Shown piece by piece: positions 1 to 64,000 of a DNA stretch of 64,000 nt; the stretch's first letter is position 1; each line of letters begins with the position of its first letter. The translations under genes and the position numbers were made by a program. The notes under the pieces were generated by a model, which made no database searches, was not told the origin of the DNA, and was given only the letters and a program-made list of their open reading frames with translations. Origin of the DNA: Tistrella mobilis KA081020-065 (GTDB lineage: Bacteria; Pseudomonadota; Alphaproteobacteria; Tistrellales; Tistrellaceae); NCBI RefSeq assembly GCF_000264455.2, contig NC_017956.1:1595501-1659500 (forward strand), read 5' to 3'.

Positions 1-737
1 TGGCGGTGGCCTGGACGGTGGCCCGGCTTGCGCGGCAGGGGCGGCCGATCCGCCTGGAACACGGGCTGGAGCGGCTGGAAAGCCTGGCGGCGGCCGGGAC
101 CGGCATCTTCCTGGTGCTGTCGATGATGCTGGTGATCACGCTGGCGGTGATCGATCTGGTCGAAGGGGCATCGGCGCCGACCGGCCCGGCGGTGGCGTTG
201 GGGCTTGCGGTCAACGGCGTCTATCTGGTGGTCAACGCCACCATCCTCGCCCGGTTGCGCCGGGCAGTGACATCCGACCCGTCGCCCTTGCTGAAGGCGC
301 AGGCCCGCCTGTTCGTCGACAAGGTCACGTCGAACCTGCTGATGGTGGTGGCACTGGGCCTGGGTTGGGCGATGGCCGGCCATCCGGCCGGGGGCTGGAT
401 CGATCCCGTCGCCAGCCTGCTGATCGTGGCCTCCATGGCCTGGTGGGGGTTCCAGATCATGCGCAATGCGCTGGGCGAGCTGATCGACGCCGCCTGCGGC
501 GAAGAGGTCCACATGCCGGTGGTGACGGCGCTGGGCCGGCATTTCGACCTGTATGACGATCTGGGCCGCATCCGGACCCGGCGGGCCGGCGGTCAGGCGG
601 TGGTGGAGATCGAGCTTGGGTTCGCCGCGGATCTCTCGATCGGCGAGATCGCCGCCCGCAGCCGCCGGATCGGCGCAGAGATCGAGGCGATGGTTCCGGC
701 GAGCCGTGTGACCATTCATCCCTTCGCCGTCGACTGA
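1..737 (+). CDS. Cation diffusion facilitator family transporter, 5'-truncated by the window edge
   Basis: This is the C-terminal part of a cation efflux (CDF) membrane protein; the open frame runs off the left edge, so the start is missing. Hydrophobic segments lie near residues 28-52, 60-84, 108-125 and 130-150 of the visible part. The segment starting [10 protein letters not shown] and ending ALGELIDAA is typical of the last CDF transmembrane helix leading into the cytoplasmic domain, and about 85 residues of soluble domain follow. Family members export divalent metals such as Zn, Fe, Co or Mn by proton antiport. The usual His-x-x-x-Asp pair of the fifth helix reads RLFVD here, so the His is replaced by Arg and the substrate cannot be guessed. 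Family assignment is fairly sure. Confidence 0.8.
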
Positions 738-944
738 TCGGGGGCTGTTGCACTTTGACGCGGTGCGGTAATCTTTTTCGCATTTGCGGTAGATATACCC
801 TCGCATATTCCGCGGAAAATCACCGGCATAAAAGATCATTGCGCGTGCCCGGGGTGGCGGTAACACTGTTTTCAGAAGAACGAGGTGACGGCCATACGCG
901 ATGCCGTCCCCGCCCGCGAGGAAACCCCAGCCGAAGAGGGCCGC

Positions 945-2699
945 ATGACGCAGTCGTCCCGTCATCCCGAGACCACCGGCGCCAATGTCCCGGTCACCGA
1001 CGAGCCTCTGCCCTACTGGGCATCGAGCTATCCGCCGGGCATCGACTGGCGCCTGCCCTGGCAGCCGCGGGCGGTGACGACGGTGCTGGCCTCGGCCGTG
1101 GCCGAATTCGGCCCGAAGCCGATGGTCTCCTTCGGTGAGACCAGCTTCACCTATGCCGAGATCGACCGGCTGTCAGACCGCGCTGCGGCGGGGCTCGCGC
1201 GGCTGGGGGTGGGGCCGGGGCGGCAGCTGGGGCTTTATCTGCCCAACACGCCCGTCTATCCGATCATGTTCTTTGCCGCGATGAAGCTGGGCGCGATCGT
1301 GGTGAATATGAGCCCGCTCGACGCGCTGCGCGAGCTGCGCCACAAGGTGGAGGACGGCCAGGTGGCCGTGCTGGTGACCCTGGCCCTGCCGCCCTTTGCC
1401 GAGACCGCGCTGAAGCTGGCCGACGAGACCGGGCTCGGCACGCTGGTGATGGCCCGGCGGCCCGACGGTCTGCCCGGCGATGGGCCGGTCCCGCTGCCCG
1501 ACGACCCGCGGGTGCATGACTATCAGGACGTCATCGCCTGTACCGACCCGGTGACGCCGGCCGCGATTGCCGATCCGGCCGAAGAGGTGGCGGTGCTGCA
1601 ATATACCGGCGGAACCACCGGCGTGCCCAAGGCCGCGATGCTGACCCACGCCAATCTGATGGTGGCGACGGAGATGCAGCATGCCTGGACGATGACCGGA
1701 GAGGATGCGCTGCTGAAGCGCGGCGAAGAGACCATGCTGCTGGTCCTGCCGCTGTTCCATATCTACGCGCTGTCCCCCTGCTTCCTGCGGGCGGTCGATG
1801 CGGGCTGGCATGTGATCCTGCATCCGCGTTTCGACGCGGCTACGGTGCTGCGCGATCTGTCTGCCCGCAAGGTGACCATCTTCCCCGGCGTGCCCACCAT
1901 GTATACCGCCATGCTGGCGCTGCCCGAGTTCCGCCAGACCGATCTCTCGGCGCTGAAGACCTGTGCGTCGGGTGGGGCGCCGCTGCCGGTCGAGGTGCGC
2001 GATGCCTTCGAACGGGCGACCGGCATTCCCGTGCTGGAAGGCTGGGGGATGACCGAGACGTCACCCGCCGGGACCGCCAGCCAGGCGCGGGACGGTTATC
2101 GTACGCCGCGCGGCTCCTGCGGCCTGCCGCTGCCCGGGCTGATTCTGGAAATCGTGGATCTGAACGATCCGGACCGGCTGCTGCCACCCGGCCAGACCGG
2201 CGAGCTGTGCATCCGCGGCCCGAATGTCATGAAGGGCTACTGGAAGCGCCCGGACGCCACGGCCGAGGCCTTTGCCGGCGGCCGCTTCCACACCGGCGAT
2301 GTCGGCTATATGGACGAGAAGGGCTATCTGTATCTGGTGGACCGCAAGAAGGACATGATCCTGTCCGGCGGCTTCAACGTCTATCCGCGGGTGATCGAAG
2401 AGGCGATCTACGAGCATCCCTCGGTGTCGGAGGTGATCGTGATCGGCGTGCCCGATGCCTATCGCGGCCAGTCGGCCAAGGCCTTCGTCAAGCTGAAGCC
2501 GGGGGCTGAGGAGATGGATATCGAGGGCTGGCGCAGCTATCTGGCCGACAAGCTGGGCCGGCACGAGATGCCGGCGGCGGTGGAATATCGCGAGGAACTG
2601 CCGAAGACGCCCGTGGGCAAGCTGTCGAAGAAGGAATTGGTCGCCGAAGAGAAGGCGAAATGGGACGCGGCCGGCGGCGATACCCGGGCACGCGCCTGA
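945..2699 (+). CDS. Long-chain fatty-acid--CoA ligase (AMP-forming acyl-CoA synthetase)
   Basis: A 584-residue cytosolic member of the ANL adenylating superfamily; it would activate a carboxylic acid with ATP and join it to CoA. The phosphate-binding loop YTGGTTGVPKAAMLTH is near residues 218-233, the aromatic/adenine motif GWGMTETSP near 365, the hinge region DRKKDMILSGGFNVYP near 465, and the C-terminal catalytic lysine motif PKTPVGKLSKKEL near 552. Order and length are normal for FadD-like ligases. The start at 945 follows GAAGAGGG by four bases; an in-frame GTG at 885 would add 20 unconserved-looking residues. Chain length of the substrate cannot be read from sequence. The downstream neighbour is a convergent thioesterase. 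Confidence 0.88.
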   Translation: MTQSSRHPETTGANVPVTDEPLPYWASSYPPGIDWRLPWQPRAVTTVLASAVAEFGPKPMVSFGETSFTYAEIDRLSDRAAAGLARLGVGPGRQLGLYLPNTPVYPIMFFAAMKLGAIVVNMSPLDALRELRHKVEDGQVAVLVTLALPPFAETALKLADETGLGTLVMARRPDGLPGDGPVPLPDDPRVHDYQDVIACTDPVTPAAIADPAEEVAVLQYTGGTTGVPKAAMLTHANLMVATEMQHAWTMTGEDALLKRGEETMLLVLPLFHIYALSPCFLRAVDAGWHVILHPRFDAATVLRDLSARKVTIFPGVPTMYTAMLALPEFRQTDLSALKTCASGGAPLPVEVRDAFERATGIPVLEGWGMTETSPAGTASQARDGYRTPRGSCGLPLPGLILEIVDLNDPDRLLPPGQTGELCIRGPNVMKGYWKRPDATAEAFAGGRFHTGDVGYMDEKGYLYLVDRKKDMILSGGFNVYPRVIEEAIYEHPSVSEVIVIGVPDAYRGQSAKAFVKLKPGAEEMDIEGWRSYLADKLGRHEMPAAVEYREELPKTPVGKLSKKELVAEEKAKWDAAGGDTRARA

Positions 2700-2733
2700 C
2701 GCTGCCGCCGCCGCTGGTCTTCAGGATCTGACT

Positions 2734-3528
2734 TCAGGATCTGGCCGCGGCCAGGATCCGCGCCACGGTAGGGCGTGGCCGCTCGATCGCGAAAAAGTGA
2801 CCGCCGGGAAGGGTGACGGCGCTGAAACCGGCCGCCGTGACTGCCGCCCAGCCGGCCATGGCGGCAGCCGGAGCTGCCCTGTCGTCGGCGCCGGAGAGCG
2901 CAAGGATCGGGCAGGGCAGGGGCGTGCCATCCGCTGCCGCCACTGCTCCGCTGCCGATGGCGAAATCGGCGCGCATCAGCCGCAGATAATGCGCCCGGAG
3001 CGACGGGTCGTTTCGTACCGCGACCGGTGTGCCGCCATAGAGCCGGTCGAGGGCATCGAAGAAGCGATCGTCGTCGAGATCGAGAAGTGCCGTGGCACGG
3101 CTCGGCTGGTCGGGCGGAATCCGTGCGCCGACCGCCAGCAGGCGGGGCGTGTGACCGGCCATGTGCAGGCGATGTGCCACCTCGAGCGCGACCAGCGTGC
3201 CCATGCTGTGCCCGTAGAGCACCAGCGGCAGGCCGTCATCATGGGCGATGAGCGCCGCGGTCACCGCATCGGCCGCCGTGGCGATCGAACCGACCGGCGC
3301 TTCGGTCGCCCGCTGTTCGCGGCCGGGCAGCTGGATGGCGGTGACGGCCGCATCGCGGCCGGCAACCAGGGCCCAGGGTCTGAAGGCTGCGGGACCGCCA
3401 CCGGCATGGGGGAAGCACACCAGGCGGATGACGGGTGGGGGGTCGCTGTCGGCGGCAACGGGCCGGACCAGCCAGCCGGCGGGATCGACGCGGACCCAGC
3501 GGGCGGGCGGCGGACGCAGAGCAATCAC
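2734..3528 (-). CDS. Type II thioesterase (GrsT-like alpha/beta hydrolase)
   Basis: A 264-residue alpha/beta hydrolase of the thioesterase II family that usually removes wrong acyl groups from carrier proteins of NRPS/PKS assembly lines. Visible features are CFPHAGGG near residues 38-45, the nucleophile elbow GHSMG at 106-110 (Ser108), an acid-loop Asp in SGADDRAAP, and the catalytic His in PGGHFFAIE close to the C-terminus. The start is GTG. No NRPS, PKS or carrier protein is nearby, so it stands alone; it could act on a remote cluster or on ordinary acyl-thioesters. Gene and stop are separated from the acyl-CoA ligase by about 30 bases in convergent orientation. Confidence 0.82.
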   Translation of the reverse strand: MIALRPPPARWVRVDPAGWLVRPVAADSDPPPVIRLVCFPHAGGGPAAFRPWALVAGRDAAVTAIQLPGREQRATEAPVGSIATAADAVTAALIAHDDGLPLVLYGHSMGTLVALEVAHRLHMAGHTPRLLAVGARIPPDQPSRATALLDLDDDRFFDALDRLYGGTPVAVRNDPSLRAHYLRLMRADFAIGSGAVAAADGTPLPCPILALSGADDRAAPAAAMAGWAAVTAAGFSAVTLPGGHFFAIERPRPTVARILAAARS

Positions 3529-3592
3529 GGGTCAAGTCCCCATTCTTGCAAGGAGATGCCGATCATCATGCCGCAGTTCTGCCGGGAAATGC

Positions 3593-3623
3593 AAAAGGCC
3601 CGGTTCCGAAGAACCGGGCCTTT
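3593..3623 (-). terminator. Rho-independent terminator of tRNA-Gln
   Basis: A perfect 13-bp stem (3594-3606 with 3611-3623) closes a four-base loop that reads TTCG on the minus strand and is followed by a short T run. It sits 7 bases after the tRNA 3' end. The stem is symmetric enough to stop transcription from the other side as well. Confidence 0.85.
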
Positions 3624-3629
3624 CAGTAC

Positions 3630-3703
3630 TGGCTGGGGGACTAGGATTCGAACCTAGGCTGACGGAGTCAGAGTCCGTAGTCCTACCGCTAGACGATCCC
3701 CCA
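3630..3703 (-). tRNA. tRNA-Gln (anticodon CUG)
   Basis: On the minus strand this 74-nt cloverleaf has a perfect 7-bp acceptor stem (TGGGGGA with TCCCCCA), discriminator G and encoded CCA. The anticodon stem ACGGA/TCCGT encloses loop CTCTGAC, giving anticodon CUG, and the T-arm contains GGTTCGAATCC. The U1-A72 acceptor pair is typical of bacterial tRNA-Gln. It has its own promoter and terminator. Confidence 0.97.
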
Positions 3704-3769
3704 TCAGGATTGCGGTGTCGCTTTCGCGTCCGCCGGGCAGTGTTTTGTGCCGCCCTCGTCGTGTTGGGG

Positions 3770-3798
3770 AACCTAATAAGACGGCTTCGTGATGTCAA
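3770..3798 (-). promoter_or_regulatory. Sigma-70 promoter of tRNA-Gln
   Basis: On the minus strand TTGACA (3793-3798) and TAGGTT (3770-3775) are separated by exactly 17 bases. The expected transcription start is about 60 bases before the tRNA. The perfect -35 box and exact spacing make this a convincing stable-RNA promoter. The rest of 3704-3991 shows nothing else recognisable. Confidence 0.75.
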
Positions 3799-3991
3799 GC
3801 GGGCTTCGCGCATTTTTTTGCCCGGGCCTGAAACCACGCCGTGGCCGGCGCCGGCCCCATGGCGGCGCTTTCAAAGCGGATGGAAAGGCGGTAGAACGGC
3901 AGGGACGGCCGGTTCATGACGGATCGGCGAGATATTTCTTTCAAGTCAACGACGCGGAGCCGGGATCCGGTTTCCGCGGACGGGAAGAGCA

Positions 3992-5329
3992 GTGACCGAG
4001 ACACCTGACGACCGTGCCGCGCGACAGTCGCGGCGGCGGAGGCGGGCGCGTCGCGGCCGGCGGAAGGCAGCAGCAGCCGGCACCCCGGCGTCTGTGCCTC
4101 CGCCTCCCCCGCCGGCTGCGCCGCCGCCTGCCGTGTCCCTGCCGTCTGCCGCCCCGGCGGCGCAGCCGGCACGGCCGCGCCCGAAACCTGCCATGCCATC
4201 CTCGCAAAAGGCAGCGCGGCCCGACGGCCAGAAGGCATCGTCTCAGGCAGCGCCGTCTCGGGCAGCGCCGTCTCGGGCACTCGATCCCCGGGACGACCGC
4301 GGACATCCGGCGGCGCGACCGACGGTGCCGCCCTTTGCGGCCCTGGATCTTGGCACCAACAACTGCCGCCTGCTGATCGCGCGGCCGTCCGGCGAGGATT
4401 TCGTCGTGCTGGACAGCTTCTCGCGCATTACCCGGCTGGGCGAGGGCGTCGAGGCGGGCGGGGTGCTGCTGGAGGCAGCGATGGACCGGACGCTTCGTGC
4501 GCTCAAGGTCTGTGCCGCCAAGCTGCGCCGCTGGCCGCTGGCCGGCGTGCGGCTGGTCGCCACCGAGGCCTGCCGCCGGGCCGGCAATGCCACGGAATTC
4601 CGGGCGCGGGTGCGCGACGAGGCGGGGCTCGACCTCGAGATCATTCCCGCCGACGAGGAAGCCCGGCTGGCGGTGATCGGCTGCGCACCGCTGATCGATC
4701 GCGGTGCCCGGCGGGTGATCGTGGTCGATATCGGCGGCGGCTCTACCGAACTGACGGTGATCGCCCCCGATCCCGAGGCCCCCGGCGGGCTGCGTCGGGT
4801 GGACTGGGTGTCGCTGGCGCTGGGTGTGGTGACCATGGCCGATCGTTTCGGCGGCGGTGACGTACCGCCCGACACCTATCGGGCGATGCGCGCCGAGGTG
4901 TCGGGCCGGCTGGCCGAGCTGGTGGCGCGGGTCGAACTGGACCGTCATATCGCCGATGGCGCCGTGCAGCTGGTGGGCACCAGCGGCACGTTGACCACAC
5001 TTGCCGGCGTGCATTTCGATCTGGCGAGCTATGATCGCGACCAGGTGGACGGTCGCGAGGTGGCGGTGGCGGCGATGCGGGAGACGGCCGAGCGGTTGAG
5101 GGCCATGGACCTGAGTGATCGCGGGCGGCATCCTTGCGTCGGGCGCTCGCGCGCCGATCTGGTGGTGCCCGGGGCGGCGATCCTGGAAGGCGTCTGTGAT
5201 GCCTTCCCGGTGGCGTCGCTCACCGTCGCCGATCGGGGCCTGCGCGAAGGCATGCTCTACGAGATGATCGCGGCCCATCGGGCCAGCCGCCGCCGGCCGG
5301 GGCGGCGTGGCGGGCGGCATGGCCGCTGA
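3992..5329 (+). CDS. ppx: Ppx/GppA phosphatase family protein with long basic N-terminal extension
   Basis: A 445-residue member of the exopolyphosphatase/guanosine-pentaphosphatase family (ASKHA fold), which hydrolyses polyphosphate or pppGpp. The catalytic domain starts near residue 113; the first phosphate loop ALDLGTNNCRLLIA is at 117-130, the second VVDIGGGSTE near 243-252 and GTSGTLTTLAG near 328. Residues 1-110 are a low-complexity Arg/Ala/Pro tail, including a tandem five-residue repeat AAPSR encoded by a 15-bp duplication (4246-4275). It is short for a polyphosphatase with an HD domain and matches the short alphaproteobacterial type often placed next to rlmE. The GTG start follows a purine-rich stretch. 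Ppx versus GppA activity cannot be decided. Confidence 0.85.
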   Translation: MTETPDDRAARQSRRRRRARRGRRKAAAAGTPASVPPPPPPAAPPPAVSLPSAAPAAQPARPRPKPAMPSSQKAARPDGQKASSQAAPSRAAPSRALDPRDDRGHPAARPTVPPFAALDLGTNNCRLLIARPSGEDFVVLDSFSRITRLGEGVEAGGVLLEAAMDRTLRALKVCAAKLRRWPLAGVRLVATEACRRAGNATEFRARVRDEAGLDLEIIPADEEARLAVIGCAPLIDRGARRVIVVDIGGGSTELTVIAPDPEAPGGLRRVDWVSLALGVVTMADRFGGGDVPPDTYRAMRAEVSGRLAELVARVELDRHIADGAVQLVGTSGTLTTLAGVHFDLASYDRDQVDGREVAVAAMRETAERLRAMDLSDRGRHPCVGRSRADLVVPGAAILEGVCDAFPVASLTVADRGLREGMLYEMIAAHRASRRRPGRRGGRHGR

Positions 5330-5378
5330 ACCGGATATCGGCGGCCCCCTGGCAAGGCATAACGGGAGATCCATCCCC

Positions 5379-6194
5379 ATGACGACGGGCAATGGCGGCC
5401 GCGGCGGCCGTAACGGATCGGGACGCGGTGGTACCGGCCGGGCCGGACGCAGTGGCGGCGGCGGCGATCCGATCGCCGGCCAGCGCATGGTCAAGCAGCG
5501 GGTCCGCACGGCCGGTCGGCGGTCGGCCTCGTCCACCCGCTGGCTGGAGCGGCAGCTGAACGACCCCTATGTCGTGGCGGCGAAGCGCGAGGGATACCGC
5601 TCGCGCGCGGCCTTCAAGATCCTGCAGCTGGACGAGAAATACGGGCTGCTGAAGCCGGGGCAGCGGGTCGTGGATCTGGGCGCCGCCCCCGGCGGCTGGA
5701 CCCAGATCGCCGTGGATCGGACGAAGGCGGGCCGCGCGGGCGGTGGCCGGGTTGTGGGCATCGACCTGCTGCCGGTGGAGCCGATCGAGCATGCGACGCT
5801 GATCCAGCTCGACTTCCTGGACGATGCCGCCCCGGACCTTCTGAAACAGGCGCTGGGCGGGCCGGCCGATCTGGTGCTGTCGGACATGGCGCCCCAGACC
5901 AGCGGCCATCCGCAGGTCGATCATCTGCGGATCATGCATCTGCTGGAGATCGCGCTGGATTTCGCCGCCGAGGTGCTGGCGGAAGACGGCGCCTTCGTCG
6001 CCAAGGTCTTCCGTGGCGGTGCCGAGGGGGAGCTGGTGAAGCGCATGCAGCGGCTGTTCCGCACGGTGAAGCACATGAAGCCGGCGGCCAGCCGGCCGGA
6101 AAGTTCCGAGATGTATGTGATCGCTCAGGGTTTCCGGCCCGAGGTCGCCGCGGCCGAGCGGGCGCGCCAGGGCGGAGGTGCCGCCGAGGACTGA
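5379..6194 (+). CDS. rlmE: 23S rRNA (uridine-2552-2'-O)-methyltransferase RlmE (FtsJ/RrmJ)
   Basis: A 271-residue SAM-dependent methyltransferase that modifies U2552 in the A loop of 23S rRNA late in large-subunit assembly. The SAM loop VDLGAAPGGWTQ and the K-D-K-E tetrad are visible: Lys in SRAAFKIL, Asp in VLSDMAPQTSG, Lys in FVAKVFRGG and Glu in SRPESSEMY. The first 30 residues are Gly/Arg-rich, probably an RNA-binding tail. The start at 5379 follows GGGAG by about ten bases; longer frames reach back into ppx but look unconserved. It lies 49 bases after ppx, so co-transcription is likely, as in many alphaproteobacteria. Confidence 0.94.
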   Translation: MTTGNGGRGGRNGSGRGGTGRAGRSGGGGDPIAGQRMVKQRVRTAGRRSASSTRWLERQLNDPYVVAAKREGYRSRAAFKILQLDEKYGLLKPGQRVVDLGAAPGGWTQIAVDRTKAGRAGGGRVVGIDLLPVEPIEHATLIQLDFLDDAAPDLLKQALGGPADLVLSDMAPQTSGHPQVDHLRIMHLLEIALDFAAEVLAEDGAFVAKVFRGGAEGELVKRMQRLFRTVKHMKPAASRPESSEMYVIAQGFRPEVAAAERARQGGGAAED

Positions 6195-7901
<1,707 letters not shown>

Positions 7902-7934
7902 CGTTATCCGGTCACCCGACTGACGACTTTTCCA

Positions 7935-7969
7935 ATCGGGGCGGGCGGCCGATGGTCGCGCGCCCCGAT
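7935..7969 (+). terminator. Hairpin after guaB, possible weak terminator
   Basis: A 9-bp perfect inverted repeat (ATCGGGGCG at 7935-7943 with CGCCCCGAT at 7961-7969) lies in the 128-base gap before the next gene. There is no T run, so it is at best a weak or Rho-assisted stop. Confidence 0.3.
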
Positions 7970-8029
7970 CGGTCATTCATTCCCTGCCTGTCATCGTCCC
8001 GCCGTCATCCGTTCAGGAGCCAGAGCCCC

Positions 8030-9382
8030 ATGACCCCCGCCGCCCGTGTCGATGCCGCGATCGAGCTTCTGGACACCGTTTTGCGCGAAACCCGTCCTGC
8101 CGATCAGGTCATCGCCCACTGGCTGCGCGGCCGGCGTTATGTCGGCTCCAAGGATCGCGGCTGGATCGTCGAGGCGGTTTATGCCTCGCTGCGCGAAAAG
8201 CAGCGGCTGGAATGGTGGGCGGCGCGCGTCGGCCTGCCGGCGCGGGCGCGCAGCCTGGTGATCGTGGCGCTGATGCTGATCGACCACCGCACCGGCAACG
8301 AGATGCCGACCCTGTTCGACGGCTCGACCCACGGCCCCTCGAAACTGTCGGACATCGAACAGATGGCTGTGCAGATGCTCCATGGCCAGGATCTGGCGGT
8401 GGAAGGCCAGCCCCGCGCCGTGCGCCTGAACCTGCCGGGCATCGCTGCCGACCGGCTGATGGCCCGGTTCGGCGACCGGCTGGAAGCGTTGGGCGAGGCG
8501 ATGAACACGCCTGCACCGGTCGATCTGCGCGCCAACGGCATCAAGGCCGATCGTGACGAAGTGGCGAAGCAGCTGGCACGTGAAGGCGTCGAGTCCGAGC
8601 CGACCCCGTTCTCGCCCATGGGCCTCAGGCTCGCCCGGCGCATGCCGATCTTCCACACCCGCGCGTTCAGCAACGGCCTGGCCGAAGTTCAGGACGAGGG
8701 CTCGCAGCTGGTGGCCCTGCTGGTCGATGCGAAGCCGGGCGATCAGGTCGCCGATTTCTGCGCCGGTGCCGGCGGCAAGACGCTGGCCATGGCCGCCACC
8801 ATGGCCAATAAGGGCCGGATCATGGCGCTCGACATCTCGGAAGCGCGGCTGGAGCGGATGTCCGAGCGCATGCGCCGTGCCGGCGTGCACAATATCGAGC
8901 GCCGCGCCCTGAAGCACGAGCGCGACCCGTGGGTCCGTCGCCATAAGCTGAAGTTCGACCGGGTGCTGGTCGATGCCCCCTGCACCGGCTCCGGCACCTG
9001 GCGCCGCGCGCCCGATGCCAAGTGGAAGCTGACCGAGGAAACCATCGCCGAGCTGACCGAGCTGCAGGGCCGCATCCTGGAAAGTGCCGCCCGGCTGGTG
9101 AAGACCGGCGGGCGGATCGTCTATGCCACCTGCTCGCTGCTGCCCGAAGAGAACGAGGCGCGCGCCGAGGCCTTCCTCGCCAGCCATGGCAGCGAATTCC
9201 GCCGGCTCGACGCCCGCGAGATCCTGCCAGGCGATCTGGCCGCCGCGCTGAAGCTCGACGGCCCCGATCTCGCGCTCGACCCCGCCACCCACGGCACCGA
9301 CGGCTTCTATGCCGTCGCCTTCGAACGCATCGCCGACCCGGCGCCGACCGAGGCGGTGCAGGGGGATACGGCGGGCGGCTGA
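8030..9382 (+). CDS. RsmB/NOP-family RNA (cytosine-C5)-methyltransferase
   Basis: A 450-residue SAM-dependent RNA m5C methyltransferase resembling RsmB, which methylates C967 of 16S rRNA. An N-terminal helical RNA-binding region (about 1-140) precedes the Rossmann domain. The SAM-site motif is DFCAGAGGKTLAMAA. The two family cysteines are in DAPCTGSGTWRRAPD (product-release Cys) and YATCSLLPEEN (nucleophile). The start at 8030 follows CAGGAG; the frame continues 26 codons upstream without similarity. The N-terminal region is less clearly NusB-like than in enterobacterial RsmB, so another tRNA or rRNA target in the same family is possible. Confidence 0.87.
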   Translation: MTPAARVDAAIELLDTVLRETRPADQVIAHWLRGRRYVGSKDRGWIVEAVYASLREKQRLEWWAARVGLPARARSLVIVALMLIDHRTGNEMPTLFDGSTHGPSKLSDIEQMAVQMLHGQDLAVEGQPRAVRLNLPGIAADRLMARFGDRLEALGEAMNTPAPVDLRANGIKADRDEVAKQLAREGVESEPTPFSPMGLRLARRMPIFHTRAFSNGLAEVQDEGSQLVALLVDAKPGDQVADFCAGAGGKTLAMAATMANKGRIMALDISEARLERMSERMRRAGVHNIERRALKHERDPWVRRHKLKFDRVLVDAPCTGSGTWRRAPDAKWKLTEETIAELTELQGRILESAARLVKTGGRIVYATCSLLPEENEARAEAFLASHGSEFRRLDAREILPGDLAAALKLDGPDLALDPATHGTDGFYAVAFERIADPAPTEAVQGDTAGG

Positions 9383-9482
9383 GCGCCTGGTCAGCCCATT
9401 TTTGCCATGATAAGGTGACCCCGGGGAGAGCCGCGCCTCTGAGAAACTATAGGTAGTCGTGGCTTGAGAGGCAGTGCTGGAG

Positions 9483-10118
9483 ATGGCCCGGATCGTCTCC
9501 GTCTCCATCCGGCAGCTTGCGGCCGGAGATGGCCACTGGCTGCAATGGCAGATTGATCCACCGCCGCCGGATGCCGGTCTTCCGGCGATCGTGGCCGGGG
9601 TGTTTGCGGAAGGGCTGGTTCGCCGTGCGCGGGTGACGTTGATCGGATGGCAGGATCCGTCACCATCGGGGCACGGCTGGGTGCAACTGCCGGGTGGTGA
9701 TCTTGCGGCTGCAATTCCGGAAGGCCGGTTTCAGCGACTGGTCGATCGGCTGCGTGGTCTGCCAAGGCCAGTGTGCCGGTCGACCACCGATGCCGATGTC
9801 GTTGCCGAGATCATCACCCGCGATGCATCCTGGAGCGACGGTGCCCAGATCTGCTTTCTGTCGGCGCGGACTGATCCTCCGCCATCCCCGCGCATCTTTC
9901 GCGTCCTGCGGCCGCGGGAAGGGCTGACGCCTGATCGGCAGCAGGTGTTGGTGTCGGAAGGCGTCACCGCGGTTGTCCGTCCCGAAGACGAAGGCCGGGC
10001 ATGCCGGATCGTCTCGATCAGGCCGGGCGCCGGCGCAGCCGTGCTCGATGATGTGGGAACAAGTGCGCGGGTGGCGGGTTTTGTGGTGGAGACAGGGTCG
10101 GATTCTGCTGCCACATGA
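9483..10118 (+). CDS. Hypothetical protein, 211 residues
   Basis: I do not recognise this protein. It has no signal peptide, no transmembrane segment and no obvious catalytic motif; it is rich in Val, Arg, Pro and Asp and looks like a soluble alpha/beta protein. The GAGAGG at 9466-9471 fits the ATG at 9483 with 11-base spacing; a GTG at 9474 would be too close. Third-position GC is somewhat lower than in neighbouring genes but still coding-like. The opposite strand is also open over most of this stretch, but that frame has poorer codon bias. It lies between the methyltransferase gene and mgtC, 82 bases before the latter. Confidence 0.55.
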   Translation: MARIVSVSIRQLAAGDGHWLQWQIDPPPPDAGLPAIVAGVFAEGLVRRARVTLIGWQDPSPSGHGWVQLPGGDLAAAIPEGRFQRLVDRLRGLPRPVCRSTTDADVVAEIITRDASWSDGAQICFLSARTDPPPSPRIFRVLRPREGLTPDRQQVLVSEGVTAVVRPEDEGRACRIVSIRPGAGAAVLDDVGTSARVAGFVVETGSDSAAT

Positions 10119-10200
10119 TCCGCAGGTGACGGCGGCCGGCCCGGACATTCCAGGATCTGTGAAGCGGTCCGCTATCCGGCCGCCTGCCAACGCCGTCGTC

Positions 10201-10650
10201 ATGGACACCTCAGAAATCATCCTCCGCCTCGGCATCGCCACTGCCGCCGGTCTGCTGCTGGGCCTCGACCGCGAATTGCGCGGGATTTCGGCCGGCATCC
10301 GTACCCATGCGCTGGTGGCGATGAGTTCGGCGCTGATTACGGTGTCGGCGCTGATTCTCTACGATGATCTGCGGGCCTCGGGGCAGCCCGATCTGGATCC
10401 GCTGCGCGTGGTCCAGGGCCTGGCCCAGGCGATCGGCTTTGTCGCCGCCGGGGCGATTTTTGTCTCGAAGTCCGCCGTCCATAACCTGACATCGGCTGCC
10501 AACATCTGGCTTGCTGCAGCCATCGGCATAGCTTCGGGCGCGGGGCAGATGCGTCTGGTGGCGGTGGGCGTGGGGCTCGGGGTGATCATCGTCACCCTGG
10601 TCAGGATCGTCTCGAAGCTCATTCCGGGGAGCGACAAGGAGGAGGACTGA
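10201..10650 (+). CDS. MgtC/SapB family membrane protein
   Basis: A 149-residue inner-membrane protein with four hydrophobic segments. The family signature is clear: an N-terminal amphipathic start with LGLDRELRG, then GIRTHALVAMSSAL, and the third block VQGLAQAIGFVAAGAIFVSK followed by GLTSA-like NLTSAANIWLAAAIGIASG. MgtC proteins are linked to growth in low magnesium, acid pH and intracellular survival. The C-terminal soluble domain of longer MgtC proteins is absent, as in SapB-like short forms. Start is ATG at 10201; the frame extends upstream without similarity. Confidence 0.85.
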   Translation: MDTSEIILRLGIATAAGLLLGLDRELRGISAGIRTHALVAMSSALITVSALILYDDLRASGQPDLDPLRVVQGLAQAIGFVAAGAIFVSKSAVHNLTSAANIWLAAAIGIASGAGQMRLVAVGVGLGVIIVTLVRIVSKLIPGSDKEED

Positions 10651-10853
10651 CCGCCGGTCCTTGTCGACATCCATTGCTCCGCATGCAGGGCGCGCTTGCC
10701 AATCGCCATCGCACCCGGTTTGCTGATCCGACATGATGATGGGGGATCAGGCAGTGTGGATGGGCAGATCGGGCCGGAGCAGCCGATGGCAGGCGGCTGC
10801 AATTGAGAGGCAGGCGCAGAAATGGCAGGCCGGCGCGGCGGAGGGCTGTCCCC

Positions 10854-12545
10854 ATGGTCTATGACCGGCTGTCCCATCCGCCCCTGCCGGTGGTTCTGGC
10901 GGCCGCTGCCCAGCATATGGGGCTGATGGCGGTCACGCTGGTTTTCCCGCTGCTGATCGCCCGCGCGGCAGGGGCCGATGCCTCGATGCAGGGCCACTAC
11001 ATGCAGCTGTCCATGCTGGCGATGGGGGTGGGCACGCTGATCCAGGCCTGGGGCGGACGGCTTTTCGGGCGCGTCAGGATCGGCAGCGGTTTCCTTCTGC
11101 CGGCGGTGTTTGCCGCCGCCTATCTGCCGCCCGCGCTTCAGGTGGCCCGGACCGGCGGACTTGAGGCGGTGGCCGGGCTCACCATCGCGGCCGGCCTCTC
11201 GCAGATCGTGCTCAGCCGACTGATCGGCCGCTTGCGGCCCTATCTCTCGATCGAGATCGTGGGCCTGGTCGTTTTCATGATCGGCATCATTCTGGGGATC
11301 GTGGCCTTCAGGCTGATCACGGGGATCGGGCAGCCGCAGCCGCTCGAAACGCGCGGTACGGGGACGGCGATCCTGGCGCTTGCGGTCATGCTGGGCCTGT
11401 CGGTCTGGGGCGGGGCGCGTATCCGCAATCTGGCGGTGCTGATCGGCATGGGGCTGGGGACGATCGCCTATTTCGGCGCCAGCCTGACTATGGGGCTGCC
11501 CTTTGCAGACGGGGCGGCGCCGCTGGAAGTGATCGAATGGCCGCTGATCGTGCCCACCTTCGAGGCCACGGCCCTGCCTGGCTTCCTGGTCGGGGCGCTC
11601 GCCTGCACGCTCAGGGCCTTCGGCGACGTCGTGGCCAGTCAGAAGGCCGGAGATCGGGACTGGAGGCGCCCGGACTATCCGAACATCGAGGCGGGCGTGC
11701 TCGCCGACGGCATCGGCAGCGTCTTCGCCGGGGTGATCGGCACCATGGGCATCAACACCTATTCGGCCAGTGTCGGCCTTTCTGTCGTGACCGGCATCCG
11801 GGCACGACGGGTTGCGCTGGTCGCGGGGGCCGGGTGGGTCGTGCTCGCCTTCCTGCCCGGCTCGGCGACCTTCGTCCTGGCCATTCCGCAGGGCGTGCTT
11901 GGCGCAGCGCTGCTCTTTGCATCCTGTTTCGTGGTGCTGGCCGGAATCTCCATTCTCGGCCAGCGCATGCTGGATGCCCGCCGGACGATCGTCATCGGGC
12001 TCGGGCTGCTGCTCTGGGTCTCGTTCGACCAGATGCCCGCCTTTTATGCGGACAACCTGCCCGACCTGCTGCGGCCGGTGGTGACCTCGTCCCTGGTTCT
12101 GGGGCTGCTGACGGCCCTGCTGCTGAACGCGGCCTTCCGGATCGGCAGCCGGACGACCCGGCAATTCGCCTGGCGGCCCGCCGACGGCTTCGCGCCGCTG
12201 CGTGATTTTCTGCGCGAAAGCGGCGAGGCCGGCGGCGTGCGCGCCGATGCCATGCTGCGGCTCGTCCAGCTGGCCGACGAATTCAGCCATGCAGCCCCGG
12301 CGCTCGCCGGCGCAAGCCCGGTCGCGGTAACCACGCGCATGGATGAATACCGCCTGGAAGTGTCGCTGAGCTGGACGGGAACGGCGCTCGAACCCGGACC
12401 ACAGCCGAGCCTCGAGGATCATGTCGACGAAGACGGGGTGATGAACGGCGTCGTGCTGGCGCTGATGACACGCCTCGCCGACCGCCTGATCCGCCGGCGC
12501 CTGCCTGATGGGCGGCATGAAATCCTGTGCGTCGTGGAACAGTGA
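10854..12545 (+). CDS. NCS2 nucleobase:cation symporter (xanthine/uracil permease family) with extra C-terminal domain
   Basis: A 563-residue inner-membrane permease for purines or pyrimidines. The NCS2 scaffold is visible from QHMGLMAVTLVFPLLIAR near residue 17 to about residue 430, with the family region GFLVGALACTLRAFGDVVASQKAG and the NTYSASVGLSVVTGIRARRV stretch near 300 that corresponds to the conserved NTFAQNVGL-type motif. Residues 440-563 form a hydrophilic tail ending in RLPDGRHEILCVVEQ that resembles the end of an RsbW/histidine-kinase-like ATPase fold, but without clear N-, G1- or G2-box residues. The start at 10854 follows GGAGGG by eight bases. Substrate is unknown. Confidence 0.83.
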   Translation: MVYDRLSHPPLPVVLAAAAQHMGLMAVTLVFPLLIARAAGADASMQGHYMQLSMLAMGVGTLIQAWGGRLFGRVRIGSGFLLPAVFAAAYLPPALQVARTGGLEAVAGLTIAAGLSQIVLSRLIGRLRPYLSIEIVGLVVFMIGIILGIVAFRLITGIGQPQPLETRGTGTAILALAVMLGLSVWGGARIRNLAVLIGMGLGTIAYFGASLTMGLPFADGAAPLEVIEWPLIVPTFEATALPGFLVGALACTLRAFGDVVASQKAGDRDWRRPDYPNIEAGVLADGIGSVFAGVIGTMGINTYSASVGLSVVTGIRARRVALVAGAGWVVLAFLPGSATFVLAIPQGVLGAALLFASCFVVLAGISILGQRMLDARRTIVIGLGLLLWVSFDQMPAFYADNLPDLLRPVVTSSLVLGLLTALLLNAAFRIGSRTTRQFAWRPADGFAPLRDFLRESGEAGGVRADAMLRLVQLADEFSHAAPALAGASPVAVTTRMDEYRLEVSLSWTGTALEPGPQPSLEDHVDEDGVMNGVVLALMTRLADRLIRRRLPDGRHEILCVVEQ

Positions 12546-12621
12546 GGGTCGCGCTCGTACAATCGGACATGCCCTGATGACAACCAGGCCCACTCAACGG
12601 GCCGCAGGGAGGCGGGAGGAA

Positions 12622-13485
12622 ATGTCCATGCACAAATCCATGCTCACATCCGATGGCGCCACCATCCGCTATGTCGACGAGGGGGCCGGCGAGGTGCTGA
12701 TCCTGCTGCATGGCTGGGCGCAGTCGGCGGCGATGTTCCGGCATCAGATTGCGGAGTTCGCCGGGATCCGGCGGGTGATCGCACCCGATTTCCGTGGGCA
12801 TGGCACATCCCCCGACTGCGCCCACGGTCATCGCATCTACCGTTTTGCGGCCGATCTGGCCGAGCTGATCGAGCGGGAAGACATCCGGCGGGCAACTGTT
12901 CTGGGCTGGTCGATGGGGGCGTCGGTGCTCTGGGCCTATGTCGATCTTTTCGGCAGCGGGCGGATCGACCGCTGCGTCTTCGTCGACGAGCCCGCCTCGG
13001 TGATGCGTCAGGCCGGCATGACCGACGACGAGGCGGCCGATGCCGGCGCCCTGTTCGATGCCGCGACCATGATCGGCATCGCGAGCCAGCTGGCGGGGCC
13101 CGACAGTGCGGCGGCGCGGGAGGCTTTTCTCGACGGCATGATCACTCCGGGCATCCCGTCGGAGCTGCGGCGCTTCCTGCTGGACGAGAACCTTCGCCCC
13201 GAGGCCCGGACCATCGCCGCGCTGTTCGCGGATCATTGTTCGATCGACTGGCGCGATGTGTTCGCGCGGTTCGACATGCCGGTGCTGGTGATCGGCGGCC
13301 GGGTCAGCCATGTCGACATCCGCTCGCAGATCTGGATCCGCGACCGGTTGCCGGAGGCCGAACTGGTGATCCTCGACGAAGCCGATGGCGGCGCGCATTT
13401 CCCGTTCATCGAGGCGCCGGAGGTTTTCAACGCCGTGCTCGCAGGCTTCCTCGGCACCCCGACCGCCGCCGCCGGGGCAGCCTGA
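12622..13485 (+). CDS. Alpha/beta hydrolase
   Basis: A 287-residue cytosolic alpha/beta-fold hydrolase. The oxyanion motif LLHGWAQSAAMF is near residue 30, FRGHGTSPD near 60, the nucleophile elbow GWSMGA near 96, a candidate acid in the FDMPVLVIGG strand region, and the catalytic His in DGGAHFPFIE near 258. The pattern is closest to haloalkane dehalogenase, esterase and non-heme chloroperoxidase relatives, and no substrate can be named. The start at 12622 has an excellent GGGAGGA site. It begins 77 bases after the permease and could be in one transcript with it. Confidence 0.83.
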   Translation: MSMHKSMLTSDGATIRYVDEGAGEVLILLHGWAQSAAMFRHQIAEFAGIRRVIAPDFRGHGTSPDCAHGHRIYRFAADLAELIEREDIRRATVLGWSMGASVLWAYVDLFGSGRIDRCVFVDEPASVMRQAGMTDDEAADAGALFDAATMIGIASQLAGPDSAAAREAFLDGMITPGIPSELRRFLLDENLRPEARTIAALFADHCSIDWRDVFARFDMPVLVIGGRVSHVDIRSQIWIRDRLPEAELVILDEADGGAHFPFIEAPEVFNAVLAGFLGTPTAAAGAA

Positions 13486-13587
13486 GCGGGCACGACCGTA
13501 GTCGATCGACCGCAAGGAACACTCGGTTTCGCTGTTCGTTGCTCCCGACCCGATACCACTCCCGGTATCGGCAATCGAGGAGGTCTT

Positions 13588-14664
13588 ATGACGGAGGTAA
13601 CCGGCCGGAAGGCGGCCGTGCGCGCCGCCGATCAGCAGGGTGACCAGGCATCGGGCAGCACGCGGCGTGCCCTGGCGGAACTCGCCCTGGCGATGGTCCT
13701 GTTCGGCTCGGCGACGCCGGTCGCCCGGATCGTGACCGCGGCGATGCCGGTCTTCGTGGCCGGCAGCTTGCGGGCGGTGATCGGCGCCCTGCTGCTGTTG
13801 CCGGTGATCATCCGGCGGCGCAAGGCGCTGGCCGCGATCGACCGGCGGAGCTGGTGGCTGATCGTCTTCATTTCCGCCTTCGGCATGGTCGGCTTTACCG
13901 TCTTCATGCTCTACGGCATGCAGATGGTCTCGGGCATCGAAGGCTCGGTGGTGATGAGCACCACGCCCGCGGTGACGGCGCTCGCCTCGGTTCTGGTGCT
14001 GAAGGATCGGGTGAGCTGGCGGACGGTGGTTGCCGTGGCGCTGGCGGTGGCGGGTGTCCTGGTGCTGCAGCTGGGCGCCGGCGGCGTTGCGGGCGAGGGG
14101 GCCGGTGGCGGCGGCCAGGGCGGCAATGGCGGTAGTGGCGGTAGCGGCGGGCCGGGCTGGATCGGCATGCTGCTGGTCTTCGCCGCCGTGTGCTGCCAGG
14201 TCGCCTATACCCTGCTCGGCAAGCTGGCGGCGCAGCGGGTGGATCCGGTGCTCGTCGCGGCCCTGTCTGCCTGGATGGCGCTGATCGTCTTCCTGCCGCT
14301 GGCGCTCTGGCAGCTGCCCGATTTCACCCCGCGCGCGGTGGGTGGCGAGGCCTGGGCGGCGGCCGTCTGGTACGGCGCCGGCACCCTCGCCATGGGCAAC
14401 TGGCTCTGGTATGCCGGGCTCGCCCGGGTGCAGGGGGCCGTGGCGGCGGGGTTCATGGCGTTGATGCCGATGTCGGCACTGGTGCTGTCTTACATTCTGC
14501 TGGGGGAGCCGTTCCGCATGGTGCATCTGGCCGGCTTTGTGGTGGTGCTCGCCAGCGTGCTCATGATCTCGTGGGAGCATGCGCGCATGGCCCGCCGGGC
14601 GGTTACCCGGGCAGAGCGGACGGATCGCGCGGGCGACGAGGAGAGCGAGATGGTCCGCGGCTGA
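13588..14664 (+). CDS. EamA/DMT-family transporter
   Basis: A 358-residue inner-membrane protein with two EamA repeats and about ten hydrophobic helices. The first repeat begins [17 protein letters not shown] and the second begins near residue 192 with [19 protein letters not shown]. Between them (about residues 166-190) sits an unusual Gly/Ser-rich linker made almost only of Gly, Ala, Gln, Asn and Ser. Family members export metabolites, amino acids or drugs. ATG follows GAGGAGGTC closely. The tail after the last helix is short, basic and acidic. Confidence 0.85.
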
Positions 14665-14788
14665 TCGCATGGGCCGCCCGCGCCGTCTGCGCCCTTGCCA
14701 AACCCGCCCGGTCGTGGTTCTCTCCGCTCCACCGGGCGGTGGCCGGCGCGATGGTCCGGCGGCACCGCCCCGACCCTCAGGAGGCGCG

Positions 14789-16336
14789 ATGACCGACCGC
14801 ATCCTGATCCTCGACTTCGGCAGCCAGGTGACGCAGCTGATCGCGCGCCGTGTGCGCGAGGCGGGGGTCTATTCCGAAATCAAGCCGTTCAGCGTCGATT
14901 CCGCGTGGATCGAGGCTTTCGCACCCGCAGGCGTGATCCTGTCGGGCGGCCCCGCATCGGTGACCGAGGCGGCGACGCCGCGTGCGCCGGACGTGGTCTT
15001 CCGCCTGGGCGTGCCGGTGCTCGGCATCTGCTATGGTCAGCAGACCATGGTCGATCAGCTGGGCGGCCGGGTGGAAGCCGATGATCACCGCGAGTTCGGC
15101 CGCGCCTATGTCGATGTCCGCGATGCCTGCCCGCTGTTCGACAGCGTCTGGGCGCCGGGCGAGCGCCACCAGGTGTGGATGAGCCATGGCGACCGCGTGA
15201 CCGCGCTGCCCGAGGGCTTCCGCGTGGTCGGCACCTCGGACGGCGCGCCCTTCGCCGCCATCGCCGACGATACCCGCCGCTTCTTCGGCGTGCAGTTCCA
15301 CCCCGAGGTGGTGCACACCCCGGACGGGGCGAAGCTGATCGGTCATTTCGTCCGCGACATCTGCGGCTGCCCCGGCGACTGGACCATGGCCGCCTTCCGC
15401 GAGAGCGCGATCGCGCGCATCCGCGAGCAGGTGGGCCGCGAGCGGGTGATCTGCGGCCTGTCGGGCGGCGTCGACAGCGCGGTTGCGGCCAAGCTGATCC
15501 ACGAGGCGATCGGCGACCAGCTGACCTGCGTCTTCGTCGACACCGGCCTGCTGCGCTCGGGCGAGGCCGAACAGGTGGTCGACCTGTTCCGCGGCGCCTT
15601 CAACATCCCGCTGGTCCATGTCGATGCCGGCCCGCTCTTCCTCGAAAAGCTGGCGGGCGTGGACGATCCTGAGCGCAAGCGCAAGATCATCGGCGCGACC
15701 TTCATCGACGTGTTCGAGGCTGAAGCGAAGAAGATCGGCGGCGCCTCGTTCCTGGCCCAGGGCACGCTCTATCCCGACGTGATCGAATCGGTCTCGTTCA
15801 CCGGCGGCCCGAGCGTGACCATCAAGTCGCATCACAATGTCGGCGGCCTGCCCGAGCGCATGAACATGAAGCTCGTCGAGCCGCTGCGTGAACTGTTCAA
15901 GGACGAGGTCCGCGACCTCGGCCGCGAACTGGGCCTGCCCGACGGCTTCGTCGGCCGCCATCCCTTCCCGGGACCGGGCCTCGCCATCCGCGTGCTGGGC
16001 GCCGTGGCCGAAGACCGCCTCGCCATCCTGCGCAAGGCCGACCGGATCTATCTGGAAGAGATCCGCAATGCTGGCCTTTACGACGCGATCTGGCAGGCCT
16101 TCGCGGTGCTGCTGCCGGTCCGCTCGGTGGGCGTGATGGGCGACGGCCGCACCTACGACAATGTCTGCGCGCTGCGCGCCGTCACCTCCACCGACGGCAT
16201 GACCGCCGACAGCTACCCCTTCGACCACGCCTTCCTGAGCCATGTGGCGCACAGGATCATCAACGAGGTCAAGGGCATCAACCGGGTGACCTATGACGTG
16301 ACGTCGAAGCCGCCTGGAACGATCGAGTGGGAGTGA
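14789..16336 (+). CDS. guaA: GMP synthase (glutamine-hydrolysing)
   Basis: A 515-residue cytosolic enzyme converting XMP to GMP with ATP and glutamine ammonia. The class I amidotransferase domain has nucleophile Cys81 in GICYGQQTM and the His/Glu pair in [12 protein letters not shown]. The ATP-pyrophosphatase loop [14 protein letters not shown] is near residue 224, and the C-terminal dimerisation domain ends in the invariant KPPGTIEWE. The start at 14789 follows CAGGAGG. Together with guaB it completes the IMP-to-GMP branch on the same strand. Confidence 0.97.
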
Positions 16337-16372
16337 GGGGCCGCGGCCTCTGACAGATCGCTGGACTGAGGG

Positions 16373-16403
16373 AAACCGCCGGGGCGAAAGCTTCGGCGGT
16401 TTT
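16373..16403 (+). terminator. Rho-independent terminator of guaA
   Basis: A 13-bp stem (16373-16385 with 16390-16402, two G-T pairs) closes a GAAA tetraloop and ends in TTTT. It lies 37 bases after the guaA stop. Confidence 0.88.
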
Positions 16404-16549
16404 CGTCTTCCAGGACTCACAGCCTTACCGGACAACTTGCTCCTGAGTTTCGACCTGTTCCACCGGCTTGGGATCGTCGGCTTCATCGGGCCCATCGGCG
16501 AAAGACCGTCGTCGCCGCTTTGTGCCAGTAGAGCTGATCCCAAGGCCGA

Positions 16550-16590
16550 TATAGCACTGCTATAGACTCGATCCTATAGCGGTGCTATAG
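16550..16590 (+). promoter_or_regulatory. Paired palindromic operators upstream of the TetR gene
   Basis: Two related palindromes stand out from the GC-rich background: TATAGCACTGCTATA (16550-16564) and CTATAGCGGTGCTATAG (16574-16590), centred about 25 bases apart. The second overlaps a possible -10 box TATAGT. They lie 32 bases before the TetR start, so autorepression of the regulator and the dehydratase gene behind it is the natural reading. Confidence 0.7.
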
Positions 16591-16621
16591 TCTGAAAACG
16601 GTCAGGAGGGCGGCACCCGAT

Positions 16622-17197
16622 ATGGATACGAAGACGGCACTGGTGGCGGCGGCCCTGACGCTGATCGAGAAGGAGGGCGCGGCGGCTTTCTCGACCCGGG
16701 CGGTCTGCGACATCGCGAAGGTGACGGCGCCCACCCTTTATCATCATTTCCGGAGCGCCGACGGTCTGTTGAGCGCGGCGATCGCCGAAGCGTTCGAACA
16801 GTTCCTGTCATCGAAGAGGGCGGCCATCCGGTCGACGGATCCGGTCGCGGCGCTGATCGAAGGCTGGGACAACTATGTCGGATTCGCCGCGGCGCGCCCC
16901 CGCCTTTACGCGGCGATGATGGCGCGGTTCCTCTCGGGCGCCGATCTGCCGGCAGCGCGGGAGGGACAGGCCATGCTGCGCCAGCGCATTGCGCAGATCG
17001 AGGCTGCCGGCCGGCTGGCGATCGCGCCCGAGGCGGCCGTTCAGGTCATCTGGGCCTCGGCGAATTCCGCCGCGCTGCTGTTCCTCGGCACCACGCTTCA
17101 GCCCGGCGTCGATATGGGCACTCCCGATCCCGTCCCCATCGCCCGGCTGCGCGATGGCGCCGTGCAGGCGATCTGCACCCCGGCTCTACCGGAGTAG
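16622..17197 (+). CDS. TetR/AcrR family transcriptional regulator
   Basis: A 191-residue repressor. The helix-turn-helix occupies about residues 22-45, ending in the typical APTLYHHFRSADGLLSAAI. The C-terminal ligand-binding domain includes LYAAMMARFLSGADLPAARE and WASANSAALLFLG, a pattern seen in regulators of small efflux or redox genes. Start is ATG after GGAGGG. Two palindromes directly upstream are likely its own operators, and the epimerase gene starts 4 bases after its stop. Confidence 0.87.
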   Translation: MDTKTALVAAALTLIEKEGAAAFSTRAVCDIAKVTAPTLYHHFRSADGLLSAAIAEAFEQFLSSKRAAIRSTDPVAALIEGWDNYVGFAAARPRLYAAMMARFLSGADLPAAREGQAMLRQRIAQIEAAGRLAIAPEAAVQVIWASANSAALLFLGTTLQPGVDMGTPDPVPIARLRDGAVQAICTPALPE

Positions 17198-17201
17198 ACG
17201 C

Positions 17202-18176
17202 ATGAAAATCTTTGTGACCGGCGGGTCCGGCTTTCTCGGCGCGCGCCTTATCCCCAGGCTGATGGCGGAAGGCCACGAGGTGCTGGCCATGGCCCGCTCG
17301 CCATTGGCCGATGGCAAGCTGCGGGCGCTTGGGGCGGTGCCGGTTCGCGGCGACATGAACAATCCCGGCGACATGGCAATGCCGCCGGTCGACGCGGTCA
17401 TCCATCTGGCGGCTCACTTCCGCTTTGCCGGTCCGCGCGCGCCATACTTCCGCGTCAATGTCGACGGCACGAAAGCGCTGTTGAAGGCCGCGCGGGCAGC
17501 GGGGGCGTCATCCTTCATCTATCTGACGGCGGCGGCCGTCATCATGGACGATCATGGCTCGCCGATCCGCAATGCCGACGAGCGGGCGCCGACCTTTTCG
17601 AAGAGTTTCTCGCCCTACATCGCCAGCAAGGCGACCAGCGAGGCCGGCGTTCTGGCAGCCAGCGGCTCCGGTCTCCGCACCATCGCCATTCGTCCCCCGG
17701 GCATCTGGGGGCCGGGCGACGCCTTCAGCCGAAACATCCCGCACGCGATCAGGTCGGGCCGGTTCGCTTTCATCGCGCGCGGCGACTATCCCTATTCCAC
17801 CTGCCATGTCGACAATGTCGTCGAAGCGCTGATCTGCGCGCTCGACCGGGGCGAGGGCGGCCGGGCCTATTTCATCCGCGATCCCGAGAACACGACCTTC
17901 CGCGCCTTCATCGACGGGTTGGCGAAGCTGCAGGGGCTGTCGATCGACACGCTTCGTTCGGTTCCCTATGGGGCGGCCTTCTTCATGGGGCGCATGATGG
18001 AACTGGGCGCCCGCGTCAGGCGCTCGGATCAGGATCCCCCGCTGAGCCGAACGATGGTGCGCCTGATCGGCAGCCCGTTCACGATCAACGACAGCGCCGC
18101 GCGGCGGGATCTGGGCTATGTGGGCAAGGTTTCGCGTCTGGAGGGGCTGGCCTCTTACGGGGCGGGCCTGCCGTAG
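17202..18176 (+). CDS. NAD-dependent epimerase/dehydratase (extended SDR)
   Basis: A 324-residue Rossmann-fold enzyme of the extended short-chain dehydrogenase family. The nucleotide loop is KIFVTGGSGFLGARL at residues 2-16, the central Thr of the Ser/Thr-Tyr-Lys triad lies in IYLTAAAV, and the active-site YIASK (Tyr-x-x-x-Lys) follows near 137-141. It resembles dihydroflavonol-reductase-like and 3-beta-HSD-like enzymes. Substrate is unknown. The ATG at 17202 follows GGAG in the tail of the TetR gene; a two-gene operon controlled by that regulator is likely. Confidence 0.84.
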   Translation: MKIFVTGGSGFLGARLIPRLMAEGHEVLAMARSPLADGKLRALGAVPVRGDMNNPGDMAMPPVDAVIHLAAHFRFAGPRAPYFRVNVDGTKALLKAARAAGASSFIYLTAAAVIMDDHGSPIRNADERAPTFSKSFSPYIASKATSEAGVLAASGSGLRTIAIRPPGIWGPGDAFSRNIPHAIRSGRFAFIARGDYPYSTCHVDNVVEALICALDRGEGGRAYFIRDPENTTFRAFIDGLAKLQGLSIDTLRSVPYGAAFFMGRMMELGARVRRSDQDPPLSRTMVRLIGSPFTINDSAARRDLGYVGKVSRLEGLASYGAGLP

Positions 18177-18257
18177 ATGCCGACCCGGAAAGCCGGCTCT
18201 GATGGCTGATCGATCCCGACAGATGCCGGTTTCTGGTGTCTCGCCGGCATCTGCCGC

Positions 18258-19340
18258 TCACCGCAGGCGTCGCGCGGCGTTGGACTGAGCCTCGCGGATC
18301 AGGCCTGAATACATATTCTCCTTGCCGGGGTACCAAGGCATGGAGCCGACAGATCCGAAGCCTGGGATCGTCTCCATATGTGCCACCATGCGGGCGCGCA
18401 TGCGTTCGTCGGGAAGCGGGCCGGTCATCGCCTGGACGTTGTCGCTCATGTGGTCGGGGTTGGACGTACCGCACAGCACGCTCGTGACGGCGGGATGCGC
18501 CATGACCCATTTGAGGAAGAACTGCGCCCAACTCGTCGCGCCAAACTCCTGCGCGAAGCCTGGCAGCGGCTGACCCTCGACCACCTTCATCAGTCGCGCC
18601 TTTTCAAGCGGTAGATTTATAAGCACGCCGACGCCCTTGTTGGCGGCCGCCGGAAGCAGGCGGCGTTCGGCGTCGCGGTTGAAGATTGAGTAGTTCGTCT
18701 GGATGAAGTCGACATCTTCGCGTTCCACAATGGCCGTCAACTGGTCCTGTGCTGCCGAATCGTGATGGGTTACGCCGACATGGCGTATGAGGCCCTCCTG
18801 CTTCCAGGCCTTCATGAGTGGGATGATGACTGGCGCATTGATGATGCTGTGGCATTGCATAAGATTGATCCTGTCGCGCCATGTCCGCAGACGCGACTGC
18901 CGGAAGCTCTCTTCCGCGTGGCTTTCATCGCCGAGATACTCTCCGGTGGCCCAGATTTTGTTGGCGAGGAAGATCTCGTCAGATCCCGGATGCTCGCCCA
19001 TGAACTGGCCGACGCTGACTTCGGCCGAGCCGTAGAGCGGCGAAGTGTCGACCACGCGGCCGCCTGCTGCAATGTAGCGTTCGAAGACTTGCCGGAGACC
19101 ATCGCGGCTGGCGCCCGGCTTCAGATCGAAGGTCAGGAAGGTGCCGAGCCCGAGGGTCGTGACCCGTTCGCCGGTGCGCGGCAAGGTGCGGGTCAATACA
19201 TCGGGAATCGATCCTGACACTGGCGATACCGTATTCGGACCTGGGACCTGTGCCGTGGCGTGGGTAGCCAGGGCCAGCCCTGTTGCCGCCGCCCCCATGG
19301 TGCCGAGAAAACGACGTCTGTTGATCTTCGGCTGATTCAT
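18258..19340 (-). CDS. Aldo/keto reductase with Tat signal peptide
   Basis: A 360-residue oxidoreductase predicted to be exported folded by the Tat system: residues 5-31 carry INRRRFLGTMGAA and a hydrophobic stretch ending in ATHATAQ. The barrel that follows shows the catalytic tetrad of the family: Asp and Tyr in VVDTSPLYGSAE, Lys in FLANKIWATG and His in INLMQCHS. Periplasmic AKRs are uncommon because NADPH is cytosolic; a few bind other cofactors. Codon use is less GC-biased than in neighbouring genes. It is divergent from a LysR gene across a 222-base gap, suggesting control by that regulator and possible joint transfer. Confidence 0.88.
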   Translation of the reverse strand: MNQPKINRRRFLGTMGAAATGLALATHATAQVPGPNTVSPVSGSIPDVLTRTLPRTGERVTTLGLGTFLTFDLKPGASRDGLRQVFERYIAAGGRVVDTSPLYGSAEVSVGQFMGEHPGSDEIFLANKIWATGEYLGDESHAEESFRQSRLRTWRDRINLMQCHSIINAPVIIPLMKAWKQEGLIRHVGVTHHDSAAQDQLTAIVEREDVDFIQTNYSIFNRDAERRLLPAAANKGVGVLINLPLEKARLMKVVEGQPLPGFAQEFGATSWAQFFLKWVMAHPAVTSVLCGTSNPDHMSDNVQAMTGPLPDERMRARMVAHMETIPGFGSVGSMPWYPGKENMYSGLIREAQSNAARRLR

Positions 19341-19562
19341 GAAATCTCTCCTCTTTCCTGAGATTCGGAACTGGCGGGGTTGGCAGGCTCGATGTGAGTC
19401 CCGTCGAAGCCGACAGCGGCCCGGGTTTCAGCGTCAGCCTCGATCCGACCGGTGAAAGGAAGCAGTCAGGGCGCGCCGACCGATTTTTCTACAACCATGA
19501 CACGAGACTATTGATCTGATAATCTGCACAAAATTGACAAGCTTGGTAAGAAGTGCTTCGCA

Positions 19563-20468
19563 ATGGATCCGGTTCGCCTGGACAGCTTCGATGTGTTCGT
19601 GGCGATTGTCCGCTGCGGCGGCTTCCGCGCAGCAGCACTCGAGCGAGGCGTGTCGTCCTCGGCCTTGAGCCAAACGATGAACGCCCTGGAAGAGGCACTC
19701 GGCATCCGTCTCCTCAATCGGACGACCCGAAGCGTGTCTCCGACGGAAGCAGGGCAACGCCTCCTCGAACGTCTGAGCCCTGCACTGAGTGAGATCAGGC
19801 TCGCCATCGCAGAGGTCGATGAGTTGAGGGATAGCCCCTCCGGAACCTTGCGGATCAACGCGCCGGCCCCCGCCGTCGATCATTTTCTCTGTCCGCTGGC
19901 ATTCGACTTCATGGATATCCACCGTGAGGTGAAGATTGAAATCATCAGCGACGCAGCTGTCATTGACATTGTGGAGCACGGGTTTGATGCCGGCGTCCGG
20001 TTTGGCAAGCAGCTCGCGCAGGACATGATCGCGCTTCCGTTTGGCCCCCCGCTTCGATATGCCATCGTCGCGTCACCGGACTACATCAAAAGGCACGGCC
20101 AGCCGCAGACACCGCAAGACCTCGTCAGTCATGACTGCATCAAGCGCAGGTTTCCAGGCGGTACGCTCGTCACCTGGCGGTTTGCCGAGGGGGATGAAGA
20201 GGTGACGATCTCACCCAGAGGCCGCCTGACGGTCAGCTCGGCGCATAATGAGCTGCAGGCGGCGCTGGCCGGCAGAGGATTCGCACATGTCTTCGACGAT
20301 TATGCCAAACCTCATATCCGGAGCGGTCGGCTGGTGGAGGTTCTCTCCGATTGGAGCCTGACTTTGCCGCACTGGTTTCTGTACTATCCCAGCCGCCGCC
20401 TCCCGAGCGCTGCCATGCGCGCATTTCTCGATTACATGAGAAGTTACGACTGGCGGGGGCAACAGTAA
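19563..20468 (+). CDS. LysR family transcriptional regulator
   Basis: A 301-residue LTTR. The N-terminal winged helix (residues 1-65) reads LDSFDVFVAIVRCGGFRAAA and continues through SSALSQTMNALEEALGIRLLNRTTRSV; the effector-binding domain begins about residue 92. The lower GC and more A/T-ending codons match the divergent aldo/keto reductase. The intergenic 19341-19562 contains AT-rich stretches, including ATTGATCTGATAAT, a plausible T-N11-A type LysR box, and no gene. It resembles regulators that activate a neighbouring oxidoreductase in response to its substrate. Confidence 0.88.
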   Translation: MDPVRLDSFDVFVAIVRCGGFRAAALERGVSSSALSQTMNALEEALGIRLLNRTTRSVSPTEAGQRLLERLSPALSEIRLAIAEVDELRDSPSGTLRINAPAPAVDHFLCPLAFDFMDIHREVKIEIISDAAVIDIVEHGFDAGVRFGKQLAQDMIALPFGPPLRYAIVASPDYIKRHGQPQTPQDLVSHDCIKRRFPGGTLVTWRFAEGDEEVTISPRGRLTVSSAHNELQAALAGRGFAHVFDDYAKPHIRSGRLVEVLSDWSLTLPHWFLYYPSRRLPSAAMRAFLDYMRSYDWRGQQ

Positions 20469-20663
20469 CGGCACCCATGCCATGTCGGCTGGGGGGCAGC
20501 AATGCTGGTGATATCCGGGGCCATCGAGGCATCAGCACAGCTGTTGCATGGGCGGCAACTGGTTGAATTGTCCGATCATCTGATCCGAGGGCAGGACGTC
20601 GGCTTTTATCAGAGACTCGAGCCCGTCGGCATCGCGATCCGATGGATGAGGTGAGTTGGCCGT

Positions 20664-23540
20664 CTACGTACCGGTCGCCATCAGACCTGCAAACCGCCCC
20701 TTCCGCTTTACCAGCTCGTCATGCGTGCCGGCCTCGACGATCCGCCCGCCATCCAGCACCAGGATCAGCCCGGCCTGGCGGATGGTCGACAGGCGATGGG
20801 CGATGACGATGCGGGTGGCGGGCAGGGCCTGGATGGTCTGCATCACCCGCGCCTGGGTGGGGCCGTCGAGGGCGCTGGTGGGTTCGTCCAGCACCAGGAC
20901 CGGCGGCCGCTGGACCAGGGCACGCGCCAATGCCAGGCGCTGAAGCTGTCCGCCCGAGAGCATGCGGGTCGCATCGGGCAGCAGGGTGTGGAGCCCCATG
21001 GGCATGGCCGCGACATCCTGGTCCAGGGCGGCGGCGGCCAGGGCGGCCCGCACCTCGTCGGGGCCGGCATCGCTGATGCCGCGGACGATGTCGAGGATCG
21101 ATCCCGGAGGCAGGGCCTCGTCCTGGAGCACCGTGCCGATCTGGCGCCTGAGGGCGGTGGGATGCAGGGTGCGGAGATCGTGGCCGTCGACATAGATCGC
21201 CCCCGCCCCGGGGGCCTCCAGCCCCAGCAGCAGCCGGACCAGGGTGGATTTGCCGCTGCCCGAGGGGCCGACGATCGCGACCATCTGCCCGGGGGTAACC
21301 CGGAACGAGATGTCGGACAGCACCGGCGGCCCGCTTTCATAGGCAAAGCCGACGGCGGCGAAGCTGATCTCGCCCGAAAGCGGCCCCGGATCGGTGAGGC
21401 CCGTCGAGGGCGGCGGCACCCGTTCCAGCAGCGGGCGGGCGAACTGCCAGCCGGGCAGCATCATCCAGGCACCCAGCAGCGCCCGCAGGAATTGCGATAG
21501 CCCGCCCGCCATCAGGCCGAAGGCGGTGGCGATGGCGGCAATGGCGGCGATGGACAGGGCCGGTGCGCCCTCGGTCGTCTCGGCCAGCCCTTGCATCACT
21601 GCGAACAACGCCGCCGTGGCCAGGATCGGGAAGGCGGCCTGCCAGCTTTCGAACAGATTGCCGATCCGCCGCGCCCGGACCGAGCGGTCGCGCATGGCGG
21701 CAAAACGATCGGCCCAGCGCAGCACGGCCCGGTCTTCTGCCGCGGCGCTGCGCAGCTTGACCATGGCGTTGATCATCTGCAGCAGCTGGGCGTCCGCGGT
21801 GCCGATCAGCTCCTCGCCATTGCGATAGGCACGCGCCTGGGCATGGCCGGCGACAAGGCCGATCAGAAGGTGCACCCCCGCCAGACCGGCGGCGAGCCCG
21901 GCCAGAAGCGGGCTGTGCCAGGCGATGACGGCGAGCGACGAGACCAGCATGCCGAGCGTGCTGCCGCTCAGATAGAGCATCTGGCGGAAGCCCGAAATGC
22001 TGCCGAGCCCTGCCCCGAGCTGGGCCGCGAGGAAGGCGGCCGGGCGCGATCTCAGGAATGGCAGGGGCAGGGCGATGATCCGCGCCCAGGCACGATCGAA
22101 CAGGCCGGCATCGCCGCGCATGGCGATCCGTTCCCGCGCCGCCTCGGTGGCGACCTGGATGAGGTAGCCGGCGCCGGCGACCAGCAGCATCAGCAGCCCG
22201 ATCTGGACCAGCGCCCCGCGCAGCGCCGCCGGCACCAGCAGCCCGAAGACCAGGCCGGTGACGATCGGCAGGATCTGGCCGATCAGGCTGCCGATCAGCG
22301 TCGCGGCCAGGAAGACCAGACTGTCGGGCCCGGCCCTGGTCAGGCCGGCGGCCATCATGGCGGCCAGTCCGGTCTGCCGGGGCAGGGGCCGGAAGATCTG
22401 GAAGGCCGCGGGCGCGATGTCGGCGGCGGATGCAGCCGTGACCCGTCGGCGGGCGCCGTGGCGGTCGATCATGTCGTAATGTCCGCCGCGCCAGACGAGC
22501 CCCACCGGCCGGCCTTGATGGCGGGCCAGCAGCAGGCCCGCCTCCTGCCGCCACCACCTGTCGGGCAGCTCTATCTGGCGGAGCAGCAGGCCCGAGGCGC
22601 GGGCGATCTCGTCCAGCCCGGGCAGCCGGTCCATCTGCGCGCGCCGGGCCGTGGCCGGCCGCCGGACCGGCACGCCCAGTTCGCGGCCGAGCAGGCGCAG
22701 CACGTCGAGCAGACCATCGCCACCATCGGCTTCGGCGAGCGGCGGTACCCGGTTGCCGAGCAGCCCGGCGAAGCGCGCCAGGGTCTGGTGATGGTCCTGG
22801 GCACCCGCATGATCGCGGGCGCGGATCCGGTTCAGTTCGTCGGCCTCGGCCAGACCGCGCAGGACCGGCAGCAATTCCGCCACCGCCGCCCCCCAGGCGG
22901 CGAGCGCATCCGGCCAGTCCGGCCGGGCCAGGCCCTCGGCAAAGGGCAGCAGGTCGATATGCGCGGCATGGTCGAGCGTCAGCCAGCTGCCTGCGGGCAG
23001 GGGGACGAGCCCCGAAACCGGCTCCAGGCCGCAGAACCGGGCCCAGGCCCCGGCCGGCAGCTGCACCCAGGTGATGCCGGCGGTGGCGCCGATCACCGAT
23101 CCGGCACCGAGCCGGACAGCCGTCGCCCGCTGACCGGTGGCGACCAGATCCGGCACCGGCCGGGGCTCGATCATCCGGCCCAGCCCGCCGCCCAGAGCGG
23201 TCAGCCAGCCGGCGATGCCGGCGGTGAAGTCGGGCAGGCCGGCGCTGTTGCGCCAGAGCGCGTCGGGGATCTGCCAGATCAGCGTGACGGCGTCGCCGAC
23301 CGCGATCAGATGCTCGGCCCCGAGCAGGGACGGTGCCGCACCGAACAGCAGGCCGCCGCTTTCGATCCGGCCGACCGCCATGCGGGCCGTCGGGCGTTCC
23401 GAGGACAGGGCGAAGAGGTCGACCGGCCCGCCCATGACCAGATAGCAGCTGCCCGGCCGGTCCAGCACCAGGGGGCGTTCGGTCACGGGGCGCGGCGGCG
23501 GCGGTGGTTGCGTGGCGGTGGGCCGATCCATCCGGCTCAC
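20664..23540 (-). CDS. NHLM-type export system ABC transporter, permease/ATP-binding subunit
   Basis: A 958-residue half-transporter of the type that accompanies the peptidase-containing ABC protein in NHLM (nitrile hydratase leader microcin) export cassettes. About 390 N-terminal residues form a soluble region rich in beta-strands that lacks C39 catalytic residues. Next comes a six-helix ABC transmembrane domain (about 395-690), then an ATPase domain with Walker A VAIVGPSGSGKSTL, signature LSGGQLQRLALARAL, Walker B PVLVLDEPTSALD and switch IVIAHRLSTI. Its start overlaps the preceding gene by four bases. It would pair with the C39 transporter to move the leader-bearing substrate across the inner membrane. 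Confidence 0.87.
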   Translation of the reverse strand: MSRMDRPTATQPPPPPRPVTERPLVLDRPGSCYLVMGGPVDLFALSSERPTARMAVGRIESGGLLFGAAPSLLGAEHLIAVGDAVTLIWQIPDALWRNSAGLPDFTAGIAGWLTALGGGLGRMIEPRPVPDLVATGQRATAVRLGAGSVIGATAGITWVQLPAGAWARFCGLEPVSGLVPLPAGSWLTLDHAAHIDLLPFAEGLARPDWPDALAAWGAAVAELLPVLRGLAEADELNRIRARDHAGAQDHHQTLARFAGLLGNRVPPLAEADGGDGLLDVLRLLGRELGVPVRRPATARRAQMDRLPGLDEIARASGLLLRQIELPDRWWRQEAGLLLARHQGRPVGLVWRGGHYDMIDRHGARRRVTAASAADIAPAAFQIFRPLPRQTGLAAMMAAGLTRAGPDSLVFLAATLIGSLIGQILPIVTGLVFGLLVPAALRGALVQIGLLMLLVAGAGYLIQVATEAARERIAMRGDAGLFDRAWARIIALPLPFLRSRPAAFLAAQLGAGLGSISGFRQMLYLSGSTLGMLVSSLAVIAWHSPLLAGLAAGLAGVHLLIGLVAGHAQARAYRNGEELIGTADAQLLQMINAMVKLRSAAAEDRAVLRWADRFAAMRDRSVRARRIGNLFESWQAAFPILATAALFAVMQGLAETTEGAPALSIAAIAAIATAFGLMAGGLSQFLRALLGAWMMLPGWQFARPLLERVPPPSTGLTDPGPLSGEISFAAVGFAYESGPPVLSDISFRVTPGQMVAIVGPSGSGKSTLVRLLLGLEAPGAGAIYVDGHDLRTLHPTALRRQIGTVLQDEALPPGSILDIVRGISDAGPDEVRAALAAAALDQDVAAMPMGLHTLLPDATRMLSGGQLQRLALARALVQRPPVLVLDEPTSALDGPTQARVMQTIQALPATRIVIAHRLSTIRQAGLILVLDGGRIVEAGTHDELVKRKGRFAGLMATGT

Positions 23541-25687
23541 CCCTCGGCCATCAGCTGAAGGAAGGGGCCGGGGCGGGAGAGCAGGGCCTCGGGCGTGCCC
23601 TCCTGCACGATGGCGCCCCGGTCCATCACGATCACGCGGTCGCAGTCACGGATGGCGCTGAAGCGGTGGGCGACGATGATCATGGTTGCACCCAGCCGGC
23701 GCAGACCGGCATGCAGCTTCGCCTCGGTTTCGTTGTCGAGGAAGGCTGTGGCCTCGTCGAGGATCAGAATGCGCGGCTCGCGGACCAGGGCACGGGCGAT
23801 CTCGATCCGGGCACGCTGGCCGCCGGACAGATCGGTGCCGCCCTCGGCGAGATGGCCGCCATAGCCGCCGGGGCGGCGCAGGATGACGTCGTGGATCAGC
23901 GCCATGCGGGCAGCCTCGACGATCCGCTCGTCGGGCAGGGACGGGTCCCAGAGCGCGATGTTGTCGCGGATGCTGCCCTCCAGGATCGCGGCGCGCTGAT
24001 CGACATAGGCGAGCGACTGGCGCAGCCGCGCCCGCGGGATCGCGCTCATCGCCGTACCGTCGATCAGGATGTCGCCCGCCGACGGCGGATGAATGCCGGC
24101 GATCAGCGCCGCCAGGGTCGACTTCCCCGAGCCCGAGGCCCCGACGATACCCAGCCGTTCACCGGCCTTAAGCGAGAGGTTGAGATCCCGGATCAGCGGC
24201 GCCGTGGCCGGGCCATAGCCGGCGCTGACATCCCGAAGCTCGATGGCACCGATCAGGCGACCGGAGGTCGTCTCGGGGGCGGCGGGCATCGGGGCGAATT
24301 CGGGCGCCGTAGGGTGGCGCAATGTGTCGTCCAGAACCTGGATATAGGCCTGACCGTCCTGGATCCTGGCGCCGAGCTGGACCAGCTGGGCCATCGGCGC
24401 CAGGAAGCCCGCCATCAGGGCCTGAAAGGCGATCAACATGCCGAGGGTCAGTTCGCCGCGGATCACCATGTCGGCCCCGATCACCAGCACCAGCCCGCCC
24501 AGTGCGAGACTGGTGAGGCCGGGCAGGGCGGTCAGCCGCATGCGCCGCCGGGCCAGCCCCTGGCGGAGGTTCAGCACCCGGGCAGACATGGCCGACAGCC
24601 GCGCGCGGAACAGATCCTCGAGGCCCGCGGCCTTGTAGGCCTCGATCATACCCAGCCCCTGCCTGGCGAAGCCGGCCTGCATGGTGCCGGCGACCACCAT
24701 CCGCCGGTTGTCGTCGGCGAGCGCGCGCGAGGATCGGGTGAGCAGGGCGAGATTGACCACAGCCCCCGCCGCGACCAGCAGGCCGAGCCGGGGGGCATAG
24801 AACATCATGGCGGCCAGATAGGCGGTCGCCGTCAGCAGGTTCAGCAGCACTGCGCCGACATCGCCGGCGATCAGCTGGGCCAGCCGGTCGTTCAGCATCA
24901 CCCGGCTCGCCACCTCGCCCGGATGGCGCTGGGCGAAATAGAGCAGGGGCAGGCGGACGACATGGCCGACGAAACCGGCCGCACCCTGAAGCGCCAGCCG
25001 GGTTTCGAGCCGCAGCAGGGCTTCGCGCTGCAGAAAGGTGAGCGCGGCCATCAGCACCGCCGCCAGCCCCATGCCCAGGATCAGCGGCCAGAGCCAGGTT
25101 GCGAAACGGTTGACCAGAATCTGGTCGATGAAGATCTGGGCGAAGACCGGCACCAGCAGCCCCGGCACCACCAGGGCGAGCGAGACCATCAGGATGAAGC
25201 CGAAGGCATCGCCGGCACCGTGGAGCCGCCGGGTGAGCCCGCGGACAAGCGAGGGGCGGCTGCCCCGGCGTCGGAAGCCGGGGCCGGGCTGCATGAACAG
25301 CACGATGCCCGTGAACATGCGGTCGAATTCGGCGGCGCCCACCTCCCGCGGGCCGGTGGCGGGGTCGTTCAGCCGGACGCGGTCACCGCTGAAGCCTTCC
25401 ACCACCAGGAAGTGGTTCATGCCCCAATGGATGATCGCCGGCAGCTCGCGGGCGCGGAGATCGGCCGGTTCCAGCCGTTCGGCCTGGGCCTCCAACCCCA
25501 TCGCGCGGGCGGCGCGCAGGATGGCGAGCGCGGAACTGCCGTCGCGGGAGACATTACAGGCCAGGCGCAGTTCTTCCAGCGTCACCCAGCAGCCATAATG
25601 CCCCAGAATGATGCCGAGCGCCGCCGCCCCGCATTCTGCGGCCTCCATCTGCAACAGGGTGGGGGTACGCCTCCGCCGGCCGGACAT
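23537..25687 (-). CDS. NHLM-type peptidase-containing ABC transporter (C39 peptidase)
   Basis: A 716-residue PCAT that cleaves double-glycine leaders while exporting the cargo. The C39 domain (1-140) is intact: oxyanion Gln13 and nucleophile Cys19 in LQMEAAECGAAALGIIL, His92 in NHFLVVEG, and Asp108 in NDPATG. A six-helix transmembrane domain spans about 150-440. The ATPase has Walker A IVGASGSGKSTL, signature LSGGQRARIEIARALV, Walker B ILILDEATAFLD and the AHRFS switch. It begins one base after the upstream adaptor gene ends and overlaps the next gene. All catalytic residues being present argues for an active processing exporter. Confidence 0.93.
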   Translation of the reverse strand: MSGRRRRTPTLLQMEAAECGAAALGIILGHYGCWVTLEELRLACNVSRDGSSALAILRAARAMGLEAQAERLEPADLRARELPAIIHWGMNHFLVVEGFSGDRVRLNDPATGPREVGAAEFDRMFTGIVLFMQPGPGFRRRGSRPSLVRGLTRRLHGAGDAFGFILMVSLALVVPGLLVPVFAQIFIDQILVNRFATWLWPLILGMGLAAVLMAALTFLQREALLRLETRLALQGAAGFVGHVVRLPLLYFAQRHPGEVASRVMLNDRLAQLIAGDVGAVLLNLLTATAYLAAMMFYAPRLGLLVAAGAVVNLALLTRSSRALADDNRRMVVAGTMQAGFARQGLGMIEAYKAAGLEDLFRARLSAMSARVLNLRQGLARRRMRLTALPGLTSLALGGLVLVIGADMVIRGELTLGMLIAFQALMAGFLAPMAQLVQLGARIQDGQAYIQVLDDTLRHPTAPEFAPMPAAPETTSGRLIGAIELRDVSAGYGPATAPLIRDLNLSLKAGERLGIVGASGSGKSTLAALIAGIHPPSAGDILIDGTAMSAIPRARLRQSLAYVDQRAAILEGSIRDNIALWDPSLPDERIVEAARMALIHDVILRRPGGYGGHLAEGGTDLSGGQRARIEIARALVREPRILILDEATAFLDNETEAKLHAGLRRLGATMIIVAHRFSAIRDCDRVIVMDRGAIVQEGTPEALLSRPGPFLQLMAEG

Positions 25688-26977
25688 TCAGCGGCCGTCG
25701 CGCGGCACGTCCGGGCCGGCATACTGGAGCGCAGGGATGGCGAGGGCGAGCAGCGGCCCCGACCGGATGGTGAAGCGCAGCTCGGCCAGCGTTCCGGGCT
25801 CGATCCGGGGCGGATGGGCGCGGGGGGACGACCAGAGCGGGCGATCCGGCCGCGCCGGGTCGGGGTCGATCGCCACCGTCACCTCGAAGGGCGCGCCCAT
25901 GCCGTCCTGGAAGGTCTGCACCAGCCGGTCGTTCTGCAGGGTCTTGAGCATGCCGGCACTGCTGGCGGGCACGTCGCTGACATGCAGCACATGGCCACGC
26001 AGAAAGCCGTGTTCCTCGCGCTGTGTCGTGGCGGGTGAAATCTCGACCGGCTGCCCCGCACGGATCTTCTTGCCGTCGGCCGCGGTGACATAGGCGGTGA
26101 CATAGGGCAGGGTGCTTCTGCCATCGGCCGGCTCCGCCTGCCGCTCCAGGGTCACCATGGCGGTGCCGGGCTGGACCATCTGGCCGACATTGACCTTGGC
26201 TTCCACCACCCGCCCGGCGAAGGGGGAGCGCACCGTGCTGCTGCGGGCAAGCTGTCGGTCCAGGGCCGCCAGCTCCCGCTCGGCCTCGGCGAGCCGCCGC
26301 TCGGCTTCCAGCCGCGCCTTTTCGCGCTCGGTCGCCTGGAGCGCGGCTTCGGCCTGCATGGCGACCCGCTCGTCGCGGGCATCGGCGATGCTGCTTTCGA
26401 CCGCCAGCACTTCCTGATCCACCTGCAACAGCCGGTCGCGGGTGACATTGCCGGTTTTGAGCAGGCGGCGAAGATTGGCCTGTTGGTCGCGGAGGGCGGC
26501 ACCGCGCAGCTCCAGCGCCTGGATCCGCTCTGCCAGAGAGGCTTCGCGGGCGGCGCGCAGCCGGGCCCGATTGGCATCGTCGGCCGCCTGGAAGCGGATC
26601 AGATCGTCACGGAATCTGAGCGCATCGGCACGTTCGGCACGGGCGATATCGCGTTTCAGCTCCAGATCCGGCTGGGCGATACGGGCGACCACCGCTCCCT
26701 CCGTCACCGGCGTGCCCGGGGCGGCGTCGAGTGCCAGCACCTGGCCGGCCGCGTCTGCCACCACGTCGATCATGCCGCCCGGGGCGAGCAGGATGCCCTG
26801 TCCCGTCACCGAGACCGGCACCCGGAAGAGGGCGCTCCACACCAGCGCTCCCAGGATCAGGACAACCAGAAACAGGCCGCCCGCCCAGAGGCGCGGTCGC
26901 ATGACGCCGAGCGCGTCGCGGTACTGATTTGAGGTCGCCGATGAACTGACGGCAGCCGGGCGGAAGAGCGCGCTCAC
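25688..26977 (-). CDS. NHLM-type secretion protein, HlyD-family membrane fusion protein
   Basis: A 429-residue periplasmic adaptor linking an inner-membrane ABC exporter to an outer-membrane channel. A single membrane anchor is at about residues 29-50. The N-terminal half-lipoyl region is VVADAAGQVLALDAAPGTPV, a long coiled coil rich in Glu, Arg, Ala and Leu runs from about 105 to 245, and the second lipoyl half includes SPFAGRVVEAKVNVGQMVQPG. The C-terminal beta domain ends at PALQYAGPD. No TolC-type gene is in the operon, so a shared outer-membrane channel is presumed. It starts 44 bases after the substrate gene. Confidence 0.88.
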   Translation of the reverse strand: MSALFRPAAVSSSATSNQYRDALGVMRPRLWAGGLFLVVLILGALVWSALFRVPVSVTGQGILLAPGGMIDVVADAAGQVLALDAAPGTPVTEGAVVARIAQPDLELKRDIARAERADALRFRDDLIRFQAADDANRARLRAAREASLAERIQALELRGAALRDQQANLRRLLKTGNVTRDRLLQVDQEVLAVESSIADARDERVAMQAEAALQATEREKARLEAERRLAEAERELAALDRQLARSSTVRSPFAGRVVEAKVNVGQMVQPGTAMVTLERQAEPADGRSTLPYVTAYVTAADGKKIRAGQPVEISPATTQREEHGFLRGHVLHVSDVPASSAGMLKTLQNDRLVQTFQDGMGAPFEVTVAIDPDPARPDRPLWSSPRAHPPRIEPGTLAELRFTIRSGPLLALAIPALQYAGPDVPRDGR

Positions 26978-27021
26978 CCGTCAAGGCCCCCGCAGCTGAT
27001 CGGCCGGCCGGTCGCGGCGTA

Positions 27022-27600
27022 TCAACGCATATTGCCGATGATGTTGTTGAAATTGTTCTGCATGCTGTTCATGAACTGCTGCATCAGCGCTATTGCTTCG
27101 TTGCGCTTGTCGGTCATGGCCTGCAGGGCCGCCATCTCCATGTCCTGGGCGGCCGTGACCGTGGTGATCCGGTCCTGCAGCAGGCCGGTGATCGCATCCA
27201 TGTCCGCAGAATCGATGCTGCCGTCATCGATCCGCTCCTGATCCAGGCCCAGATCGGCGGCGAGGGCACCGAGCGTGGTCTCCTGGCCCATATGGTGGAC
27301 GAGCGTGTCGGTCGAGAGCGGGCCCTGGTCCTCCAGCATGTCGCCCAAACCGTCCAGTTCCTGCAGGGTGCCGTTCATCTGGGCGAGCTGGGTGTTGCGC
27401 TCCTGGATTCCGTCCATCTGCTGCTGCAGGCTGGTGTCCAGCTGACCCTGCCTTTCCTGCTGCACCATGGCCAGGATCTGGTTCATATCCATATTGGACA
27501 GATCCATGGAGTTGAAGTTCAGGCCGCCTGACGAGCCACCCGTCACTTTCGCCAGATCCTCGTCCGCGACGATGGTCGACGGCTTGCTCTCTTGCGTCAT
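27022..27600 (-). CDS. Putative substrate of the adjacent exporter: double-glycine leader protein, cysteine-free, 192 residues
   Basis: I do not recognise this family. The first 22 residues look like a C39-cleavable leader ending in DEDLAKVTGG: Gly at -1 and -2, Val at -4, Leu at -7, an acidic residue at -8 and Val at -12, which fits the double-glycine consensus. Cleavage would leave about 170 residues that contain no cysteine, about 16 Met and about 20 Gln, and that look almost fully helical, with a hydrophilic coiled-coil-like first half and a C-terminal amphipathic segment MNSMQNNFNNIIGNMR. No lanthionine, thiazole or radical-SAM enzyme is present, so export unmodified is likely. Start at 27600 follows GGGAGG by five bases. 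It is the first gene of the four-gene export operon. Whether it is a toxin, a surface-structural protein or a signal is unknown. Confidence 0.78.
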   Translation of the reverse strand: MTQESKPSTIVADEDLAKVTGGSSGGLNFNSMDLSNMDMNQILAMVQQERQGQLDTSLQQQMDGIQERNTQLAQMNGTLQELDGLGDMLEDQGPLSTDTLVHHMGQETTLGALAADLGLDQERIDDGSIDSADMDAITGLLQDRITTVTAAQDMEMAALQAMTDKRNEAIALMQQFMNSMQNNFNNIIGNMR

Positions 27601-27742
27601 CTCTGCCTCCCGGTCAGCGCCCGATCTCGTGCGGCCACTATGCGGGACATGAGATGTGCCAGTCAATCCAGGGTAATGGAGCTGGTCAACGGCGGGTGAC
27701 CGCGCCGATGCGCAGACAACGCCGGAAGATACGGCAAGTATT

Positions 27743-27797
27743 AGTATATGATTCTGCACCAGTGCACATTCGGGTATGGTTTGTGACCGCCGTCACG
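27743..27797 (-). promoter_or_regulatory. Possible promoter and CRP-like site for the export operon
   Basis: On the plus strand TGTGA-N6-TCACG (27782-27797) matches the CRP consensus with one mismatch. On the minus strand a TATACT -10-like box lies at 27743-27748, with no good -35, about 45 bases from the site centre. A further inverted repeat, TGCAC-CA-GTGCA, is at 27755-27766. All lie in the 229-base gap between the copper ATPase stop and the leader-protein start, which holds no gene. Confidence 0.35.
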
Positions 27798-27816
27798 TCT
27801 CTCGATGTGGCGGCGG
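27787..27816 (-). terminator. Stem-loop after the copper ATPase gene
   Basis: A 10-bp stem (27787-27796 with 27807-27816, one G-T pair) with a 10-base loop lies about 15 bases downstream of the ATPase stop on its strand. No T run follows, so termination strength is doubtful; it overlaps the CRP-like site. Confidence 0.3.
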
Positions 27817-27829
27817 CCGAGCCGGGGTC

Positions 27830-30067
27830 TCAGACCTTCATTGATCTGAGCCGGAGTGCGTTGCCGATGACGCTCACCGACGACAGCGCCATGGCGGCAG
27901 CGGCGATGACCGGTGACAGCAGCAGGCCGAACACCGGATAGAGCACGCCCGCTGCCACCGGAATGCCGGCGGCGTTATAGATGAAGGCGAAGACGAGGTT
28001 CTGACGGATATTCGTCATGGTGGCCTGGGACAGGCGGCGCGCCTTTACGATGCCGGTGAGATCACCCTTGAGCAGGGTGATGCCGGCACTTTCGATCGCA
28101 ACATCGGTGCCCGACCCCATGGCGATGCCGACATCGGCGGCGGCGAGTGCCGGGGCGTCGTTGACGCCGTCGCCGGCCATCGCCACCACCCGGCCCTCGG
28201 CCTTCAGCCGCTGGATAATTTCGGCCTTGCGGTCCGGCAGGACATCTGCCTCCACCTCGTCGATGCCGATACGCCGGGCGACGGCCTCGGCGGTGGTGCG
28301 GTTGTCACCGGTCAGCATGACGATGCGGATGCCGTCTGCATGGAGCGCCGTCAGCGCATCGGGCGTGGTCTGCTTGACGGGATCGGCGATGGCGAAGATA
28401 CCGGCAGCGCGACCGTCCACGCCGATATAAATCGCTGTCGCACCGTCCTGCCGCAGGGTGTCGGCCTGGTCGGAGAGAGGCGACGCGTCGATGCCCTGTT
28501 CCTCCAGGAAGGCGGCATTGCCGAGTACGATCTGTCGCCCTTCGACGATCCCGCTGGCGCCCTTGCCGGTGGGGGAGTCGAAGTCGGTGACCTGGGGTAG
28601 CCGGATGTCCCTGGCCTCCGCCGCAGCGACGATCGCATGCGCGAGCGGATGTTCCGAGGCAGCTTCGACAGCGCCTGCAAGGCGCAGGATATCTTTCTCC
28701 TCATGGCTCGGTCCGACGGCGATGTGCGTCACCGCCGGACGGCCTTCGGTCAGTGTGCCGGTCTTGTCGACCACCAGCGTGTCGACCTTCTCCATCCGTT
28801 CCAGCGCTTCGGCGTTCTTGATCAGCACGCCGGCGGCGGCGCCCTTGCCGACGCCCACCATGATGGACATGGGCGTGGCCAGACCGAGGGCACAGGGGCA
28901 GGCGATGATCAGAACCGAGACAGCGGCGATCAACCCGTGGGCCAGACGCGGTGACGGACCCCAGAGTCCCCAGGCGGCGAAGGCGAGCAGCGCCATCACG
29001 ATGACGATGGGGACGAACCAGCCCGACACCTGATCGGCCATGCGCTGGATGGGGGCCCGGGAGCGCTGGGCATCCGCCACCATCTGCACGATGCGTGCGA
29101 GCATCGTATCCCGGCCGACTTTTTCGGCGCGGATGACCAGAGCGCTCGTCTGGTTGAGCGTTCCGCCGACGACCCGGTCGCCGGCGCTGCGGCCGACCGG
29201 CATCGATTCGCCGGTCACCATGGATTCGTCCAGCGAGGAGCGGCCGTCCTCGACGATGCCGTCCACAGGTACGGTTTCACCCGGCCGCACCCGCAGACGG
29301 TCGCCGATGGCGACGTCCTCCACCGCAATATCGGCCTCGGCACCATCGGCCCCGATCCGCCGTGCCGTCTTTGGGGTGAGGTTCAGAAGGGCGCGGAGGG
29401 CGCCCGAGGTGTGCTCACGGGCGCGCAGTTCCAGCACCTGGCCCAGCAGGACCAGGACGGTGATCACCGCTGCCGCTTCGAAATAGACCGCGACGGTGCC
29501 GTCGGCGCCGCGAAACGCCTCGGGAAAAACGCCCGGTGCCAGGGTGGCGACGACGCTGTAGGTCCAGGCAACCCCCGTTCCCATGGCGATCAGGGTGAAC
29601 ATGTTGAGGCTGCGATTGACGATCGAGGACCAGCCACGACGGAAGAACGGCCAGCCCGCCCACAGCACCACCGGGGTTGCCAGGATGAACTGGATCCAGA
29701 CCGATACCCCGGCCGGGATCAGGCGATGCAGGGCGGGCACGAGATGAGCCCCCATTTCCAGCAGGAAGACCGGAATCGCCAGCAGCAGACCGAACCGGAA
29801 ACGTCGGGTCATATCGGTGAGTTCGGGGCTGGGCCCGCTTTCGGCGGTGGCCATCAGCGGTTCCAGCGCCATCCCGCAGATCGGGCAGCTGCCGGGGCCG
29901 TCCTTGCGGATCTCGGGATGCATGGGGCAGGTCCAGACGGTGCCAGGCGGGGCGTCGATTGCCCCGGCCTTTCCGGCCGCGTGCATGTGCCCGTGCCCGT
30001 GCCCGTGCATGTGCCCGTCCATGTGATGGTGGGAATGGTCGTGATGCGATTGATGGTGATCGGACAT
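27830..30067 (-). CDS. copA: Copper/silver-translocating P-type ATPase with His-rich N-terminus
   Basis: A 745-residue P1B ATPase exporting Cu(I) or Ag(I) from the cytosol. Residues 1-30 are a His/Met-rich metal-binding tail, followed at 45-70 by the heavy-metal-binding (YHS-like) motif WTCPMHPE and [10 protein letters not shown] instead of the usual CXXC ferredoxin-like domain. The transport motif [11 protein letters not shown] is near residue 390, the phosphorylation site DKTGTLTEG near 431, HP-locus SEHPLAHAI, and hinge [10 protein letters not shown] near 632. The layout matches the CopA/SilP subtype. The start at 30067 is the ATG right before the His-rich tail; the open frame runs much further upstream by chance. 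Confidence 0.93.
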
Positions 30068-30153
30068 GATGACGATGGCCCCCTTTCGTGTTCCGGGCGC
30101 AAAACCGGCGGTATGACGGGATGGACGATGCCCTGAGGGGCGTCGTCCTTCGG

Positions 30154-30547
30154 TCAGGCCAGAGGTCGCGGCGGACCGGGGGGCGGAGACAGTGCGATGC
30201 CGTCCGGCAAGGGGTCGCTGCGCGCGGGCAGGAGAATGGCCGCAACGGTGCGGATCATGCCGCCGTCGAGGCCCGATGGCGTCGGGCAGCCCAGGCGACA
30301 GATGCCCAGGCCACAGATGGATGTGGGGCAGCGCTGCGCGTGCAGGGAGGTCTGGCCGCCCATGATCGACGGTCTGCCGGAGATGTGGTCGGGACCCCCG
30401 ATGATCGGATGTTCCTCCGCGGACGGGGCGGCCGTGATTGCAGCACGCGGCCAGCGGTCCGGTGATCGAGGCCAGCAGAAACACGAGCACCAGAAGGCTC
30501 TGAACCAGCATGCCAGCCCGGGCGTGTCGGCGAGGGTGGTCCGTCAC
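30154..30547 (-). pseudogene. Frameshifted small secreted Cys-containing protein upstream of the copper ATPase
   Basis: A GTG at 30547, nine bases after AAGGGA, opens a frame with a clear signal peptide ([21 protein letters not shown]). About 100 bases in, good coding character moves to another frame, which then runs to a stop at 30154 and encodes a tail with [16 protein letters not shown] and a Pro-rich end. Joining the two needs one base removed near 30437-30450. The composite would be about 130 residues: exported, with four clustered cysteines, as in small periplasmic proteins often found beside copper genes. It could be a real +1 mutation or a sequencing error. The family is not identified. 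It lies 87 bases upstream of copA on the same strand. Confidence 0.55.
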
Positions 30548-30718
30548 GGGTGCAGTCCCTTCAGATTCAGGGCGCCGGCAGATCCGCCAGACATTGCATA
30601 TGCGTTGACCATTTCGCCCTGAGGCGGCGGTGTCAAGCAGGTCTGGATGATTTGTTCTTGATATGTTCGGATCCGGCTGAGAGGATGAGGGCCCCCGATA
30701 TGATGATGGAGGTCGCCA

Positions 30719-31570
30719 ATGACCCTCCCGGCAGCTGATCCCGGCCGCGTCTTCCGCAGGCTCCACGAGGCACCCGGCGCCTTCATCCTGCCCAATCCCT
30801 GGGATGCGGGCACCGCGCGGATCCTGGCGGCGATGGGCTTCCCGGCCCTTGCGACCACCAGCGCCGGCATGGCCTTTTCCGCCGGCCAGCCGGAAGGCGT
30901 GGCCGGGCGGGCGCAGGTTCTGGCCCATTGCCGGTCGATCGTCGACGCGACGGCGCTGCCGGTCTCGGCCGATCTGGAGAAGGGGTTCGGCGATGATCCG
31001 GACAGCGCTGCCGAAACCGTCCGGGCTGCGGCGGCGGCCGGGCTTGCCGGCTGTTCGCTGGAAGATCACACCGGCGACAGGTCGCAGCCGATTTATGACC
31101 ACGGGCTCGCGGTCGAGCGCATTGCGGCTGCGGCAGAGGCCGCCCGCGGGCTGGATCGGGACTTCGTGCTGACGGCGCGGGCCGAGAATTTCATGTGGGG
31201 TCGCCCGGATCTGGACGACACCATCCGCCGCCTTCAGGCCTTTGAAGCGGCCGGCGCCGACGTCCTCTATGCGCCGGGCCTGCCGGATCTGGAGGCGGTG
31301 CGCAGTGTCTGTGCCGCCGTGAGCCGGCCGGTCAATGTGGTGATCGGCATCGCGGGCATGGCGGCTTCGGCCGATGAACTGGCCGCGGCAGGCGTGAAGC
31401 GGATCAGCCTGGGGTCGACCCTCGCCCGGCTCGCCTTCGGTGCCTTCGTCCGGGCCGCGCGCGAGATGCGCCGCGACGGCAGTTTCGGCTTTGCCGGCCA
31501 GGCCATGCCTTTCGCGGAGCTGGAAGGCTTCTTCCGCGATCCGCCCGAAGGGGCGGCCCGGCCGGCATAG
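30719..31570 (+). CDS. Isocitrate lyase/PEP mutase family protein
   Basis: A 283-residue TIM-barrel enzyme of the ICL/PEPM superfamily, which acts on C-C or P-C bonds of alpha-keto acids; close relatives are oxaloacetate decarboxylases and carboxyphosphonoenolpyruvate mutases. The N-terminus [16 protein letters not shown], the metal-binding region [12 protein letters not shown], the SLEDHTGD strand and the [13 protein letters not shown] segment are typical of the subfamily. It lacks the isocitrate lyase KKCGH signature, so lyase activity on isocitrate is unlikely. Start ATG follows GATGGAGG. It is divergent from the copper genes across a 171-base gap. Confidence 0.85.
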
Positions 31571-31583
31571 AGACCGCCCCGGG

Positions 31584-32051
31584 TCAGCCGCGGCCGCGTT
31601 CATACACCCCGACCAGCCCGGCTTCGGCGAGCATATGCGGCCGGGCGGCGGCCCAGATTTCGCCGACGCGGCGGCCCGGGTCGACATCCAGATGGTCGAT
31701 GTCGAGTGCAGCCAGGCGGAAGTAATAGTGATGGGGGCCGTGGCCTTCGGGTGGCTCGGGACCGTCATAGGCCGCTGAACCGAAATCATTGGTGCCGTGG
31801 TGGACGCCGCTGCCGGGACGACCGGCGCCTTCCTCCAGTCCGGTCCGATCGGCGTGCAGGTCGAATACCGCCCAGTGCCGGAAGGTGCCGCCGGGGGCAT
31901 CGGGGTCCTCGACGATCAGCAGGAAGCTTCGGGTGCCCTCGGGCGCGTCCTGCCAGTCGAGGGGTGGCGACAGATTGTCCCCCGTCCGGGCGAAACGGTC
32001 GGGAATGCGTTCGCCATCGGCGAAAGCGGGGCTCCGGAGTGTGAGCGGCAT
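31584..32051 (-). CDS. YbhB/YbcL family Raf-kinase-inhibitor-like (PEBP) protein
   Basis: A 155-residue phosphatidylethanolamine-binding-protein fold. Signature blocks are [20 protein letters not shown] near residue 25, the ligand-pocket motif [17 protein letters not shown] near 48-64, and the second conserved block [19 protein letters not shown] near 95-113. Bacterial members are small soluble proteins of uncertain role. The ATG at 32051 follows CAGGAG; an in-frame start 36 bases upstream is less likely. It is convergent with the ICL/PEPM gene and 106 bases downstream of an AraC gene on the same strand. Confidence 0.87.
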
Positions 32052-32156
32052 GGATCCGGTCTCCTGATCGGCGGGCGATGCGCCCATTGCCGTCCGAACC
32101 CCTGCCGGGGCGGCGTGTTCCGATCTCGGCCGGCGGCCCCCTCGGACATTGCTGCG

Positions 32157-33008
32157 TCAGACATTGCCCGCCAGGGCCGAGGGCGGCCGGCCCAGCAGGC
32201 GCCGGACCATGGTCGAGAAGGCGGCCGGGCTGTCATAACCCAGATCCAGCGCCACGGTGGTGACCGCCTGACCGGCGGCGAGTCTGGAGAGGGCCGCCAT
32301 CAGGCAGGCCTGACGGCGCCAGGCCCCGAAGGAGAGGCCGGTCTGGCTGCGGAAGAAGCGGGTGAAGCTGCGCGGGCTCATCGCCAGCCGGCGAGCGATG
32401 TCGTCGGGGCGGATGCGAATATCGGGGGCGCGCAGGATCTCGCGGCAGAGCGCGCCGAGGCGCGGATCCGGCGGCAGCGGCGCAAAGACCGGCAGCACCG
32501 GGGCGGCGGCAAGCTCGTGCAGGATCAACCCGATCAACGCCCCCTCGCGGCCCGCCTGATCATAGAGGGCGGGTAGTTCCGCAGCAGAGAGCAGCAGCTG
32601 GTGGAGCAGGGGCGAGACGGTCAGCACCTCGCAGACCGCCGCCGGACGCGGCGCTGCCGCCGGTTCGATGTACAGGCTGCGGGTCGCGACCCCGACCATC
32701 CGCACCGCATGGCGGGCGCCGGCGGGGATCCAGACCCCGGCATGCGGCGGCACCACCCAGGCACCATCGGCGGTCTCCACCTCCATCAGCCCGGTCATGC
32801 CGTAGAGAAACTGCGCGCGACGATGGGTATGGGGCGGCAGCTGCGCCCCGTACCGATAGTCGGTGCCGATCGCCAGCACCGGACGCGGGGTGGCATCGAC
32901 CGTGTCGAGGGCGATGTTGCGCAAGGGAGGGCACCCTTCCGGAAATGTGGCCTGAACACGAAGATAGTCGGCTGATCTTCGAAAGCCGGCAAGGCCTGCC
33001 GACGCCAT
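32157..33008 (-). CDS. AraC family transcriptional regulator
   Basis: A 283-residue regulator. Residues 40-125 form a cupin-like sensor with PPHTHRRAQFLYGMTGLMEV and VWIPAGARHAVRM. The two C-terminal helix-turn-helix motifs occupy about 185-280: DDIARRLAMSPRSFTRFFRS then TVALDLGYDSPAAFSTMVRR. The pattern resembles the NimR/YdeC-type AraC regulators that usually control an adjacent divergent exporter. Here the divergent neighbour is a TauE/SafE-type exporter whose frame begins next to this start, making it the likely target. Confidence 0.87.
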   Translation of the reverse strand: MASAGLAGFRRSADYLRVQATFPEGCPPLRNIALDTVDATPRPVLAIGTDYRYGAQLPPHTHRRAQFLYGMTGLMEVETADGAWVVPPHAGVWIPAGARHAVRMVGVATRSLYIEPAAAPRPAAVCEVLTVSPLLHQLLLSAAELPALYDQAGREGALIGLILHELAAAPVLPVFAPLPPDPRLGALCREILRAPDIRIRPDDIARRLAMSPRSFTRFFRSQTGLSFGAWRRQACLMAALSRLAAGQAVTTVALDLGYDSPAAFSTMVRRLLGRPPSALAGNV

Positions 33009-33045
33009 GATGGCCCGGACGCTGCCTCATCCGGATCCCCGTGTC

Positions 33046-33837
33046 ATGCATCTTCCGATCGATCTTAATCTTCTGCTTCTGGCCTTCGGCGGGCTCGCCG
33101 GGCTCACCACCGTTCTGTTCGGCTTCGGCGGCGGTTTCGTCGCCGTACCCTTGCTCTATGCGATGTTCACGGCCGTCGGCACCGCGCCTGCGCAGGCCAT
33201 GCATGTGGCGGTCGCGACCTCCACGGCCGTGATGATCGTCGGCGCCGGCTTCGCCAGCCTGCGCCATGCCCGTGCCGGCACTCTGGACATGGGGCAGCTG
33301 CGGCCGCTGATCCTGCCGGTCAGCCTGGGGGCCGTGATCGGCGCCCGGGCGGCGATCTCGTTCGGGGGCGAAGGCCTCAGGGCGGCCTTCATCGCCTATC
33401 TGGGCCTCACCATCCTCGACTGCCTGTTCCGGCCCGGTTTCATGACCCGTGCGGCGAGGCCGGCCCGGCCGATGCGGCGGCGGGCCACGGCCCTGATCGG
33501 GCTGGGTATCGGCGCGGTCGCGGCCTTTCTGGGCGTCGGCGGCAGCGTGATGACCGTGCCGCTGCTGCGCCGGCGCGGCGCCGACATGACCACCGCCACC
33601 GCGATGGCAAGCCCGCTTTCCCTGCCGATGGCGGTGGCGGGGACGATCGGCTATGTGGGGCTGGCCGAGGGAGCGACGGGACAGGTCGATGCCGGCGCCT
33701 TTCTGGCCCTCGCGATCGGATCGACGATCGGCGTCAGGCTGAGCGCGCCGCTGATCGGCCGCCTGCCCGATCGTCTGCATGCCAGAGCATATCTTGTGCT
33801 GCTCACCCTGGTGCTGGTGGTGATGGTTCTGCTGTGA
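33046..33837 (+). CDS. TauE/SafE family sulfite/anion exporter (first copy)
   Basis: A 263-residue inner-membrane protein with about eight hydrophobic helices in two repeats. The first repeat has the glycine-rich GFGGGFVAVPLLYA and the second FLGVGGSVMTVPLLRRRG, both typical of TauE/SafE. Members export sulfite, sulfoacetate or other organosulfonates. The ATG at 33046 is preferred because the next upstream start in frame would overlap the divergent AraC start. A different TauE/SafE protein lies at 56 kb; sequences are clearly distinct. Regulation by the adjacent AraC gene is likely. Confidence 0.85.
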   Translation: MHLPIDLNLLLLAFGGLAGLTTVLFGFGGGFVAVPLLYAMFTAVGTAPAQAMHVAVATSTAVMIVGAGFASLRHARAGTLDMGQLRPLILPVSLGAVIGARAAISFGGEGLRAAFIAYLGLTILDCLFRPGFMTRAARPARPMRRRATALIGLGIGAVAAFLGVGGSVMTVPLLRRRGADMTTATAMASPLSLPMAVAGTIGYVGLAEGATGQVDAGAFLALAIGSTIGVRLSAPLIGRLPDRLHARAYLVLLTLVLVVMVLL

Positions 33838-33943
33838 CCGAGGGCTCGCTTTTTCCGTGGGAAATGGTGTGGAATTTCTCTTGGGCTGAAGGGTTCCGAT
33901 GCAATAGGGTTCGGTCAAAAGCCGAACCGGGAGGAACGACCCC

Positions 33944-35167
33944 ATGACCGACACGACCGATGCCCCCTTCGTCGTCGTCACCGGCACCTGCGACACCAAG
34001 AGCGACGAGCTGGTCTATCTGCGGGATCTGATCCGTGCGGCCGGCGTGGCCGTGAAACTGGTCGATGTGGCCCCCCGCGGCAGCTCCGGGGCCGCCGACG
34101 TCACGACGCGGGACGTGCTGTCCGCGCTACCGGGGGCGGCGGAAGAACTGGCCGCAACGGCGGATCGCGGCCAGGCGGTCGCCATTGTCGCGCGGGCCTT
34201 CGCGGCCTGGGTGGATGCGCAGGCGCCCCGGATTCTGGGTATGATCGGGGCGGGCGGTTCGGGCAATACCGCACTGATCACCCCGGGGATGGGGCGGCTT
34301 CCGGTCGGCACGCCCAAGATCATGATCTCGACCGTCGCCTCAGGCGATGTGGCGCCCTATGTGGGGCCCAACGACATCGCCATGCTCTATTCGGTGGTCG
34401 ATCTGGCCGGGCTGAATTCGATCTCGCGCAGGGTTCTGGGCAATGCCGCCAACATGATGGCCGGCGCCGTCACCCGGCCGCTGCCCGACGCCGTGGTACC
34501 GGAGAAGCCCGCGCTCGGCCTCACCATGTTCGGCGTCACCACCCCCTGCATCGAACAGGTGGTGGCGCGGCTGGAGGCCGATTACGAATGCTTCGTTTTC
34601 CACGCCACCGGCACCGGCGGTCGGACGATGGAGAAATTGGCCGATAGCGGCCGCCTTGCCGGCATGATCGACGTGACCACCACCGAGGTCGCCGATCTGC
34701 TGATGGGCGGGGTGATGAGTGCGGGCGAGGACCGGCTGGGTGCGGCGATCCGCACGCGGCTGCCCTATGTCGGTTCGTGCGGTGCGCTCGACATGGTGAA
34801 TTTCGGCGGGCTGGAGACCGTGCCCGCGCGCTATCGCGACCGGCAGCTTCATGTCCACAATGCCCAGGTCACGCTGATGCGGACCACGCCCGAGGAGAAC
34901 GACCGGATGGGCCGCTGGATCGGCGAGCGGCTGAACCGCATGGAGGGCGAGGTCCGCTTCCTGCTGCCGCTGGGCGGCGTGTCGGTGATCGATGTGCCCG
35001 GCGCGCCCTTCCACGACCCCGAGGCCGATGCCGCCCTGTTCGCTGCACTGCGCGAGACGGTCCGCCAGACCGATCGCCGGCGGCTGATCGACCTGCCCCA
35101 TGCCGTCAACGACCCCGCTTTTGCCGAGGCGGTGGTGGCGGCCTTCCTCGACATTGCCGGGAGATGA
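33944..35167 (+). CDS. Tm-1-like ATP-binding domain protein (UPF0261)
   Basis: A 407-residue cytosolic protein of the UPF0261/Tm-1-N family. The first domain starts [20 protein letters not shown] and contains [18 protein letters not shown]; the second has [15 protein letters not shown] and [14 protein letters not shown]. In plants a related domain is part of the Tm-1 antiviral protein and binds ATP; the bacterial role is unknown. Its TGA overlaps start codons of the next gene, which encodes the barrel domain that is fused to it in plant Tm-1, so the pair is functionally linked. Confidence 0.87.
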
Positions 35168-35169
35168 TG

Positions 35170-36000
35170 ATGACCCGTTTCGATCGTGGCCAGCTGATGG
35201 ACCGTTTCCGCCGGATGGTGGCCGACCGGATCCCGATCATCGGCGGCGGGGCCGGGACCGGCCTCTCGGCCAAATGCGAGGAAGCCGGCGGGATCGACCT
35301 CATCGTGATCTACAATTCCGGCCGCTATCGCATGGCCGGGCGCGGCTCGCTGTCGGGCCTGCTCGCCTATGGCAATGCCAACGGGATCGTGATGGAGATG
35401 GCGCGCGAGGTGCTGCCGGTGGTGAAGCACACCCCGGTCCTGGCCGGCGTCAACGGCACCGACCCGTTCTGCATCTTCGATCACTATCTGGACCAGCTGA
35501 AGGCGTTGGGTTTCGCGGGCGTGCAGAACTTCCCGACCGTGGGGTTGATCGACGGCGTGTTCCGCCAGAACCTGGAAGAGACCGGCATGGGCTATGCCCA
35601 TGAGGTGGAGATGATCCGGCTTGCGGCCGCGAAAGACATGCTGACCACGCCCTATGTCTTCGGCGAGGCGGATGCGGTCGCCATGGCCGAGGCCGGCGCC
35701 GACATCATCGTCTGCCATCTGGGGCTGACCACCGGCGGCAGCATCGGGGCCGACACCGCCGTGAAGCTGGAAGACTGCCCGGCGATGGTCGACCGCTGGG
35801 CGGCGGCTGCGCAATCGGTCAATCCCGATGTCATCGTGCTGGTCCATGGCGGGCCGGTTTCGATGCCCGAGGATGCGCGCTATGTGCTGAAGACCGCGCG
35901 CCACTGCCACGGCTTCTATGGGGCGAGTTCCATGGAGCGCCTGCCGACCGAGGTGGCGTTGACCGAGCAGACCCGGGCGTTCAAGTCGATCTCGTTCTGA
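35170..36000 (+). CDS. Phosphoenolpyruvate hydrolase family protein (TIM barrel)
   Basis: A 276-residue TIM-barrel protein of the PEP-hydrolase-like family found as the C-terminal half of Tm-1-type proteins. Typical segments are [52 protein letters not shown] and [15 protein letters not shown]. Three consecutive ATGs (35164, 35167, 35170) are in frame; the third has the best spacing from GGGAG and is used here, while the first overlaps the UPF0261 stop. The reaction is unproven for bacterial members. Confidence 0.87.
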
Positions 36001-36012
36001 GCGGGGTGCAGG

Positions 36013-36750
36013 ATGCGGGCGACCTATGATCCGCTGTTCACGCTGAAGCCGGTGGCAGAGGATGTGTGGATCGTCGACGGGCCGGTGATCCGCTATGGCA
36101 TGCCCTGGCCGAAAATTCCGTTTCCGACGCGGACCACCATCATCCGCCTGCCGGACGGGCGGCTGTTCGTGCACTCCCCCACCGAGCTGACGCCGGAGCT
36201 TCGGGCCGCGATCGACCGGATCGGCCGGCCTGCCTGGATCATCGGCCCCAACCGCATCCATTACTGGTGGATCCCCGACTGGTCGGCGGCCTGGCCCGAG
36301 GCCGTGGTGTATCTTGCGCCCCGCATCCCCGAACAGGCGGGCGACCGGATCCGCGGCCCCTTTCAGCCGCTGGACGGGCCGGGGCCCTGGCCCTGGGACG
36401 GGGTGCTGGACACCATGCCGGTTGCCGGCGATTTCATGACCGAGATCGTGTTCTTTCACCGTCCCAGCCGGACACTGATCCTGACCGACCTGATCGAGAA
36501 TTTTGAGCGCGAGCGGCTGGGCTCGCCGCTACTGTGCATCGCCTGCCGGCTGGGCGGGGTGCTGGCGCCGCATGGCTCCATGCCCAGGGATATGCGGCTG
36601 ACCTTCCGTCACAACCGCGCCGGGCTTAAATCGGCGGTCGAGACCATGATCGGCCAGGCTCCCGAGCGGGTGATCCTGGCCCATGGCCGCTGGTTCGAAA
36701 CCGACGGGACGGCGCGGCTCAGACAGTCCTTTTCATGGCTGCTGTCCTGA
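36013..36750 (+). CDS. DUF4336 domain-containing protein
   Basis: A 245-residue soluble protein whose family is annotated only as DUF4336; the fold is thought to resemble metallo-beta-lactamases. Visible blocks are DVWIVDGPVIRYGMPWPKIPF at the N-terminus (here cited in part), HSPTELTPELRA, GPNRIHYWWIP, FFHRPSRTLILTDLIENF and VILAHGRWF. It starts 12 bases after the PEP-hydrolase-family gene and so may share its transcript. No reaction is established. Confidence 0.8.
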   Translation: MRATYDPLFTLKPVAEDVWIVDGPVIRYGMPWPKIPFPTRTTIIRLPDGRLFVHSPTELTPELRAAIDRIGRPAWIIGPNRIHYWWIPDWSAAWPEAVVYLAPRIPEQAGDRIRGPFQPLDGPGPWPWDGVLDTMPVAGDFMTEIVFFHRPSRTLILTDLIENFERERLGSPLLCIACRLGGVLAPHGSMPRDMRLTFRHNRAGLKSAVETMIGQAPERVILAHGRWFETDGTARLRQSFSWLLS

Positions 36751-36761
36751 CGCCGCGGGAT

Positions 36762-37439
36762 TCAGCCGCCCCTTCGAAGGGGGCGGGCCCCCTCCATGAA
36801 CAGCCGTACCACGACCGCGAATTCGTCGCGGAGGGACAGGCCGGGCTCGGTGAGCCAGCGCATGATGGCGCCGAAATAGAGATGGTGCAGCCCATTGGCC
36901 AGATGGTCGGCGGAGAGGGTGCCGGTCAGCTCTCCAGCGGCCTGGCCCGCTTCGACCAGCTCGCGCCAGACATGGGTGATGTCGCTCTCGGTGCAGGGGG
37001 GGCGTGCAGCGCCGTCCTGAGCAAAAATGGTGAAGCGGTGTCGGATATAGGTCGCCATATAGCCCGGGTGGGCCTCGCACCAGGCCGCTGAACTGTCGAG
37101 CACCCAGAAGAGGCGCGCGGCCACGCCATCGCGCCCGTAAAAGCCGGCCCGAAGCTTCGCCCGTTCGCGCGCGAATTCCTGGTCCATCCAATGCGCCAGC
37201 ACCGCTTCCTTGGTGGGGAAATGGTTGTAGAGCGTGCGCTTGGCGACGCCGGCTTCGGCGGCGATCTGCTCCATCGTGACGGCATCATAGCCCGCCGCGG
37301 CGAACAGGCGCTGCGCGGTCAGGGCCAGATGGTCCAGCATCTGCCGGCGCTTGCGCTCCCTCCGTCCCATTGTCTCGTCCGGGTGCAGCGTCTCGTCCGG
37401 GGCCATCGTCCGGTCTGAAACCGTGTTGCCGGCTGTCAT
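36762..37439 (-). CDS. TetR/AcrR family transcriptional regulator
   Basis: A 225-residue repressor. After about 25 polar residues the DNA-binding domain runs from MLDHLALTAQRLFAAAGYDA through GVAKRTLYNHFPTKEAVLAH (about residues 33-80). The ligand domain is helical with WVLDSSAAWCEAHPGYMATY. The ATG at 37439 is chosen because it overlaps the stop of a six-codon leader frame that has a good AGGAG site; an alternative ATG at 37370 would begin nearer the conserved domain. It is divergent from a glycosyltransferase gene and is the likely regulator of it. Confidence 0.83.
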   Translation of the reverse strand: MTAGNTVSDRTMAPDETLHPDETMGRRERKRRQMLDHLALTAQRLFAAAGYDAVTMEQIAAEAGVAKRTLYNHFPTKEAVLAHWMDQEFARERAKLRAGFYGRDGVAARLFWVLDSSAAWCEAHPGYMATYIRHRFTIFAQDGAARPPCTESDITHVWRELVEAGQAAGELTGTLSADHLANGLHHLYFGAIMRWLTEPGLSLRDEFAVVVRLFMEGARPLRRGG

Positions 37440-37481
37440 CTCCGGGTCCGGGTCATTTCCGGCTCCTGCTCGGTTCCGATC

Positions 37482-37513
37482 TTTACAAAAGTATACGACG
37501 TGCATTTATATAC
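37482..37513 (+). promoter_or_regulatory. AT-rich divergent promoter/operator between TetR and glycosyltransferase genes
   Basis: A short AT-rich island contains TTTACA (37482-37487) and TTTATA (37505-37510) 17 bases apart on the plus strand, and a GTATA/TATAC inverted repeat (37491-37495 and 37509-37513). It lies between the two divergent starts, so TetR binding here would control the glycosyltransferase. Confidence 0.45.
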
Positions 37514-37571
37514 GGCGACGAAGCCCGGGCGTCACCCGGATTCGCCACGCACCCCGCGAAGGCATCCCCCG

Positions 37572-38804
37572 ATGAAGTTCACCATCGTCACCTACGGCAC
37601 CGAGGGCGATACCCGCCCGTTGGCCGTGCTGGCGCGTGGGCTGATGGATGCCGGTCATCGGGTGCGGCTGCTTGCCGATGCGTCCACGCTGAGCAGCGCC
37701 TATGCGCTGGGCGTGCCGGCGACCGGGCTTTCGGGCGACATCCGCCAGGATCTGCAGCCTGGGGAAGTGCTGTCTGACCTGGTCGGCGATCCCGACGGTG
37801 TGGATGGCACGGCGCGCGCAGCGGCAAAAGTGGTGAACCCGCTGGTCGAAGGCTGGATGCGGCAGGTTCTGGCGGCTGCGGCCGGCAGCGACGCCATCCT
37901 GCCCTCGGCCCTTGCCGCCTTTGTCGGGTTTTCGGTGGCGGAATGCCTGAAAGTGCCGGCCATCGGCCTCGGGACCATTCCGCTGTCGCCGACCTCGGCC
38001 TTTCCGTCGCCCTTCATCCGGCCCGGGCGCGTGTTCAGGCCGTTCAACCGCCTGAGCCACAGGCTGGTCAACGAGCGGTTCTGGCGAGGCCTCGCCGAGA
38101 GCACCAATGCCGCCCGTCGCAGGGTCTGCGGTCTGCCGCCCCGGCTCCACGCCTGGCGGGATCATCCGATGCTCTACGGCATTTCGCCGGGCCTGGTGCC
38201 CCGGCCGGGAGACTGGCCGGTCACGGCGCGGGTCTGCGGGCAATGGGTCCGGCCGGCAGCGGCCTGGACGCCGCCGCCGGCGCTCGAGGCGTTTCTGTCG
38301 GCGGGGCCGCCACCTGTCTATATCGGCTTCGGCAGCATGGCGGGCATGGATCCGCGGTTGCTGACCCGCGAGGTGTCACGGCTGGCCGGACGCCACCGCA
38401 TCGTGTTCAGCCCGGGCTGGAGCGGTGTCGACCCCGGTGATCTGCCCGAGAGCGTGTTCGTCATCGGCGAGGCTCCCCACGACCGACTGTTTCCGCGGAT
38501 GTCGGTGGTGATCCATCATGGCGGCGCCGGGACCAGCCATTCGGCGGCGCGGGCCGGCGTGCCGTCTGTGGTGGTGCCGTTTGCCGTCGACAATGCCTTC
38601 TGGGCCGACCGTCTGCGCCGGGCCGGCGTGGCGCCGCCGCCGGTGGAGGTCGCCCGGCTGGACGCGGACAGCCTGGACACCGCCATCGCCGCCGCCGGCC
38701 GGCCCGAGATGCGCGCGCGGGCAGAGGTACTGGCTGCAGCGATGACGGCAGAGAACGGCGTCGCCGATGCGGTGGCCGCGATCGAGGCCCTGGTCGCCGC
38801 CTGA
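37572..38804 (+). CDS. GT1-type glycosyltransferase (UDP-glycosyltransferase/MGT-like)
   Basis: A 410-residue cytosolic GT-B enzyme. The N-terminal acceptor domain begins KFTIVTYGTEGDTRPLAVLA, matching the start of GT1/GT28 antibiotic- and sterol-type glycosyltransferases. The C-terminal donor domain has PVYIGFGSMAGMDP and the signature HHGGAGTSHSAARAGVPSVV with following PFAVDNAFWADRL. Such enzymes add a sugar to small lipophilic acceptors. No biosynthetic cluster surrounds it, and it is paired with a divergent TetR regulator, a setting often seen in drug inactivation. Start ATG at 37572. Confidence 0.85.
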   Translation: MKFTIVTYGTEGDTRPLAVLARGLMDAGHRVRLLADASTLSSAYALGVPATGLSGDIRQDLQPGEVLSDLVGDPDGVDGTARAAAKVVNPLVEGWMRQVLAAAAGSDAILPSALAAFVGFSVAECLKVPAIGLGTIPLSPTSAFPSPFIRPGRVFRPFNRLSHRLVNERFWRGLAESTNAARRRVCGLPPRLHAWRDHPMLYGISPGLVPRPGDWPVTARVCGQWVRPAAAWTPPPALEAFLSAGPPPVYIGFGSMAGMDPRLLTREVSRLAGRHRIVFSPGWSGVDPGDLPESVFVIGEAPHDRLFPRMSVVIHHGGAGTSHSAARAGVPSVVVPFAVDNAFWADRLRRAGVAPPPVEVARLDADSLDTAIAAAGRPEMRARAEVLAAAMTAENGVADAVAAIEALVAA

Positions 38805-38817
38805 TCGATCCGACAGC

Positions 38818-39552
38818 CTACATCCGTTCCTTGATGCCCCGCGACAGCAGCCACCAGTTGATCGGATAGGCAGTTGTGAAACCCGCCAGCATTGCGATCT
38901 GCATCATGAACCAGAATTCCGGTGTCGCGACTTCCAGCTTTGTGCCCAGCCACTGCCGGAAGATCAGGAACTGGGCGAGCGCCATGAAGCCGTACATGCC
39001 GACCTGCCAGGCGGTGAGCGAGGCGGCATCGGCCTTCACCGCCTGGATCAGCCCCTGAACCACACCAAGCTGACGCATCGGCTTGATGGTGAAATACTGG
39101 AAGGCCACGCCCAGAACGAAGGCGAACAGGAAGTCGAGGATCCAGACCGCGAACATCTTCTCGGCGAAAAGGGTCTGCCAGCCGAACCAGGTGGCGACCA
39201 CCGGCGCCGCCACCGCCAGCCATTCGGCGGCGAGATCGCCCAGGGCGCAGCCGCTGCCGCAATGGGCCGCCCCCTTGCCGACCATGGCCGGAAACGGGGT
39301 CTCGCGGCGATGGGGCGGGTCTTCGTTCCGCTTCATCGCGGCCATGGCGCGGTCTCGCGTGGCCAGCCGGCCATAGCGGCGATAGGCCCAGAGCGACAGG
39401 AAACTGCCGAACAGCGCCGTCACCGGCCAGACGACATTCATGATCCACATGTGCTGGGGGTGGCGCCACTCGTCGACGGCAATGGCGATCGCGACCAGCA
39501 GGCCGGTGGCGATCGACAGGATGGCGAGGATATGGAGCCAGGTGGGGATCAT
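38818..39552 (-). CDS. DUF4396 domain-containing membrane protein
   Basis: A 244-residue integral membrane protein of unknown function. Two N-terminal hydrophobic helices (about 5-25 and 38-58) are followed by a loop with CGSGCALGD, then four more helices ending in PINWWLLSRGIKERM. The cysteine-containing GAAHCGSGCALGDLAAEW segment is a hallmark of the DUF4396 family, which often sits near copper or respiratory genes. ATG at 39552; longer frames upstream have no conservation. Confidence 0.82.
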   Translation of the reverse strand: MIPTWLHILAILSIATGLLVAIAIAVDEWRHPQHMWIMNVVWPVTALFGSFLSLWAYRRYGRLATRDRAMAAMKRNEDPPHRRETPFPAMVGKGAAHCGSGCALGDLAAEWLAVAAPVVATWFGWQTLFAEKMFAVWILDFLFAFVLGVAFQYFTIKPMRQLGVVQGLIQAVKADAASLTAWQVGMYGFMALAQFLIFRQWLGTKLEVATPEFWFMMQIAMLAGFTTAYPINWWLLSRGIKERM

Positions 39553-39690
39553 CGGACGCCTCCCGTGATGCGGACCAGGTACGGGGGCAACGGAAGGCGG
39601 GCGTATGGGTTCCGACGCGCCCCGGCCGGAACAGTCGCCGGACGCCCCCGTTGCAGGAATTGAACCTGCCGCAGAAAGAGGGGATCCCCG

Positions 39691-40800
39691 ATGAGGCTGC
39701 AATCGCTCAGACCGTCCTGGACCGGCGTGACCGGGGTGCTCGTCATCCTGCTGGGCCTTGTGTTCATCGGGCTTGGCGGCTGGCTGATCCTGCTCGGCGG
39801 GGTGTGGTACTATGCCATCGCCGGCATCGGCCTGGCGGCGACCGGGGCTCTGGTGGTGGTGCGTTGGCGACGGGCTCTATTTCTGCACGCCACACCGCCA
39901 GGTGATTGCGCTCGACCCCGAGACGGGCCAGGAGCGCTGGCGCTTCGACCCCGAGGCGGATACCGCTGCCAATGAATATCTGGCCTGCCGGGGTGTCGCC
40001 TATTACGAAGCACCCGCGGGCACGCCCTGTCGACAGCGCATCGTCTGCTCTGCCGGATCGATTTCCGCCGGCTGCGCTATGACGGGCGGTTCACCCTGCC
40101 GACCCTGGGTGGCGACATTTCCTATCCCGCCTTCGACGGCGTGGTGGACTGGCAGGGGGCGACGATCGACCCCACCCGTCAGGTGCTGATCGCCAATGCC
40201 AGCTACATCCCCTTCACCGTGCGTCCGATGCCGCAGGATCAGGCCATCGCCGAGGGGCTGATGGAACCCTGGGCCGGATGGGACAGCGGCCAGCCCTATC
40301 CGAAGCCGGCTGCATTCGCGGTCGGGCCGCAATACGGCACGCCCTATGCGGCGGTGGTGAAGCCCTGGCTCGGCCTGTTCCAGGCGCCCTGTCATGCGCC
40401 GCCCTGGGGCAAGCTGGTGGCGATCGACCTTCGCAGCCGTCAGATCCTGTGGCAGCGGCCGCTGGGGACCACGCGCGATACCGGCCCCTTCGGCACGCAT
40501 GTCAACCTGCCGCTGCCGACCGGCGTGTTCAATATCGGCGGCAATACGGCAGCCGCCAGCGGGCTGATCTTCATCGGGGCCACCACCGATCAGTATCTGC
40601 GCGCCTTCGACGAGCGAACCGGCGAAAAACTATGGGAGGCGCGGCTGCCGGCCGGCGGTCAGGCGACGCCGATGACCTATATGGGCGATGATGGCCGCCA
40701 GTATGTGGTGATCGCGGCCGGTGGCCATGGCGGGCTGCGAACCCGCCTCGGCGACTATCTGGTGGCCTATGCCTTGCCGGATGCCGGGGGGTCGGGCTGA
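39691..40800 (+). pseudogene. gcd: Decayed membrane-bound PQQ-dependent glucose dehydrogenase
   Basis: Three pieces of a glucose/quinate/shikimate PQQ dehydrogenase are present in different frames. Piece 1 (39691 to about 39865) encodes only the first two membrane helices, including the segment GGVWYYAIAGIGL. Piece 2 (to about 40045) has GLYFCTPHRQVIALDPETG and LACRGVAYYEAPAG, the first propeller blade. Piece 3 (about 40050-40800) has YDGRFTLPTLGG and everything to the true C-terminus, LGDYLVAYALP. Compared with an enzyme of about 800 residues, membrane helices 3-5 plus the start of the propeller, and about 330 residues of the middle propeller, are deleted. No active enzyme is possible. The 3' end overlaps the convergent antiporter gene by 34 bases. 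Confidence 0.9.
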
Positions 40801-42071
40801 TCCGGCCCCGGGGCCGTCGCGTCGTCCGGCAAGGCGGTGCGGCGGACCACCCGGTCCAGGCTGAGCCCCTGGACGACGATGGTGAACAGCACCACCGCAT
40901 AGGCCGCGACCAGGATTACCGGCCGGTCGGGCGAGGCGGGGAGCGAGAGGGCGAGGGCGACCGAAATCCCGCCCCGCACCCCGCCCCAGGTCAGCACCGG
41001 GACGGTGCCGCGGGCGAAGCTTTTCCAATGCGCCAGCACCGCGACCGGCAGGCCGACCGAGGCGAAGCGGGCCAGCAGGGCCAGCGGGATCGCGACCAGC
41101 CCGATCCAGGCGAGGTCGGGGTCGAAGCCCAGCACCAGCACTTCCAGCCCGATCAGCAGGAACAGCACCGCGTTGAGGGTGTCGTCGACCAGCGTCCAGA
41201 AGCCGAAGACATAGCGGCGGGTCTGGGCGCTCATGGCATCGGCGGCGCCGTGATTGCCGATCAGCACGCCGGCCACCACCACCGAAATCGGGCCGCTCAT
41301 CTGCAGCATGTCGGCGAGGGCGTAGGTGCCGGTGACGAGCGCCAGCGAGATCATCACCTCGATCGAATAGTCGTCGATGGCCCTGAGCGCCCGAAAGGCC
41401 AGGAAACCGGTGGCGAGACCGAGTACTGCCCCGCCGCCCGCTTCCACCACCAGCAGCCGGAGGATGTGGGAGAGACCGAAATCCTCCGACGGGCCGGTCG
41501 CGGCTTCGAGTGTGATGGTGAACAGCACCACGGCGATGCCGTCGTTGAACAGGGCCTCGCCGGTCATGTCGGTCTCGAGCGCTTCGGGCACGTCGACGGC
41601 CTTGAGGGTGGAGAGCACCGCCACCGGGTCGGTCGGGGCGATCAGCGCACCGAAGACCAGGGCCCAGGCGAAGGCGATGTCGATGCCGAGCGCCGCCGCA
41701 CCGGCCCACAACCCGCCCGCGATGATCAGCGTCGAGATACCGACACCGACCGTCGCCAGCACCCCCACCACCGGTGCCCGCCGGCGCAGCCGGCCCAGGT
41801 CGACATGCAGCGCACCTGCGAACAGCAGGAAGGCCAGCATGCCGTGCATCACCGCTTCGTAGAAATCGATCTGACGGAGCCCCTGCGTCAGCGCGCCATA
41901 GAGATGGGTTTGCGGGAAGAGCAGCTCGATCGCGATCAGCAGCAGCGAGGCGCCCAGCCCCATCACCAGCAGGCCGATGTTTGCGGGCAGGCGGAAAATG
42001 CGGTGGTTCAGCCAGGCGAAGACGGCGGTGACGGTCAACAGGCTGGCGAGAAGCTGGAAGAGCGAGAGCAC
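40767..42071 (-). CDS. CPA1 family Na+/H+ antiporter (NhaP-like)
   Basis: A 434-residue inner-membrane sodium/proton antiporter with about 12 helices. The family motifs are FGALIAPTDPVAVLSTLKA near residue 145 and the ion-binding pair in GEALFNDGIAVVLFT near 175, with TWGGVRGGISVALAL toward the C-terminus. Start is a GTG at 42071, eight bases after CCGGAG; upstream frame has no similarity. It lies 175 bases from the divergent alternative-complex-III operon; no gene is in that gap. Confidence 0.88.
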   Translation of the reverse strand: MLSLFQLLASLLTVTAVFAWLNHRIFRLPANIGLLVMGLGASLLLIAIELLFPQTHLYGALTQGLRQIDFYEAVMHGMLAFLLFAGALHVDLGRLRRRAPVVGVLATVGVGISTLIIAGGLWAGAAALGIDIAFAWALVFGALIAPTDPVAVLSTLKAVDVPEALETDMTGEALFNDGIAVVLFTITLEAATGPSEDFGLSHILRLLVVEAGGGAVLGLATGFLAFRALRAIDDYSIEVMISLALVTGTYALADMLQMSGPISVVVAGVLIGNHGAADAMSAQTRRYVFGFWTLVDDTLNAVLFLLIGLEVLVLGFDPDLAWIGLVAIPLALLARFASVGLPVAVLAHWKSFARGTVPVLTWGGVRGGISVALALSLPASPDRPVILVAAYAVVLFTIVVQGLSLDRVVRRTALPDDATAPGPDQPDPPASGKA

Positions 42072-42246
42072 GTCGGCGGCTCCGGTGGTTTGGTTGGGGC
42101 AGACGCATCGGCAACCGGCCGTCCGCTTTCCTGTTCCGGGACAGATTGATACGGAACCGATCGGCAGCTCGGGGCTTTCGAGACTGCAACCACTTGTTCG
42201 GCAGCAGGGGGCAAGGCTGCCGCCGGACGAAGAGGGCAGGGGCGCA

Positions 42247-42915
42247 ATGCCGCAGATTTTCACCAAATCGGCCGATACACGGCTCAGGGCCGCGCTGCTT
42301 CTGGTCGCCCTTGCCGCCGTCGGCGCCGTTCTGTTCATCGGGGGATACATGGAGTCGAGCTATGCGACGCTGATCGGCTGGGTCCGGGACCAGCCGGTAC
42401 CGTTCAGCCACGAACATCATGTCGGTGGGCTGGGGATCGACTGTCGCTATTGCCACACGGCCGTGGAGACCAGCGAACATGCCGATCTGCCGCCGACCCA
42501 TGTCTGCATGACCTGCCATTCCCAACTCTGGACCGGTGCGCCGGTGCTGGCGCCTGTGCGCGACAGCCTGGCCACGGGCCGGCCGATCGCCTGGCAGCGC
42601 GTCGCACGGCTGCCCGATTACGTCTATTTCAACCACGCCATCCATATCGACCGGGGGGTGCCCTGCGTCACCTGCCATGGCCGGATCGACCGGATGCCGC
42701 TGACCGCACGGGCCGAGCCCTTCCAGATGCGCTGGTGCCTGGACTGTCACCGCGATCCCGCCCCGCGGTTGAGACCGCCCGATCAGGTGACCCGGATGGA
42801 CTGGTCCGAATGGGACGCCCACCCCGAACGCCATGCCCTGTATGGCGAGATGATGATCAAGGTCTATGGCATCGAGCCTGCGAAGCTCGACGATTGCGAT
42901 GTCTGCCACCGGTGA
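42247..42915 (+). CDS. actA: Alternative complex III subunit ActA, pentaheme cytochrome c
   Basis: A 222-residue membrane-anchored periplasmic cytochrome that takes part in quinol oxidation by alternative complex III. A single anchor helix lies at about residues 13-35. Five CXXCH heme sites are visible in order: CRYCH, CMTCH, CVTCH, CLDCH and CDVCH (the last at the C-terminus). The interspersed PVPFSHEHHVGGLGIDCRYC and YVYFNHAIHIDRGVPC segments are typical of ActA. It is the first gene of an operon with overlapping genes through coxD. ATG at 42247 after GGGGC. Confidence 0.92.
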   Translation: MPQIFTKSADTRLRAALLLVALAAVGAVLFIGGYMESSYATLIGWVRDQPVPFSHEHHVGGLGIDCRYCHTAVETSEHADLPPTHVCMTCHSQLWTGAPVLAPVRDSLATGRPIAWQRVARLPDYVYFNHAIHIDRGVPCVTCHGRIDRMPLTARAEPFQMRWCLDCHRDPAPRLRPPDQVTRMDWSEWDAHPERHALYGEMMIKVYGIEPAKLDDCDVCHR

Positions 42916-44749
42916 CGCCCCGAAAACGGAGGCGACGGATGCGGCGGCCCGGCTGAGGGGGCAGCTGCACGGCAAGACCGGCCGCGTGTTCTGGCGCAGC
43001 CTGGACGAACTGACCGCGGCCCCCGGCTTCCGCGAGGCGGTGGCGACGGAGTTTCCCGGTTTCGCCCGGCTGATGCCCGAGGTGGACCGCCGATCGGTTC
43101 TGAAGGCCATGGCCGCCTCGCTGGCCCTTGCCGGCTTCACCGGCTGCGAGGGTGAGAGCGACGAGGCGGCGCTGCCCTATGTGAATGCGCCCGAATTCAT
43201 GGTGCCGGGTGAGCCGCGCTGGTACGCGACGGCGGTGACGCTGTGCGGTTATGCCCAGCCGGTGCTGGGCAAGACCCATGTCGGCCGGCCGGTGAAGCTG
43301 GAGGGCAATCCCGACCATCCGGCGACCCGCGGCGGCACCGATCCGTTTCTGCAGGCCGCCCTGCTCGACCTCTACGATCCCGACCGGTCGGCTGCGCCGT
43401 TGCGGGACGGGCGGCCGGTAACCTGGGCAGAGGTCGACCGCGCGCTGGCGCGCCTCGTTTCACTGCTGGACGGGACCGGCGGGCAGGGCTTCCGCCTGCT
43501 GACCGGGACCGTCACGTCCCCGACACTGGCCCGGCAGATCGGGGCGATGCAGGCGCGCTGGCCCGGCGCGCGCTGGCATGTGTTCGAGCCGCTGGCCGAG
43601 GATGGCCCGCGCCGGGCGGCGGCGCTTGCTTTCGGCCGGCCGCTCGACCGCCAGCCGGCACTGGAGGCGGCAGAGGTGGTCGTGGCGCTGGATGACGACC
43701 TGCTGGGGCCCGGGCCGCACCAGATCGTGACGGCACGGCGCTGGGCGGAGCGGCGGCGGGACTTTCAGACCGGGGCCGGCGACAGCCGGCTGATGGTGGC
43801 AGAACCCGTGCCCTCGCTGACCGGCACCCGGGCCGATGCCCGGCTGGTGACGCCGGCGCGGCGGATCGGCCGTCTGGCGGTGACCATCGCCGCAGAACTG
43901 GGTGTGGGCGAGGTGCCGGCGACCGGGCCGGCGCTGACCGCCCGGGAAAAGGGCTGGGCGATGCGTGCGGCCCGGGCGCTTGCCGCCGCGGGCCCGAGCG
44001 GGCTGTTCACAGTGGGGCCCCGCCACCCGGCGGAGGTGCAGGCCCTGGCCTTTCTGGTCAATGCCCGGACGGGGGCCCTGGGGCAGACGTTACGCTTCAC
44101 CGAACCGATTGCGGCCCTGCCGCCCGATGGGCCTGAATCCTTCGACCGGCTGGTGGCGGACATGGCCGCCGGGCGAGTGACGGCGCTGGCGGTTCTGGGG
44201 GCCAATCCGGCCTATGCCGCCCCGGCCGGCAGCGGCTTCGGCGAGGCGGCGGCGCAGGTGGGCACGATCATCCATGCCGGGCTGCATGTCGACGAGACCG
44301 CCGCCATCGCCGGCTGGCATCTGCCGCTGGCCCACGAGCTGGAAAGCTGGAGCGATGCCCGGGCGGTGGACGGCACCGTCAGCATCATCCAGCCGCTGGT
44401 GCGGCCCTTCCACGATGTGCGTGGCCGGCACCGGGTGCTGGCCGGGTTGACCGGCATCCTGCCCGGCGGTGCCGAGCCGCCGGAGCGCGCCTGGGTGATG
44501 GAGACCTGGCGGCAGCGCTGGGGCGTGGCCTTCGAAGATCGCTGGCGGGCGGCCTTGCTCGCCGGTCTGGTCGAGGGCACGGCGGCACCGGAGGTGAGGC
44601 CCGATGCCGTGATCGACCCGCCGGTGGTGGCGGATGAACCGGTGGTCGACGGGCTGAGCGTGGTCTTCGGCCCCGACCCACCATCTGGGACGGCCGCTTC
44701 GCCGACAATGCCTGGCTGCAGGAGACGCCGAAGCCCGCGAACAAGGTGA
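42899..44749 (+). CDS. actB: Alternative complex III subunit ActB, N-terminal part (frameshifted)
   Basis: 616 residues as read, covering the molybdopterin-oxidoreductase-like domain of ActB, which in this family binds no molybdenum. The N-terminus has WRSLDELTAAPGF and then a Tat-type segment DRRSVLKAMAASLALAGFTGC. Homology continues to VVFGPDP at about 44677, where one base is missing in a CCC run; the last 20 or so residues are out of frame. The other frame resumes at once with TIWDGRFADNAWLQETPKPA and continues into the iron-sulfur half. A single repaired gene of about 1,017 codons (42899-45951) would be normal for ActB. It overlaps actA by 17 bases. Confidence 0.88.
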   Translation: MSATGDAPKTEATDAAARLRGQLHGKTGRVFWRSLDELTAAPGFREAVATEFPGFARLMPEVDRRSVLKAMAASLALAGFTGCEGESDEAALPYVNAPEFMVPGEPRWYATAVTLCGYAQPVLGKTHVGRPVKLEGNPDHPATRGGTDPFLQAALLDLYDPDRSAAPLRDGRPVTWAEVDRALARLVSLLDGTGGQGFRLLTGTVTSPTLARQIGAMQARWPGARWHVFEPLAEDGPRRAAALAFGRPLDRQPALEAAEVVVALDDDLLGPGPHQIVTARRWAERRRDFQTGAGDSRLMVAEPVPSLTGTRADARLVTPARRIGRLAVTIAAELGVGEVPATGPALTAREKGWAMRAARALAAAGPSGLFTVGPRHPAEVQALAFLVNARTGALGQTLRFTEPIAALPPDGPESFDRLVADMAAGRVTALAVLGANPAYAAPAGSGFGEAAAQVGTIIHAGLHVDETAAIAGWHLPLAHELESWSDARAVDGTVSIIQPLVRPFHDVRGRHRVLAGLTGILPGGAEPPERAWVMETWRQRWGVAFEDRWRAALLAGLVEGTAAPEVRPDAVIDPPVVADEPVVDGLSVVFGPDPPSGTAASPTMPGCRRRRSPRTR

Positions 44750-45951
44750 CCTGGACCAATGTGATCGGGATCAGCCCGGCACTTGCCGCGGCACGCGGGC
44801 TGAAGGGCGGCGATGTGGTGACGCTGTCCGCCGCGGGCCGCAGCCTGCAGGGCCCCGTCTGGATCACGCCAGGGCAGGAGGCCGATACGGTGTCGGTCAC
44901 CTTCGGCTATGGCCGGCGCAAGGCCGGCAGGGTGGGGCAGGGCATCGGCTATGATGCCTTTGCCATCCGTCCACATGGCGAAATCTGGCATGTGGAAGAG
45001 GCCCGGCTTCAGGCGACGGGCGCCGGCCGGCGGATCGCGACCACCCAGGCCCATCAGGCGATGGACGGGTTCGATTTCGTCCGCACCGTGCCGCCCGATG
45101 CGCAGGACATTTCCCACCATCGCGCAACACCGGGACCGAAGGCGGCCGAAGCGGAACGGGCCCGGGCGCCGACTTTCTATCCCGTGCGGGAGAGCGGCGA
45201 CGGGCCGTCCTGGGCGATGGCGATCGATCTGGACCTGTGCATCGGCTGCAATGCCTGCGTGGTCGCCTGTGTGGCCGAAAACAACGTCGCCATGGTGGGC
45301 GAGGATCTCGTCGCCGAAGGCCGGGAGATGCATTGGCTGCGGGTCGACCACTACTACGAGGGCGACCCCGCGGAGCCGCGCGCCTATTTCCAGCCCGTCC
45401 CCTGCATGCATTGCGAACAGGCACCCTGCGAGATGGGCTGCCCGGTCAATGCCACGGTGCACAGTTCCGAGGGGCTGAACGTCCAGGTCTACAACCGCTG
45501 CATCGGCACCCGTACCTGCTCGTCCTTCTGCCCCTACAAGGTCAGGCGGTTCAACTGGTTCGACTATACCGGCGACGATCCGGAAGAGCTGAGGGCGATG
45601 CGCAATCCCGACGTCACGGTGCGCGACCGCGGCGTGATGGAGAAGTGCACCTATTGCGTCCAGCGGATCAGCGATGCCCGGATCAAGGCCAAGATCGACG
45701 GCCGGCCGATCGGCGATGGCGAGGTGGTGACCGCCTGCCAACAGGCCTGCCCCACCCGGGCGATCACCTTCGGCAACATCGCCGACCCCGATGCCGAGGT
45801 GACCCGGCAGAAGACCGGACCCCGCAACTACGCCCTGCTGGAAGAGGCCAATACCTGGCCCCGCACCACCTATCTGGCCCGGATAGAGGATCCTGGTGAG
45901 ACGGGGCCGGGTGAGAGCAGGGAGGGCAGCGAGGGGGAGGGTGCGGGATGA
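44746..45951 (+). CDS. actB: Alternative complex III subunit ActB, C-terminal iron-sulfur part (separated by frameshift)
   Basis: 401 residues from the first in-frame GTG, though homologous sequence begins already at 44680. Residues 1-75 finish the molybdopterin-like domain. The ferredoxin-like domain carries four cysteine groups: CIGCNACVVAC, CMHCEQAPCEMGCP, CIGTRTCSSFCPYKVRR, and CTYCVQR with CQQACPT, enough for the four clusters known in ActB. The GTG has no ribosome site and lies inside a domain, so this is not an independent gene. Its stop overlaps the actC start by four bases. Confidence 0.85.
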   Translation: MTWTNVIGISPALAAARGLKGGDVVTLSAAGRSLQGPVWITPGQEADTVSVTFGYGRRKAGRVGQGIGYDAFAIRPHGEIWHVEEARLQATGAGRRIATTQAHQAMDGFDFVRTVPPDAQDISHHRATPGPKAAEAERARAPTFYPVRESGDGPSWAMAIDLDLCIGCNACVVACVAENNVAMVGEDLVAEGREMHWLRVDHYYEGDPAEPRAYFQPVPCMHCEQAPCEMGCPVNATVHSSEGLNVQVYNRCIGTRTCSSFCPYKVRRFNWFDYTGDDPEELRAMRNPDVTVRDRGVMEKCTYCVQRISDARIKAKIDGRPIGDGEVVTACQQACPTRAITFGNIADPDAEVTRQKTGPRNYALLEEANTWPRTTYLARIEDPGETGPGESREGSEGEGAG

Positions 45952-47297
45952 GCGACGTGACCGGCGGCGCCCGCGGCCCCTATGCGGCGGTGACAGCGGA
46001 GGTCACCGGCATCCCGCTGCACTATCCGGCGCCACGGGCCTGGTGGATCTGCTTCGGCGTGGCGCTGCTGCTCTTCGCCACCTTCCTGGCGGCGGCGGGG
46101 GTGCTGTTTCTTTACGGGGTCGGGGTCTGGGGCAACAACATCCCGGTCAACTGGGGCCTCGCCATTGCGAACTATGTCTGGTTCCTGGGCATCGGCCATG
46201 CCGGCACCCTGATCTCGGCCCTGCTGCTGTTGCTCAACGCTCATTGGCGCAATTCGCTGAACCGCTTCGCCGAAGCGATGACCCTGTTCGCGGTGATCTG
46301 CGCCGGGCTTTACCCGATCCTGCATCTGGGCCGGCCCTGGCGGTTCTACTGGGTCTTTCCCTATCCCAACACCATGGAGGTCTGGCCGCAGTTCAAGAGC
46401 CCGTTGGCCTGGGATTTCTTCGCGGTACTGACCTATCTGACGGTCTCGGTCGCCTTCTGGTATATCGGCATCGTGCCCGATCTCGCCGCCACCCGCGACC
46501 GGGCGCGCAAGCGCCGCCAGCAGGTGTTCTACGGCCTGCTGGCGCTGGGCTGGCGGGGCTCCGCCCGGCATTGGGCACGCTGGCGGCAGGCCTATCGGCT
46601 GACCGCCGCCATCGCGGTGCCGCTGGTGGTGTCGGTCCATTCCGAAATCTCGCTGCTCTTTGCCGCAGGGCCGATCCCCGGCTGGGCCTCCACGGTCTTC
46701 CCGCCCTATTTCGTGCTGGGCGCGGCCTTTTCGGGCTTTGCCGTGGTCTCGATGATCGCCGTGGTGCTGCGCCATGCGCTCGGGCTCGGCAATCTGGTCC
46801 GGCCGCGGCATCTGGACCTGCTGGGCAAGCTGCTGCTCGCGACCGGCATGATGACCGCCTATGGCTACTGTGCCGAAGTGTTCGACGTGCTCTATTCCGG
46901 CCGCGAACACGAAATCCGCACCCTGACCGACCGGCTGACCGGCGCCTATGCCTGGAGCTATTGGGGCGCTGTGATCGGCAATTTCGTGCCGCTGCAGCTG
47001 CTCTGGTTCCGCCGCCTGCGCAGCAGCCCGACCGCGCTGTTCCTGATCGGCCTGTCGGTCGCGATCGGCATGTGGTTCGAGCGCTACATGCTGCTGGTCA
47101 GCTCGCTCTATCGCGACTGGCTGGTCTCGTCCTGGGGCGAATACCACGCGAGTTTCTGGGAATGGGCCCTGTTCGCCGGCATGCTCGGCGTCTTCCTGGT
47201 GCCCTTCCTGCTGTTCGTCCGCGCCCTGCCGGTGATTTCGGCCTTCGAGGTGAACGAGGCTGCGCTGGAAGAAAAGGAGGCGCGCCGGGATGCGTGA
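45948..47297 (+). CDS. actC: Alternative complex III subunit ActC, NrfD/PsrC-like quinol-binding membrane protein
   Basis: A 449-residue integral membrane protein with about ten helices, related to NrfD and PsrC, and the likely quinol site of the complex. Typical regions are NWGLAIANYVWFLGIGHAGT with GTLISALLLLLNAHWR, LHLGRPWRFYWVFPYPNT, VSVHSEISLLFAAG and GMWFERYMLLVSSLYRDWL. Length and order agree with ActC. It overlaps actB by four bases and actD by eight. Confidence 0.94.
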   Translation: MSDVTGGARGPYAAVTAEVTGIPLHYPAPRAWWICFGVALLLFATFLAAAGVLFLYGVGVWGNNIPVNWGLAIANYVWFLGIGHAGTLISALLLLLNAHWRNSLNRFAEAMTLFAVICAGLYPILHLGRPWRFYWVFPYPNTMEVWPQFKSPLAWDFFAVLTYLTVSVAFWYIGIVPDLAATRDRARKRRQQVFYGLLALGWRGSARHWARWRQAYRLTAAIAVPLVVSVHSEISLLFAAGPIPGWASTVFPPYFVLGAAFSGFAVVSMIAVVLRHALGLGNLVRPRHLDLLGKLLLATGMMTAYGYCAEVFDVLYSGREHEIRTLTDRLTGAYAWSYWGAVIGNFVPLQLLWFRRLRSSPTALFLIGLSVAIGMWFERYMLLVSSLYRDWLVSSWGEYHASFWEWALFAGMLGVFLVPFLLFVRALPVISAFEVNEAALEEKEARRDA

Positions 47298-47850
47298 ACC
47301 CGCCCCCGCCGGCAATGTCTTCGGCATGATCGCACAGTTCGACGATCCCGACCGGCTGAAGGACGGCATCCGCCGCCTGCGCGACCAGGGCTATCGGCGG
47401 ATGGAGGCCCATACCCCGTTCCCGATCGAGGGGCTGGCCGAGATGCTGGACTTCCGGGACAACCGTATCGCCTGGGCCACCTTTGCCGGCGGCGTGCTGG
47501 GGGCCGCTACGGGCTATGGCATGCAGGTCTATACCAATCTCGACTATGTGATCGATATCGGCGGCCGGCCGCTGATCTCGAACCCGGCCTTCATGCTGAT
47601 CACGTTCGAGCTGATGGTGCTGTTTGCGGTGCTGGCGGGGATCGGCGCCATGCTGCTGCTCAACCGCCTGCCGCGGCTGCATCATCCGCTGTTCGACGTG
47701 CCCGCCTTCCACATGGCCAGCACCGACCGGTTCTTTCTGGTGGTCTATGCCGATGACGACCGCTTCGACCCGGCAGCCACCCGGGCTGCGCTGGAGGCGC
47801 TGTCGCCGATCGGCATCGAGGATGTGCTGCAGGGGGAGGCGCCGGAATGA
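47290..47850 (+). CDS. actD: Alternative complex III subunit ActD (DUF3341)
   Basis: A 186-residue membrane protein. An N-terminal ferredoxin-fold-like segment (NVFGMIAQFDDPDRLKDGIR and YRRMEAHTPFPIEGLAE) precedes two hydrophobic helices at about 55-75 and 100-125; the periplasmic end includes HHPLFDVPAFHMASTDRFFL. This architecture defines ActD/DUF3341, with two helices and no cofactor. Translational coupling on both sides (overlaps of eight and four bases). Confidence 0.92.
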   Translation: MREPAPAGNVFGMIAQFDDPDRLKDGIRRLRDQGYRRMEAHTPFPIEGLAEMLDFRDNRIAWATFAGGVLGAATGYGMQVYTNLDYVIDIGGRPLISNPAFMLITFELMVLFAVLAGIGAMLLLNRLPRLHHPLFDVPAFHMASTDRFFLVVYADDDRFDPAATRAALEALSPIGIEDVLQGEAPE

Positions 47851-48380
47851 AACGTCTGGTCCTGTTGGCGGCCGCGCTTGCCCTTCTGCCCTCGTGCGAC
47901 GAGATGAGCTACCAGCCGCGCTATGATTCCTACGAGCCGAGCGGGTTGTTCGCCGACGGCAAATCCCGCCAGGCGCTGCCGGCCGGTACCATGGCGCGAG
48001 GCGACGAGGTGCCGCTTGCGGCCCTGAACACCCGGCCGGAGATGAGCATGGAGCTGCTCGCCCGCGGCCGGGAGCGGTACGAAATCTACTGCACCCCCTG
48101 CCACGACCAGGCCGGCTATGGCCGGGGTATCGTGCCGGCGCGCGGCTTCCCCGAGCCGCCGAGCTTTCATATCGCCCGGCTGTGGGGGGCGCCCGACAGC
48201 CATATCGTCGACGTCATTACCCGGGGCCATGGGGTGATGTTTTCCTATGCCGACCGGGTTACCCCTGCCGATCGGTGGGCGATCGCGGCCTATATCCGGG
48301 CGCTGCAACTCAGCCAGGATGCGCCGGCCGGACTGCTGGACGACCAGGATATGGCCCGTCTGGCGGAGGGGGCGCCATGA
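47847..48380 (+). CDS. actE: Alternative complex III subunit ActE, monoheme cytochrome c lipoprotein
   Basis: A 177-residue periplasmic cytochrome. The signal peptide ends in a lipobox, LLPSCDEM (Cys18), so it should be lipid-anchored. MSYQPRYDSYEPSGLFADG is the family N-terminus. One heme site, YCTPCHDQAGYGRG, is near residues 75-88, and the Met ligand may be in HGVMFSYADRV. It delivers electrons from the complex toward the caa3 oxidase. Overlaps four bases with both neighbours. Confidence 0.93.
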   Translation: MKRLVLLAAALALLPSCDEMSYQPRYDSYEPSGLFADGKSRQALPAGTMARGDEVPLAALNTRPEMSMELLARGRERYEIYCTPCHDQAGYGRGIVPARGFPEPPSFHIARLWGAPDSHIVDVITRGHGVMFSYADRVTPADRWAIAAYIRALQLSQDAPAGLLDDQDMARLAEGAP

Positions 48381-49126
48381 CCCCTGCTCCCAACACCACC
48401 CCCGCCCCCAACACGACCCGCGCGGCCGGAGGCCGGATCCGCGGCCTCTGGATGCTGGCCCTGGCCCTGATCCTCGCCTCCCTCGGCTGGATGATCGCAG
48501 AGCCGGCGGTGCTGGCCGGCTGGCTCGCGGCCTCGGCCTTCTGGTCGGGGCTGCCGCTGGGTGCGCTGGTGCTGGTCATGATGATCCGGATCATCCCAGG
48601 CAGCTGGCGCCAGGAATTGAGCGGGCCGGGAGAGGCGATGCTGCTGCTGTCGCCGCTGATGGTGCTTGCCGCCCTGCCGCTGCTGATCATGCCCGGTGCG
48701 GTCTATCCCTGGGTGTCGGGGCCCGAGCGGACCGGTTTCCGCACCCTCTATCTCACCCCCTGGTTCTTCTCCCTGCGGACGGTGATCTTTCTGGCGGTGG
48801 TGGCCGGCTTTGCGGCCCTGCTGCTGCTTGCCCGGCGCCGGCCGGTCGCCATACCGGCCGGCGGGCTGATCCTCGTCACCCTGCTGCACACCATGTTCGC
48901 GGTCGACTGGCTGATGTCGCTGGAGCCGGGATTCCATTCCGTCGGGTTTCGGGCTCTATGTGCTGTCGATCCAGGCCGCCTCGGCACTGGCGGTGGCGAT
49001 CCTGATCCGGTTGCGCAGGGGCGGCGGCGCGGCGCGGCCGGGCATTCTGGGCGGGCTGCTGCTCTCGGCCCTGCTGCTCTGGATCTATTTCGCCTTCATG
49101 CAGTACTTCATCAGCTGGTCCGATGA
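48377..49126 (+). CDS. actF: Alternative complex III subunit ActF, N-terminal part (frameshifted)
   Basis: 249 residues as read. Residues 1-190 are true ActF: after a Pro/Thr-rich start come helices LWMLALALILASLGWMIAEP, LGALVLVMMIRIIPGSW and further ones to FAVDWLMSLEPGFHSVGF. At 48947 an extra T in a TTT run moves the reading frame; the remaining 59 residues are Arg/Gly-rich junk. The other frame continues directly with FGLYVLSIQAAS. A repaired ActF (48377-49487) would have about 369 residues, normal for the family. ATG at 48377 overlaps the actE stop. Confidence 0.85.
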   Translation: MTPAPNTTPAPNTTRAAGGRIRGLWMLALALILASLGWMIAEPAVLAGWLAASAFWSGLPLGALVLVMMIRIIPGSWRQELSGPGEAMLLLSPLMVLAALPLLIMPGAVYPWVSGPERTGFRTLYLTPWFFSLRTVIFLAVVAGFAALLLLARRRPVAIPAGGLILVTLLHTMFAVDWLMSLEPGFHSVGFRALCAVDPGRLGTGGGDPDPVAQGRRRGAAGHSGRAAALGPAALDLFRLHAVLHQLVR

Positions 49127-49487
49127 TCTGCCCGACAGCGTGCTCTGGTATGAGCATCGCGCGGACGGGATCTGGACGGTGGCCATCTGGCTGGTCGCGG
49201 CGTTGAGCTTCGTGCCCGCCCTTCTGCTTCTGTTCCCGCCGGTCCGCCACCATCGGCGCCGGCTGACCGGGCTTGCGATCGCAGTGCTGGTCGGCCGGAT
49301 GCTGGAAATGGCCTGGCTGGTGCTGCCGGTCACGGCGGGACGGGCGGGGGCGCCGGCGACGTCGATCTTTGTGGTTACGGGACTGAGCCTTGGAGGTCTG
49401 GGCCTGCTGGCGGGGCTGTCGCTGCCGGCGCTGCTGGAACGGGCCGCGCGGCTCCGTGCGCGGCGCAGCCGGGAGGACCGACCATGA
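48960..49487 (+). CDS. actF: Alternative complex III subunit ActF, C-terminal part (separated by frameshift)
   Basis: 175 residues from an internal GTG; homologous sequence begins at 48948. It contains the remaining helices of ActF, including LLSALLLWIYFAFMQYFISW with WSDDLPDSVLWYEHRADGIW, and the final VVTGLSLGGLGLLAGLSLP helix. There is no ribosome site at this GTG, so it is not a separate gene. The stop overlaps the next ATG by four bases. Confidence 0.85.
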   Translation: MLSIQAASALAVAILIRLRRGGGAARPGILGGLLLSALLLWIYFAFMQYFISWSDDLPDSVLWYEHRADGIWTVAIWLVAALSFVPALLLLFPPVRHHRRRLTGLAIAVLVGRMLEMAWLVLPVTAGRAGAPATSIFVVTGLSLGGLGLLAGLSLPALLERAARLRARRSREDRP

Positions 49488-49915
49488 CCGCCACCCACCG
49501 TAACCGCCGGGACGACCAGGGCTTCGAGCCACAGGACGTACCCGCCCGCGGCGTGGTGCGTGCCGTGATCGGGCTCTTCGCCGGGATTGCACTCTCGGCG
49601 GCGCTGGTGGCCGGGCTGGTGGTGCTGCTGACCCCCGGGGTGGGGCCGGAACAGCCGCAGGCGATCGGCGATACCCGACCGGGCCCCGCCGGACCGCGTC
49701 TTCAGGTCGATCCGCGCCGCGAACGCGCGGCGGTGGAAGCCGCGGCCGCGGCAAAGCTTCAGGGCTATCGCTGGATCGACGGCCCCGGCCGGCGGGCGCA
49801 TATCCCGATCGACCGGGCGATGCAGATTCTGGCGGCCCGCGGCTGGCCCGCCCATCCCACCCATCCCGCTCACCCCGCGCCAGACCAGGGGCAGGGGGAA
49901 GGGGCGACGCCATGA
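49484..49915 (+). CDS. Small membrane protein of the alternative complex III/oxidase operon
   Basis: A 143-residue protein with one N-terminal membrane helix (about 25-50, VIGLFAGIALSAALVAGLVV). The soluble part ends with YRWIDGPGRRAHIPIDRAMQ and a Pro/His-rich tail (PAHPTHPAHPAP). I know the motif GY-W-D-HIPID-RAM from small proteins encoded beside cytochrome oxidase genes, where they are often unnamed; a role in assembly is inference. It sits between actF and the SCO gene with four-base overlaps on both sides, so stoichiometric co-translation is likely. Confidence 0.75.
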   Translation: MTATHRNRRDDQGFEPQDVPARGVVRAVIGLFAGIALSAALVAGLVVLLTPGVGPEQPQAIGDTRPGPAGPRLQVDPRRERAAVEAAAAAKLQGYRWIDGPGRRAHIPIDRAMQILAARGWPAHPTHPAHPAPDQGQGEGATP

Positions 49916-50715
49916 TCCGCCTTGCCGCCATTCTGCTGACCCTGATCCTCGCCGCCCTGCCGGCCGGCGCCCAGGCCCCCTTCGACCCCTTCGACCGGGC
50001 GGGTATCGATCCGAAGCCCGGGGCGAGGGTGCCGCTGGATCTGGCCTTCCGCGACCAGACCGGTGCGCGCGTCACTCTGGGCGAGCTGGGCGGCGGCCGG
50101 CCGATCCTGCTGGCGCCGGTGCTGCACGACTGCCCGAACATCTGCGGCGTGACCATGGCCGGCCTGGCCCGCGCCATGCAGGCGCAGGACTACACGGCCG
50201 GCCGGGACTTCGCGGTGGTCGCCTTCGGCATCGACCCGCGTGAGGGGCCGGAAACTGCCCGCGCCAGCCTGGACGAGCTGACGCAGGGCTTCCCGGATCT
50301 CGGCCATGGCGCCATGGCGGCCGTGACCGGCCAGGCCGCCCAGATCCGGACCGTGACCGATGCGCTGGGCTTCCGCTATGCCTGGGACGAGAGTATCGGG
50401 CAATACGCCCATGTCGCCGCCGTGGCGGTGCTGACGGCCGATGGTCGTCTGGCCCGCTGGCTTTATGGTGTGGCGCCGGAACCGACCGATCTGTCGCTGG
50501 CCCTGACCGAGGCCGGGGAGGGGCGGCTCGGCGACTGGGGCGATCAGCTGCTGCTGCTCTGCTATCACTATGATCCGAAGACCGGCCGCTATGGCTCGCT
50601 GGTCTCGTGGGCGCTCAGGATCGGCGGCAGCGCCACGGTTCTGGCGGGGGCGGGGCTGATCGGCCTTGCGGTGCTGCGCGAACGGCGCCGGCGGAGCGGG
50701 GGGCCGCGCTCATGA
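49912..50715 (+). CDS. SCO1/SenC family copper chaperone for cytochrome oxidase
   Basis: A 267-residue thioredoxin-fold protein inserting copper into the CuA site of oxidase subunit II. A signal peptide (1-19, ending AGAQA) is followed by the copper-binding CXXXC in HDCPNICGVTM near residues 75-84 and the third ligand His in YAHVAAVAV near 165. A C-terminal membrane helix (WALRIGGSATVLAGAGLIGL) anchors it. It precedes coxB by a four-base overlap. Confidence 0.92.
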   Translation: MIRLAAILLTLILAALPAGAQAPFDPFDRAGIDPKPGARVPLDLAFRDQTGARVTLGELGGGRPILLAPVLHDCPNICGVTMAGLARAMQAQDYTAGRDFAVVAFGIDPREGPETARASLDELTQGFPDLGHGAMAAVTGQAAQIRTVTDALGFRYAWDESIGQYAHVAAVAVLTADGRLARWLYGVAPEPTDLSLALTEAGEGRLGDWGDQLLLLCYHYDPKTGRYGSLVSWALRIGGSATVLAGAGLIGLAVLRERRRRSGGPRS

Positions 50716-51662
50716 CCGCCTCCCTTGCCCCCTGGATCACCGAGGCATCGGCCCATGCGGCCGAAATCGACCGGCTGGCCCTGGCCTTCAGCCTGTTGAT
50801 CGCGGCCCTGTCGGTGCCGGTCTTCCTGCTGCTGGTGGTGTTCGCCATCCGCTATCGCCGCGGCCGCAAGGTCGACCGCCGCCATGCCCCCGACCGGAAT
50901 GTCTGGCTGGAGACCTCTTGGGCGCTGATCCCCTTCCTTCTGATCCTGATCTTCTATGTCTGGTCGACCAGCAGCTATATCGACCTCTACGAGCCCCCTG
51001 ACGACGCGCTGGAAATCAACCTGGTGGCCAAGCAGTGGATGTGGAAGGTCCAGCATCCGGGCGGTCAGCGAGAGATCGACGAGCTGCACGTGCCGGCGGG
51101 GACGCCGGTGCGGCTCAACATGGCATCGCAGGACGTGATCCACAGCCTTTATGTGCCGGCGCTCCGCCTGAAGCGCGATGTGGTGCCGGGGCGCTATACC
51201 AGCCTGTGGTTCACCGCCGACCGCCCCGGAACCTATCGGCTGACCTGCGCCGAATTCTGCGGCACCGATCATTCCACCATGGGCGGCCGGCTGGTGGTGA
51301 TGCGCCCGGCCGATTATGCCCGCTGGCTGGCAGAGTCGGATCTTGACCCCTCCCTTGCCGAACAGGGGGCGCAGCTGTTCCGCACGCTGGGCTGCAGCGG
51401 CTGCCACGGGTCGGGTTCGACGGTTCATGCGCCGCCGCTCGACGGGCTCTATGGCAGCCCCGTACCGCTGGATGACGGCCGGGTGATCACCGCCGACGAC
51501 CGCTATATCCGCGACTCGATCCTGCTGCCGCAATCCGAGATCGCTGCCGGCTATCCGCGCATCATGCCGACCTTCCGCAACCTGCTGGACGAGGAGCAGG
51601 TGATGAAGCTGGTGGCCTATATCAAGTCGCTGCGGCGCCAGGGCTGGAAGGACGGACCATGA
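50712..51662 (+). CDS. coxB: caa3-type cytochrome c oxidase subunit II with fused cytochrome c
   Basis: A 316-residue subunit with two N-terminal helices (about 18-42 and 62-84), a CuA cupredoxin domain and a C-terminal heme domain. CuA ligands are the His of VIHSLYVP and the cluster [14 protein letters not shown] (two Cys, Glu, His, Met). The fused cytochrome c has CSGCHGSG near residue 228 and a Met ligand in PRIMPTFRN. The fused heme makes it caa3-type and gives ActE a direct electron acceptor. Start 50712 overlaps the SCO stop. Confidence 0.95.
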
Positions 51663-53284
51663 CCGCGACCACCGCGACCGAACGGGCAAGCTATCTGGGG
51701 GCGGGGCATACGCTGCGCTCGTGGCTGTTCACCACTGATCACAAGCGGATCGCGATCCTCTACATGATCTCGGTCACCCTGTTCTTTTTCGTGGGCGGGG
51801 CGGCCGCGGCCCTGGTCCGCGCCGATCTGCTGACGCCCGAGGGCGATCTCCTGAGCAATGAGGGCTATAACCGGGCCTTCACGCTGCACGGCGTGATCAT
51901 GGTCTGGTTCTTCCTGATCCCGTCCATTCCCAACACCTTCGGCAATTTCCTGCTGCCGTTGATGATCGGCGCGCGCGACCTGGCTTTCCCGCGGCTGAAC
52001 CTGATCAGCTGGTACATCTACATGCTGGGCGGGCTGTTCACGCTGGTGGTGCTGATCACCGGCGGGGTCGATACCGGCTGGACCTTCTACACGCCGCTGT
52101 CGTCGATGTTCGCCAACGGCAATGTCGTGCTGGTGGCGGTGGCGGTGTTCATCGTCGGCTTTTCCTCGATTCTGACCGGGCTCAATTTCATCGTCACCGT
52201 CCACAAGCTGCGGGCGCCGGGCATGACCTGGGGGCGGCTCAGGCTGTTCGTCTGGTCGCATTATGCGACGTCGATCATCCTGGTGCTGGCGACGCCGGTG
52301 CTGTCGATCGCCCTGGTGCTGATCGCAGCCGAACGGCTGTTCGGGCTGGGGGTGTTCGATCCGGCGCTGGGGGGCGACCCGCTGCTGTTCCAGCACCTGT
52401 TCTGGTTCTACAGCCACCCGGCGGTCTACATCATGGTGCTGCCGGCCATGGGAGTGGTGAGCGAGCTGGTCGCGGCCACCGCGCGCAAGCCGGTCTTCGG
52501 CTACTGGTTCGTGGCGGGATCGTCCATGGCGATCGCGATCATCGGCTTTCTGGTCTGGGGCCATCACATGTTCGTGGCCGGACAGTCGATGTATGCAAGC
52601 GCGGTGTTTTCCTTCCTCAGCATCGTGGTCGCGGTGCCGTCGGCGATCAAGGTCTACAACTGGACGGCGACGCTCTACAAAGGCCATATCGCGCTCGACC
52701 CGCCCTTCTTCTTTGCGGCCGGCTTCATCGGCCTGTTCGTTCTGGGCGGATTGACCGGGTTGATCCTGGCCATGCTGGCGATCGACGTCCATCTCCACGA
52801 CACTTATTTCGTCGTGGCGCATTTCCACTACATCATGGTCGGCGGCACGGTCTCGGCCTATTTCGGCGCCCTGCATTTCTGGTGGCCCAAGATCAGCGGC
52901 CGGATCTATCCCCGGCTCTGGGGCACGCTGTCGGCCGTGTTCATCTTCCTGGGGTTCAACCTCACCTTCTTCCCGCAATTCATCCTGGGCTATCTGGGCA
53001 TGCCGCGGCGCTACCACAGCTATGACCCGGCCTTTCAGGTGCTGCACATCATGTCGACCACCGGCGCCTCGATCCTGGCGGTCGCCTATGTCATGCCCTT
53101 CGCCTATCTGTTCTGGTCGCTGCGCTATGGCCGGCCCGCGGGCCCCAACCCCTGGGGCGTGACCGGGCTGGAATGGACGGTCGCCTCGCCGCCGCCCAAG
53201 CACAATTTCTACCCGCCGCCCGTGGTCTCGGAAGGCCCCTATGACGGCTATGAGGTGGAGATGAAGGGGTCGAAACATGGCTGA
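51659..53284 (+). CDS. coxA: caa3-type cytochrome c oxidase subunit I, A2-type
   Basis: A 541-residue, 12-helix heme-copper oxidase core where O2 is reduced. Heme ligand His are in [12 protein letters not shown] and VVAHFHYIM; CuB ligands include the His of [14 protein letters not shown] and the pair in VWGHHMF. The D-channel glutamate of HPEV is absent and replaced by the Tyr-Ser pair in YSHPAV (near residue 250), the hallmark of A2-type oxidases such as the Rhodothermus marinus caa3. That enzyme also partners with alternative complex III, so the operon makes functional sense. Confidence 0.97.
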
Positions 53285-53912
53285 GAACGTCCGGCTGCAC
53301 GACCCCTATGCCCGGCCCGTGCAGCAGCGCACCGCCGATCTGATGGGCATGTTCGTCTTCCTCGGCACCGAGATCATGCTGTTCGGCGGGCTGTTCGCGG
53401 CGATCTATGTGGTTCGCGGCCTGCACCCGCACGAGGTGGTGGAAGCCTCAAAGCGCCTGCATCTGTTCATCGGGGCCGCCAATACCGCCATTCTGCTGAC
53501 CTCCAGTCTGGCGGTCGCCGTGGCCGTGCGGGCGGCGCGGGCCGGGCGGGTGCGGCTCGGCTGGATGCTGCTTCTGGGCGCGGCTTTGACCGGGCTTCTG
53601 TTCCTGGGCGTCAAGGGCATGGAATGGGGAATGGAGGCAGAGGAAGGGCTGCTGCCGTTCAGGGGGGTGTCGGGCAGCCTGTCGGGCCCGGTCGACCGGC
53701 TGTTCATGAACCTCTACATGATCGCGACCGGACTGCACGCGATCCATGTCAGCATCGGCGTGGTGCTGCTTGCGGGCCTTGCCCTCAGGATCGGCCTCGG
53801 CCGCCTGCAGCTGCCGGAACGGGCGGTGGTGGTGGAGGTCGCGGGCCTCTACTGGCATCTGGTGGATGTGATCTGGGTCTTCCTCTATCCCGCGCTCTAT
53901 CTGATACGGTGA
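53277..53912 (+). CDS. coxC: Cytochrome c oxidase subunit III
   Basis: A 211-residue, five-helix membrane subunit. Typical segments are [37 protein letters not shown] and the end region [20 protein letters not shown]. The shorter, five-helix form is normal for caa3 and bo3 oxidases. It overlaps coxA by eight bases. Confidence 0.95.
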
Positions 53913-53917
53913 GAATG

Positions 53918-54190
53918 ATGACCGGTATCGGACGGCTGATCCTGATCTGGGCGGCACTGCTGGTGCTGCTGGCGGCCACGGTGGCGGCAAGTGCCGTTCT
54001 CCACGGCGCGGCCAGCCTGACCGCCAGCCTGCTGATCGCCGCGATCAAGGCGGGGCTGATCTTCTGGTTCTTCATGCATCTGGGCGAAGAGGCGGGGCTC
54101 GTCAGGGTTATGGCGCTGGGCGCCATTGCCTGGCTCGGCATCCTCTTCGCGCTGTCGGGCGCCGACTACGCCACCCGCGGCTGGTGGTGA
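53918..54190 (+). CDS. coxD: Cytochrome c oxidase subunit IV (prokaryotic type)
   Basis: A 90-residue protein with three hydrophobic helices, including AAIKAGLIFWFFMHLGEE, the signature of bacterial subunit IV of caa3/bo3 oxidases. Two ATGs (53915, 53918) are in frame; the second has better spacing from GGTGAG. It is the last gene of the operon and converges with the sulfide gene cluster; only four bases separate the stops, so no room exists for a conventional terminator hairpin between them. Confidence 0.85.
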   Translation: MTGIGRLILIWAALLVLLAATVAASAVLHGAASLTASLLIAAIKAGLIFWFFMHLGEEAGLVRVMALGAIAWLGILFALSGADYATRGWW

Positions 54191-54194
54191 GCGA

Positions 54195-55886
54195 TCATTG
54201 CGCCGATGCGGGAAGGGCAGGTTTGGGTTTCGCCAGCCATTCGCGGCCACGCAGCATCGCTTTCCAGTACATCCAGGGCAGCATCCGTTCTTTCAGCAGC
54301 CAGGCGAGGTGGCTGGGCCGGCGGCCGTCGATCAGCCAGTTCGGGAAGCTCGGCAGCAATTTGCCGCCATAGCCGAATTCGGCGAGCACGATCCGGCCGC
54401 GCTCCACGGTCAGCGGGCAGGATCCGTAGCCGTCATAAACCGCGTCGCCCCCCGAAATCAGGCCCAGATCGCGCAGCAGATTGTGGGCCACGACCGGCGC
54501 CTGCTTGCGGGCGGCGGCCGCGGTCTTGGCATTGGGTGCGTTGCAGACGTCGCCCAGGCCATAGACGCCGTCATACTGCCGGTGCCGCAGGCTCGACGGG
54601 TCGACATCGACCCAGCCGTCCGCATCGGCAAGCGGCGAGACCTTCACGAAATCGGGCGCGCATTGCGGCGGCACGACATGGATCATGTCGAAACCGCGCT
54701 CCACCGTGCTGGTCTGCCCCGCGGCATCGGTGCGGGTGAACCAGGCGGTGCGGGCGGGCCCGTCGATGCGGGTCAGCCTTTCCTGGAAGCGGAGATGAAT
54801 GCCGTAGCGCTCCACATAGGACATCAGCGCCGGCACATAGTCTTTCACGCCGAACAGCACCGCCCCGGCGGTGCAGAAATTGATGTCGATCCCGGAGAGC
54901 ACAGCCTGCCGGCGCCAGTGGTCGGCGGACAGATACATCGCCTTCTGGGGTGCGCCCGCGCATTTGATCGGCATCGGCGGCTGGGTGAAGATCGCCCGAC
55001 CGCTCTTCATGCCCTGGACCAGCTCCCAGGTGTAAGGGGCCAGGTCATAGCGGTAATTCGAGGTGACGCCGTTGCGCCCCAGCGTCTCGGCCAGGCCCGG
55101 AATGGCGGTCCAGTCCAGCTTGAGGCCGGGGGCGACGACCAGCGCCCGCCAGGTGATCACCCGGCAGCCATCAAGGATGACGGCCCTGGCATCGGGCTCG
55201 AAGGCCGCCACAGCCGCTTTGATCCAGGTGACGCCCGGCGGGATCAGCGAGGCCATCGTCCGGGCGGTGGTGCGGGCATCGAACACGCCGCCACCGACCA
55301 TGGTCCAGCCCGGCTGATAGTAGTGGATATCGGCCGGATCGATGATCGCGATGTCGAGATCGGGCTTGCGGGCCTTCAGGCTGGACGCGGCGGCGATACC
55401 CGCGGCGCCACCGCCGACGATGACCACGTCGTGGTGGAGGCTGGTGCCATCCACCGGCGTGCGGCCGCCATTGGCGATCCGGCGGGCGACGCCGGTCATG
55501 TCGTAGCCGGCCGCTTTTGCGGCGGCGATGATTTCGGGCAGCGGCCGGCCGCGGGCGGCTTCGGCCAGCGACCAGAGCGTGGCCGAGCGCGTACCCGAAC
55601 GGCAATAGGCGAGCACCGGCCGCGGCAGGCGGTCGATCAGCCCGGCAAAGGCGCCGGCCTGGTCATCCGTCACCTTGCCCGAGGCGACGGGCAGAAAGGC
55701 GGCCTCGATCCCGGCGGCCTGTGCCGCCTGGCGGATTTCCTCGAAAACCGGCTGATCGGGGCCTTCGCCGTCGGGCCGGTTGCAGATGACCGCGCGAAAG
55801 CCGGCGGCGGCCAGATCGGCCATGTCTTCCGGATGGATCTGGGGCGCGACCGAGACTGTCGGCGACAGGGCGTGCGTGCGGGGCAT
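54195..55886 (-). CDS. Blh-type sulfur transferase/phosphatase-like domain fused to sulfide:quinone oxidoreductase
   Basis: A 563-residue fusion. Residues 1-115 form a DUF442/Blh domain with the phosphatase-like loop AYCRSGTRSATLW (Cys95). Residues 150-563 are an FAD-dependent sulfide:quinone oxidoreductase: dinucleotide loop VVIVGGGAAGIAAASSL, cysteine-containing QPPMPIKCAGAPQKAMY, and GLGDVCNAPNAKTAAAAR near the C-terminus. SQR oxidises sulfide at the membrane and passes electrons to quinone; the N-terminal domain probably handles the persulfide. The fusion is known from BigR-type sulfide operons. Convergence with the oxidase operon fits protection of heme-copper oxidase from sulfide. Confidence 0.9.
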   Translation of the reverse strand: MPRTHALSPTVSVAPQIHPEDMADLAAAGFRAVICNRPDGEGPDQPVFEEIRQAAQAAGIEAAFLPVASGKVTDDQAGAFAGLIDRLPRPVLAYCRSGTRSATLWSLAEAARGRPLPEIIAAAKAAGYDMTGVARRIANGGRTPVDGTSLHHDVVIVGGGAAGIAAASSLKARKPDLDIAIIDPADIHYYQPGWTMVGGGVFDARTTARTMASLIPPGVTWIKAAVAAFEPDARAVILDGCRVITWRALVVAPGLKLDWTAIPGLAETLGRNGVTSNYRYDLAPYTWELVQGMKSGRAIFTQPPMPIKCAGAPQKAMYLSADHWRRQAVLSGIDINFCTAGAVLFGVKDYVPALMSYVERYGIHLRFQERLTRIDGPARTAWFTRTDAAGQTSTVERGFDMIHVVPPQCAPDFVKVSPLADADGWVDVDPSSLRHRQYDGVYGLGDVCNAPNAKTAAAARKQAPVVAHNLLRDLGLISGGDAVYDGYGSCPLTVERGRIVLAEFGYGGKLLPSFPNWLIDGRRPSHLAWLLKERMLPWMYWKAMLRGREWLAKPKPALPASAQ

Positions 55887-56133
55887 GGGATGGTTACTCC
55901 CGTCGGGGCCGGTCCGGTGTGGTCGCGTGCGGGCATGCGCCCTCGCGCGCGGCGCAGGATCGTCAGGATCGGCCGGTGATATATAACCTGTAATTGAGAA
56001 GCCGGCCGGACTACCGCGTGGCGAGGCCTGCGCGGATCGGCCCTTGCGTGGCCGGCTCAGCCGGTGGCCGGGGACGGGACCATGGGGGTTTCCTCCTGTT
56101 CTTGATATGTCTGTGTCTGCAGGGGCCGTGCGT

Positions 56134-56916
56134 TCAGATGGCGAGGCCGAAAGCGGCAGCGTTGCGATAGAGCATGTAGAGGGCGACCACGAAGACGAGG
56201 CCCGCGAAGATGCGGTTCAGCACCGCCTTGCGGGTGGCCAGGCGGCAGGCGAGCTGCATACCGAGATAGCCGCCGGCCAGGCCGCCGACGATGTATTCGG
56301 CCGCGATCGGCCAGTCGACCAGGCCCGAGGCTGCGTAACTGGCGGCGGTGGTGAGGCCGAGCGCACCCACCGCCAACAGTGACGAGCCCACCGCATAGAG
56401 CATCGGCATGCCGGTCGAGAAGATCAGGCCGGGCACGATCAGAAAACCGCCGCCGATCCCGAAGAAGCCCGACAGCAGCCCGACACAGGCGGCGGCCAGG
56501 ATGACCAGCGGCAGGCGCCGGGGTTCATGAGCGCCGCTTGCGCCACCGCCGCTGCCGCGGCGCAGCATCAGCACACCTACCGCCATCATCAACAGGGCGA
56601 AAAGGAACAGCAGACGCTGGCCGTCGACATCCTTGCCGATCCGCGACCCGATGGCGGCACCGCCGACACCGATGGCGGCAAACAACCCGGCATCGCGCCA
56701 GCGGACATTGCCGGCCCGGGCGTGACCGGCAAAATTGGCGAAGGCATTGAACGAGACCGCGAGCGCGCCGGTGCCGATCGCCGCATGGGGCGGCAGGCCC
56801 ACGACATAGAGCAGCAGCGGCGTCGCCATGATCGAGCCGCCGCCGCCGATCAGGCCCAGCGTGAAGCCGACGAGACCGCCGGAGGCGACGGCGAGGATCG
56901 ATTGCAGCACCATCAT
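56134..56916 (-). CDS. TauE/SafE family exporter (second copy, sulfide cluster)
   Basis: A 260-residue membrane protein with about eight helices. Both TauE repeats are visible: GFTLGLIGGGGSIMATPLLL near the N-terminus and GLLSGFFGIGGGFLIVPGLI near residue 140. In sulfide-responsive operons this family exports sulfite or thiosulfate produced from persulfide. It lies between the SQR fusion and the ArsR regulator on the same strand; gaps of about 250 and 100 bases leave room for own promoters. Confidence 0.9.
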   Translation of the reverse strand: MMVLQSILAVASGGLVGFTLGLIGGGGSIMATPLLLYVVGLPPHAAIGTGALAVSFNAFANFAGHARAGNVRWRDAGLFAAIGVGGAAIGSRIGKDVDGQRLLFLFALLMMAVGVLMLRRGSGGGASGAHEPRRLPLVILAAACVGLLSGFFGIGGGFLIVPGLIFSTGMPMLYAVGSSLLAVGALGLTTAASYAASGLVDWPIAAEYIVGGLAGGYLGMQLACRLATRKAVLNRIFAGLVFVVALYMLYRNAAAFGLAI

Positions 56917-57012
56917 GGTCGGGTTCCCTTTCGCCCGCGTGGCGTAACCCGGATGGTCGCGGGGGCGCGGGTCTGCCCGGCGGCCGTTGTCTATGGCTTT
57001 GTCTTCAGCGCC

Positions 57013-57414
57013 TTACCGCTCCCCCACCACGGCGAAAGTCGCAGCCGGCGTCAGGCGTCGCGTGGGTGTGGCAGGTCTGGCAGGGGCGGTGGTCGCCGGA
57101 ACCGCAGCCGGTATGGGGGCAGCTTCGGCGCCCCCGAAGCCCTGCCGCAGCAGGCCCAGAAGCTGCTCGGCATGGCCGGGCGTGACCCGGTAGAAGATCG
57201 TCCGGCCCTCGCGCCGCCCGGTGATCAGCCCGGCCTCGCGCAGCTCCCCCAGATACTGCGACAGGCTGGGCTGGCGGATGCCGAGGGCCTCCTCGATCCC
57301 GCCGACCGCGCATTCGCCCTCCATCAGAAAGAAGGCGACACGCAGCCGGGCCGGATGGGCCAGCACCCGCAGCCGGGCGGCGCCTTCGGTGACGGCTTCG
57401 GGATCCAGGCTCAT
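57013..57414 (-). CDS. ArsR family transcriptional regulator (BigR/SqrR-like)
   Basis: A 133-residue winged-helix repressor. The domain runs from RLRVLAHPARLRVAFFLMEG through ALGIRQPSLSQYLGELREAG to REGRTIFYRVT (about 15-85), close to BigR and SqrR, which sense persulfide by a disulfide or tetrasulfide between two cysteines. Only one cysteine is visible (Cys35, in EGECAVGG); the second expected in the C-terminal helix is missing. The last 40 residues are an Ala/Pro/Thr-rich tail. Its start overlaps the peroxiredoxin stop by four bases, so they form one operon. Confidence 0.85.
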   Translation of the reverse strand: MSLDPEAVTEGAARLRVLAHPARLRVAFFLMEGECAVGGIEEALGIRQPSLSQYLGELREAGLITGRREGRTIFYRVTPGHAEQLLGLLRQGFGGAEAAPIPAAVPATTAPARPATPTRRLTPAATFAVVGER

Positions 57415-58079
57415 CTGCGGTCTCCGGTCGGGCTGTCGGGCAGGGGGCCGGTGCGGAAATACCAGTCGGTTCCGGGGGCCTGGCGGTCGAAAAGGGTGTC
57501 GGGCGAGATGTCGACCGGCAGGATCACGTCGTCGCCGGGCATCCAGCCCTCGGGGGTGGCGACATCATGGGCGTCGGCGGCCCGGAGGGCGGCGACCAGG
57601 CGCAGCAGCTCCGCGACATTGCGGCCGGTGGTCATCGGATACCAGCTGATGGCGCGGATGATGCCCATCGGATCGATCACAAAGGCCGCACGCACCATCG
57701 AGGCATCGGGTGCGTTGGGGGCGATCATCCCATAGGCGCGGGCGATGGCCATCGACGGGTCTTCGACGATCGGGAACGGGATCTTCACCCCGAACTGGTC
57801 GTGGATGCTGCGGATCCAGGCGACATGCGAGAACAGGCTGTCGACCGACAGCGCCAGCAGATCGCAGTCCAGGGCCGCAAAGCGGTCGGCTGCCCGGGCG
57901 AAGGCGATGAATTCGCTGGTGCAGACGGGGGTGAAGTCGGCGGGGTGGGAGAACAGCAGCAGCCAGCGCCCCCGATAATCGGCGATCGCCCGGTCGCCCA
58001 TGGTCGTCCGCGCCCGGAATTCGGGGGCGGGATCGTGAAGCAGGGGCGGCCCCTGGCGGATGATGGGCTGGTCGGTCAT
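57411..58079 (-). CDS. Peroxiredoxin, 1-Cys Prx6-type
   Basis: A 222-residue thioredoxin-fold peroxidase that reduces peroxides, and possibly persulfide-derived oxidants given its context. The peroxidatic Cys53 is in LFSHPADFTPVCTSEF, the conserved Arg in MVRAAFVIDPMG, and the long C-terminal region with TTGRNVAELLRLV and ATPEGWMPGDDVILP marks the Prx6 subgroup. A second Cys (Cys72) is not at a resolving position. It is translationally coupled to the ArsR gene and sits directly behind a strong AT-rich palindrome. GAGGAG precedes the ATG. Confidence 0.92.
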   Translation of the reverse strand: MTDQPIIRQGPPLLHDPAPEFRARTTMGDRAIADYRGRWLLLFSHPADFTPVCTSEFIAFARAADRFAALDCDLLALSVDSLFSHVAWIRSIHDQFGVKIPFPIVEDPSMAIARAYGMIAPNAPDASMVRAAFVIDPMGIIRAISWYPMTTGRNVAELLRLVAALRAADAHDVATPEGWMPGDDVILPVDISPDTLFDRQAPGTDWYFRTGPLPDSPTGDRR

Positions 58080-58100
58080 CCCGGCTCCTCGCAGCTCGGC

Positions 58101-58141
58101 ATTTCATATTCTATGAAATGGCATATCGATAGAATATGAAA
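58101..58141 (-). promoter_or_regulatory. AT-rich operator palindromes before the peroxiredoxin-ArsR operon
   Basis: A perfect 13-bp inverted repeat (TTTCATATTCTAT at 58102-58114, ATAGAATATGAAA at 58129-58141; 14-base spacer) is interlocked with a second palindrome, ATTTCAT-ATTCT-ATGAAAT (58101-58119). It starts 22 bases upstream of the ATG, where promoter and repressor site would overlap. ArsR-family proteins such as BigR bind AT-rich palindromes of this kind, so autorepression by the ArsR product is likely. Confidence 0.72.
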
Positions 58142-58186
58142 AGGCCAAGTATGAGTCCAGGCGGGATTTTTCCGGCCGGGGCCGGG

Positions 58187-58654
58187 TCAACGCAGGGGCA
58201 GGGCGACGCTCTGCTTCACCGTCTGGCTGGGGACATCGGTCTTGATGTTGCGCACGCCCTTCACCCGGCTGAGGTGGTTGGCCTGGAAGCGGCGGTAATC
58301 GTCCAGATCGGCGGCGACAACCCGCAGCAGGGCGTCGCAATCGCCCAGCATGATGTAGCATTCGACCACCTCGGGAAATTCGCGCACCGCGGCGATGAAG
58401 CGGTCGATGGTCTCGGCATCCTGCGCCTCCAGCCAGATCCGGGCGAAGAGCGACAGCGGCAGGCCGATCTTCGCCGGGTCGACCACGGCGGCGTAGCGAC
58501 GGATGATGCCAGCCTCTTCCAGCAAGCGCACCCGGCGCAGACAGGGGGAGGGCGACAGCCCCACCTCGCGCGCCAGTTCCACATTCTGCATCCGGCCGTC
58601 GCGCTGCAGGGCACGGAGGATCCGCTTGTCGATCTCGTCCAGTTTTATCGGCAT
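58187..58654 (-). CDS. Lrp/AsnC family transcriptional regulator
   Basis: A 155-residue regulator. The helix-turn-helix domain begins KLDEIDKRILRALQRDGRMQ and includes VELAREVGLSPSPCLRRVRL; the RAM/ACT ligand domain follows, with VVECYIMLGDCDALLRV near residue 97 where amino acids bind. ATG at 58654. It is divergent from a LysE-type exporter gene with a perfect palindrome between, the usual arrangement in which the Lrp protein senses an amino acid and switches on its efflux. Confidence 0.92.
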   Translation of the reverse strand: MPIKLDEIDKRILRALQRDGRMQNVELAREVGLSPSPCLRRVRLLEEAGIIRRYAAVVDPAKIGLPLSLFARIWLEAQDAETIDRFIAAVREFPEVVECYIMLGDCDALLRVVAADLDDYRRFQANHLSRVKGVRNIKTDVPSQTVKQSVALPLR

Positions 58655-58678
58655 GTGACCGGCCTTCGGCGCAAAAGA

Positions 58679-58695
58679 TTGGCATCTGATGCCAA
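58679..58695. promoter_or_regulatory. Palindromic operator between Lrp and LysE genes
   Basis: TTGGCAT-CTG-ATGCCAA is a perfect inverted repeat with a three-base centre, and a further TGGCATC lies at 58711-58717. It is 25 bases from the Lrp start and about 105 from the LysE start, so the Lrp-type protein could control both genes from here. Confidence 0.6.
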
Positions 58696-58799
58696 GTATC
58701 GGGCGCTGGCTGGCATCTTCGCAACCCGATTGCCGGGCCGTGCGGCTATCGTCTGACGATGAACCTCCGGTGGTGGAGGCGGGGCAGGCGGGGGTGCGG

Positions 58800-59420
58800 A
58801 TGGGCTGGGAATGGATGGCCTCGGTGGTGGTCTTCGCGATCGCGATGTCGGCGACGCCCGGACCGAACAACACCATGCTGACCGCATCGGGGGCCAATTG
58901 GGGCTTCCTGCGCAGCCTGCCGCATATGGCCGGGATCAGCCTGGGGGTGACCGTCATCCTGGCGGCCGTCGGCGCCTTCGGCTCGCCGCTGGTTGCCGCA
59001 CCCGGGGTGCATGACGTGCTGAAATGGGCGGGCATCTGCTATCTGCTCTGGCTGGCCTGGAAGATCGCGACGGCCCGGCCCGCGCCGGAGGGCACGCCCG
59101 CAGGCAGCGGCGGGCGCAGCCGACCGCTCAATAGTCTGGAAGCTGCCGCCTTCCAGCTGGTGAACCCGAAATTCTGGGTGATCGCGGCCAGTGCCATGGT
59201 CACCTATGTGGGCGAGGGTGAAGGGGCGGGCGGCACGCTGTTGCCGGCGATCACCCTGGCTCTGGTCTTCGGCATCGTCACCTTTCCCTGCTCGGTGCTG
59301 TGGACGCTGGTCGGCGTGGGGGCCGGCCGGCTGCTGCGCACGGCCGGGGCACTTCGGACCTTCAACATCGTCATGGCGGCCCTGCTGGTCGCCTCGCTGA
59401 TCCCGATCGTTCTGGACTAG
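58800..59420 (+). CDS. LysE family amino-acid exporter
   Basis: A 206-residue inner-membrane protein of the LysE/RhtB superfamily with about six hydrophobic segments. The N-terminal signature SATPGPNNTMLTASGANWGF is near residues 18-37, and the middle has LKWAGICYLLWLAWKIA and AAAFQLVNPKFWVIA, both conserved in the family. ATG at 58800. Control by the divergent Lrp-type regulator is likely; the exported amino acid is unknown. Confidence 0.9.
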   Translation: MGWEWMASVVVFAIAMSATPGPNNTMLTASGANWGFLRSLPHMAGISLGVTVILAAVGAFGSPLVAAPGVHDVLKWAGICYLLWLAWKIATARPAPEGTPAGSGGRSRPLNSLEAAAFQLVNPKFWVIAASAMVTYVGEGEGAGGTLLPAITLALVFGIVTFPCSVLWTLVGVGAGRLLRTAGALRTFNIVMAALLVASLIPIVLD

Positions 59421-59532
59421 GGCAGGTCCGGTCGACGGCGGTTTGCAGGACAGCAGGGCAGGATTGACGCCGGTCGCGGATCGTGGATGAAATCTGCAGT
59501 CTGAACCAAGCCGTCCGCTCTCCGGTGCCCCT

Positions 59533-60864
59533 TTGCTCAAGCTCGCCTTTCTCCTGATTGGTCCCGATGCATTCAGGGCGCGATGGTATGCGCTCGCCGG
59601 TGCCGGAGCCTTCCTGCTCGCCATCGCTGCCGCGTTGATGGCGGGCCTGTCTCCCACGCTGACCATTGCGACCTATCTGGCGCTTGGTCTCGCATTTCTG
59701 GGCTCGGGCCTGCTGATGGCGGTGGTGGCAGTCGCCTCGTCGGGGCCGCGCCGCTGGCTGGCGCTTGCCCGGCCGATGATGGCCATCCTGGCCGGACTGC
59801 TGATCCTGGGTACGGCCTTCGAAACCGGCTGGCTGTTGTCGACGGCCTTTGCGATCGCCTTCATCCTGGACGGGGCATTCCGCATCCTGATGACCCTGCT
59901 CACCCGCTTTACCGGCTGGGTGACCTCGATCGCCTGCGGCATCGCCGAACTGATCCTGGCGGTGATGATGCTGGCGGGCTGGCCGTTTTCCGGCGCGTGG
60001 AACGTGGCGTTCTGCATCGGCCTGTTCATCGGTCTGTCGGGCTGGCTGCTGATCCGGCTGGGCCTGCTGCTGCGCGGGCTGGAGGACGAGGCCGCGATCC
60101 TGCTGCTCCCGGTCTTCTCGGGGCGCGGCTGGTATGATCATGCCCCGGTGCTGATCGGCGAGGCGCCGCCACGCGGCCCCGACGACCCGCCGATCGTGGT
60201 GCGGATCTGGATGCCGGCGGGGCCGGAGCGGACCCGGGCGGGCCGGCCGGTGATCGATCGCTATCTGGGGGCGCAGGATGACGAGGGGGTGTTCTCGGGC
60301 GGCCATGCCTCTCTGGAGCTGGCGCCGGACCTATATATCAGCCATTGGCCTGCGTCCGATTTCGACCTGAACGGGCGGGGGCTGATGACCGTGTTCAGTT
60401 CGCGTGCGGACAATGACATGGCCGGAAGTTTTCAGCGCAGCTATGAGGAAGAGGCTGCCGACTGGCGACCGGCCGATCTCAGGATCGAAGTCCACCGTTT
60501 CAACCCGCGGCGGCTCAAGGCCTTCTGGGCCGGCTACAAGCAGGATGCCACCTACAATATCACCAACCGCAACTGTTCGGTTGTGGTGGCGGCCGGGCTG
60601 GATGCGGCGCTGGAAGGCGTGCTGGCCGGGCGTCACCCCTGGCTGCGCTTGCTGGGGCTGATGATCGACCCCGATCTCTGGGTGGCGGCGATGATCCGCA
60701 CCCGGGCCTCTTCGATGACCTGGACGCCGGGGCTGGTGCTGGACTATGTCCGCATCCTGGTCCGGATCGTGGAGCGGCGGGATGTGTCCTGGGGGCGGCG
60801 GTTCCGCGGCTTTCTGGGGCGGGTCGATGGTGAGATCACCGACAGGGGAGCGCCGGCGGCATGA
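59533..60864 (+). CDS. HdeD-like membrane protein fused to a cysteine-peptidase-like domain
   Basis: A 443-residue protein. Residues 10-185 contain six hydrophobic helices with the three-fold two-helix pattern of HdeD/DUF308 acid-resistance proteins (for example AIAFILDGAFRILMTLLTRF). Residues 200-443 are soluble and include GGHASLEL near 257 and, about 90 residues later, YNITNRNCSVVVAAGLDAAL. A His before an Asn-Cys is the order found in circularly permuted papain/NlpC-like enzymes such as YiiX or DUF4105 proteins. The start appears to be TTG, with a weak ribosome site. The stop overlaps the next ATG. The HdeD part is moderately sure; the peptidase reading is inference. Confidence 0.7.
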   Translation: MLKLAFLLIGPDAFRARWYALAGAGAFLLAIAAALMAGLSPTLTIATYLALGLAFLGSGLLMAVVAVASSGPRRWLALARPMMAILAGLLILGTAFETGWLLSTAFAIAFILDGAFRILMTLLTRFTGWVTSIACGIAELILAVMMLAGWPFSGAWNVAFCIGLFIGLSGWLLIRLGLLLRGLEDEAAILLLPVFSGRGWYDHAPVLIGEAPPRGPDDPPIVVRIWMPAGPERTRAGRPVIDRYLGAQDDEGVFSGGHASLELAPDLYISHWPASDFDLNGRGLMTVFSSRADNDMAGSFQRSYEEEAADWRPADLRIEVHRFNPRRLKAFWAGYKQDATYNITNRNCSVVVAAGLDAALEGVLAGRHPWLRLLGLMIDPDLWVAAMIRTRASSMTWTPGLVLDYVRILVRIVERRDVSWGRRFRGFLGRVDGEITDRGAPAA

Positions 60865-62045
60865 CCGGAACCGAGGCGACCGCGACCGAAGACGGCGCAA
60901 CCGAAGATGAGGGCGCTCCGCGAGGCAATCTTCTGTCGCGGGCGGCAGTCATCGCCACCGCGACCATGTTTGGCCTGACCTATTCACTCAGCGCGGCGCT
61001 GATCGCGCTCGACCTCGACCGGCGGGATCTGGACCCGGCCGCGATCGGGGCGAATGCGGCGATGCATGCGTTGGGCGTGCTGGCCATGGCCTTCCTGCTG
61101 CCGCGGGTGGTGCCGCGTCTCGGCATCCGTCGCATGGTTATCCTGTCGCTGGTGCTGGCGGCGGTGGTGCTGGTGCTGTTTCCGGCGACGCCGGTCTGGG
61201 TGTGGTTCGTGCTCCGCCTGCTGCTCGGAGCCTCGTCCGAAACCCTGTTCGTGCTCTCGGAAACCTGGACCAATGCGCTCGCCACCGAACGCAGCCGCGC
61301 GCAGGCCATGGCGATCTACACGGCAGCACTCTCGGTCGGTTTTGCGGCCGGCCCGGCCATCCTGGCGGCCATCGGCTCGGAAGGCGCGACCGCCTATGTC
61401 GTCGGTGCGGCGATCGCGGCCGGTGCGGCGCTGTTCGTCGCGGCCCCCAAAGTGACCGCGCCGGCCTTCGAGCACCCGGTGAAGAAAAGCCCGCTCTACT
61501 TCATGCGGCTCGCCCCGGTCGCGATCGCGGCGATCATGCTGAATGCGGCGCTCGAAACCTCGGGCCTGTCGTTCCTTGCCCTCTATGCCGGAAATCTGGG
61601 CTGGAGCGAGAGCGGCGCCACGGGGCTTATGTCGGTGATGATGGTGGGCGCCATCCTGCTGCAGCTGCCGATCGGCTGGATCGGCGACCGCATGGACCGG
61701 ATGCTGCTGGTCCGGATTCTGGCGGTCGTCGCGGGGCTGGGCGCCCTGGTCTGGCCGCTGGCACTGGGCCACCAGATCGTGACCTGGGTGCTGCTGTTCG
61801 TCTGGGGCGGCGCCTTCGTCGGCGTCTACACCATCATGCTCGCCGTTGTCGGCAGCCGCTTCAAGGGCGGCGACCTGGTCGGCATCTATGCCGCCATGGG
61901 GCTGATGTGGGGCGTGGGCGCGCTGCTCGGGCCGGTGCTCGCCGGGGCGGCCATGGATGCCACCCGCCACGGCCTCGCCTTCTTCGCGGCGGCCGCCTGC
62001 TTCGCCTTCGTGGCGGCAAGCCTGATCAGGCCGCGGGTGGCCTGA
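60861..62045 (+). CDS. MFS transporter
   Basis: A 394-residue, 12-helix major-facilitator permease of the YcaD/UMF-type group, with cytoplasmic loops typical of the family (for example GWIGDRMDRMLLVRILAVV near residue 275) and the paired domains starting AVIATATMFGLTYSLSAAL and PVAIAAIMLNAALETSGLS. The N-terminal 25 residues are polar. Substrate is unknown. It overlaps the preceding gene by four bases, so both are co-translated. Confidence 0.87.
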   Translation: MTGTEATATEDGATEDEGAPRGNLLSRAAVIATATMFGLTYSLSAALIALDLDRRDLDPAAIGANAAMHALGVLAMAFLLPRVVPRLGIRRMVILSLVLAAVVLVLFPATPVWVWFVLRLLLGASSETLFVLSETWTNALATERSRAQAMAIYTAALSVGFAAGPAILAAIGSEGATAYVVGAAIAAGAALFVAAPKVTAPAFEHPVKKSPLYFMRLAPVAIAAIMLNAALETSGLSFLALYAGNLGWSESGATGLMSVMMVGAILLQLPIGWIGDRMDRMLLVRILAVVAGLGALVWPLALGHQIVTWVLLFVWGGAFVGVYTIMLAVVGSRFKGGDLVGIYAAMGLMWGVGALLGPVLAGAAMDATRHGLAFFAAAACFAFVAASLIRPRVA

Positions 62046-62058
62046 TCAGGAAGGGGGC

Positions 62059-62439
62059 TCACCCGATCCGGTGGCCGGCGGCGCTGAGCGCTGCAATCAC
62101 CCGCTCCCTGTCGGCCGCCTGGACCAGCAGATAGTCGGTATCGAAGGTCGAGACCAGGAAGATACCGATCCCGTCGGCCGCCAGCGGCTGCAGAACCGCG
62201 ACGGCGATGCCGGTCTCGTCGAAGGCGAAGGGGCCCTGGAATTTGAAGCAGGACCAGGCCCGGTCTGCCCTGACATCGCCGGGCACCCGCTCGGCCAGGC
62301 ACACCACCGACAGCTCGTCGGCGGTGCGCGAGATCGAGACGAAACCCGGCCCGTCGGCCCAGCCTGGAATGGGGGCAAGGGGATCGAGCCGGGCGACGGC
62401 GTAGGTTCCGGACAGGGGGAGGAGGGTGATCCGTCTCAT
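62059..62439 (-). CDS. ACT domain-containing protein
   Basis: A 126-residue soluble protein with two ACT-like halves: the first from LPLSGTYAVARLDPLAPIPG to LSVVCLAERV, the second from FKFQGPFAFDETGIAVAVLQ to YLLVQAADRERVIAALSAAG. Such stand-alone ACT proteins (ACT_7 type) are thought to sense amino acids or other small ligands. It converges with the MFS gene with 13 bases between stops and is the second gene after the AhpD-like gene on the minus strand. Confidence 0.82.
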   Translation of the reverse strand: MRRITLLPLSGTYAVARLDPLAPIPGWADGPGFVSISRTADELSVVCLAERVPGDVRADRAWSCFKFQGPFAFDETGIAVAVLQPLAADGIGIFLVSTFDTDYLLVQAADRERVIAALSAAGHRIG

Positions 62440-62469
62440 GTTCCGGAACCTCTGTGGGGTGGGTGATGG

Positions 62470-63054
62470 TCAGCGGCCGAGGGTGTAGAATTCGTCGTTC
62501 GGCCGCATGCGGGTGACATTGGCCATGCGGTTCGACAGGCCGAAGAAAGAGGCGATGCCGGCGATGTCCCAGGCATCTTCTTCGGTGAAGCCATGGGCGG
62601 CGAGGGTGGCGAAATCCGCTTCTTCCACCGCATAGGCCTCGAACGAGACCTTCATCGCGAAATCGAGCATGGCGCGCTGACGCTCGGTGATGTCGGCCTT
62701 GCGATAGTTGATCGCCACCTGATCCGCGATCAGCGGGTTCTTGGCCCGGATGCGCAGGATGGCGCCATGGGCGACGACGCAATACTGGCACTGATTGAGA
62801 TTGCTGGTGGCGACCACGATCATCTCGCGCTCGGCCTTGGTCAGGTTGCCGGGCTTGTCCATCAGCGCGTCGTGATAGGCGAAGAAGGCGCGGAATTCAT
62901 CCGGCCGGCGCGCCAGTACCACGAAGACATTGGGGATGAAGCCCGATTTCTCCTGCACCTTGAGCAGGCGGTCGCGGATGTCTTCGGGCATCTCGTCGAG
63001 CGAGGGCACCGGGAAGCGGCTGATCGGCAGGGTGGCGGGTGCGGTGTCGGTCAT
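62470..63054 (-). CDS. Peroxidase-related (AhpD/carboxymuconolactone decarboxylase-like) protein
   Basis: A 194-residue all-helical protein of the AhpD-like family. The redox pair is the CXXC in NLNQCQYCVVAHG near residues 87-99, with His two residues further, the usual AhpD active site. The N-terminal region PEDIRDRLLKVQEKSGFIPN and the C-terminal AGIASFFGLSNRMANVTRMRP match the uncharacterised peroxidase-related subfamily. It probably reduces alkyl peroxides. It lies in a short minus-strand run with the ACT gene and the AcuI-like gene, with no convincing terminator between. Confidence 0.9.
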   Translation of the reverse strand: MTDTAPATLPISRFPVPSLDEMPEDIRDRLLKVQEKSGFIPNVFVVLARRPDEFRAFFAYHDALMDKPGNLTKAEREMIVVATSNLNQCQYCVVAHGAILRIRAKNPLIADQVAINYRKADITERQRAMLDFAMKVSFEAYAVEEADFATLAAHGFTEEDAWDIAGIASFFGLSNRMANVTRMRPNDEFYTLGR

Positions 63055-63107
63055 GGCGGGGCGTTTCCGTTGGGGAGGGATTCTTAAGCGGCGGGCGGAG
63101 GCGATTG

Positions 63108-64000
63108 TCAGCCGAGCTCCGGGTTCACAGGCACGACCACGCGGCCGCGGACCTTGCCTTCAAGAATGCGGGCGGCGGTGGGGATCACCTCGTCGAAGCC
63201 GATTTCGGTGGTCAGCTCGTCGAGAAGCGCCGGGTCGAGGTCGCGGCCGAGGCGCTGCCAGGCTTCCAGCCGGTCGGGCCTGGGGCACATCACACTGTCG
63301 ACGCCGGCAAGCGTGACGCCGCGCAGGATGAAGGGGGCGACGGTCGCCGGCAGCGACATGCCGCCGGCCAGGCCGCAGGCGGCGACCGTGCCGCGATACT
63401 TCATCTGGGCGCAGATATTGGCGAGGGTCTGGCCGCCGACCACGTCGACCGCACCGGCCCAGCGCTCTTTCGCAAGCGGCTTGCCCGGCTCGGCAAAGGG
63501 CGCGCGGTCCATGATGTCGGCGGCGCCGAGCCGCGTCAGATAATCGGCCTCTTCGGGCCGGCCGGTCAGGGCCACGACCCTGTAGCCGAGCTTCGCCAGC
63601 ACGGCGACGGCTACAGAGCCGACACCGCCCGCCGCACCGGTGACCAGCACCTCGCCCTTGTCGGGGGTGACGCCGTGACGCTCCAGCGCCAGCACGCAGA
63701 GCATGGCCGTGTAGCCGGCCGTGCCGATGGCGGCCGCCTGACGCAGGGTGAAGGGGCTGGCGAGCGGCACCAGCCAGTCGCCCTTCAGCCGGGCCTTGCC
63801 GGCAAGCCCGCCCCAATGCACCTCGCCCACGCCCCAGCCGTTCAGCACCACCCGGTCGCCGGGCTTCCAGTCGGCATGTTCCGAGCTTTCGACCACACCG
63901 GCCAGGTCGATGCCGGGCACCATGGGGAAGCTGCGCACCACCGGGCTCTTGCCGGTGATGGCGAGGCCGTCCTTGTAGTTCAGCGTCGACCAGCCGACCT
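63108..64000 (-). CDS. acuI: AcuI/YhdH-type NADPH oxidoreductase (acrylyl-CoA reductase-like), cut by the right edge
   Basis: A medium-chain dehydrogenase without zinc. About 297 C-terminal codons are visible; the frame continues to the right edge with [13 protein letters not shown], so only some 30 N-terminal residues are missing. Typical motifs are [12 protein letters not shown], the nucleotide-binding [20 protein letters not shown], the [14 protein letters not shown] stretch and the ending [14 protein letters not shown]. AcuI/YhdH reduces acryloyl-CoA to propionyl-CoA with NADPH and protects against acrylate. Gene name by similarity of motifs only. Confidence 0.87.

What the first reader, a model, noticed from the sequence alone, without database searches (positions are those of the whole stretch)
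59533..60864. HdeD-like membrane domain joined to a putative permuted cysteine peptidase
The N-terminal two-thirds-membrane part is HdeD-like; the soluble half has His (GGHASLEL) followed about 90 residues later by Asn-Cys (NRNCS). This His-before-Cys order fits permuted papain-like enzymes. A stress-related membrane peptidase or amidase is possible; the gene is co-translated with an MFS carrier.
Basis: partly seen in the sequence, partly recalled or inferred. Interest (0 to 1): 0.55.

Follow-up and report, generated by a model that had tools for sequence, protein, structure and literature searches.

The report
HdeD-like membrane protein with cysteine-enzyme domain
This gene encodes a protein in which a six-helix membrane anchor is joined to what looks like a cytoplasm-facing cysteine enzyme, probably of the kind that moves or cuts fatty acyl groups; the same joined protein recurs sparsely across proteobacteria, often beside a transporter gene, and its function is untested.

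Summary
Window 59533-60864 (+) encodes 443 residues: a six-helix HdeD/DUF308-like membrane part (about 11-183) and a soluble part (about 219-425). I aligned 36 further distinct homologues from Alpha-, Beta- and Gammaproteobacteria, down to 30% identity. All 37 rows have both parts; His258 and Asn347-Cys348 are invariant (37 of 37). The papain-like reading rests on weak signals at the Cys motif (Pfam Lnb_N in 24 of 37 members, RTE1-like in 5; a MARTX chain in the PDB, E 0.068, nearly tied with an unrelated chain) and on His-Tyr-Cys order and spacing. Charges put the soluble part in the cytoplasm (37 of 37), unlike periplasmic Lnb. The MFS gene overlaps by 4 nt; its subfamily lies beside the fusion in 11 of 36 context loci (10 of 16 alpha). 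Best reading: a membrane-anchored, cytoplasm-facing permuted papain-like thiol enzyme on acyl-lipid bonds, with the MFS as carrier where present. 'Stress-related' has almost no support. New variant of a known kind; confidence 0.5.

The parts
59533..60864 (+). CDS, 443 aa: HdeD-like membrane domain fused to a His...Cys soluble domain
   Evidence: 36 further homologues aligned full length
59563..60081 (+). Six-helix HdeD/DUF308-like membrane domain, residues about 11-183, predicted N-in/C-in
   Evidence: helices 11-36, 41-68, 74-93, 99-124, 129-147, 155-190 in the AlphaFold2 model (ten-residue blocks mostly pLDDT 60-80); K/R bias in 37 of 37 rows; DUF308 in 29 of 37
60187..60807 (+). Soluble putative permuted papain-like domain, residues about 219-425, predicted cytoplasmic
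   Evidence: mean column entropy 1.36 bits (residues 220-410) vs 2.00 for residues 1-183; Lnb_N match in 24 of 37 members
60304..60306 (+). His258, proposed catalytic base (GGHASLEL)
   Evidence: 37 of 37 rows; role inferred
60340..60342 (+). Ser270, candidate third polar residue 12 residues after His258 (Glu262 is the alternative, 36 of 37)
   Evidence: 37 of 37 rows; role inferred
60553..60555 (+). Tyr341, candidate active-site tyrosine, 7 before Cys (Tyr335, 13 before, is the alternative, 35 of 37)
   Evidence: role inferred
60571..60576 (+). Asn347-Cys348, proposed nucleophile motif (NRNCS)
   Evidence: 37 of 37 rows; role inferred
60721..60732 (+). Invariant Trp397-Thr-Pro-Gly400 motif
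   Evidence: 37 of 37 rows
60861..62045 (+). MFS transporter CDS overlapping the fusion by 4 nt; same subfamily beside the fusion in 11 of 36 context loci

Best explanation
A membrane-anchored thiol enzyme of the circularly permuted papain-like (permuted NlpC/P60) kind. The six-helix HdeD-like part holds the catalytic domain at the cytoplasmic face of the inner membrane. Cys348, activated by His258 (with Ser270 or Glu262 orienting it, and Tyr341 or Tyr335 as the active-site tyrosine), attacks an acyl linkage of a lipid, forms an acyl-thioester and passes the acyl group to an amine, a hydroxyl or water: an acyltransferase or a lipase/lipid amidase. Where it is present, the neighbouring MFS carrier would move the substrate or product across the membrane, as LplT does for Aas. 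Shown: the fusion, the invariant residues, the charge bias, the gene linkage. Inferred: fold, chemistry, substrate, role of the carrier.
For: His258 and Asn347-Cys348 are invariant in 37 of 37 rows down to 30% identity, and no other His or Cys of the window protein is. Order and spacing fit known permuted enzymes: His-Cys 90 here, 70 in PPPDE1 and 105 in BcPPNE by the residue numbers of Xu 2011; Tyr-Cys 7 and 13 here, 7 in PPPDE1 and 13 in YiiX, though 27 in BcPPNE. The Pfam families that hit the soluble part of more than one of the 37 members are Lnb_N (24, best 9.3e-5, one seen over the cut-off) and RTE1 (5, best 0.097); in the 13 Lnb_N and 5 RTE1 matches whose coordinates I saw, the Cys-motif end is covered. 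The top PDB row with the soluble alignment is 5xn7_A, a MARTX chain, E 0.068. Papers place DUF4105/Lnb, RID of MARTX and LnsA among or next to papain-like enzymes, with lipid or fatty-acyl activities for Lnb, RID, Tox-Act1 and LRAT-type members. K/R bias gives N-in/C-in in 37 of 37 rows. The MFS subfamily is adjacent in 11 of 36 loci at 43-97% identity, against 25% for the best paralogue in the own genome. Lipid-type genes recur nearby: a separate Lnb_N gene in 4 of 36 loci, one of these with a patatin, and a VTT-domain (DedA) gene in another.
Against: No usable structure: both AlphaFold2 models are below pLDDT 50 over most of the soluble part, and fold searches with them gave nothing. Comparison with seven separate Lnb_N proteins failed: hhalign score 13 over 31 columns, and hmmsearch ranked shuffles above them. 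The 5xn7 hit is not significant, an unrelated chain (6vj2, foldase, E 0.092) is nearly tied, and with the full-length alignment 5xn7 was second at E 1.1. The window protein alone has no meaningful hit on its soluble part. Single members also hit other families there (Reeler E 0.0072 in L070, DASH_Dad4 E 0.34 in L072). A second Cys column (312) is Cys in 34 of 37 rows, though Arg in the window, so a structural Cys pair in relatives is possible. The segments counted as inside are longer than those counted as outside (about 62 vs 26 residues per row), but the per-residue bias is still about sevenfold. The 11 of 36 loci are not all independent. No LplT model is among the MFS matches. 6 of 16 alpha and 19 of 20 other context loci lack this MFS neighbour. 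Activity and substrate are unknown.
Confidence: 0.5

Rival explanations
1. A membrane-anchored cysteine peptidase or peptide amidase, cutting a peptide bond at the cytoplasmic face.
For: Papain-like folds include many peptidases; annotation names some homologues 'protease'.
Against: The permuted families it resembles, where the papers report activity, act on lipid or acyl bonds. No Pfam peptidase family is among the 18 families listed at E 1 or better for the 37 members (HMMER's filters may drop weak ones).
Confidence: 0.2
2. A periplasmic Lnb-type lipoprotein N-acyltransferase with the catalytic domain outside.
For: Lnb_N is the closest Pfam family on the soluble part (24 of 37); separate Lnb_N genes sit beside the fusion in 4 of 36 loci.
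Against: K/R bias is N-in/C-in over six helices in 37 of 37 rows; the own genome has an ordinary Lnt (286 bits, cut-off 132.9); only the Cys-motif end of Lnb_N matches in the 13 cases seen.
Confidence: 0.1
3. Not a papain-like enzyme: His258 and Cys348 serve a structural, redox or metal role in a family-specific fold.
For: No confident model; direct profile comparison failed; a second Cys column is present in 34 of 37 rows.
Against: Only one His and one Cys are invariant, and the second Cys is missing in the window protein itself; weak matches converge on papain-like families.
Confidence: 0.15
4. A stress or acid-tolerance HdeD protein whose tail only regulates it.
For: HdeD-like membrane part; E. 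coli homologues are named 'HdeD family acid-resistance protein'; an annotated IraM anti-adapter lies about 2 kb from the E. coli plasmid copy (its stress role is recalled).
Against: The tail is more conserved than the membrane part; apart from IraM I noticed no acid- or heat-tolerance gene in the annotated stretches (the CH34 stretch carries no annotation).
Confidence: 0.05

Closest known systems
Lnb / DUF4105 (Pfam PF13387 Lnb_N)
   Same: Asn-Cys motif and membrane association; Pfam matches the Cys-motif end in the 13 of 24 matching members whose coordinates I saw
   Different: One member seen over the cut-off; the His half does not match; predicted cytoplasmic instead of periplasmic; membrane part N-terminal and HdeD-like
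RID of MARTX toxins and the IcsB-like fatty acyltransferases
   Same: Top PDB row is a MARTX chain with the Cys stretch aligned (E 0.068); an inverted papain-like fold acting on fatty acyl groups (passages)
   Different: Not significant and nearly tied with an unrelated chain; those are secreted effectors, this is a membrane protein of the cell itself. That 5xn7 is RID is recalled
YiiX/BcPPNE, LRAT and PPPDE1 permuted papain-like enzymes
   Same: His...Tyr...Cys order; Tyr-Cys spacing 13 (YiiX) or 7 (PPPDE1)
   Different: No Peptidase_C92, LRAT or PPPDE match at E 1 for the 37 members
LnsA plus LnsB of Staphylococcus aureus
   Same: An enzyme likened to permuted NlpC/P60 members that needs a polytopic membrane protein (passages)
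   Different: Two separate genes, secreted enzyme, CPBP-like membrane partner rather than HdeD-like
HdeD (DUF308)
   Same: Six-helix membrane part; DUF308 in 29 of 37, NCBIfam HdeD in 23 of 37
   Different: Carries an extra domain of about 200 residues; the window protein scores 7.4 bits against the 189-bit HdeD cut-off
LplT-Aas lysophospholipid remodelling pair
   Same: Carrier plus acyltransferase working at the cytoplasmic face (abstract); analogy only
   Different: No sequence relation seen in the scans made

Membership tests
Permuted papain-like (permuted NlpC/P60) enzymes | His precedes Cys, both invariant | tested here: met
   37 of 37 rows
Permuted papain-like (permuted NlpC/P60) enzymes | Papain-like core with His and Cys in contact | tested here: inconclusive
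   AlphaFold2 mean pLDDT 47.2 and 44.7; fold searches uninformative
Permuted papain-like (permuted NlpC/P60) enzymes | Conserved tyrosine before the Cys | tested here: met
   Tyr341 37 of 37 (spacing 7), Tyr335 35 of 37 (spacing 13); which one acts is not known
Lnb_N (PF13387, DUF4105) | Pfam score over the curated cut-off | tested here: not met
   Window protein has no match. Of 20 homologues scanned singly only L070 passes (22.5 vs 22.2 bits); L070 is also the best of all 37
Lnb_N (PF13387, DUF4105) | Periplasmic domain | tested here: not met
   K/R bias predicts cytoplasmic in 37 of 37 rows; a prediction, not an experiment
Lnb_N (PF13387, DUF4105) | Lipoprotein N-acyltransferase activity | not testable with these tools
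   needs a bench assay; an ordinary Lnt is present in the own genome
HdeD / DUF308 | Six-helix membrane domain matching DUF308 | tested here: met
   family level: 29 of 37 members, best 3.1e-6; of 20 scanned singly only L030 passes the cut-off (27.8 vs 25 bits); the window protein does not (15.2 bits)
HdeD / DUF308 | NCBIfam HdeD equivalog cut-off (189 bits) | tested here: not met
   window protein 7.4 bits
Peptidase_C92 (YiiX) and LRAT | Pfam match | tested here: not met
   no match at E 1 listed for 37 members; remote kinship is not excluded

The most novel reading that the evidence does not exclude
A bacterial, chromosome- and plasmid-borne fatty acyltransferase fixed to the cytoplasmic face of the inner membrane by an HdeD-like anchor. 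It would be kin to toxin fatty acyltransferases and to Lnb but used on the cell's own proteins or lipids, and be coupled to a dedicated MFS lipid carrier: a further lysophospholipid- or protein-acylation system besides Aas-LplT and Lnt.
Probability: 0.2. Interest if true: 0.75.

Novelty: new variant of a known kind. Interest (0 to 1): 0.5.

Why it matters
The fusion is named inconsistently in public records (HdeD family acid-resistance protein, protease, MFS transporter, TctB family, DUF308, DUF4105, hypothetical), so a possible enzyme with a fully conserved His and Cys goes unseen. If it is an acyltransferase, it gives an HdeD-like membrane domain a biochemical partner, extends the Lnb/RID group from periplasmic and injected enzymes to a membrane-anchored enzyme of the cell's own cytoplasm, and offers a simple test with C348A.

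Tried and rejected
Fold searches with these models gave nothing usable: for the soluble model weak helical or enolase-type rows and no papain-like chain in the 50 rows shown of each search; for the full model helical-bundle matches, best Z 9.8 to a fumarase.

Profile comparison with seven separate Lnb_N proteins gathered here failed: hhalign score 13 over 31 columns at the Cys motif; hmmsearch with the soluble-domain HMM ranked shuffled sequences above the real ones (20 shuffles and one reversal of each protein). The His half therefore has no sequence support from Lnb_N. No shuffled control was run for the Pfam count of 24 of 37.

Rows dropped: L073 (Pseudomonas silvicola plasmid, broken frame) from the alignments, though it stays among the 36 context loci; the G409 hit (78-residue frame, E 8.7e-4), taken as chance, so 16 rather than 17 of 398 genomes are convincing; hits L010-L012, which match only the membrane part. 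L006's MFS (27% identity) and an MFS_1 gene two genes upstream of L061 were not counted as the partner. Of 44 plasmid records with a match I fetched 12. One row's genome (G616, L039) and the window itself are not among the 36 context loci.

Searches with no relative: two viral-contig scans, phages, Rfam in 54000-64000 at gathering threshold, PADLOC on 4 proteins (one chance-level PglZ line). Peptidase_C92 and LRAT loci were fetched for a profile comparison; the first script for it failed; later eight C92 frames, some of them short pieces, were put in the hmmsearch, and none is in the part of the listing that I printed; LRAT loci were not used. Promoter scan 58600-62600: no sigma-70-like site; 2 terminator-like sites against 1.5 expected.

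Literature: DUF4105 in 2 papers, neither with HdeD in the main text; of papers with at least 3 of HdeD, papain-like, NlpC, acyltransferase, DUF308, none of the 10 listed of 18 holds HdeD or DUF308. HdeD or DUF308 alone: 189 papers, 25 listed, titles and starts of abstracts seen. These searches found no report of the fusion; most subscription papers are not covered.

Full report
What is there. Window 59533-60864 (+) is an open frame of 443 residues with a TTG start. The start is credible: in the alignment, 33 of the 36 other rows start in the same column and two more within four residues. Codon differences from the same-genus genome (80 synonymous, 20 non-synonymous of 442; 19/4/85 by position) show purifying selection on this frame. 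The next gene, an MFS transporter (60861-62045; MFS_1 E 7.3e-31), overlaps the stop by 4 nt.

The family. Grouping those with identical last 150 residues left 38 groups; one, L073, is broken and was dropped. The alignment A4 has 37 rows; the named ones are Alpha- (Ancylobacter, Roseomonas, Agrobacterium, Chelatococcus, Ochrobactrum), Beta- (Pandoraea, Cupriavidus) and Gammaproteobacteria (Escherichia, Providencia, Cedecea, Pantoea). All 37 carry the membrane part. Although searched with the soluble half alone, I found no convincing stand-alone soluble form among the loci I read; 32 plasmid records were not read. Presence is sparse: 7 of 385 genomes of the class (three of them of the window's genus); 17 of 398 of the phylum, one of them taken as chance; 1 of 369 in the class of G607, that one being G607 itself; only part of the first-look candidates was scored in these searches. 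Further: 3 of 5426 E. coli genomes, all on plasmids, and 3 of 3 held genomes of the window's order, all one genus.

Residues. Of all His and Cys in the window protein only His258 and Cys348 are invariant (37 of 37; His271 is 18 of 37, Cys161 22 of 37). Column 312 is Cys in 34 of 37 rows but Arg in the window. Also invariant are Asn347, Ser270, Tyr268, Tyr341, Trp226, Trp383, Trp397-Thr-Pro-Gly400, Asp404 and Tyr405; Glu262 is 36 of 37 and Tyr335 35 of 37. The soluble part is better conserved than the membrane part (mean column entropy 1.36 vs 2.00 bits). In Xu et al. 2011 (PMC3142127, passages read) permuted papain-like enzymes have His before Cys and a conserved tyrosine before the Cys; from their residue numbers the Tyr-Cys spacing is 13 in YiiX, 7 in PPPDE1 and 27 in BcPPNE. 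Here Tyr335 and Tyr341 lie 13 and 7 before Cys348. Which one acts, and whether Ser270 or Glu262 is the third residue, is inference.

Fold evidence and its limits. The soluble part of the window protein alone has no meaningful match. Scanning all 37 members, the Pfam families with soluble-part hits in more than one member are Lnb_N (24 of 37, best 9.3e-5) and RTE1 (5 of 37, best 0.097). I saw coordinates for 20 members scanned singly: all 13 Lnb_N matches lie in the profile from position 106 on, the end with the Cys motif, and one member just passes the cut-off (L070, 22.5 vs 22.2 bits); the five RTE1 matches cover the Cys motif and two of them (L043, L033) reach further back. Single members also hit Reeler (L070) and DASH_Dad4 (L072) there. 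With the soluble alignment A6 the top PDB row is 5xn7_A, E 0.068, aligned over the Cys-motif stretch and, negligibly, around the His; a foldase chain, 6vj2_A, is nearly tied at E 0.092, and with the full-length alignment 5xn7 was second at E 1.1. That 5xn7 is the RID structure is recalled; PMC10318531 (passages) cites it as a MARTX papain-like fold and treats RTE1/TMEM222 and DUF4105 as papain-like families. Against the reading, direct comparison with seven separate Lnb_N proteins failed, and both AlphaFold2 models are unusable for the soluble part. I therefore call the fold likely, not shown.

Topology. The six helices come from the moderately confident part of the model, with hydropathy in rough agreement. 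Lys and Arg per row average 2.70, 2.14, 1.68 and 3.11 in the N-terminus, loops 2-3 and 4-5 and after helix 6, and 0.03, 0.27 and 0.24 in loops 1-2, 3-4 and 5-6; the sign is the same in 37 of 37 rows. The first set of segments is longer (about 62 against 26 residues), but per residue the bias is still about sevenfold. This predicts N-in and C-in, hence a cytoplasmic soluble part. Pfam calls Lnb_N a periplasmic domain.

Context. Of 36 context loci (they include one same-genus locus, four Ancylobacter, three from one genome and the broken L073, so they are not all independent) the window's MFS subfamily lies beside the fusion in 11 (43-97% identity): downstream on the same strand in L022, L023, L049, L050, L051, L052, L054 and L069, upstream in L074, divergent in L056, convergent in L071. 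These are 10 of 16 loci of the window's class or of named Alphaproteobacteria, and 1 of 20 others. Annotated coordinates give a 4-nt overlap in L022, L023 and L074. The best paralogue in the own genome is 25% identical. In L021, L024, L057, L067 and L071 a MASE1 protein lies upstream (tblastn), and in L063 a divergent one (Pfam). A separate Lnb_N gene lies within about 1 kb in L024, L062, L067 and L074, while only 2 of 41 genomes searched had any Lnb_N match (a different set of genomes, so a rough yardstick). L074 adds a patatin-like phospholipase, L023 a VTT-domain (DedA) gene, and L020, L021 and L024 an SMR transporter. The own genome has no Lnb_N match and an ordinary Lnt (286 bits). The Ancylobacter loci and most of the unnamed non-alpha loci showed none of the panel genes as a shared immediate neighbour.

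Mechanism. From PMC12994826 (passages): DUF4105/Lnb and the toxin Tox-Act1 are sister permuted NlpC/P60 clades; Lnb is a lipoprotein N-acyltransferase; Tox-Act1 is a phospholipase whose toxicity needs its His and Cys. From PMC13059803 (passages): RID and IcsB are fatty acyltransferases with an inverted papain-like fold. From PMC7387801 (passages): LnsA, whose best HHpred hits are permuted NlpC/P60 enzymes, works with a polytopic membrane protein in lipoprotein N-acylation. [quoted passage not shown] The best-supported reading is thus a cytoplasm-facing, membrane-anchored thiol enzyme on acyl-lipid bonds, with the MFS as carrier where present. Donor, acceptor and the carrier's cargo are unknown. 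[quoted passage not shown]

Novelty. Public labels for the homologues are inconsistent, and the literature searches found no description of the fusion. It is a new variant of a known kind: a known type of membrane domain joined to a domain related, at most remotely, to known permuted thiol enzymes, with a predicted side of the membrane opposite to Lnb.

Changes made on checking: the start-codon count, the number of homologues scanned singly, the nearly tied PDB row, the second Cys column, the IraM neighbour and the unequal loop lengths were corrected or added.

Noticed in passing
window 54195-55886 (-): A BLH-phosphatase domain (residues 7-110) fused to a pyridine-nucleotide oxidoreductase, next to a TauE exporter and an ArsR-type regulator: looks like a sulfur-handling cluster.
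   Followed up: partly
L024 6645-7265, L067, L062 6684-7445, L074 3562-4557: Separate Lnb_N (DUF4105) genes sit beside the fusion in four loci. By eye the Cedecea one has no membrane helix, whereas the Ochrobactrum one has several at its N-terminus.
   Followed up: partly
L021, L024, L057, L067, L071 and (divergent) L063: A MASE1-domain membrane protein lies next to the fusion; of the two scanned, L024's showed only MASE1 and L063's MASE1 plus a sub-cut-off PAS match.
   Followed up: partly
L048 (G037), frame of 317 aa: A partial Lnb_N match (24.1 bits, profile 99-158) near the C-terminal end of a longer soluble protein with a GH...NCT pattern; might be a polymorphic-toxin-like form.
   Followed up: no
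L073 (Pseudomonas silvicola plasmid p1): The homologue there is broken into pieces, apparently decaying.
   Followed up: no
L060, L061, L062 (G607): One genome carries three copies of the fusion in different neighbourhoods, one of them with an Lnb_N gene nearby.
   Followed up: no
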